From assembly GCA_017463225.1 (NCBI GenBank), contig JAFTPO010000053.1, positions 1 to 34,621 of the forward strand: 34,621 nucleotides of DNA, in the 5' to 3' direction. The DNA is from Lachnospiraceae bacterium. Its GTDB lineage: Bacteria; Bacillota; Clostridia; Lachnospirales; Lachnospiraceae. Position 1 is the stretch's first letter, and each line of letters begins with the position of its first letter. The notes beneath the pieces were generated by a model, which saw only the letters and a list, made by a program, of their open reading frames with translations, was not told the DNA's origin and made no database searches. This document shows positions 1 to 34,621 of the stretch, one piece after another. The translations under genes were made by a program, and so were the position numbers.

Positions 1-2097
1 GATGGAATTAAGATTAAGAAGGGTAAGCTTCGTGGTATCGAGTCAAACGGTATGATGTGTGGTATCGAGGAGCTTGGTTCATCAAGAGATTTCTACCCAG
101 AAGCACCAGAGGATGGAGTATACGTATTCCCAGAGGATTCAGGTGTTAAGCCTGGAGATGATGCTGTAAAGGCTTTAGGACTTGACGATGCAGTTGTAGA
201 GTATGAGATTACTTCAAATAGAGTGGACTGCTTCTCTATGATTGGTATGGCTAGAGAGGTTGCAGCTACATTTGATAAAGAGTTTATCCCTCCTGTAGTA
301 GAGGTAAAGGGCTCAGGTGGAGATGTAAATGATTATATTTCTGTAGAGGTTAAGGATACTGACCTTTGTCCAAGATATGTGGCAAGAGTAGTTACAGATA
401 TAAAGATTGGACCATCACCTAAGTGGATGAGAGACAGACTTAAGGCACAGGGAATCCGTTCAATCAATAACTTGGTTGACATAACTAACTATGTTATGGA
501 GGAGTATGGTCAGCCAATGCACGCATTTGACCTTGATACTATAGCTGGTAACAAGATTATTGTTAGACGTGCAAATGATGGAGATAAGTTCGTTACTCTT
601 GACGGTCAGGAGAGAACACTTGATAAGGATGTGCTTATGATATGTGATGGTGAGAAGGAGGTTGCTATCGCAGGTATCATGGGTGGTGAAAACTCTATGG
701 TAACTGACAACATTAAGACACTTCTCTTCGAGGCTGCCTGCTTCGACGGAACTAACATAAGACTTTCATCTAAGAGAATTGGTCTTAGCACAGATGCATC
801 ATCAAAGTTCGTTAAGGGACTTGATCCAAACCTTGCGTTAGAGGCTATTAACAGAGCATGTCAACTTATTGAGGAGCTTGGCTGTGGTAAGGTTGTAGAC
901 GGTGTGGTTGACGCTTATGCAAATCCTGTAAGTGACAAGGAGCTCCCATTTGAGCCAGAGAAGATGAATGGCTTACTTGGAACTGACGTAGCACCTGAGC
1001 AGATGCTTAAGTACTTTGATAAGCTTGGTCTTAAGTATGATGAGAAGTCAAATATGCTCACAATACCTACATTTAGACAGGATCTTAACTGTATGGCAGA
1101 TCTTGCAGAGGAGGTTGCACGTTTCTATGGTTATGACAATATCCCTGTAACACTACCACGTGGAGAGTCAACAACAGGTAAGAAGAGTTATCCAGAGAGA
1201 ATTAACGATGTAGCTAGAAATATCTGTGAGGCAAATGGTTTCTCAGGAGCTATGTGCTACTCATTTGAGAGTCCAAAGGTATTCGATAAGCTTCTTATCC
1301 CGGAGGATTCAGCTTATAGACAGGCAATCGAGATTATGAATCCACTTGGAGAGGACTTCTCTATTATGAGAACTATATCCTTAAATGGACTTCTTACATC
1401 TCTTGCAACAAACTATAACAGAAAGAACAAGGATGCAAGACTTTATGAGCTTGCAAATATCTATATACCTAAGGCACTTCCACTTACTGAGCTTCCGGAT
1501 GAGAAGATGAAGCTTACTATGGGAATGTACGGTGCCGGTGACTTCTTCACCATGAAGGGTGTTATCGAGGAGTTGTGTGATAAGCTTGGCTTCGGCAAGG
1601 ATTGCGTATACGAGCCAACAACTGAGCATCCATTCCTTCATCCTGGTCGTCAGGCTAATATCAAGAAGGGTAACCTTAACATCGGATACTTAGGACAGCT
1701 TCACCCAGAGGTTGGTGACAACTACAAGATTAAGGCTGATGTATATGTTGCAGTTATTGATATGGCTACAGTAACTATGCTTTCTACATTTGACAGAAAG
1801 TACGAGGGTATTGCAAAGTTCCCTGGTATGACCAGAGATTTAAGTCTTGTGGTAGATAAGAGCATCTTCGTAGGCCAGATAGAAACTGTAATAAAGAAGT
1901 GCGGTGGCAAACTGTTAGAGTCTTACAAGCTCTTTGACGTATATGAGGGAGAGCAGGTGGCAGCAGGAAAGAAGTCAGTTGCTTATACTATGACATTTAG
2001 AGCTAAGGACAGAACACTTGAGGATAGCGAGGTAAGTGCTATTATTGATAAGCTTCTTAAGGAGCTTTCAAAGATGGGAATTGAAATTAGAGCTTAA
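1..2097 (+). CDS. pheT: Phenylalanine-tRNA ligase beta subunit, 5'-truncated by the window edge
   Basis: Beta chain of the (alpha-beta)2 cytoplasmic enzyme that charges tRNA-Phe. The reading frame is open from base 1, so the ATG at 52 is internal. 698 residues are present; the family is about 800, so roughly 100 N-terminal residues (part of the tRNA-binding OB domain) lie outside. The first visible residues, with GMMCGIEELG, are the end of that OB domain. They are followed by the B3/B4 editing region (SINNLVDITNYVM, HAFD), a B5 DNA-binding-like domain near bases 940-1165 (DLAEEVARFYGYDNIP), the degenerate catalytic-like core, and the C-terminal FDX-ACB anticodon-binding domain from about base 1800 (FPGMTRDLSLVVDKS). 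pheS is expected just upstream. The stop at 2095-2097 is followed by a hairpin and then queA, so the two may be co-transcribed. Identification is secure from family motifs. Confidence 0.97.
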   Translation, partial: DGIKIKKGKLRGIESNGMMCGIEELGSSRDFYPEAPEDGVYVFPEDSGVKPGDDAVKALGLDDAVVEYEITSNRVDCFSMIGMAREVAATFDKEFIPPVVEVKGSGGDVNDYISVEVKDTDLCPRYVARVVTDIKIGPSPKWMRDRLKAQGIRSINNLVDITNYVMEEYGQPMHAFDLDTIAGNKIIVRRANDGDKFVTLDGQERTLDKDVLMICDGEKEVAIAGIMGGENSMVTDNIKTLLFEAACFDGTNIRLSSKRIGLSTDASSKFVKGLDPNLALEAINRACQLIEELGCGKVVDGVVDAYANPVSDKELPFEPEKMNGLLGTDVAPEQMLKYFDKLGLKYDEKSNMLTIPTFRQDLNCMADLAEEVARFYGYDNIPVTLPRGESTTGKKSYPERINDVARNICEANGFSGAMCYSFESPKVFDKLLIPEDSAYRQAIEIMNPLGEDFSIMRTISLNGLLTSLATNYNRKNKDARLYELANIYIPKALPLTELPDEKMKLTMGMYGAGDFFTMKGVIEELCDKLGFGKDCVYEPTTEHPFLHPGRQANIKKGNLNIGYLGQLHPEVGDNYKIKADVYVAVIDMATVTMLSTFDRKYEGIAKFPGMTRDLSLVVDKSIFVGQIETVIKKCGGKLLESYKLFDVYEGEQVAAGKKSVAYTMTFRAKDRTLEDSEVSAIIDKLLKELSKMGIEIRA

Positions 2098-2106
2098 GTT
2101 TAATAT

Positions 2107-2144
2107 AATTACCTGGTGGTGTTTTGTGACATCATCAGGTAATT
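2107..2144 (+). terminator. Intercistronic hairpin pheT-queA without U-tract
   Basis: A 15-bp stem (2107-2121 with 2130-2144, two G-U wobbles) encloses an 8-nt loop. No U-run follows, and the queA ribosome binding site begins 8 nt later. It may be a weak terminator, an RNA-processing or stability element, or an attenuator modulating queA; it is not a classical intrinsic terminator. Confidence 0.5.
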
Positions 2145-2162
2145 GTGTATTGGAGAAATATT

Positions 2163-3188
2163 ATGAAGTTAAGTGATTTTAATTTTGAGCTTCCGGAGGA
2201 GTTGATTGCACAGGACCCACTCCTTAAGAGAAGTGATTCCAGACTTATGGTTCTTAATAGAGCAGATGATTCTATAGAGCATAAGCATTTTAGAGATATA
2301 AAAGATTATTTGAATTCGGGTGACTGCCTGGTGATAAATGATACCAAGGTGTTGCCTGCAAGATTGATAGGTTCTAAGGAGGGGACGGGAGCATCCATAG
2401 AGGTGCTGCTTCTTAAGCGCCACGATGATAAAACTTGGGAAACCTTGGTTAAGCCGGGTAAGAAGGCTAGACCTGGTGCAAGGATAAGCTTTGGAGATGG
2501 TAAGCTTATAGGTGAGGTTATTGATGTTGTAGAGGAAGGAAACAGATTAGTTCGATTCGAATATGAGGGAATATTCGAGGAGGTATTAGATGAGCTTGGT
2601 CAGATGCCACTTCCACCATACATAACCCATCAGCTTGAAGATAAAAACAGATATCAGACTGTATATGCAAAGCACACAGGCTCTGCGGCTGCACCTACGG
2701 CTGGTCTTCATTTTACAGAGGAGCTGTTAAATGAGGTGGAGGCGATGGGTGTAAAAATTGCCCGAGTAACCTTGCATGTGGGATTAGGTACCTTTAGACC
2801 TGTAAAGGTTGATAACATTCTTGAACACCATATGCACAGTGAGTTCTATATGATAGATGAAGAGGCCTGTGATATAATCAATGAAACTAAGAAAAATGGT
2901 GGAAAGGTGATTTCTGTTGGAACCACCAGTACCAGAACTCTAGAGACCGCAGCTGATGAAGATGGAACCATTAGTCCTTGCAGTGGTTGGACAGAAATAT
3001 TTATCTATCCGGGCTATAAATTTAAATGTGTGGATAGACTTATAACAAACTTTCATCTTCCAGAATCAACTCTCCTTATGCTGGTATCAGCACTTTATGA
3101 TAGAGAGAAGGTGCTTGAGGCATACGAGGAGGCAGTTAAGGAGAGGTATAGATTCTTCTCCTTTGGAGATGCTATGCTTATATTATAA
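2163..3188 (+). CDS. queA: S-adenosylmethionine:tRNA ribosyltransferase-isomerase
   Basis: Transfers and isomerises the ribosyl moiety of AdoMet onto preQ1-modified tRNA to form epoxyqueuosine at wobble position 34 of GUN-anticodon tRNAs. The 341-residue product has the family's full length. It shows the N-terminal signature [10 protein letters not shown], the [12 protein letters not shown] segment, [11 protein letters not shown] in the middle, and a C-terminal [17 protein letters not shown] chose ATG 2163 over the upstream GTG at 2145 because GGAGAA at 2152-2157 lies inside the longer version and at correct spacing for 2163, and because homologues begin MKLSDF. It follows pheT by 65 nt and precedes the next gene by 16 nt, so it probably shares a transcript with that gene. 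Confidence 0.96.
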
Positions 3189-3204
3189 AGATTAGGAGGA
3201 GAGT

Positions 3205-5097
3205 ATGAAGATATTTAAAGAAGGTATTACACTTTTAAGATTCAATCTCTCCTCTGTTTTGTTGTTTGAGATAATGCATAAGATACTGTCAATCGCTATT
3301 TTGGCACCCCTTGTGTACAGTATTTTGAATTTTTCTATAGATTTGGCAGGGGTAGATTATATTTATAATAATACTATCTATGTATATTTTGCCTGTCCGT
3401 CTACCTATGCCTGCTTCTTCGTTATATTGCTGGTGGTTGCTATGTTCTTTCTGGTAAATATATGCGGAATAATATGGGCCATGGAATTGTCCAAAAGAGA
3501 GGAAAAGACAAATCCTTTAACCTTGCTTATAAGAGGAATCTATAATGCTCTCCGCATAATTAGACCTAAGAATATGGGCATTATACTATATGTGCTGGGA
3601 ATATTGCCGGTCACATTTTCTGTTATGGTGTCCGGAACTATGTTCGGCATTAAACTGCCGGAGTTCTTCAAACGATTTATAGCTTTAAATGACAGATTAA
3701 TTACTATAGCTATAATCATATATGGTATCACCTGCTTCGTAGCAGTGTTCAGAATTTTTTCTCTAAATTATTTTACGGTATACGGATTTAGATTTAAGGA
3801 ATCACTTTCTTTGAGTAAGAAGGTTATGAAGAAGCATAGCCTGCCTGTGTATCTGGGAGTAATATTCTTAAATGTGGGATTAATCCTGGTAATGTTCCTA
3901 CTGGAGACAATTTTCTCCTTGGCGGCAGCAGGAGTTCTTTCGGGGTTTGTTAAATCTAAGGCAGTAAGCTTCGCTATAGATATTGTGGCAGAGGTAATAT
4001 CTTTCGGGGTTTACATAACGTTTTCTGTTGTGTCGACACCTTTGATATATTCCTTTATTTGTGCATGTTTCTATAGATATGAGGCTGACTGTGACCATGC
4101 TGATGTGGTAAGAGAGATGGAAGACCGTTTAGAACATATAGAGACTAATCAAGACAAGCAAAAATCAAAGAAAAGAAATGCCATAGCCTATGGTGCCATT
4201 GTGGTTGCCGGTATTTTGTTAAATGGTTTCTATATATATCTTAGTATGACAGATAAGGTTAATCTGGATATATATTATTCCAGTAGAGCTTCAGTGACAG
4301 CCCACAGGGGAGATAGCTTTCATGCTCCGGAGAATACTATGGCAGCTATAAAGCTGGCAGAGGAGAATCAGGCTGACATTATTGAGATAGATGTGCGTCA
4401 AACCAAGGATGGAGAGTTGATTTTGATTCATGATGAATCTCTATTAAGAACCACAGGGGTGGATAAGAACGTTGGAGAGGTGACTTATGAATATATTAAA
4501 GGATTAGATGCAAGCTTTGAGATGGCCGCAGATTATAATCTGTCTAATACAGATGGAAAGCTGGAAGAGAATTCTAATTTTGCGTATGTAGGTGAGAAGA
4601 TACCAACTTTAGAGGAAGCTATAATATATGCCAAGGAGCATGATTTGTTTTACAATATTGAGCTTAAGCCGGAGGAATATTATGATGGATATTATGATAA
4701 GCTGGTAGCTATGCTGGAGGAATACGATTTTCTGGACAGCTGTGTGGTGGCAAGCTTAGAGTATGATGCTATAGAAACTGTAAAGAAAATGAATCCTGAC
4801 ATAAGAACGGTGTATATTATGTCTGTGGTTTATGGTAATTTTCAGGATATGGAATATGCTGATGCATATAGCGTGCGTCACAATTTTGTAGATAAGGATC
4901 TGGTAAAGAAGATACATGAGTTTGACAAGGAGATATATGTGTGGACAGTAAATGATCCATATAAGATTAAGAATCTGCTGTTGCTTGATGTGGATAGCAT
5001 AATAACAGATAAGCCATATGAGACTAAAGAGGTAATATATAATGCCAATGAGACAATATTTACTGATTGGCTGGGAAGATTGATAGAGGAGTACTAA
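3205..5097 (+). CDS. Membrane-fused glycerophosphodiester phosphodiesterase
   Basis: Predicted to hydrolyse glycerophosphodiesters to glycerol-3-phosphate and an alcohol. The 630 residues split in two. Residues 1 to about 350 form a polytopic membrane region with roughly eight hydrophobic segments, resembling the GDPD-associated membrane domain. Residues 360-620 form the catalytic TIM barrel: HRG at 367-369 and then PENT, EIDVRQTKDG and HDESLLRTTG carry the metal-binding and catalytic residues, IELK lies mid-barrel, and VWTVNDP with ITDKP close the barrel. A charged stretch (KQKSKKRN) separates the two halves. GGAGGAGAG directly upstream gives a strong ribosome binding site for ATG 3205. It follows queA closely and ends at a bidirectional terminator. 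The hydrolase domain follows the last membrane segment; topology would decide whether it acts outside (lipid or teichoic-acid turnover) or inside. Substrate unknown. Confidence 0.9.
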   Translation: MKIFKEGITLLRFNLSSVLLFEIMHKILSIAILAPLVYSILNFSIDLAGVDYIYNNTIYVYFACPSTYACFFVILLVVAMFFLVNICGIIWAMELSKREEKTNPLTLLIRGIYNALRIIRPKNMGIILYVLGILPVTFSVMVSGTMFGIKLPEFFKRFIALNDRLITIAIIIYGITCFVAVFRIFSLNYFTVYGFRFKESLSLSKKVMKKHSLPVYLGVIFLNVGLILVMFLLETIFSLAAAGVLSGFVKSKAVSFAIDIVAEVISFGVYITFSVVSTPLIYSFICACFYRYEADCDHADVVREMEDRLEHIETNQDKQKSKKRNAIAYGAIVVAGILLNGFYIYLSMTDKVNLDIYYSSRASVTAHRGDSFHAPENTMAAIKLAEENQADIIEIDVRQTKDGELILIHDESLLRTTGVDKNVGEVTYEYIKGLDASFEMAADYNLSNTDGKLEENSNFAYVGEKIPTLEEAIIYAKEHDLFYNIELKPEEYYDGYYDKLVAMLEEYDFLDSCVVASLEYDAIETVKKMNPDIRTVYIMSVVYGNFQDMEYADAYSVRHNFVDKDLVKKIHEFDKEIYVWTVNDPYKIKNLLLLDVDSIITDKPYETKEVIYNANETIFTDWLGRLIEEY

Positions 5098-5138
5098 AAA
5101 AACAAGTCTGACCAAATAGTTGGTAGACTTGTTTTTTT
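5096..5138. terminator. Bidirectional intrinsic terminator between convergent genes
   Basis: An A-run (5096-5102) precedes the stem CAAGTCT/AGACTTG extended by ACCA/TGGT with a single bulged G, then T-run 5132-5138. The A-run and T-run make it work on both strands, ending the GDPD transcript on plus and the M18 peptidase transcript on minus. Confidence 0.9.
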
Positions 5139-5141
5139 GTA

Positions 5142-6377
5142 TTAATATGTGAAGTATTCCTTTAGAAGCTCAACAAGATAATCGTAGTCTTTAAGGTGCA
5201 TCAACTCTCTAGCCGAGTGCATAGCAAGCATTGGAATTCCCATATCCACTGACTTTATAGGAAGATATGATGACACGATAGGCCCTAAGGTCTGTCCACC
5301 GGCCATACCTGAACGGTTAACCTGCTTTTGCAGTTTGATGTTCTTCTCGTTGCACAGGGCTGTAATAACTGCACCTGCTTCACTGTCGGTGACATATCTT
5401 TGAGACGCGCTGGTCTTAAGAGTCACACCCTTGCCCAGGATAATTTGGTTTGTCACATCGCTCTTTTCTGAGTAGTTTGGATGTAGGCCATGAGCCACAT
5501 CACAGGAGATGTTAAATCCTTCATATATCATATTCTTATCAGGAACAATTCGCTCTATAATATCTCTAAGCAGTGTGGAATCTGCACCCTGCTTTGAACG
5601 ACTTCCGATTTCTTCGTTATCGAAGAATACTCCCACGGAGATAGAATCTTTAATACTACTTTCTATAAGTGCATTAGTTATGGCACACACTGAGGATATG
5701 TTATCGATTCTTGCGCCGGATAAAAACTCATCCTTCATACCAAGAATCTGAGGCTCCTCATATACGTATAGATATAAATCGTAATCTAAAATATCGTCAT
5801 AGCTTATGCCGGAATTGTCGGCTACATATCTAAGTAGCTTGTCGGTCTCTGAACTGCCTTCAGCCATAGAGATTAATGGAATCAATTCCTTCTGTACGTC
5901 TATGTCGGCATTTTTATCCTTCTTAAGATGTGGTGCCAGATTGGGAATTATGCATATTGGCTTTTCTGAGTCGTAAAGTAAAGTTTTTGGTGCAAATGCA
6001 TTCGCTCCCTTTGCAACTATCTTTCCCGCTAAGCCTAGAGGTCTGTCAAACCAGGTGTTAGTTATAAGACCACCGTAGGGTTCAACATTTGCCATAAGGT
6101 AGCCGGATTTTTTTATATCCGGATTTGGCTTTAATTTAAGACATGGAAAATCGGTGTGAGCCATAGCCACTCTTAAATGCTTGGCGTTATCACCTATGAC
6201 AAAGGCAACCAGCATAGATGAAAAAGGCTGAACCATATATTTGCCAGGGGCAAGCTGTCCCCAGTCCTTTGACATATCTAACATTTTGAAGTCATTATTA
6301 CTAAAGCTCTGGGCACATTCCTTAACTACGTGGAACTGAGTTTTGCCATTTTTTAGCATATCTATTAGTTTGTTCAT
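5142..6377 (-). CDS. apeB: M18 family aminopeptidase
   Basis: Cytoplasmic dinuclear-metal aminopeptidase of the aspartyl-aminopeptidase family M18, which removes N-terminal residues, acidic ones preferentially in characterised members. It has 411 residues, near the family length. Metal and catalytic residues are in place: H74 with D76 in AHTDFP, D225 in ARIDNISS, E255/E256 in DNEEIGSR, D293 in SCDVAHGLHP and H387 in AMHSARE. GMAGGQTLGP (358-367) is the usual late glycine-rich segment. The ATG is at 6377 with AAGGAG eight nucleotides upstream on the minus strand. It is a monocistronic unit with its own promoter (6411-6439) and shared terminator. The symbol apeB is by family; substrate preference is not visible. 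Confidence 0.93.
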   Translation of the reverse strand: MNKLIDMLKNGKTQFHVVKECAQSFSNNDFKMLDMSKDWGQLAPGKYMVQPFSSMLVAFVIGDNAKHLRVAMAHTDFPCLKLKPNPDIKKSGYLMANVEPYGGLITNTWFDRPLGLAGKIVAKGANAFAPKTLLYDSEKPICIIPNLAPHLKKDKNADIDVQKELIPLISMAEGSSETDKLLRYVADNSGISYDDILDYDLYLYVYEEPQILGMKDEFLSGARIDNISSVCAITNALIESSIKDSISVGVFFDNEEIGSRSKQGADSTLLRDIIERIVPDKNMIYEGFNISCDVAHGLHPNYSEKSDVTNQIILGKGVTLKTSASQRYVTDSEAGAVITALCNEKNIKLQKQVNRSGMAGGQTLGPIVSSYLPIKSVDMGIPMLAMHSARELMHLKDYDYLVELLKEYFTY

Positions 6378-6410
6378 AATAGCTCTCCTTGTGAAATTCT
6401 GATATTTGAA

Positions 6411-6439
6411 ATTATAGTATAATTATACATCTCTTTCAA
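6411..6439 (-). promoter_or_regulatory. Sigma-A promoter of the M18 aminopeptidase gene
   Basis: On the minus strand -35 TTGAAA (6434-6439) and a consensus -10 TATAAT (6411-6416) are exactly 17 bp apart. The -10 is half of a 13-nt inverted repeat ATTATAGTATAAT (6411-6423) whose other half is a TATAAT on the plus strand. Confidence 0.8.
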
Positions 6440-6497
6440 GAAAACTATAAATCTTAATATCTGTTTTTTCTTGTAATAAGGTAATAAAAGGAGTATT

Positions 6498-6572
6498 ATG
6501 TACAAGGTAATAAGTGCAAAATGTAATGAACAGGAGACATATTATGAAGCTTACAAGAGTAAAAGGATTTAA
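6498..6572 (+). CDS. Possible 24-codon upstream ORF overlapping aroA
   Basis: ATG 6498 preceded by AAAAGGAG (6486-6493) opens a 24-codon frame ending at TAA 6570-6572, 29 nt inside aroA in another frame. The predicted peptide starts MYKVISAKC and has four tyrosines, including a YY pair at 15-16. The short 4-nt gap between GGAG and ATG argues against strong use. It could be a leader peptide or coupling device, or chance; function is inferred only from position. Confidence 0.3.
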   Translation: MYKVISAKCNEQETYYEAYKSKRI

Positions 6573-7821
6573 GGGAGAGGTAACAGTTCCGGGTGATAAG
6601 TCCATATCTCACAGAAGTATTATGCTTGGTTCTTTGGCTAAGGGCGATACTGAGGTATATGGATTTCTTCAGGGAGCAGACTGCCTTTCTTCTATAGATT
6701 GCTTTAGCAAGATGGGAGTAGAGATAGAGAATAAGGGCGATATGGTTATCATTCACGGAAGAGGATTGCATGGACTTAAAGCATCTAGTGATACCTTAGA
6801 TGTGGGTAATAGTGGAACTACCACAAGACTTATGTCCGGAATTCTTGCGGCGCAGCAGTTTACCTCCAGAGTAAACGGTGATGCTTCTATACAGAAGCGC
6901 CCTATGAAGCGAATTATGACTCCTCTTTCTATGATGGGGGCAGACATAACTAGTGAGCTTTCTAATGATTGCGCTCCTTTGATTATAAATGGTAAGCAGC
7001 TTAAAGGTATACATTACGATTCTCCTGTGGCATCAGCTCAGGTTAAGTCGGCAGTGCTTTTTGCCGGACTTTATGCAGAGGGCGAAACCAGTGTAACTGA
7101 ACCAGCTGTTAGTAGAAATCACACAGAGCTTATGTTTGAGGAGTTTGGTGTTGATATAAAGTGTCAGGGAAAGACTGCTACAGTTAAACCTGCTAAGGAG
7201 CTTTACGCAAAGAAGGTTGTGGTTCCGGGAGATATATCCTCAGCAGCGTACTTTATGGTGGCGGGAGCTATTACACCTAATTCACAGATTACAATAAAAA
7301 ATGTGGGTATAAATCCTACCAGAGATGGTATAGTGAGAGTCTTTGAAATGATGGGTGCGGATATACAGGTGGAGAAAACCTCCGGAGATATAGGGGAGCC
7401 AACGGCAGATATTACAGTGTCCACATCTAATCTTAAAGGCTGTGTAATCGGTGGTGATATAATACCAACTCTCATAGATGAAATTCCGGCTATAGCTATA
7501 CTTGCCTGCTTTGCAGAGGGTGAGACAGTTATTAAGGATGCTCAGGAGCTTAAGGTTAAAGAGTCCAACCGTATAGATGTTATGGTTAACAATCTAAAAG
7601 CCATGGGCGCTGACATAGAGGCTACAGATGATGGAATGATTATAAGAGGAGGAAAGCAGCTTCACGGAGCAGTTATAGACAGTAAGCTGGATCATAGAAT
7701 TGCCATGAGCTTTGCTGTGGCAGCTATGAATGCAGATGGAGATACTGAGATTATAGGAAGTGAGTGCGTAGACATATCATATCCTAAGTTCTATGATGAT
7801 ATAAATAAATTAAAAATGTAA
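6544..7821 (+). CDS. aroA: 3-phosphoshikimate 1-carboxyvinyltransferase (EPSP synthase)
   Basis: Sixth step of the shikimate pathway: phosphoenolpyruvate plus shikimate-3-phosphate gives EPSP, the chorismate precursor of aromatic amino acids and folate. It is a 425-residue two-domain protein of normal length. Visible signatures: VPGDKSISHRS (15-25, substrate-binding K19, S20 and R24), DVGNSGTTTRLMSG (PEP loop), SIQKRPMKR, ASAQVKSAVLFAGL, PGDISSAAYFM, DEIPAIAILA (catalytic Asp/Glu), KVKESNRID and DHRIAMSFA. The GNSGTTTRL form is typical of Firmicutes enzymes. Start ATG 6544 was chosen because AGGAG (6532-6536) is 7 nt upstream and homologues begin at this point; the frame also runs open back to 6514. 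No other aro gene is adjacent. It ends at a strong terminator. Confidence 0.96.
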   Translation: MKLTRVKGFKGEVTVPGDKSISHRSIMLGSLAKGDTEVYGFLQGADCLSSIDCFSKMGVEIENKGDMVIIHGRGLHGLKASSDTLDVGNSGTTTRLMSGILAAQQFTSRVNGDASIQKRPMKRIMTPLSMMGADITSELSNDCAPLIINGKQLKGIHYDSPVASAQVKSAVLFAGLYAEGETSVTEPAVSRNHTELMFEEFGVDIKCQGKTATVKPAKELYAKKVVVPGDISSAAYFMVAGAITPNSQITIKNVGINPTRDGIVRVFEMMGADIQVEKTSGDIGEPTADITVSTSNLKGCVIGGDIIPTLIDEIPAIAILACFAEGETVIKDAQELKVKESNRIDVMVNNLKAMGADIEATDDGMIIRGGKQLHGAVIDSKLDHRIAMSFAVAAMNADGDTEIIGSECVDISYPKFYDDINKLKM

Positions 7822-7822
7822 T

Positions 7823-7852
7823 AAAAAAAGACCAGTCTCCTGGTCTTTTTTT
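7823..7852. terminator. Bidirectional intrinsic terminator
   Basis: AAAAAAAGACCAG (7823-7835), a 4-nt loop, then CTGGTCTTTTTTT (7840-7852). Perfect 13-bp stem with A-run and T-run, placed between convergent aroA and the minus-strand small gene. Confidence 0.93.
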
Positions 7853-7859
7853 GTTACTA

Positions 7860-8264
7860 TTATGCGTTGATAGTAGGTATATCGTCGTCATCTGTAGCAT
7901 CCTCTACAGCTTCCTTAATCTCCTCAACCTTTTCCTCAACCTTATCTGTTACCTCTTTGGCAGCATCCTTTACATCCTCAACTACAGCCTCTGGAGTGAT
8001 AGAAACATAATCTCTCTCAACATCCTCAGCAGCAAGGTCAAGATCCTCGAACAATGCATCCTCTTCTACGAAATCTGCCTCGTTATCAAATATAGCAGGC
8101 ATCTTCTCCTTAAGAGTTGTCTTAACCTTCTTAATCTTATCGTCTACCTCATACTTCTTGTATGGCTCGCTCTCCTTAATCTGATCCTTGAATACATATG
8201 CTAAACCACTAACGGCAGCAGCTGCAACAGTGAACTTTACTAAGCCCTTAAATAACTTGCCCAT
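7860..8264 (-). CDS. Small acidic membrane-anchored protein of unknown function
   Basis: 134 residues that I do not recognise. Residues 1-10 are basic (MGKLFKGLVK). Residues 11-26 form a single Ala/Val-rich hydrophobic segment that could be a membrane anchor. The rest is strongly acidic and helix-prone: residues about 28-55 are Lys/Glu-mixed (KIKKVKTTLKEKM), the middle is rich in D/E, and residues about 93-125 are a Val/Glu/Lys heptad-like stretch (VTDKVEEKVEEIKEAVEDA) suggestive of a coiled coil, ending in DDDD and a polar tail. There is no lipobox or cleavable-signal motif. The minus-strand ribosome binding site AAAGGAG precedes ATG 8264 by 7 nt, and a good promoter lies at 8316-8344. The arrangement of a basic N-terminus, one anchor and an acidic amphipathic tail suggests a cytoplasmic tail tethered to the membrane; nothing more can be said. 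Confidence 0.8.
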   Translation of the reverse strand: MGKLFKGLVKFTVAAAAVSGLAYVFKDQIKESEPYKKYEVDDKIKKVKTTLKEKMPAIFDNEADFVEEDALFEDLDLAAEDVERDYVSITPEAVVEDVKDAAKEVTDKVEEKVEEIKEAVEDATDDDDIPTINA

Positions 8265-8315
8265 ATCTAATCTCCTTTAACTTTATAATTATTTTTCCGC
8301 GTTTACGTAAATAAT

Positions 8316-8344
8316 ATTCTAATACAACCATAATTAAAAATCAA
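8316..8344 (-). promoter_or_regulatory. Sigma-A promoter of the small acidic membrane protein gene
   Basis: On the minus strand -35 TTGATT (8339-8344) and -10 TAGAAT (8316-8321) are separated by 17 bp, about 50 nt upstream of the ATG at 8264. Confidence 0.65.
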
Positions 8345-8438
8345 GTCAGCTAAAATTAAAACCACATTAAAATACATATACTAATATAAGTTTCACAAAA
8401 AAATCAGCATTGTAGCTCTAAGATTTGTCGCTTCGGGT

Positions 8439-8467
8439 TTGATATGAATGTTAAAATGTGGTATTCT
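8439..8467 (+). promoter_or_regulatory. Sigma-A promoter for the 60-aa protein and MutS-like gene
   Basis: -35 TTGATA (8439-8444) and -10 TATTCT (8462-8467) with a 17-bp spacer, 35 nt upstream of ATG 8503. The remaining part of the 238-nt divergent intergenic region (8345-8438) is AT-rich with no other feature that I can see. Confidence 0.6.
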
Positions 8468-8502
8468 ATATGAGTATTTTACATATGATTTGGAGGTAAA
8501 CT

Positions 8503-8685
8503 ATGAATAGACCGTTGCTTGAGACAGAGAAGAATTTTTTGAAATGTGCATTGCTTATGCTTATAGCGGGCATAGGACTTGTAATTTTAGGGGAAACTAG
8601 CTTTGGAGTTGGTACTATAATATTAGGTGTTGTATTCGCTATATGTGCGGTGGTGTCTATATTTAAGAATAAGGACAGTGAATAA
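8503..8685 (+). CDS. Small two-helix membrane protein
   Basis: 60 residues, family not recognised. After a polar N-terminus with LLETEKNFLK come two hydrophobic segments: about 14-29 (KCALLMLIAGIGLVIL) and about 33-52 (FGVGTIILGVVFAICAVVSI), joined by a short GETS turn, with a charged KNKDSE tail. This predicts a membrane hairpin with both ends on one side. GGAGGT (8491-8496) is well placed before ATG 8503. It sits 29 nt ahead of the membrane MutS-like gene and probably shares its transcript, which hints at, but does not prove, a joint role at the membrane. Confidence 0.75.
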   Translation: MNRPLLETEKNFLKCALLMLIAGIGLVILGETSFGVGTIILGVVFAICAVVSIFKNKDSE

Positions 8686-8714
8686 ATATATAATTTAGGA
8701 GAAATGAAATTGTA

Positions 8715-10517
8715 ATGTTGAGAGAGGATTCACATAAGCTATTAGTGAAAAAGAAAGAAGAATATAACAGGCAGCTAGCTGAGAAGACAAGGCTTGAGGG
8801 AACTATAACTGCACTTAGAGCAGTTACGTTTATAGCAGGCTTTTGTTTGATTGCCATAGGATTGTCGGAGGATAATATGCTGTGGTGCTTGGGAGCTGCT
8901 TTTTTGATAGGCTTTATTTTACTGGTAAGAATACACAATAAACATGATTCCCAGGTTAACAGATTAAAAGCCGGGTTATCTACGGTGGATAAGCTGCTTA
9001 TGGGATATGAGGAAACCTGGAATCAGATTGAGGACGATGGTGGGCAGTTTATGGAAGATGAAGATTATTTCGCCAAAGATGTAGATATGCTGGGCTTTAA
9101 TTCTCTCTATCAGAAGATTAATCTTGCTCATACATCTAAGGGAAAGATGATGTTGGCCAAGCTGCTCTCTTTAAAAGAAGATGTTGCTTTGACAAGAGAA
9201 ACCAGACAACAGGCTATAAAGGAACTTTGTCAGGATGCAGACTTTGTTGTAGATTTCTCGTCGGCTACTAAGCTACTTGATAATAAAAAGACTAAGAGTG
9301 ACAGCTTAGATGAATTTGCTAAGTATTGCGGAGATAAAAATGTGGGAGCATTGCCTGGGTGGGCAAAGGTGATAAGTATAATATTCCCGGTAGCATTTTG
9401 GGTAGCCTTTATATTGTGGCTATGTGATGTTACTCATTATGGATATGCTTTAGTAATATTTTTTGTTAACCTATCGGTGAATATATTAACCAGACATGTG
9501 ACAGATAGAATTATTCAACCTGTATATGTTATGTGCATTCTCTTTGAGAATTATATGCAGGTGCTTAAAGTAGTCAGTGGTAAGGAGTTTAAGTCCGAAA
9601 GACTCAAAGAGTTGCACCATAGACTCTGCGGAGAGGATGGTACCTACACTGCCTTTAATAAGCTCAAGGGTATAAGTCAGGCGTATAACATATCTTATAA
9701 TCCGGTCATTCACCAGGTGTTTGCATCAGTGTTCTTCTGGGATTACCAGTTGGCTAGAGCAGTTGGTAACTGGAAGGAAAAGTATGGAGCAAATGTGGCA
9801 GACTGCTTTGATAACATAGGTGAGCTGGAAGCGTTAATCAGTCTTGCTTCTATAGGAATTACTCACCAGTGCTGCTGGGGTGAATTAAGCTTCGATGATA
9901 AGGTAAGCCTTAAGGTAGAGGATGCGTATCATCCTTTGATTGACCAAAGCAAGGTTGTGTCTAATAGTGCAACCTTAGAGGATGGTATAACCATTATTAC
10001 CGGTTCTAATATGTCCGGAAAAACAACCTTCTTAAGGACACTTGCCATTAATCTGGCGTTGCTTTATATTGGCGCTCCTGTGTGCGCTAAGGAATTTAAG
10101 AGCAGCTATATGAAGATATTTACATCTATGAGAGTGACAGATGATGTGGCTCATGGAATATCAACATTTTATGCAGAGATACTTCGTATAAAGACCATGT
10201 CTGAATATAAAAAATGTGGCAAGCCTATGCTTTGCCTTATAGATGAGATATTTAAGGGGACAAACTCTGCGGACAGAATAGTTGGAGCTAAGGGTGTAAT
10301 AACAGGATTGTCCGGGGAAAACACTATGGTAATAGTTTCTACCCACGATTTTGAACTGTGCAGTCTTACTAACCAGTCAGGAGAACAGGTGGCGAATTAT
10401 CATTTTGAGGAATATTATCAGGACGATATGCTCAAGTTTGACTACAGCATTAAGGATGGAAGATGTACCACAACCAATGCTAAAGCTATCTTAAAAATGG
10501 CAGGTTTTAGTGTATAG
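8715..10517 (+). CDS. MutS-like ATPase with transmembrane segments
   Basis: 600 residues. The C-terminal part (about 410-600) is a MutS-type ABC ATPase: Walker A at 430-438 (GSNMSGKTT), LRTLAINLALL after it, Walker B LCLIDE with D510/E511, then FKGTNSADR as signature-like region and VSTHD as the H-loop. The N-terminal part has no MutS mismatch-recognition domain. Instead there is a predicted coiled coil (about 10-32) and hydrophobic pairs at about 34-72 and 217-258, so the protein is probably membrane-bound. Family members are annotated as mismatch-repair-like, but a role in mismatch repair is doubtful for a protein of this architecture. The AGGAG (8697-8701) lies 13 nt from ATG 8715, which is long; in-frame ATT 8709 would be better spaced. 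A three-codon frame ATG-AAA-TTG-TAA (8704-8715) overlaps the start as TAATG. Confidence 0.85.
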   Translation: MLREDSHKLLVKKKEEYNRQLAEKTRLEGTITALRAVTFIAGFCLIAIGLSEDNMLWCLGAAFLIGFILLVRIHNKHDSQVNRLKAGLSTVDKLLMGYEETWNQIEDDGGQFMEDEDYFAKDVDMLGFNSLYQKINLAHTSKGKMMLAKLLSLKEDVALTRETRQQAIKELCQDADFVVDFSSATKLLDNKKTKSDSLDEFAKYCGDKNVGALPGWAKVISIIFPVAFWVAFILWLCDVTHYGYALVIFFVNLSVNILTRHVTDRIIQPVYVMCILFENYMQVLKVVSGKEFKSERLKELHHRLCGEDGTYTAFNKLKGISQAYNISYNPVIHQVFASVFFWDYQLARAVGNWKEKYGANVADCFDNIGELEALISLASIGITHQCCWGELSFDDKVSLKVEDAYHPLIDQSKVVSNSATLEDGITIITGSNMSGKTTFLRTLAINLALLYIGAPVCAKEFKSSYMKIFTSMRVTDDVAHGISTFYAEILRIKTMSEYKKCGKPMLCLIDEIFKGTNSADRIVGAKGVITGLSGENTMVIVSTHDFELCSLTNQSGEQVANYHFEEYYQDDMLKFDYSIKDGRCTTTNAKAILKMAGFSV

Positions 10518-10574
10518 ACTTCTTTGTCAAATATGACGAATTGTGACTTGTGTTAAAAATACACAAAATAATCC

Positions 10575-10598
10575 ACTTTTTTTAGCAAAAAAGTTTTG
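10575..10598 (+). terminator. Weak AT-only hairpin after the MutS-like gene
   Basis: ACTTTTTT (10575-10582), loop TAGC, AAAAAAGT (10587-10594), then TTTG. The stem has almost no GC, so termination here is uncertain. No better terminator is seen between 10518 and the next promoter. Confidence 0.3.
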
Positions 10599-10643
10599 TT
10601 AATTATGCACAATGCCAATTATGAAAAAATAACAAAAACCTAG

Positions 10644-10671
10644 TTGACACCTAGACGAAAAGTGTTATAAA
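10644..10671 (+). promoter_or_regulatory. Strong sigma-A promoter of the 694-aa protein gene
   Basis: Consensus -35 TTGACA (10644-10649) and -10 TATAAA (10666-10671), 16-bp spacer. The leader is about 40 nt and contains AAAGGGGGT, 10 nt before ATG 10717. Confidence 0.8.
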
Positions 10672-10716
10672 ATCACAGTAGTTAATTATCTTTATTATAA
10701 AGGGGGTACGTTACTT

Positions 10717-12801
10717 ATGGCATTACCAGCTAATATAACAGGTTCAGACAATAATGTTTTATCAATAGCTGCATCTAATAATAAGGGATTGCTTATAAGA
10801 TTCCTTAACGAGCAGGTTGAGGATGGCTTTTACGCATTAGTTATCGACTATTTAAAGGATAGTAACTTTGATCTATCAACTATGATGGTTGATGAGGATG
10901 TTAAGGTACAGTGTACTAAGCTCTATGAGCTTGGAGAGTTCGTTGACGAGAACATTAAGGCTACAGGCCGCTACGAGATTGAGGAATGGATTGAGCCATT
11001 ATTTAGATTTGTGTATGGAGATATTGATCCTACAGATATTGATGCTCCTATAAACACAACAGGAATTTACAGATATAGTATTTGGTTAATCTATCTCTAC
11101 CAGAGAGAGCGTTTTACAGATGCTATGAGACTTATCGGTGAGAGAATCGCACCACTTCTTATTAATGTAAGCTATCAGATATTAGAGGACGATGACAGAC
11201 CTAAGAATTACGACAAGGCTGTTATGGGATATCTTGATCTTATTAATGTTATTATGGAGATGGGCATTCCTGCAGGAGATGCTAACTCAGATGCATATAT
11301 GAATAACCTTGAGGTGTTATTCGATTATGTTGTTGAGGATCCACATGTAGGCAATGATTACAAGATTCAGTTCTCTATCGGTTTATTTAATGCTTACATA
11401 ACAAACAAGGATTTCAGTAAGGCGTTTGAGTTCTATGGACTTAACGCTGAGTACATACCTATTGACAATATGTCAGTGTATGAGAGCTTCAAGGAGCTTA
11501 TCAGAAATACTAATTCTGCACAGAACACAAGCGTTCTTAGCAGAAGCGTAATCAACGCTATTTCTAAGCAGGAGATTTATAACAAGAGAATTGATACACT
11601 TATCGGAGAGGTTTCAAACTTTGTTAAGAAGGTATACCAGTACATTGAGAATGAGCCTAATATGAAGAAGAATCTTCAGATTCTTGGAGCAGGTGCATCA
11701 CTTAAGGATAAGACTAATGTGTTTGAGGGTCTTTACGAGTACAACCTTGTATTCCATGAGTGTGGTATCAAGGCAATCGTTAACCAGGATAACGCAACCC
11801 GTTCATGGGAGGAGAAGTATGAGATATTAGAGCTTCTTTATACTACTCTTAATGTTATCTTTGATGGATATAATGTATATGAGATTTCTAACAAGATTGA
11901 GCACCAGTATGTTGAGCTCACTTGGATTGGAGATTATGTAAATGCTAACCCAACACTTCTTAAGCTGTTCTTCAGCGTAAAGGAGAAGGTTAAGGCATTT
12001 AAGGTTAGAAAGAATTCTATTCTCGAGAAGTCTAAGACAAACTATGAGATTAAGCAGATGATTGATGACAGACAGAAGGCTCTGGTATTCATGAGTGCTG
12101 AGGATATGATTTCTAACGGACTTAACAGTGGCACAGTAAATATTATTAATAACAGCTATGACCCTAAGAAGGCTGAGGCTTACTTGGTTAAGACTTACAA
12201 GGAGATTCAGGTTCCTGCTAAGTACAAGAAGGCTGAGGTTCCACAGACTGGTGGTAAGCTCTTTGGTAAGGCTGCAGCTCCTGCTATGGATGCAGACCTT
12301 AAGAAGCTTCTTTCAGACACTAAGATTGAGGAGATGCTCCTTAAGTCAGAGTGGTTATGGAATCAGTACCAGGATAAGGGTAATGACAAGCAGACTCCGG
12401 AGGAGAGTACTTACAGTGTAGTATGTCTTGTTAAGGTAATTGAGAAGCTTCTCGACAGAAAGGGCTCTGGTCAGGCTAAGCAGGAGTCAGCTCCTAACAA
12501 GAAGGTTATCATTACTAAGACCGGTAAGGTTATTGAGCTTTCAGATGAGGGTTCAAACACACCTGTATCTAACACAGCACAGACTCCTAATGTTATCGAG
12601 AATATCAATAACATTATAGTAGCACTTAAGGATAAGTCAGAGGAGAATGTAGCTTACGTTCAGTCATATGTTAATGATTGGCTTAACACAATCGTTGCAG
12701 CTAAGATTGATAAGACTGTTATGTTACCTTTATACGAGGCAGAGGAGATTAGAACTAAGACTCTTCAGGTTATTAAGAAGCTTCGTGCAGATTTATTATA
12801 A
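10717..12801 (+). CDS. Large soluble helical protein of unknown function
   Basis: 694 residues; I do not recognise the family. There is no signal peptide, no membrane segment, no Walker motif, no zinc-ligand cluster and no obvious catalytic signature. The composition is leucine-, isoleucine- and charge-rich and mostly helical, with repeat-like helical hairpins between about 60 and 440 (for example RYSIWLIYLYQRERF, EKYEILELLYTTLNVIF) reminiscent of a helical-repeat scaffold. A flexible linker rich in Lys/Ala/Pro/Gly lies around 505-525, another around 610-640 (PNKK, EGSNTPVSNTAQ), and a helical C-terminal part follows (645-694). Codon use (AAG for Lys, GAG, CTT) matches the rpl/rpo genes and differs from the low-expression genes on either side. 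It is a single-gene unit with its own near-consensus promoter and a GC-rich terminator, pointing to an abundant housekeeping or structural role. Function unassigned. Confidence 0.85.
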   Translation: MALPANITGSDNNVLSIAASNNKGLLIRFLNEQVEDGFYALVIDYLKDSNFDLSTMMVDEDVKVQCTKLYELGEFVDENIKATGRYEIEEWIEPLFRFVYGDIDPTDIDAPINTTGIYRYSIWLIYLYQRERFTDAMRLIGERIAPLLINVSYQILEDDDRPKNYDKAVMGYLDLINVIMEMGIPAGDANSDAYMNNLEVLFDYVVEDPHVGNDYKIQFSIGLFNAYITNKDFSKAFEFYGLNAEYIPIDNMSVYESFKELIRNTNSAQNTSVLSRSVINAISKQEIYNKRIDTLIGEVSNFVKKVYQYIENEPNMKKNLQILGAGASLKDKTNVFEGLYEYNLVFHECGIKAIVNQDNATRSWEEKYEILELLYTTLNVIFDGYNVYEISNKIEHQYVELTWIGDYVNANPTLLKLFFSVKEKVKAFKVRKNSILEKSKTNYEIKQMIDDRQKALVFMSAEDMISNGLNSGTVNIINNSYDPKKAEAYLVKTYKEIQVPAKYKKAEVPQTGGKLFGKAAAPAMDADLKKLLSDTKIEEMLLKSEWLWNQYQDKGNDKQTPEESTYSVVCLVKVIEKLLDRKGSGQAKQESAPNKKVIITKTGKVIELSDEGSNTPVSNTAQTPNVIENINNIIVALKDKSEENVAYVQSYVNDWLNTIVAAKIDKTVMLPLYEAEEIRTKTLQVIKKLRADLL

Positions 12802-12830
12802 TCGACCACAAAAAACCTTTATCATAATTC

Positions 12831-12859
12831 GGGGGTATCGTAATGATACCCCCTTTCTT
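12831..12859 (+). terminator. Intrinsic terminator after the 694-aa protein gene
   Basis: Perfect 9-bp stem GGGGGTATC/GATACCCCC (12831-12839, 12845-12853) with a 5-nt loop, then TTTCTT. Confidence 0.88.
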
Positions 12860-12882
12860 CGTAGAACTAAGAGGAGTAGACT

Positions 12883-14721
12883 ATGAATCAGGAACAAATA
12901 TTTAACATTGAAGAAGAATTGAAAAAGCTGCCTAATTCACCGGGTGTCTATATTATGCATAATAAGCATGATGAGATACTCTATGTTGGTAAGGCTGTAA
13001 ATCTTCACAATAGAGTTAGACAGTATTTTCAAACCGGTCATGGTCATAATAACTCCAGGAAGATAGCTAAGATGGTGGAGCAGATAGCATATTTTGAATA
13101 TATTGTCACCACCTCAGAGATGGAGGCCTTGGTTTTAGAGTGTAATCTTATAAAGGAGCACAGACCAAAGTACAATACACTTATGACTGATGATAAGGGT
13201 TATCCTTATATTAGGGTGACTGTGGAGGAGGATTATCCAAGATTATTGTATAGTCACAGCATGAAACGGGATAAGTCTAAGTACTTTGGACCTTACACAA
13301 ATGGCAAAGCTGTGAGGGATATGATAGATTTGCTGAATAAGCTGTATAAGCTTAGAACCTGCCAGAAGAGATTGCCAAAGGAGATGGGAAAGGACAGACC
13401 ATGTCTATATCATCAGATAGGTCAGTGTGATGCTCCTTGTAATGGGTATATTTCTTCGGAGGACTACAGAGCAAATGTTGAACGTGCTATGGAATTCTTA
13501 GGTGGGAATTATAAGGATGTGCTGGCCGGGCTTATGACCGAGATGAAGCAGCTTGCAGCGGATATGGAATTTGAGAGGGCTGCTGAGAAAAGAGACCTGA
13601 TAGAGAGTGTTAAGCATATTGTAGAGAAGCAGCAGATATCGAAGACTAGCGGAGAAGACAGAGATGTAATAGCTTATGCTATGGCGGAAGGTGATGCGGA
13701 GGATGTTGTTGTTACCATATTCTTTGTCCGTGATGGTAAGCTTCTTGGAAGAGACCATTATCATATGAATGTAAATGGTTCTGATGAGGATGGAGAGATA
13801 TTGTCGGCTTTTGTGAAGCAGTACTATTCTGGGATACCATATCTTCCTAAGGAGATTTTAGTGGAGCAGGAGCTGCCTGATAAAGCTGTGATAGAGGGGT
13901 ATCTATCCCAGCGAAGAGGAAGTCAGGTAAAGCTTGCAGTGCCTCAGAAGGGCGATAAGAGAAAGCTTTTAAATATGGCTAAGGATAATGCCAGACTGAT
14001 ATTAGAACAGGATATAGAGCGCATTAAACGACAGGAAAAGAGAACTGTGGGCGCTACTAAGGAGATCGCAGAGCTTATAGGTATACCTAGCGCCAGACGA
14101 ATGGAAGCATTTGATATCTCCAATATATCAGGTTGCCTTGGAGTGGCTTCTATGGTAGTATTTGAGGATGGAAGACCAAATAAGAAGGCTTACAGAAAAT
14201 TCAGACTAAACACGGTGATGGGTATGGATGACTATGCTTCCATGAAGGAGGTTCTATCCAGAAGATTCACGGATGATAAGCTGGATGTACTGCCGGATGT
14301 GATTATGATGGATGGTGGAAAGGGTCAGGTCAATGTTGCCTTAAAGGTTTTAGATAGCTTAGGTTTGGAGATTCCCGTGTGTGGTATGGTAAAGGATGAT
14401 AACCACAGAACCAGAGGGTTGTACTACAATAATGTGGAGGTAGACTTCCCTAAGGGTAGCGAAGCCATACTTATGATAACTGCCCTGCAGGATGAGGCCC
14501 ACCGATTCGCCATAGAATATCACAGACAGTTAAGAGTTAAGAATCAGGTGCACTCTGTGTTAGACGAAATACCGGGGGTAGGGCCGGCCAGAAGGAAAGC
14601 CCTGGTCAAACATTTCAAGGATATCGAAGAGATTAAGAATGCGAGTCTTCAGGAGCTTGAACAGGTGGAGGGTATACCTGCCAGTGTTGCTAAGTATGTG
14701 TATGATTTCTTTCACCGGTAG
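12883..14721 (+). CDS. uvrC: Excinuclease ABC subunit C
   Basis: Dual-incision nuclease of nucleotide excision repair, acting with UvrA and UvrB. Its 612 residues are the full family length. Domains in order: the GIY-YIG nuclease at 15-95 (GVY at 21-23, YVG at 34-36, R45, E in VLECNLIKEH), which makes the 3' cut; a cysteine-containing region (C.KRLPKEMGKDRPCLYHQIGQCDAPC) typical of many UvrC proteins; the UVR UvrB-binding motif near 220-250 (MEFERAAEKRDLIES); the RNase H-like endonuclease domain for the 5' cut (FDISNISG, MMDGGKGQVNVAL, H in NHRTRGLYY); and a tandem helix-hairpin-helix at the end (EIPGVGPARRKALVKHF, VEGIPASVAKYV). GAGGAG just upstream sets ATG 12883. It probably continues into the yqeG-like gene. 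Confidence 0.97.
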   Translation: MNQEQIFNIEEELKKLPNSPGVYIMHNKHDEILYVGKAVNLHNRVRQYFQTGHGHNNSRKIAKMVEQIAYFEYIVTTSEMEALVLECNLIKEHRPKYNTLMTDDKGYPYIRVTVEEDYPRLLYSHSMKRDKSKYFGPYTNGKAVRDMIDLLNKLYKLRTCQKRLPKEMGKDRPCLYHQIGQCDAPCNGYISSEDYRANVERAMEFLGGNYKDVLAGLMTEMKQLAADMEFERAAEKRDLIESVKHIVEKQQISKTSGEDRDVIAYAMAEGDAEDVVVTIFFVRDGKLLGRDHYHMNVNGSDEDGEILSAFVKQYYSGIPYLPKEILVEQELPDKAVIEGYLSQRRGSQVKLAVPQKGDKRKLLNMAKDNARLILEQDIERIKRQEKRTVGATKEIAELIGIPSARRMEAFDISNISGCLGVASMVVFEDGRPNKKAYRKFRLNTVMGMDDYASMKEVLSRRFTDDKLDVLPDVIMMDGGKGQVNVALKVLDSLGLEIPVCGMVKDDNHRTRGLYYNNVEVDFPKGSEAILMITALQDEAHRFAIEYHRQLRVKNQVHSVLDEIPGVGPARRKALVKHFKDIEEIKNASLQELEQVEGIPASVAKYVYDFFHR

Positions 14722-14778
14722 GCCAGCTTTGTTAAAATGCGTATATATATTATATATTATAAATTTTGGAGGAATAAG

Positions 14779-15288
14779 ATGAGAAACAGATTGTATCCCA
14801 CAGATTATTTTACATCAACCTATGCCATAGATTTTGAGAAGCTTTATAAGATGGGCTACAGAGGAGTTATATTTGATATGGATAATACCTTGGTGGAGCA
14901 TGATGCTCCGGCGGATGACAGAGCTAAGGAGTTTATAGCAAGGCTTAAAGCTATAGGATATAAGATATGCTTTCTTTCTAATAATGGTGAGGAAAGAGTC
15001 AAGATGTTCAATGATGAGGTGGATTGCCAGTACATCTTCAAGGCAGGAAAGCCATCCCCTAAGGGATATGTAAAGGCTATGGAGCTGATGGGTACCTCTA
15101 AGGAAGAAACTGTGTTTGTGGGAGACCAGATATTTACAGATGTGTGGGGTGCTAACAATGCAGGGATAAGAAGTATATTGGTGCAACCTATAGCAAAGCA
15201 TGAGGAGATTCAGATAGTTTTGAAGCGAATTCCGGAGAAGTGGATATTAAAAGGATATCTTAAGAAGTATCCTCTTAGGGATAAATAG
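14779..15288 (+). CDS. yqeG: YqeG family HAD-IIIA phosphatase
   Basis: 169-residue small HAD-superfamily phosphatase, cytoplasmic. Motif I is FDMDNTLVEHD with nucleophile D33 and acid/base D35. Motif II lies in CFLSNN, motif III is the lysine in KAGKPSPKGY, and motif IV is VGDQIFTDVWGANNAG. The C-terminus is basic (KGYLKKYPLRDK). The physiological substrate is not known for the family. ATG 14779 was chosen because GGAGG (14768-14772) lies 6 nt ahead; the longer frame from 14737 would bury that site. A possible separate promoter (TTGTTA 14729, TATATT 14753) lies in the AT-rich spacer after uvrC. In Firmicutes yqeG often neighbours yqeH and aroE; here it follows uvrC. Confidence 0.9.
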   Translation: MRNRLYPTDYFTSTYAIDFEKLYKMGYRGVIFDMDNTLVEHDAPADDRAKEFIARLKAIGYKICFLSNNGEERVKMFNDEVDCQYIFKAGKPSPKGYVKAMELMGTSKEETVFVGDQIFTDVWGANNAGIRSILVQPIAKHEEIQIVLKRIPEKWILKGYLKKYPLRDK

Positions 15289-15291
15289 TTT

Positions 15292-15321
15292 AAAAAAGAA
15301 CGGCTTTTGTCGTTCTTTTTT
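15292..15321 (+). terminator. Intrinsic terminator after yqeG
   Basis: AAAAAAGAACG (15292-15302), 8-nt loop, CGTTCTTTTTT (15311-15321): perfect 11-bp stem ending in a T-run. Confidence 0.92.
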
Positions 15322-15596
15322 GAATTTATGCACCTAGAAAAGGGTTTCAGCGCACTTTTGGTAAAAACATAGAAATAATACACTAAAATGTTGTGCATTA
15401 TTAACAAAGAAAATCGGTAAAATAGCCTATGGCAAAAAAAGTCGAAAGGGGTTGAATAAGCTGTTGACAAGTGATAAAATGTACATTAACTGTAAAACTA
15501 GGGGTACTAGCGTTCAGTAGAGAGAGGCAAATGACGATAGTAGTAAAGGATGACTGCTAGAAAAAAAGAATCAAGGAGGATAAGAGGGAGAAAACT
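15322..15596 (+). promoter_or_regulatory. Leader and promoter region of the Cna-B surface protein
   Basis: 275 nt without a gene. A promoter with -35 TTGAAT (15452-15457), 17-bp spacer and -10 TAAAAT (15475-15480) places transcription near 15487; an overlapping TTGACA (15464-15469) has no convincing -10. The 110-nt leader has one small hairpin AGTAGT/ACTGCT (15539-15544 with 15553-15558). Two purine-rich sites, AAGGAGGA (15573-15580) and GGGAG (15586-15590), precede ATG 15597; the second is correctly spaced. Upstream of the promoter is an imperfect hairpin, 15374-15402. No known riboswitch is recognised. Confidence 0.6.
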
Positions 15597-18500
15597 ATGA
15601 AGAAAAAACTATTCACCAAAATTGCAGCCCTGGCTATGACAGCCGTGCTTGCACTGGGAAATGTTAATATCACGCCTAAGGCGGAAGATACATTCCCTAA
15701 GACACCAGACCCGGCAATATACAAATATGAATATGAGCCGGAAAGTGGAGTAAATCCACTTTACGCAGCAACTAAGTTCCATATTTTCGCACAGGAGAGT
15801 GCCAGCTTAAGTGCTCACTGTAACGGTAATATGGCAACACCACTTATGTATCACAATGTAAACAGTGGTTCTAACAAGGTATACACAGATGTCTCAGGAA
15901 CAGAGGTAACCTATATAGGTCAGCTTGCTCCTGGTTTCAATGGAACCTTTGCAGCGACTACAGATACACATATTGTATTTGGTAGAGACACAGAGATTAA
16001 GCTTATGAATGGTGTGGATGTTTTTGCTACTGATTCAGCTGGCAACTACAGCAAGGTTAATACCAATAAGGACTTAATCTACAAAGAGGGAGCAAAGGAT
16101 TATATTGACTTTGATGATGAGTTCAGTAAGCTTAATAAGCTTTCTATAAATCTTGCATCAGAGGCTTCTACAGCTGAGGTTAAAGAAAATGTTGTAAAGA
16201 TGCCTGCAGGCACTGATACTTATTATATCAATGCAGATTCTTCTCAGTTTATGAATAGAGCATTCATAATTGAAAACTGTGATTTTAAGAAAGGACAGGC
16301 GTTAGTTATCAACGTTAACGTAGGTACTGCCACAACATATGAATTGCCTTTCACACAGGTTCTCTTTAAAGATACTGATGGAGATGATTTCGGTACTGGT
16401 GAGGATAAGGGAGAGTACACAGGACTTGGAAATATACTTTGGAACTTCTATGGCACAGATGCCAACGGCAACATAGTTCCATTTACAGGCACCTTAAAGA
16501 CATGTACAGAGTTTAAGGGTACAGTTCTTGCTCCTAGTGCACATATTACAACAGCAGCTTCTAACCAGGACGGTAACTTCATCGGTAAGATAGTTGATCT
16601 TGGTTCAGGAGAGACACATAGATGGGATTTCGGCGGAAAGCTTAAGAACTATGCTCCAACAGGAACAGTAACTGTTGTGGTTAAGGATGATAAGGGCAAT
16701 CCTATCTCAGATGTTATTGTTAAGGTTGAGGATACAAAGAATAATACTTTTGATTTGGAAACAGATGACAAGGGTGTAACTACTACACTTGATGGTCTTC
16801 CTCTCGATAAATATACAGCAACAATTACAGTGCCAGAGGGCTACGAGCTTGTTGTAGGTGAAACAGCTACAAAGTCAGAGACTATAACTGAGGCAAAGCC
16901 TGATGCTACTATTGAGTTCACAGTAAAGAAGAAGGAAGAGGCACCAAAGACAGGATACTTCAATATTTCAGTTATAGATAAAGATACAGGAGCTTTAGTT
17001 CCTGATGTAAAGGTAACTATTTCGGAGAATGGTTCAACTACAGCTATTGAGAGTTTAACTACCGGAACAAACGGTAAGGTAGATTCAAGCAAGATGGATC
17101 TTGCTACTGATGGTACATGGGATAAGTATGACATCGCAATTACTGTACCAGACGGTTACATAATGTATAATGGTACAAGCAATAAGGTAACAGATGAACT
17201 TACAGATGCTAACCCAGATAAGGTTGAGTTTGTAATCGTTAAGAAGCCTATTCCTACAGGTGCTATCCAGATTGAGGTTGTTTCTAAGAATGCCGGTTCT
17301 GATGAAGAGAGAGCAGTTGAGGGAGCAAAGGTTACAGTTAAGGATAATGCATCTCATATCGTAAAGGAAGTAACAGTAATAACTGATGATGATGGTCTTA
17401 CACCAGTAGTTGATAAGCTTGAGTTAGCTAAGTATACAACTACCATAGATGAGACTACTATACCTGCTGGCTTTAAGCTTGAGGCTAGTGAGACTGTTGT
17501 TAAGGATGTAAACGTTGCAGAGACTGGTAAAGTATATCAGGTTAAGTATGTTCTCGTACAGGAGGCAGGTTCTCTTGTAGCAAAGGTTACAGATGAGGAT
17601 AACAAGGCTGTTCCAGGGGTAACAGTAGAGATACTTGATAAAAATGGTGATTCTGTTGGAGAGTTCACAACAAATAACAAGGGTCTTACAGATGAGTTGT
17701 ATGATCTTTTAGCAGATGACAAGTATACAGCTAATATAGTAGCTGTTCCTGATGGATATCAGGTTGTTACAGGAACAGGCTCAAAGACAATAATTGATAA
17801 CAAGCTTGTTCAGATTGATCTTAAGGTTGAGAAGATTCCTACAGCAGGAATTAAGGCAACTGTAGTAACTCAGGATGGTACTGCAGTATCAGGAGTTGAG
17901 GTAGCAGTTAAGGATTCAAAGGGTAAGAATGTAACTACACTTGTAACAGGTGGTACTACAGATACAGTTAAGAATCTTGAGCTTGGCGATTACAAGACAA
18001 CTATTACTGTACCAGATGGATACAAGCTTGTAAGCGAGAATGCGACAGTAGATGTTAAACTTTCAGAGAAGGATAAGATATACGAGGTTGAGTATGTTAT
18101 CGCTAAGGAAGTTAAGACTGGTGACCTTAAGGTTACAGTAACTGATTTAAAGGGCAACCTTATAGAGGGTGCAACAGTTAAGGTTACTGATAAGGCAGGT
18201 AATCCAGCAGGAACAGCTACCGAAGTTTACAATACAGACGAAGATGGCTTAGCTGCAGAGATTAAGGGACTTCCTGTTGGAACTGAGTATGTTGCAACAG
18301 TTACAGCAGCTCCAGAGGGATATGTTGTATCAAAGACTACAAATTACACAACAGGCTCTAATACAATAGTAGCCGACAAGTGTGTAGAGATAATTCTTAA
18401 GGTTGAGGAAGAACCTGCTGAGCCAGTAGGTAATTTACATGTAATTATTAAGGATGCAGTAACAGGCGAGCTTATTGAGGGCGCAAAGATTGTAGTTAAG

Positions 18501-20780
18501 GATTCAGAGGGCAACGTTAAGGAAACTGTTACAACTGATAAGACTGGAGAATTCACAGTAAAGGATTTGCCAGAGGACATTTATACAGTTGAGACAGTGA
18601 CTGTGCCGGATGGATACACTGCTCCTGACAAGGAGACTCAGACAGTAGTGGCTAACAAGACTGCAGAGGTTCCATTAGAGGTTGAGAAGGTACCTGGAAG
18701 TCTTAGCGTGGTTATTACAGACTCAAAGACTGGAGAGGTAATTCCAGATGCTAAGGTAGAGATTACCAACGATAAGATTGGCTATAAGGAAACCTTCACT
18801 ACAGATGAAAACGGTAAGATAGCAGTAGATAAGCTTTATCCAGGTGACTACACAGTAACTACAACTGAAGTACCTAAGGATTATAATACCCCAGATGCAA
18901 AGACAGATACTGTTGTATCAGGTGCGAACACTAATGTTCCTCTTACAGTAGAGAAGGAGCCAGGTAAGCTTATTGTAACTATTGTAGATGCAAATAATGG
19001 AGATCCAATTCCAGATGCAAAAGTTGTTATAACAAGTAAGAATGACAAGGTAGGATACAGCCAGGAGATAGAGACAGACGATGAGGGTAGAATTGAGATA
19101 GACAAGCTTTATCCAGGTGAGTATGACATTGTAACAAAGGAAGTTCCTGGTGAATATGATAAGGCTGATTGGCCAAAGCCTACAACAGCTACTGTAATAT
19201 CAGGTGGAACAACACAGAAGGATTTGGAGGTACCTGCTGATAAGACTACAACTCCAGATACAGGTAACCTTCAGGTAACAATAAGAGATAAGTATTCAAA
19301 GGACCCTATCGAGGGTGCAACAGTTGTTATAACAAGCAAGGATGACCCAACCTTCAAGAAAGAGGTTGTTACAGATGAGAAGGGTCAGTATAAGGTAGAG
19401 GGCTTAGAGCCAGGCGATTATGTAGTAACAACAACTAAGGTTCCAGAGGGCTATACAGCTCCTGATGAGGAAACTGATGAGGTAATAGCAGGACAGACTA
19501 CAGTAGTAGACTTAATCGTATTCAAGCCAGGTGCAATAGATGTAACCGTAATTGAGAAGGGTACTGATAAGCCAATACCTGATGCAAAGGTTGATATTAT
19601 CGACGAGGAAACTAAAGAAGTAGTTAAGGAAGTAACTACAGATAAGAATGGTAATGTCATTGTAGATAATATGGAGCCAGGTGATTACATCATCCATGTT
19701 CCAGATGTACCAGGCTATGAGGAGCCGGGGGATAAAACTGTAACAGTTAAGCCAGGCGAGACTACTCCTGAGAAGCTTGAGGTTGAGAAGGATCCAGGTA
19801 CTCCTGTAGTTCAGCCAGGTAAGTTAGATGTAACTATTATTGACAAGAACACACAGGAATATATTCCTAATGCTACAGTTCAGATTGTTGACAAGACTGG
19901 TACTGTTATAAAAGAGGTAACAACTAACAGCCAGGGTAATGTAGTTGTTGATAATCTTGAGCCAGGTTCAGTTACTATTCATGTTGTAGATACTCCACAG
20001 TATGCAGAGCCTGATGATGAGACAGTTGTTATTGAGGCAGGTAAGACTACTACAGAGATTCTTGAGGTTGAGAAGGTTGGTCAGATGCAGATTGTTATAA
20101 CTGACAAGAACGACCCAACTAAGCCTATTCCAAATGCTACAGTAGTAGTTAAGGATAAGGATGGAAAGACTGTTGCAACTCTTACAACTGATAAGAATGG
20201 TAAGACTGATATAGTTAAGGATTTAACTATCGGTGAGACATTTACTATAGAGACAACAACAGTTCCAGAGGGATACACTCCACCTACACCAACAACTCAG
20301 AAGATTACAAAGACTGAGCTTGAGGTAGTAGAGCTTGTAGTAAGCCGTGATAGTGGTGTAACAAGTTCAGTAGGTAGCTTATACGTAATCATTACAGATA
20401 AGAATACAGGAGATGTAATTCCAGATGCTACAGTTGAGGTTTCAAACTCAAAGGGTGAGAAGATTCAGACAGTAGTAACTGACAAGACTGGTTCATTTAC
20501 TATTACAAATCTTAAGCCGGACACTTATACTATAAAGACTACAAAGGTTCCAGCAGGCTATACAGCTCCAGAGACTCAGACTGCAGGAGTTAAGTCAAAT
20601 GCAAGAACTGATGTACATCTTTATGTAGCTAAGGAAGCAACAAATACAAATAAGCCTAACATTGACACAGTAGTTCAGACTGGCGATGATTCAAACGTAG
20701 GTATGGCAGGTGTGCTTGCACTTATATCTGTATTAGGAATCGCAGTAATAATGTTTATGAAGAAGAGAGAAGAGGCTTAA
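15597..20780 (+). CDS. LPXTG-like cell-wall-anchored Cna-B repeat protein
   Basis: 1727-residue predicted surface protein. Residues 1-30 are a Sec signal peptide (KKK, then a hydrophobic core, ending ITPKAE). Residues about 40-354 resemble a choice-of-anchor-A domain, best seen at FKGTVLAPSAHIT and GNFIGKI before its end. From T355 to about 1680 there are about 14 tandem Cna-B/prealbumin-like beta-sandwich repeats of 85-105 residues, each with a start like GxLxVxIxD, a middle TDxxG and an end VPxGY. These domains build extended stalks. The C-terminus has VVQTGDD (Q1694-T1695-G1696), a hydrophobic span 1702-1722 and KKREEA, a QTG-type sortase signal instead of LPXTG. No sortase is in the window. 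It stands alone, with its own promoter and terminator, and codon use suggests strong expression. Role in adhesion is inferred from architecture; the ligand is unknown. Confidence 0.9.
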   Translation: MKKKLFTKIAALAMTAVLALGNVNITPKAEDTFPKTPDPAIYKYEYEPESGVNPLYAATKFHIFAQESASLSAHCNGNMATPLMYHNVNSGSNKVYTDVSGTEVTYIGQLAPGFNGTFAATTDTHIVFGRDTEIKLMNGVDVFATDSAGNYSKVNTNKDLIYKEGAKDYIDFDDEFSKLNKLSINLASEASTAEVKENVVKMPAGTDTYYINADSSQFMNRAFIIENCDFKKGQALVINVNVGTATTYELPFTQVLFKDTDGDDFGTGEDKGEYTGLGNILWNFYGTDANGNIVPFTGTLKTCTEFKGTVLAPSAHITTAASNQDGNFIGKIVDLGSGETHRWDFGGKLKNYAPTGTVTVVVKDDKGNPISDVIVKVEDTKNNTFDLETDDKGVTTTLDGLPLDKYTATITVPEGYELVVGETATKSETITEAKPDATIEFTVKKKEEAPKTGYFNISVIDKDTGALVPDVKVTISENGSTTAIESLTTGTNGKVDSSKMDLATDGTWDKYDIAITVPDGYIMYNGTSNKVTDELTDANPDKVEFVIVKKPIPTGAIQIEVVSKNAGSDEERAVEGAKVTVKDNASHIVKEVTVITDDDGLTPVVDKLELAKYTTTIDETTIPAGFKLEASETVVKDVNVAETGKVYQVKYVLVQEAGSLVAKVTDEDNKAVPGVTVEILDKNGDSVGEFTTNNKGLTDELYDLLADDKYTANIVAVPDGYQVVTGTGSKTIIDNKLVQIDLKVEKIPTAGIKATVVTQDGTAVSGVEVAVKDSKGKNVTTLVTGGTTDTVKNLELGDYKTTITVPDGYKLVSENATVDVKLSEKDKIYEVEYVIAKEVKTGDLKVTVTDLKGNLIEGATVKVTDKAGNPAGTATEVYNTDEDGLAAEIKGLPVGTEYVATVTAAPEGYVVSKTTNYTTGSNTIVADKCVEIILKVEEEPAEPVGNLHVIIKDAVTGELIEGAKIVVKDSEGNVKETVTTDKTGEFTVKDLPEDIYTVETVTVPDGYTAPDKETQTVVANKTAEVPLEVEKVPGSLSVVITDSKTGEVIPDAKVEITNDKIGYKETFTTDENGKIAVDKLYPGDYTVTTTEVPKDYNTPDAKTDTVVSGANTNVPLTVEKEPGKLIVTIVDANNGDPIPDAKVVITSKNDKVGYSQEIETDDEGRIEIDKLYPGEYDIVTKEVPGEYDKADWPKPTTATVISGGTTQKDLEVPADKTTTPDTGNLQVTIRDKYSKDPIEGATVVITSKDDPTFKKEVVTDEKGQYKVEGLEPGDYVVTTTKVPEGYTAPDEETDEVIAGQTTVVDLIVFKPGAIDVTVIEKGTDKPIPDAKVDIIDEETKEVVKEVTTDKNGNVIVDNMEPGDYIIHVPDVPGYEEPGDKTVTVKPGETTPEKLEVEKDPGTPVVQPGKLDVTIIDKNTQEYIPNATVQIVDKTGTVIKEVTTNSQGNVVVDNLEPGSVTIHVVDTPQYAEPDDETVVIEAGKTTTEILEVEKVGQMQIVITDKNDPTKPIPNATVVVKDKDGKTVATLTTDKNGKTDIVKDLTIGETFTIETTTVPEGYTPPTPTTQKITKTELEVVELVVSRDSGVTSSVGSLYVIITDKNTGDVIPDATVEVSNSKGEKIQTVVTDKTGSFTITNLKPDTYTIKTTKVPAGYTAPETQTAGVKSNARTDVHLYVAKEATNTNKPNIDTVVQTGDDSNVGMAGVLALISVLGIAVIMFMKKREEA
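16659..20636 (+). repeat. Array of about 14 diverged Cna-B-type repeat units
   Basis: Unit starts by residue of the surface protein: 355, 452, 554, 657, 749, 839, 944, 1034, 1123, 1222, 1312, 1408, 1495, 1593. Units share the fold-defining pattern but differ clearly at DNA and protein level, so the array is old rather than a recent expansion. Units 7-14 are more alike (shared DAKV/DATV, VTTDKxG, EPGDY, EVEK linkers) than units 1-6. Confidence 0.85.
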
Positions 20781-20814
20781 TTCTTCACAGGCTGACGTAT
20801 AATAAAGTTTAATC

Positions 20815-20853
20815 AAATGCAATCCTTCGTGATGAGCGAAGGGTTGCATTTTT
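20815..20853 (+). terminator. Intrinsic terminator after the surface protein gene
   Basis: 15-bp stem AAATGCAATCCTTCG with CGAAGGGTTGCATTT (one wobble), 7-nt loop, T-run 20849-20853. Confidence 0.92.
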
Positions 20854-20932
20854 ATTGACAAAGGAAATCCTACATTATATTATGGGAAAAATTGGAGTTA
20901 TACCGGATTTGAATAACATGGAGGATAAGAGT

Positions 20933-21205
20933 ATGAATAAGCTTAGTGAAGAAGAAAAACATAAACAGATAATGAGGGAGGTTAAGGGAACTCTAATACT
21001 TATAGCTATTGTGGCGGCTTGGCATATAGGCTTTGGCTTTGCTTTGGATGGCATAGATGTACTTGTTTTGGGTATGCCACTTTGGTTTTTTGTAAGTACA
21101 ATCGGCGCATTTGTCATATCTGTGGTTGGTGTTATTATATTGCTTAAATTCGTCTTTAAGGATATTGATTTGGGAGAAGAATCAGAGGAAGGCGGTGAGC
21201 AGTAA
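20933..21205 (+). CDS. yhdT: YhdT-like small membrane protein (DUF997)
   Basis: 90 residues with two transmembrane helices: about 20-42 (TLILIAIVAAWHIGFGFAL) and about 50-75 (MPLWFFVSTIGAFVISVVGVIILL), followed by an acidic tail. YhdT-type proteins are encoded directly ahead of panF, as here, and are thought to be an accessory subunit; direct function is not established. ATG 20933 is preferred because GGAGG (20920-20924) is 8 nt upstream; ATG 20918 overlaps that site. The stop codon overlaps the panF start as TAATG (A at 21205 shared), implying translational coupling. No clear promoter was found between the preceding terminator and the start. Confidence 0.82.
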   Translation: MNKLSEEEKHKQIMREVKGTLILIAIVAAWHIGFGFALDGIDVLVLGMPLWFFVSTIGAFVISVVGVIILLKFVFKDIDLGEESEEGGEQ

Positions 21206-22695
21206 TGAACAAGAATCAGATTATTATGTTAACCATATTGGCGGTTTATCTGGTGGCGAATTTTGTAATAGGTATTTTCTATAGTAAGAGAAGTGAAAAG
21301 AAAAGCAATATGAGCTTTACCAAAAAGTACTTTATCGGCTCAAGAGGAATGAATGGATTTGTTCTTGCTATGACAACTGTAGCTACTTATGCCAGTGTCA
21401 GTTCTTTTGTAAGTGGTCCTGGTGCAGCCGCTATTACCTATGGCTTTAGTCAGGCATGGGTTGCGGGAGTTCAGGTTGGAGCAGCCTTCTTGGTTCTTGG
21501 AGTGCTGGGAAAAAAGTTTGCTATAGTTTCAAGGAAGACCGGAGCAGTTACGATTGCAGGATATCTTAAAGCCAGATATAAGTCAGATGCTTTGGTTGTT
21601 ATTACAACACTTCTTATGATTGTGTTCTTTATCACTCAGATGATAGGTCAGTTTATGGGCGGTGCTACACTTATTGAGACAGTTACCGGATTGGATTTTA
21701 AGGTAGCATTGGTTATATTTGCGTTTGTTGTAATATTATATACTGCCTTCGGTGGATTTACAGCGGTTGTAATAACTGATACCTTGCAGGGAATTATAAT
21801 GCTTATTGGAACATTTTTACTTATATTCTACGTTCTAAAGGAAGGTGGCAGCTTTGAGGCTATGAGTGCAAATCTGGATGCTAATCTTCCGGGCTGGGAC
21901 AGAATTACAGGTACAGGATATACCCCGGGCTCCCTGATTTCCTTCTGGGTATTAGTAGGAGTAGGAGTTTTAGGTTTGCCGCAGACAGCTGTAAGAGGTA
22001 TGGGATTTAAGAATTCCAAGAGCTGTCACCAAGCTATACTAATAGGTACCATTGTGGCGGGAATTCTTATGATAGGTATGCATGTGGCAGGAGCTTGGGC
22101 AGGAGCTTTGGTTGGAGACCAGGAGTTTGCTTCATCAGATTATGTCATACCTGCTCTTATACAGGAGATAATGCCGGTAGGCGTTGCCGGATTATTCTTG
22201 GCTGCCCCTATGGCGGCGGTTATGTCCACAGTATCATCTTTGCTTATACTTGCGTCTGCATCTATGGTAAAGGATTTGTGGAAGAATTACGTGGTTAAGG
22301 ATAACCCTGTTAAGGTTGAAAAATACGAGAAGAATCTTTCTAAGATAAGCTTTGGCGTTACATTGATTATTGGAGTGATTGTATTTGCGCTTACACTTAC
22401 ACCTCCGGATATCATATTCTGGATAAATCTTTTTGCTATGGGTGGCTTGGAATGTGCTTTCCTATGGCCGATAGTGGGAGGAATATTCTACAAGAAGGGA
22501 AATAAACAGGCTGCTATAGCTTCTTCTGTGATAGGTGTTTTGGTGTATGTGATAAGCTACCAGTTTAAGCTTACGATTTTTGGAATTAATTCTGTAGTTT
22601 GGGGACTTCTCTTAGGTGGAATAGCATACTTCCTTACAGGTGCCATAACCTGCAAGGATGGCTTGGATCAGGATATAATCGATACCTGTTTCTAA
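21205..22695 (+). CDS. panF: Sodium/pantothenate symporter
   Basis: 496-residue solute:sodium symporter (SSS family) of the cytoplasmic membrane, with about 12-13 hydrophobic helices. Segments closely match E. coli PanF in order: TVATYASVSSFVSGPGAA, LGKKFAIVSRKTGAVTI, ALYTAFGGF-like ILYTAFGGF, SFWVLVGVGVLGLPQTAVRG, LIGTIVAGILMIGMHVAGAW, LFLAAPMAAVMSTV and NLFAMGGLECAFLWPIVGG. It would import pantothenate for coenzyme A synthesis using the sodium gradient. It is coupled to the yhdT-like gene by a 1-nt overlap; no other coenzyme A gene is nearby. No terminator is evident in the 100 nt after its stop. Confidence 0.92.
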   Translation: MNKNQIIMLTILAVYLVANFVIGIFYSKRSEKKSNMSFTKKYFIGSRGMNGFVLAMTTVATYASVSSFVSGPGAAAITYGFSQAWVAGVQVGAAFLVLGVLGKKFAIVSRKTGAVTIAGYLKARYKSDALVVITTLLMIVFFITQMIGQFMGGATLIETVTGLDFKVALVIFAFVVILYTAFGGFTAVVITDTLQGIIMLIGTFLLIFYVLKEGGSFEAMSANLDANLPGWDRITGTGYTPGSLISFWVLVGVGVLGLPQTAVRGMGFKNSKSCHQAILIGTIVAGILMIGMHVAGAWAGALVGDQEFASSDYVIPALIQEIMPVGVAGLFLAAPMAAVMSTVSSLLILASASMVKDLWKNYVVKDNPVKVEKYEKNLSKISFGVTLIIGVIVFALTLTPPDIIFWINLFAMGGLECAFLWPIVGGIFYKKGNKQAAIASSVIGVLVYVISYQFKLTIFGINSVVWGLLLGGIAYFLTGAITCKDGLDQDIIDTCF

Positions 22696-22800
22696 GACTT
22701 AAGAATATATGCATAAATGTTGACTGTTTGATATACCAATGAACAAAAACACATAATCTTACATATTATAAAAATATAGTAAAATTATGTGGAGAATTCT

Positions 22801-23736
22801 ATGGCAACTAAGATAATATTAGACCCGGGTCACGGTGGATATGATAATGGAGCTTCCTTTGGAGATAGAAGGGAAAAGGATGACGTACTTAATCTGGCAT
22901 TTGATGTGGGTGCTAATCTAAAAAGATTAGGCTATGATGTGGAGTATACCAGAGTGGATGACGTATATGATTCCCCCACAGAGAAGGCTCGTATAGGAAA
23001 CGCAAGTGGAGCAGATTACTTTGTATCTCTTCATAGAAATTCCAGTCCCACACCTAACAGGCTTAATGGAGTCCAAACTCTTGTGTATAGTGATACGGGC
23101 ACAAAGGCTCAGATGGCTAGAAATATTAATAAGAGACTAGAGGACGTGGGCTTTAGAAATATTAACGTTGAAGAGCGTAAGGATTTGGCGGTGTTAAAAC
23201 GAACCAAAATGCCTGCACTGCTGGTAGAGGTTGGATTTATAAATAATGAAAATGATAATCGCTTATTCGATGAAAGAAGAGCTGAGATAGCGGAGGCAAT
23301 AGCAGTTGGCATAGATGAAACCTTAAGAGGACAGACTGCGGCAACTGAAAGCTTTGTGAATGATTATCATGGGTATGAGGTTGCGATGCCGGTATTTGCA
23401 GACGATATGAGAGGTGATCTTGATGGTTCGGACAGCGCTGATGCTGATGAAGAAGCTGAAGTGTTAGTGGGAAATACAATGCCGGACCCAGATGCTGAAA
23501 GGAAAATATATCAGATACTTGTAAGTCTGTTTAGAAATCTTGGCATGGCTACCTTTAAGATGAATCAGTTAATTAACTCTGGTTTTGATGCAACCGCAAA
23601 TGAGGTGGACGGATTGTATCAGGTTAGAGTGGGTGCATTCGAAACTATGGAGGATGCAAAGGTGGTTCAGGAGCAGCTTAGAAAAAGGGGTTATGAAACA
23701 CTAATAGTAACATACGATGATAGCCTGGTGTTTTAG
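22801..23736 (+). CDS. CwlC-like N-acetylmuramoyl-L-alanine amidase, no signal peptide
   Basis: 311-residue Amidase_3 zinc enzyme that cleaves the bond between muramic acid and the stem peptide in peptidoglycan. Zinc ligands are H11 (DPGHGG), E25 (RREKDD) and H78 (SLHRNSSP); E143 in LLVEVGFINN is the catalytic glutamate. The domain covers about 1-175. Residues about 180-230 are an Asp/Glu/Ala-rich linker. The end (about 268-311, YQVRVGAFETMEDAKVVQEQ) is a SPOR-like peptidoglycan-binding domain. There is no signal peptide: the first residues MATKIILDPGHGG are already the catalytic fold. B. subtilis CwlC, a mother-cell lysis amidase of sporulation, has the same plan, so the comparison is suggestive. 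ATG 22801 has GGAG (22790-22793) upstream; the GTG at 22789 would overlap it. The upstream promoter is weak or of another sigma class. Confidence 0.88.
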   Translation: MATKIILDPGHGGYDNGASFGDRREKDDVLNLAFDVGANLKRLGYDVEYTRVDDVYDSPTEKARIGNASGADYFVSLHRNSSPTPNRLNGVQTLVYSDTGTKAQMARNINKRLEDVGFRNINVEERKDLAVLKRTKMPALLVEVGFINNENDNRLFDERRAEIAEAIAVGIDETLRGQTAATESFVNDYHGYEVAMPVFADDMRGDLDGSDSADADEEAEVLVGNTMPDPDAERKIYQILVSLFRNLGMATFKMNQLINSGFDATANEVDGLYQVRVGAFETMEDAKVVQEQLRKRGYETLIVTYDDSLVF

Positions 23737-23783
23737 CTGATTTATTGGGTTGAATTATAGTTCATTAAAATTAAAATAATATG

Positions 23784-23812
23784 TTGACATATATGAATCC
23801 GTGTGATATTAT
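23784..23812 (+). promoter_or_regulatory. Sigma-A promoter of the rplJL operon
   Basis: -35 TTGACA (23784-23789), 17-bp spacer, -10 TATTAT (23807-23812). Confidence 0.88.
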
Positions 23813-23818
23813 ATCAAA

Positions 23819-23942
23819 CGATGAACTGCCGTAGACAGTAGGTACCGTAAGGTGTAAGTTAAAAAACGCCTACCGAGGAAGAGTCGTAGAATCACAGATT
23901 TTGACGTTTACAACTCTCATGCTACGTGCGTGAGAGTTTTTT
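23819..23942 (+). promoter_or_regulatory. Ribosomal protein L10 leader with attenuator terminator
   Basis: The transcribed leader has the hallmarks of the Firmicutes L10 leader: CCGTAGACAGTAGGT (23829-23843) paired at distance with GCCTACCGAGG (23869-23879), forming the L10-L12 binding fold. It ends in a terminator hairpin AACTCTCATGC/GCGTGAGAGTT (23912-23922, 23928-23938) with T-run 23937-23942. L10-L12 complex binding is known to favour termination in such leaders, giving autogenous control of rplJ-rplL. Confidence 0.9.
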
Positions 23943-23992
23943 CTTTCGCAATTCATTGCAGTTTCATTAATATAATAAGGAGGTGCATGATT

Positions 23993-24481
23993 TTGGCAAA
24001 GGTAGAATTAAAGCAGCCTATCGTTGAGGAAATCAAGGAGAACATCAAAGATGCTAAGTCAGTAGTATTAGTAGATTACCGTGGACTTACTGTTGAGCAG
24101 GATACAAGACTTCGTAAGATGCTCAGAGAAGAAGGTGTATTCTATAAGGTATACAAGAATACTATGGTAAGATTTGCAGTTGATGGAACAGAGTTTGATT
24201 CACTTAAGGCAGATCTTGAAGAGCCAACAGCAGTTGTTATTTCTAAGACAGATGCAACTGCACCAGCAAGACTTATTGCTAAGTTCGCTAAGGAGGCTCC
24301 AAAGCTTGAGATGAAGTCAGGTGTAGTTGAGGGAACTCACTACGATGCAGATGGAATTAAGGCTATCGCAGCTGTACCATCAAGAGACGAGCTTATTTCC
24401 AAGTTCCTTGGAAGTATCCAGTCACCTATCGCAAACTTTGCTCGTGTTATTAAGCAGATTGCTGAAGCAAAAGAGGCATAG
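23993..24481 (+). CDS. rplJ: 50S ribosomal protein L10
   Basis: 162-residue stalk-base protein that binds 23S rRNA and carries the L7/L12 dimers. The N-terminal globular domain (MAKVELKQPIVEEIK, VLVDYRGLTVEQDT, YKVYKNTMVRFAV) and the C-terminal L12-binding helix (IQSPIANFARVIKQIAEAK) are normal. I place the start at TTG 23993: AAGGAGGTG (23977-23985) is about 9 nt from it but only 3 nt from ATG 23987, and family members begin MAKVELK. It is first gene of the operon, behind the L10 leader. Confidence 0.95.
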   Translation: MAKVELKQPIVEEIKENIKDAKSVVLVDYRGLTVEQDTRLRKMLREEGVFYKVYKNTMVRFAVDGTEFDSLKADLEEPTAVVISKTDATAPARLIAKFAKEAPKLEMKSGVVEGTHYDADGIKAIAAVPSRDELISKFLGSIQSPIANFARVIKQIAEAKEA

Positions 24482-24537
24482 GATTATTACTAATAAGAAC
24501 ATAATTTATAATTTTTAGAAAAATGGAGGAAATTAAA

Positions 24538-24900
24538 ATGACAACTCAGGAAATCATTGAGGTAATTAAGGGATTATCAGTTTTAGAGTTAAACGAGCTT
24601 GTAAAGGCTTGTGAGGAGGAGTTCGGTGTATCAGCAGCAGCAGGTGTTGTAGTTGCAGCAGCAGCTGGAGACGCAGCAGGCGCAGCTGATGAGAAGACAG
24701 AGTTCGATGTAGAGCTTACTGAGGGTGCTGGTGTACCTGTAATCAAGGCTGTACGTGAGATCACTGGCTTAGGCTTAAAGGAGGCTAAGGATCTTGTAAC
24801 TGCAGCTCCAAAGGTAGTTAAGGAAGGCGTTAGCAAGGACGAGGCTGAGGCTATTAAGAAGCAGCTCGAAGAGGCTGGTGCAAAGGTTACTATTAAGTAA
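24538..24900 (+). CDS. rplL: 50S ribosomal protein L7/L12
   Basis: 120-residue acidic stalk protein that recruits translational GTPases. The N-terminal dimerisation helices ([18 protein letters not shown]), Ala/Gly hinge (residues about 33-52, [14 protein letters not shown]) and C-terminal factor-binding domain ([31 protein letters not shown]) are all present. GGAGGA at 24525-24530 sets ATG 24538; the ATG at 24523 lies at that site. It is 56 nt after rplJ in the same operon. Confidence 0.97.
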
Positions 24901-24921
24901 TTTAGCTTTTAATGATTTTTC

Positions 24922-24957
24922 AGAGTGGTTGCATTATATGCAGCCACTCTTTCTTTT
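24922..24957 (+). terminator. Terminator between rplL and rpoB
   Basis: 12-bp stem AGAGTGGTTGCA/TGCAGCCACTCT (24922-24933, 24939-24950; one wobble), 5-nt loop, then TTCTTTT. The pyrimidine run is interrupted by one C, so read-through into rpoB is plausible. Confidence 0.85.
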
Positions 24958-25008
24958 AAAAGGTCTATTTAAACTCTTGGTTTAATCTAAAAAAATCAAA
25001 ACTTTCGG

Positions 25009-25037
25009 TTGACACTATTTTCCTTATATGATAACAT
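25009..25037 (+). promoter_or_regulatory. Sigma-A promoter of rpoBC
   Basis: -35 TTGACA (25009-25014), 17-bp spacer, -10 TAACAT (25032-25037). Downstream in the leader is a hairpin ATTATGGC/GCCATAAT (25052-25059 with 25067-25074) with a 7-nt loop and no T-run, a possible stability or pausing element. Confidence 0.75.
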
Positions 25038-25122
25038 TATACAATGTCATTATTATGGCTATGTGTGCCATAATTTCAGATAGATAAGAAAAACCAAATA
25101 AAATCAAGGGGTGAATGCGTCG

Positions 25123-28100
25123 ATGAAAAAGTACAGAATGCGTCCTGTGGAATCGGGAAGAGGAATGCGAATGAGTTTTTCAACTGAGAAGCAAGTTTTG
25201 GATATGCCAAATCTTATCGAAGTTCAGAAAGATTCATATCAGTGGTTTTTAGACGAGGGCTTATTAGAGGTATTTAGAGATATCTCTCCTATAGTGAGCC
25301 ATTCTAAGACATTGAGTTTAGAATTTGTGGATTTTCAGCTGTGTGAAGAGGACAAGAAGTATACTATCGAGGAGTGTAAGGAGAGAGATGCAACTTACGC
25401 TGCTCCACTTAAGGTAGTTGTTAGACTTCGTAATCTTGAAACAGATGAGATAGCACAGCATGATATATTCATGGGAGATCTCCCTCTTATGACTGAGACA
25501 GGCACATTTGTTATAAATGGTGCAGAGAGAGTTATAGTAAGCCAGTTGGTTCGTTCACCTGGTATATATTATGGAATAGAGCATGATAAGTATGGTAAGA
25601 AGCTTTTCAGCTCAACAGTTATTCCAAACCGTGGAGCATGGTTAGAGTATGAGACAGACTCTAATGATGTTTTCTATGTGCGTGTTGATAGAACTAAGAG
25701 AGTTCCTATCACTGTACTTATTAGAGCACTTGGCATAGCTACTAATCAGGAGATTATCGATTTGTTTGGCGATGAGCCTAAGATTAGAGCAAGCTTTGAG
25801 AAGGATGCTTCTAACAGTTATGAGACAGGTATTATCGAGCTTTATAAGAAGGTAAGACCAGGAGAGCCTGCGCTTGTTGAGAGTGCTGAGAATCATATCA
25901 ATAATATGTTCTTTGACGCGAGAAGATATGATCTTGCTAAGGTTGGTCGTTACAAGTTCAATAAGAAGCTTGCATTTAAGAATAGAATAACAGGACAGAC
26001 TCTTGCAGAGGATGTTGTTGACCCATCAACAGGTGAGGTTATGTATAAGGCAGGCACAGTTGTTACACGTGAGGATGCTATTGCTATACAGAACGCAGCT
26101 GTTCCGTTTGTATGGGTTCAGACTGAGGAGAGAAATATCAAGATTCTCTCTAACTTAGTTGTTGATATGTCTAATTACGTAGGATTTGATCCTAAGGAGA
26201 TTGGCATAACAGAGGACGTTTATTACCCAGCATTAGAAAAGCTTTTAACAGAGTATGATAATGATGAGGATTTAAAGAAGGCAGCTGCGGCAGCTATCAA
26301 TGATTTGGTTCCAAAGCATATTACAAGAGAGGATATTTTTGCATCTATTAACTATAATATCCATCTTGAGTATGGTATCGGTAGTTCAGATGATATCGAT
26401 CACCTTGGTAACAGAAGAATTAGAGCCGTAGGAGAGCTTCTCCAGAATCAGTACAGAATAGGTTTATCAAGACTTGAGAGAGTAGTAAGAGAGAGAATGA
26501 ACACTCAGGATGTTGAGTCTATCACCCCACAGTCTCTTATTAACATCAAGCCTGTTACTGCGGCTGTTAAGGAGTTCTTTGGAAGCTCACAGCTTTCACA
26601 GTTTATGGATCAGAACAACCCACTTTCAGAGCTGACTCACAAGAGACGTCTTTCAGCTCTCGGTCCTGGTGGTTTGTCAAGAGATAGAGCAGGTTTCGAG
26701 GTTCGAGATGTTCACTATACTCACTACGGTAGAATGTGTCCTATCGAGACACCTGAAGGTCCTAACATCGGACTTATTAACTCACTTGCAACATATGCAC
26801 GAATTAATGAGTATGGTTTTGTTGAGGCACCTTATAGAAAGATAGATAAGACTGACCCTAAGAATCCAGTGGTTACAGATGAGGTTATTTACCTTGCAGC
26901 AGATGAGGAGGATAACTACATTGTAGCTCAGGCGAATGAGCCACTTGATAACGAAGGTCACTTTGTAAATAAGAAGGTTTCAGGTAGATATAGAGAGGAG
27001 ACTACTGAGTTCTCCAAGTCAAAGGTAGATCTTATGGACGTATCACCTAAGATGGTATTCTCTGTAGCTACATCTATGATTCCTTTCCTTGAGAACGATG
27101 ATGCTAACCGTGCCCTCATGGGTTCTAACATGCAGCGTCAGGCAGTTCCACTTCTTAAGACAGAGGCTCCTGTTGTAGGTACAGGTATGGAGTCTAAGGC
27201 AGCTGTAGATTCAGGTGTATGTATAGTTGCAAAGAATGATGGTGTTGTAGAGATATCATCAAGTGAGAAGATTATTGTTAAGTGTGATGATGGTACAAGA
27301 GATGAGTACCACGTTACTAAGTTCTCTAGAAGTAACCAGGGTAACTGTATGAACCAGAGACCTATCGTTAAGCGTGGCGATAAGGTAACTAAGGGTATGG
27401 TTATAGCTGATGGTGCATCAACTTGTGGTGGTGAGATTGCACTTGGTAAGAACCCTCTTATCGGTTTCATGACTTGGGAAGGTTACAACTACGAGGATGC
27501 GGTTCTTCTCAGTGAGAGACTTGTTAAGGAAGATGTTTATACATCTGTTCATATTGAGGAGTACGAGATTGAGGCTAGAGATACTAAGCTTGGTGCAGAG
27601 GAGATAACCAGAGACCTTTCAGGATTATCTCAGGATGCATTAAAGGATCTTGATGAGAATGGTATCATCAGAGTAGGTGCTGAGGTTCGTGCCAGAGATA
27701 TATTGGTTGGTAAGGTTACTCCTAAGGGAGAGACTGAGCTTTCATCAGAAGAGAGACTTCTTAGAGCTATCTTCGGCGAGAAGGCTAGAGAGGTTAGAGA
27801 TACTTCACTTCGTGTGCCACACGGTGCATATGGTGTTGTTATGGATACAAAGGTATTTACAAGAGAGAATGGCGATGAGCTTCCACCAGGAGTAAATAAG
27901 ACAGTTAGAGTTTACATCGCACAGAAGAGAAAGATATCAGTAGGAGATAAGATGGCTGGACGTCATGGTAACAAGGGTGTTATCTCACGTATCCTTCCTG
28001 TAGAGGATATGCCATTCCTTCCAAATGGTAGACCACTTGATATCGTTCTTAACCCTCTTGGAGTTCCTTCACGTATGAACATCGGACAGGTTCTTGAGAT

Positions 28101-28962
28101 TCACTTAAGTCTTGCTGCTAAGGTGTTAGGCTTTGATGTATCTACTCCTGTATTCGATGGTGCTAACGAGTTCGATATTATGGATGCTTTAGATATGGCT
28201 AACGATTACGCTAACAGTGATTGGGAGACATTCTACGAGAAGTATAAGGATGATACAGAGAAAGAGGTAATGGATTATCTCTATGAGAACAGAGACCACA
28301 GAAAGGAATGGGAGGGAGTACCTATTAACCGTTCCGGTAAGGTTACTCTTAGAGATGGTAGAACAGGAGAGGAGTTTGATTCACCAGTTACTATTGGATT
28401 CATGCATTACCTTAAGCTTCACCACCTTGTTGACGATAAGATTCATGCACGTTCAACAGGTCCTTACTCACTGGTAACTCAGCAGCCACTTGGTGGTAAG
28501 GCTCAGTTCGGTGGACAGAGATTTGGAGAGATGGAGGTTTGGGCTCTTGAGGCATATGGTGCATCATATACACTTCAGGAGATCCTTACTGTTAAGTCTG
28601 ATGATATGGAGGGTCGTACAAAGACCTTCGAGGCAATCACTAAGGGTGAGAATATACCTACACCAGGTATTCCAGAGTCATTCAAGGTATTGCTTAAGGA
28701 GTTCCAGTCACTTGGTCTTGATGTAAGAGTATTAAATGATGATAACACTGAGGTTGAGTTCGGTGAGTCAGCAGCTGATGCTCCAGATAAGGCTATCACA
28801 GCCCTTATTACAGGTGATGAGGATTACTCAGAGGATTTAGAGTCAAGAGGATACCGCGTAGACGATGCTGACGCTATGGATGATGATTCATTCCTTACAG
28901 AGTCAGATGATTTCGAGGAGTTCGGTGACTTTGATGATTCAAGCGACGATGATGAGTTTTAA
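25123..28962 (+). CDS. rpoB: DNA-directed RNA polymerase subunit beta
   Basis: 1279-residue catalytic beta subunit, cytoplasmic, assembling with alpha2, beta' and sigma. The rifampicin-binding cluster reads [20 protein letters not shown] and then [12 protein letters not shown], matching the drug-sensitive form at the D516, H526 and S531 equivalents. Further landmarks: [31 protein letters not shown] (active-site lysines), [23 protein letters not shown]. The body ends near residue 1200; a long acidic tail follows ([12 protein letters not shown] up to DDSSDDDEF). ATG 25123 is preferred over GTG 25111, which overlaps the AAGGGGTG ribosome binding site. rpoC starts 18 nt later, so the pair is co-transcribed. 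Confidence 0.98.
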
Positions 28963-28980
28963 TGAAAGGAGATTTATAGG

Positions 28981-31900
28981 ATGTCAGATGTAAAGAACGA
29001 GACTATGCAGCAGCAACCTTTATATTTTGATTCAATCAAGATAGGACTTGCGTCTCCTGAGAAGATTAGAGAGTGGTCTAGAGGTGAGGTTACTAAGCCA
29101 GAGACTATAAATTATAGAACTCTTAAGCCAGAGAGAGATGGTTTATTCTGTGAGAGAATATTTGGACCATCTAAGGATTGGGAGTGTCACTGTGGTAAAT
29201 ATAAGAAGGTTCGCTTTAAGGGAACTGTCTGTGAGAGATGTGGTGTAGAGATTACTAAGGCAAGCGTTAGACGTGAGAGAATGGGACATATTGAGCTTGC
29301 TGCACCGGTATCACATATTTGGTATTTTAAGGGTATTCCTAGCCGTATGGGACTTATCCTTGATATATCTCCTAGATATTTAGAGAAGGTACTTTATTTT
29401 GCATCATACATCGTACTTGATGCAGGAAGTACAACACTTGAGTATAAGCAGATACTCTCAGAGGCTGAGTTCAGAAATGCTGAGAGTGAGTTTGGCAACA
29501 ACTTCAGAGTTGGTATGGGAGCTGAGGCAATCAAGGAGCTTCTTCAGAATATCGACTTAGAAAAGGAGTCTGCAGAGCTTAAGGAAGAGTTAGCTAACTC
29601 AAATGGTCAGAAGAAGGCCAGAATCGTTAAGAGACTTGAGGTAGTAGAGGCATTCAGAAACTCTGAGAATAAGCCGGAGTGGATGATTATGGATGCTATA
29701 CCTGTAATCCCACCAGATATTAGACCTATGGTTCAGCTTGATGGTGGTAGATTTGCAACATCAGATTTAAATGACTTATATAGAAGAATTATTAACCGTA
29801 ACAATCGTCTTAAGAAGTTACTTGAGCTTGGAGCACCTGATATTATCGTTCGTAACGAGAAGAGAATGCTTCAGGAGGCTGTTGACGCACTTATTGACAA
29901 CGGTAGAAGAGGTCGTGCAGTAACAGGCCCTGGTAACAGAGCACTTAAGTCACTTTCAGATATGCTTAAGGGTAAGCAGGGACGTTTCCGTCAGAACCTT
30001 CTTGGTAAGCGTGTTGACTATTCAGGACGTTCGGTTATCGTCGTAGGACCAGAGCTTAAGATTTATCAGTGTGGTCTCCCTAAGGAGATGGCTATTGAGT
30101 TATTCAAGCCATTCGTTATGAAGGAGCTTACAGCTAGAGGTTTAGCAAATAACATTAAGGCGGCAAAGAAACTTGTTGAGAAGCTTGATACAGTAGTTTG
30201 GGATGTGCTTGAGGATGTTATCAAAGAGCATCCGGTTATGCTTAACCGTGCTCCTACTCTTCACAGACTTGGTATCCAGGCATTTGAGCCAATCCTTGTA
30301 GAGGGTAAGGCTATTAAGCTTCATCCACTTGTATGTACAGCGTACAATGCAGACTTCGATGGCGACCAGATGGCAGTGCATCTTCCACTTTCAGTAGAGG
30401 CACAGGCAGAGTGTAGATTCCTTCTCCTCTCACCTAACAACCTTCTTAAGCCATCAGATGGTGGTCCTGTGGCAGTTCCTTCACAGGATATGGTACTCGG
30501 TATTTACTACCTTACTATGGATAAGTTTGCTGAGATTTCTGAAGAGGAGGCATTAGCTCAGGGTATCGCTAAGGAGTACCTTAAGGATGATGAGAATGCA
30601 AACCTTGATGATCTTAATGCAGATGGACTTGCAGGTGTTGTTAAGGCATCAGATATAGTTAAGGTTAGGGTAATAAAGAAGACCTCTATAGATAAGGATA
30701 CCAAGAAGGCAGAGCACTTCTATAAGGATATCTATGGAAGCGTTAAGGCTTTCATGAAGCCGGTATTTGGTAGCACAAATCTTGCTATGCTTGCATATGA
30801 GAATGGTGAGATTACACTTCATCAGAAGATTAAGGTTAAGAGAACAGTTACTACAGCTGATGGAGAGGTTGTATCCGGAATCATAGAGTGTACTATGGGT
30901 AAGCTTATATTCAACGAGGTAGTACCTCAGGATTTAGGCTTTGTTGATAGAAGTAAGAAGGAAAATGCGCTTAAGCTTGAGATTGATTTCCATGTTGGAA
31001 AGAAGCAGCTTAAGAAGATTCTTGATAAGTGTATCAATACTCACGGAGCTACTAAGACAGCTGAGGTTCTTGATGATATCAAGGCTATGGGTTACAAGTA
31101 TTCAACAAAGGGTGCTATCACAGTATCAGTATCTGATATGACAGTACCTGCAGTTAAGAAGGACTTACTTGCTGAGGCTCAGGAGACAGTTGATAAGATT
31201 GCAAACTTCTACGGTAGAGGTTACCTCACTGAGGAAGAAAGATATAAGAGTGTTGTTAAGATTTGGACAGCAACAGATAATAGGCTTACTAAGGCGCTTC
31301 TTGACGGCCTTGATAAGTACAACAATATTTACATGATGGCTGATTCAGGAGCGAGAGGTTCTGATCAGCAGATTAAGCAGCTTGCCGGAATGAGAGGACT
31401 TATGGCGGATACATCAGGACGTACCATCGAGCTTCCTATCAAGGCAAACTTCCGTGAGGGTCTTGATGTACTTGATTACTTCATCTCAGCTCATGGTGCT
31501 CGTAAGGGTCTTTCTGATACAGCTCTTCGTACAGCGGATTCAGGATACCTTACACGTCGTCTTGTTGATGTATCACAGGATCTCATTATTCGTGAGGTTG
31601 ACTGTCAGGCTGATTCAGACGAGAAGCCAGGTATGAGTGTTCAGGCATTTATGGATGGTAAGAAGGAGATTGAGTCACTTCAGGAGAGAATTACCGGACG
31701 TTACTTAGCAGACAGCATCTTCGATAAGAATGGCGTTATGCTTGTTAAGAAGAATCATATGGTAACTCCAAAGAGAGCTGACTTAATTATAAGCAAGGGT
31801 GTAGATAATGATGGCAAGCCATTTACTTACTATACATTAACAGTAGCCCTTACAGACAGCAAGAAGGATGCTCCGGTAGCTAAGGCAACAGTAGAGATTC

Positions 31901-33102
31901 TCGGCTCAGATGGAAATGTAGTGGCAGAGGTTGTTACTGATGGCAACGGTATGGCTACAGTTGAGAAGCTTGCATACGATGAGTATTCAGTAAATGTTGT
32001 TAAGGCTCCAAAGGGTGCTAGCGTAGTAGAAAAGGTTACTCTTTCTAACAGTGGTTCAAGAAAGGGTGCAAGAATTAGAATTAGAACAGTTATTACATGT
32101 AAGTCACATATCGGTATATGTTCAAAGTGTTATGGTGCAAACATGGCAACAGGTCAGGCAGTTCAGGTTGGTGAGGCTGTAGGTATTATAGCAGCACAGT
32201 CAATCGGTGAGCCTGGTACACAGCTTACCATGAGAACATTCCATACAGGTGGTGTTGCCGGTGATGATATTACACAGGGTCTTCCTAGAGTTGAGGAGCT
32301 TTTCGAGGCTAGAAAGCCAAAGGGACTTGCAATACTTGTAGAGTTCGGTGGCGAGGTTGAGATTAGAGATACTAAGAAGAAGCGTGAGGTTGTAATAACT
32401 AACAAGGAGACTGGAGAGTCAAAGGCATACCTCATTCCATTTGGTTCAAGACTTAAGGTTGAGGATGGTCAGATTCTTGAGGCTGGTGATGAGCTTACAA
32501 TCGGTTCAGTTAATCCACATCAGCTCCTTGAGATTAAGGGTGTTCGTGCTGTACAGGATTACATCATCAAAGAGGTACAGGGCGTATATCGTACACAGGG
32601 TGTTGAGATTAACGATAAGCATATTGAGGTTATCGTTCGTCAGATGCTCAAGAAGATTAAGGTAGAGGATAATGGAGATACTAAGTATCTTCCAGGAACT
32701 CTTGTAGATGCATTAGAGTTTGAGGATGAGAACAACAAGATGATAGCAGAGGGCAAGAAGCCGGCTGTTGGAACTCAGAACATCCTCGGTATTACTAAGG
32801 CATCACTTGCTACAAATTCATTCCTTTCAGCAGCTTCCTTCCAGGAGACTACAAAGGTTCTTACTGAGGCAGCTATCAAGGGTAAGGTTGATCCACTTAT
32901 CGGACTTAAGGAGAACGTCCTTATCGGTAAGCTTATACCTGCAGGTACAGGTATGAAGAGATATCGCGATGTAAAGCTTGATACTGGTGAAGAAGATATC
33001 GTTGAAGAGGTAGAGGAAGAAGTAGTAGCAATCGCTACTGAGGTTGCAGAGCCAGAGGCTGATGCAATTAATCCAGAGGACGACTCTACTGATGAGGAGT
33101 AA
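28981..33102 (+). CDS. rpoC: DNA-directed RNA polymerase subunit beta' with two insertions
   Basis: 1373-residue beta' subunit. Normal parts: first zinc site C69/C71/C84/C87; catalytic [12 protein letters not shown] with D458, D460, D462; bridge-helix region [21 protein letters not shown]; second zinc site C875, C1040, C1047, C1050; trigger-loop region [15 protein letters not shown]-terminal [14 protein letters not shown]; acidic tail from about 1335. Two segments are extra. Residues about 516-588 follow YYLTMDK; D462-to-C875 spans 413 residues against 350 for D464-to-C814 in E. coli. Residues about 948-1030 lie between the first and second zinc-site cysteines, 165 apart against 74 in E. coli. 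The second insert reads as a Cna-B-like beta-sandwich. The frame is uninterrupted and flanks are conserved, so these are not frameshift artefacts. AAAGGAG precedes ATG 28981. Confidence 0.97.
30526..30744 (+). other. Insertion 1 in beta' (residues ~516-588)
   Basis: About 73 residues between YYLTMDK and [10 protein letters not shown]. The first half is acidic and helix-prone ([17 protein letters not shown], then an Asp/Asn-rich stretch); the second half is basic and strand-prone ([15 protein letters not shown]). It contains codons ATA, ACC and AGG, sparse in the surrounding gene. Fold and role unknown. Confidence 0.65.
31822..32070 (+). other. Insertion 2 in beta': Cna-B/transthyretin-like domain (residues ~948-1030)
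   Basis: About 83 residues following [10 protein letters not shown] and ending before [12 protein letters not shown]. It shows the pattern of a small seven-strand beta-sandwich repeat: LTVALTD, then [34 protein letters not shown], and VEKVTLS. Repeat 14 of the surface protein in this window has the same order, with identical ATVE and VVTD words. It lies on the beta' segment between zinc-site cysteines C875 and C1040. Confidence 0.75.
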
Positions 33103-33116
33103 TATATAGCTTATAT

Positions 33117-33141
33117 GTGCCCTGCTAATTTGGCAGGGCAC
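33117..33141 (+). terminator. GC-rich hairpin after rpoC
   Basis: Perfect 9-bp stem GTGCCCTGC/GCAGGGCAC (33117-33125, 33133-33141), 7-nt loop; AT-rich but without a T-run (TAATTATATATA). Probable terminator or 3' stabiliser, possibly leaky. Confidence 0.65.
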
Positions 33142-33201
33142 TAATTATATATACCGGTGGTATAAAATAGATAATTTGTGCAAAAAAATGCAAGAATATG
33201 G

Positions 33202-33230
33202 TTGACATATAAAAAAGTAAATAATATAAT
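33202..33230 (+). promoter_or_regulatory. Perfect consensus sigma-A promoter of the str operon (rpsL)
   Basis: TTGACA (33202-33207), 17-bp spacer, TATAAT (33225-33230). Both hexamers and spacing are fully consensus; start of transcription expected near 33237. Confidence 0.93.
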
Positions 33231-33235
33231 ATTTT

Positions 33236-33340
33236 AGCATGTGTTAATTGGGAAAATTTGATTAATACATGCTATTTATGTGCATACTTTACCAGAAGCC
33301 GGAGCTCAAGAATTTCATGAGATTTTGCCAGAGTAAAGTA
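33236..33340 (+). promoter_or_regulatory. Structured 5' leader of rpsL, candidate regulatory RNA
   Basis: The transcript would open with a 13-bp hairpin (33236-33248 with 33261-33273, one wobble, 12-nt loop). A second structure is closed by TACTTTAC (33285-33292) with GTAAAGTA (33333-33340), 8 bp, around a 40-nt interior containing CTCA/TGAG (33305-33308, 33318-33321). The rpsL ribosome binding site is 25 nt further on. No match to a leader that I know. Confidence 0.55.
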
Positions 33341-33378
33341 GAGCAACAACTATTATTATAAGAATCGGAGGTGAAAAC

Positions 33379-33798
33379 ATGCCAACTTTTAACCAGTTAG
33401 TTAGAAAGGGAAGACACTCATTAGAGAAGAAGTCAACAGCTCCTGCTCTTCAGAGAAGCTACAACTCTCTTAGAAAGAAGCCAACTGAGACATCTTCTCC
33501 ACAGAAGAGAGGTGTTTGTACAGCAGTTAAGACTGCTACACCTAAGAAGCCTAACTCAGCTCTTAGAAAGATCGCCAGAGTTCGTTTATCTAACGGTATC
33601 GAGGTTACAAGCTACATTCCAGGAGAGGGACACAACCTTCAGGAGCATAGCGTTGTACTTATCCGTGGTGGTAGAGTAAAGGACTTACCTGGTACAAGAT
33701 ACCACATTATCAGAGGTACTCTTGATACAGCAGGTGTTGCTAAGAGACGTCAGGCACGTTCTAAGTATGGTGCTAAGAGACCTAAGGATGCAAAATAA
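33379..33798 (+). CDS. rpsL: 30S ribosomal protein S12
   Basis: 139-residue decoding-centre protein. Contains [11 protein letters not shown] (54-64; K57 corresponds to E. coli K43, the streptomycin-sensitive lysine), [25 protein letters not shown] and the basic end [10 protein letters not shown]. The longer N-terminal region ([15 protein letters not shown]) is the usual Firmicutes form. GGAGGTG is 6 nt before ATG 33379. First gene of the str operon, with a perfect promoter and a structured leader. Confidence 0.98.
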
Positions 33799-34010
33799 GA
33801 TATTCTAGGTTTCGTCATACGAACAAAACTAAGTGCGAAAAGTAGGTTATGTTTTCTATATATATAGAACTATAGATAAAACAATTTAAACTATTTTTGC
33901 ACGAACATATTTCCACAAGCTCTAGTGTGACGGTAACGGTGTTACACTTTATTGAGGGAGATATGAGTACCGTTGAATTAATTCAAATAATAATTAAGGA
34001 GGGAAGAACC
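33799..34010 (+). other. rpsL-rpsG intercistronic region
   Basis: 212 nt, long for this gene pair. Holds a perfect palindrome TTCTATATATATAGAA (33854-33869), a hairpin AGTGTGAC/GTTACACT (33924-33931, 33941-33948) followed by TTATT, a 14-nt palindrome TTGAATTAATTCAA (33973-33986), and two possible rpsG starts. In E. coli S7 represses from the rpsL-rpsG spacer; whether it does so here is inference. Confidence 0.5.
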
Positions 34011-34481
34011 GTGCCACGTAAAGGACATATCGCAAAGAGAGACGTATTAGCGGATCCAATTTACAATAACAAAGTGGTTACCAAGCTTATCAACAACATT
34101 ATGTTAGATGGTAAGAAGGGTGTTGCACAGAAGATCGTTTATGGTGCATTTGACCGTATTGCAAACGAGACTGGTAAGGAAGCTTTAGAGGTATTCGAGG
34201 AGGCTATGAACAACATCATGCCATCACTCGAGGTTAAGGCTAGACGTATCGGTGGTGCAACTTATCAGGTACCTATCGAGGTTAGACCTGACAGAAGACA
34301 GGCTTTAGCTCTTCGTTGGTTAACTACTTACTCACGTGCAAGAAGTGAGAAGACTATGGAAGAAAGACTTGCAAAAGAGCTTATCGATGCTTCAAACAAC
34401 ACTGGCGCATCTGTTAAGAGAAAAGAAGATATGCACAAGATGGCAGAAGCAAACAAGGCTTTTGCTCACTACAGATTCTAG
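34011..34481 (+). CDS. rpsG: 30S ribosomal protein S7
   Basis: 156-residue head-assembly protein that binds 16S rRNA near the E and P sites. Sequence includes [55 protein letters not shown] and [10 protein letters not shown]. The GTG at 34011 is chosen since AAGGAGG (33996-34002) lies 8 nt upstream and family members start MPRKG. An in-frame ATG at 33963 with GAGGGAG ahead would add 16 residues ([16 protein letters not shown]). Confidence 0.96.
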
Positions 34482-34530
34482 TAGTGTATATCAATTTTGT
34501 ATCTATTAATATAAGGAGGAAAAAAACTTT

Positions 34531-34621
34531 GCTGGAAGAGAATATCCATTAGAGAGGACCAGAAATATAGGTATCATGGCTCATATCGATGCTGGTAAGA
34601 CAACAACTACTGAGCGTATCC
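34531..34621 (+). CDS. fusA: Elongation factor G, N-terminal fragment with anomalous start
   Basis: The reading frame encodes [20 protein letters not shown] followed by [10 protein letters not shown], the P-loop region of EF-G, the translocation GTPase; it runs off the right edge. AAGGAGG (34513-34519) is an excellent ribosome binding site, but the codon before the expected Ala is TTT (34528-34530), and an in-frame TAA lies at 34507-34509 with no start between. TTG 34529 is correctly spaced but is out of frame and meets TAG after seven codons. Adding one G (TTTGGCT in place of TTTGCT) would give the normal TTG start. Confidence 0.85.

Follow-up and report, generated by a model that had tools for sequence, protein, structure and literature searches.

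Lineage-specific insertions in RNA polymerase (the BEAN, HABAS/SBHM and sLC types, and SI3) place an extra domain in the beta or beta' subunit and leave the core untouched. According to the text of PMC11515920, the main types have BEAN and HABAS folds, track large lineages and are placed in early evolution, and its 11 rare variants with at most three species, Firmicutes included, are again BEAN, HABAS or sLC. Domain insertion into the enzyme is argued there to have tapered off after early evolution, the mechanism being unclear and genome context suspected to play a part. Nowhere in the main text of that paper are the words Cna, transthyretin, immunoglobulin or beta-sandwich used. Insertion domains of RNA polymerase are a known kind of feature, and in the open-licence PMC literature that we searched (titles and abstract starts), no description of a Cna-B, SpaA or Ig-like domain in RpoC was found.

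The segment analyzed here resembles these insertions in that a domain is added to beta' and the core appears untouched, but it belongs to the SpaA/Cna-B type and occurs in one species of those searched, whereas the known types are BEAN, HABAS and sLC (the insert being named by Pfam).

The host gene and its genome

The window, meaning the whole stretch of DNA that was analyzed, is the entire contig C60 of 34,621 bases, from a draft genome (G000) of 2.77 Mb in 95 contigs, with a completeness of 97.34% and a contamination of 3.8%. Its relatives among named sequences are mostly Lachnospiraceae, many of them metagenome-assembled and some with rumen or caecum titles. The features of the host gene, all on the + strand, are as follows:

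25111..28962, +, rpoB, the upstream neighbor of rpoC (gene order as in G008, G013 and G015)
28981..33102, +, rpoC, RNA polymerase beta' subunit, 1373 aa (single open frame; TIGR02386)
31603..31605, +, Cys875, first residue of the second zinc site (from the translation; invariant in the 31 rows of RpoC alignment A3)
32098..32130, +, Cys1040, Cys1047 and Cys1050, remainder of the second zinc site (from the translation; invariant in the 31 rows of A3)

The product of rpoC matches TIGR02386 over its full length with 1762 bits (cut-off 963.5), is the only RpoC match in the genome with a protein query, and contains NADFDGD, the catalytic motif of beta'. Its frame is clean and its flanks are conserved around the insertion, as had been claimed before: a single open frame runs from 28981 to 33102. 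In partial RpoC rows (residue 300 onward), 516 of the 518 columns invariant across 29 RpoCs of the genus are kept in G000, both changed columns lying at 1181-1182, and the same test applied to the three nearest relatives, or sisters, gives 3/508, 0/505 and 1/506 changes. Compared with these sisters, the gene has a dN of 0.077-0.084, a dS of 0.56-0.65 and a dN/dS of 0.12-0.14, and by these sequence measures it looks functional.

Cys875, Cys1040, Cys1047 and Cys1050 are presumably zinc ligands, a role that we carry over from E. coli. The translation agrees with the earlier note that C875 and C1040 are 165 residues apart; the zinc-site cysteine pair of E. coli, C814/C888, is spaced by 74.

Elsewhere in the window, a 694-aa open frame (10717-12801) between a MutS-like gene and uvrC has no Pfam match at 0.001.

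Limits and domain family of the insert

Two features, again on the + strand, define the insertion:

31828..32058, +, inserted segment, residues ~950-1026, 77 aa (by comparison with L033-L035)
31837..32037, +, SpaA / Cna-B prealbumin-like domain, residues 953-1019 (Pfam PF17802; profile built without the insert)

In place of the insert, the three nearest relatives have a five-residue loop, VDGAV or VDGSV, which makes a net gain of 72 aa here (limits drawn by eye; aligners move them by a few residues). The G008 sequence reads GVDENGVPFT-VDGAV-RKDATIKIRT, and those of G013 and G015 are nearly identical. With its length taken from the DC of the first zinc cysteine up to the RIRTVITC block, this segment has 157 residues in G000, 85 in the three nearest relatives, and 85-87 in 28 of the 29 genus loci measured (76 in the other), each locus standing for a different genome among the 30 other RpoC-matching ones, with G024 absent. 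It is 75-76 residues long in 54 of the 76 named loci measured, mostly from Lachnospiraceae; these 76 come from 80 loci, and the remaining four (L108, L125, L143 and L158) did not fit the measuring pattern, and on inspection they look ordinary. Loops of the genus thus lie ~9-11 residues above the usual 75-76 of the family. The earlier note had set the spacing of 165 against the 74 of E. coli, but the insert makes up only part of this excess: by sequence comparison, the new domain adds a net 72 residues, the remainder being older and already present in relatives with 85.

A Cna-B-like segment had been proposed at RpoC residues 948-1030 (31822-32070), with a Pfam search as the check, and that search places SpaA at 953-1019 within the insert of ~950-1026. 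PF17802 (SpaA) scores 30.8 bits (E 3.3e-7) on the whole RpoC and 37.7 bits (E 2.4e-9) on a 102-aa piece, both above the cut-off of 23.1, and CarboxypepD_reg scores 35.0 bits on the piece, above its cut-off, and 28.0 on the whole protein, below the cut-off of 32.3. No SpaA match was obtained in the RpoC of G008 and G013 at E up to 1. The PF17802 match spans profile positions 3-76 of 91, so that the last strand falls outside it. An independent profile, for which 75 adhesin repeats (73 of them distinct) were taken from the genus and the insert was left out, gives 48.7 bits in the whole RpoC and 55.9 bits in the piece; in 2000 shuffles of the piece, the best score was 13.9 bits, and a chance match is excluded by this comparison.

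All 14 columns that are hydrophobic in at least 80% of the 75 adhesin repeats are also hydrophobic in the insert (14/14), and the figure for the polar columns of the profile in this hydrophobic-core comparison is 4/31. The isopeptide-forming Lys and Glu, which are typical of many SpaA/Cna-B members and not of all, are missing, with L and V at these places. The solved structures closest to it in sequence are of a collagen adhesion protein, in two versions (E 1.2e-4 and 1.4e-4). A profile of 43 rows matches the Cna-B protein 6fwv with an E of 1.8e-25, but 42 of the 43 rows are adhesin repeats, so this match says more about the family than about the insert. Membership of the insert in the adhesin-type SpaA/Cna-B family is well supported, its fold being predicted from sequence profiles. 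In its sequence family, core pattern, length and Lys/Glu-less subtype (the last also seen in the neighboring adhesin), the insert is like the PF17802 repeats of adhesins; unlike them, it is a single copy inside a cytoplasmic enzyme, with the last strand outside the profile match.

The site in beta' and the distribution among relatives

The match on the N side of the insert ends at E. coli residue 878; in chain 6wvj_D, which we take to be from B. subtilis, it ends at 882 and the C-side match starts at 884. The strand running to zinc cysteine 1040 follows directly after the insert. The beta' shelf, jaw included, is given as E. coli 787-931/1135-1150/1216-1317 in PMC6970531 and SI3 as 932-1215 in PMC13114784. 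These limits bear out the earlier view that the insertion is outside the trigger loop and not of the SI3 type: SI3 lies in the trigger loop and consists of SBHM/HABAS domains, whereas the present insert follows residue 878 and is SpaA by Pfam. As the enzyme swivels during pausing, the shelf is described as rotating together with the clamp, the jaw and SI3 (PMC6336406, PMC9378689). By our own mapping onto the domain table of PMC11515920, the insert falls where the BEAN domain beta'-bD5 ends; going by the text and domain table of that paper, it may correspond to the "second half of beta'-bD5", location (iv) of the seven insertion locations listed there.

The length of this loop varies in relatives, with segments of 94-134 residues in 6 of the 76 measured named loci, and these lengths point to a permissive loop. 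In five of these six (L091, L092, L093, L098 and L160), a scan gave no additional Pfam domain at cut-off. In this loop of RpoC, L091 (within the match 10001-10633) and L092 (within 10001-10600) carry insertions of ~34-45 residues that are charged and perhaps helical, and L093 (JAEEVK010000148.1, about 386-670) has a second BEAN-like unit at the same place, 19/42 residues being identical, which would be a duplication inside beta'.

Within the genus, 31 of 37 genomes match RpoC with a 247-residue query, and G000 is the sole carrier of the insert among them: in each of the other 30, the alignment to the query is interrupted at the insert. The six genomes without an RpoC match include G005, which has the syntenic adhesin described below. 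In G002, two contigs (C102 and C52) carry different rpoC matches, with 74% and 68% identity to the query, perhaps through bin contamination. In the family, RpoC is matched in 355 of 397 genomes (42 without a match), and, among the matches listed, G000 alone has an unbroken one, the best pieces of non-carriers reaching 157-184 bits, which a carrier should outrank. Orthologues with the same segment in distant Firmicutes, which the earlier note had named as evidence against an insertion, were sought at the levels of order (392 genomes), class (391) and phylum (398) in overlapping samples, and no further carrier was found. These searches used a 132-aa query with cut-offs of 1e-15, 1e-9 and 1e-8, respectively, and list carriers only, the sample sizes being genomes searched whether or not they have an RpoC; a very different insert would be missed. 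A second assembly was sought in IMG/VR with exact 32-base matching, which gave no match, and the carrier evidence comes from one genome and one assembly. The occurrence is more restricted than had been expected, with one genome of those searched and not a clade.

In a tree of 30 partial RpoCs with the insert columns removed, G000 is sister to G015, G008 and G013, with SH-aLRT values of 100 for the four and 98 for the three, and all three sisters lack the insert. Since they do, a single gain on the G000 branch is the shortest account, and the insertion looks young on this tree.

Origin of the domain and competing readings

A candidate donor lies in the same window, 11 kb upstream of rpoC:

15597..20780, +, surface adhesin, 1727 aa, possible donor (ice-binding-like adhesive N domain; SpaA repeats; hydrophobic C-terminal tail, the tail judged by eye)

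This C60 adhesin has 11 SpaA stretches by Pfam and 14 repeats by our own profile, out of 40 SpaA matches in the genome (on C84, C15, C1 and C60). With the insert as query in the genus, the three best non-self matches come from repeats in the adhesins that are syntenic in G008, G005 and G013, led by a G008 repeat at 42% identity (E 9.3e-10), and the next are from G017 and the C60 adhesin itself. This adhesin lies upstream of rpoBC in G008 and G013 as well; in G005, it adjoins the same genes for a transporter and an amidase. Of the 10 further matches to the insert in its own genome, 8 are C60 repeats, and when four Cna-B proteins were compared, the eight best scores (24.5-12.8 bits) all came from C60 repeats, the next protein reaching 8.4; the ten C60 repeats that were compared share 27-39% identity with the insert. 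Like the insert, the C60 repeats mostly lack the isopeptide residues (Lys in 0/14, Glu in 1/14), compared with 6 and 9 of 11 on C84 and 3 and 5 of 9 on C15, although a looser count separates them less well (3 and 3 of 14 on C60; 17 and 15 of 23 on C84, C15 and C1), and the Lys/Glu-less subtype occurs in other adhesins of the genus too.

A first domain tree groups the insert with three repeats from syntenic adhesins (96/85), the bootstrap being unsettled on 66 columns. In a second tree, which includes the other Cna-B proteins of the genome, its placement is unsupported and the nearest neighbor by path is another adhesin family, from G015. The branch of the insert is long in both (1.48 and 1.01). 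DNA similarity to the adhesin is confined to short pieces, the best being 25 bases at 84%, and neither a protein search of the rest of the genome nor a DNA comparison within the window gave a near-identical copy of the insert. Taken together, these sequences suggest that the domain came from an adhesin gene, perhaps the one upstream, and the neighboring C60 adhesin is a plausible source.

The adhesin beside the rplJ-rplL-rpoBC-rpsL cluster evolves fast, with 46-54% identity among G000, G008 and G013 (window 15597-20780; L170 243-4847; L171 600-4517; L175). The G008 adhesin contains three repeats that are identical across the 66-residue domain. Two Cna-B repeats on C84 and at the start of C1 of G000 (L177, L179) are identical in protein sequence, through duplication or at an assembly edge.

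We consider it probable that an adhesin-type SpaA/Cna-B domain was grafted in frame into a permissive beta' loop on the lineage of this species and serves as a non-catalytic appendage. One in-frame event would have inserted a beta-sandwich of the Lys/Glu-less subtype into the variable loop at the end of beta'-bD5, and the tolerance of this loop for length change would have allowed the enzyme core to be retained. A Cna-B sandwich should fold independently, as is established for the family. Here, the domain would likewise be folded and exposed on the surface, projecting from the shelf as a separate unit that leaves the active site alone. Its last strand may be missing or may be provided by the RpoC strand ARIRIRTV; with one of seven strands lost, both ends would lie at the same pole, which would suit a loop. 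The effect on swivelling and pausing would be mild or nil. With the insertion placed on a tip branch, sisters that lack it and a candidate donor nearby, the case makes the mechanism of such insertions open to study, and a permissive beta' site could carry tags or partners. A bolder and rather unlikely extension is that the species built a repeat of the upstream adhesin into the beta' shelf, giving it an extracellular-type protein-binding surface; in that event, the genomic neighborhood would supply the parts, and domain gain would not be confined to early evolution.

Two other readings concern the history of the segment. That adhesin-like sequence was wrongly joined into rpoC during assembly or binning is very improbable: the genome is indeed a draft of 95 contigs with 3.8% contamination, and the IMG/VR scan gave no second copy, but both junctions are in frame and at a loop that varies among relatives, the insert (GC 0.44, GC3 0.33) is close to rpoC (GC 0.42, GC3 0.36) in composition, a near-identical copy that could have been misjoined was not found in the genome by protein or the window by DNA, and the gene is the one rpoC match, in the gene order of G008, G013 and G015. 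An older insertion, in which the domain was present in an ancestor and lost in the sisters or arrived with a foreign piece of rpoC, is improbable, though less so. The long domain branch, the low DNA similarity to the local adhesin and the longer loops of the genus would fit such a history; it requires at least two events, however, no other domain-bearing rpoC was found in the samples from family to phylum, and the RpoC without the insert columns groups with its sisters.

As to function, the preferred account of a graft without catalytic role can be set against a working module for docking or bracing, in which the shelf domain would bind a transcription factor, DNA, the nascent chain or the ribosome, or would stiffen the swivel module and so alter pausing. 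We regard this as unlikely, although several observations are in line with it. The shelf moves in swivelling and pausing (as described in PMC6336406 and PMC9378689), the N-domain of B. subtilis delta is reported to bind between shelf and jaw (PMC7749165), and PMC2939025 describes E. coli precedents on both sides, beta'i6 (SI3) being essential and beta i4 and beta i9 nearly dispensable. All 14 core columns have stayed hydrophobic despite the low identity to the C60 repeats, and 35 of the 37 genus genomes, G000 included, lack a delta-type HARE-HTH match, so the surface may be free. Against this, with only 2 of 518 invariant RpoC columns changed, compensating changes do not stand out, and the lack of delta extends across the genus, with or without the insert. 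The domain as a substitute for the delta subunit was rejected because that absence is genus-wide. The sole member of the genus above the HARE-HTH (delta-like) cut-off is G003, at C23:10097-10252 in a 282-aa frame.
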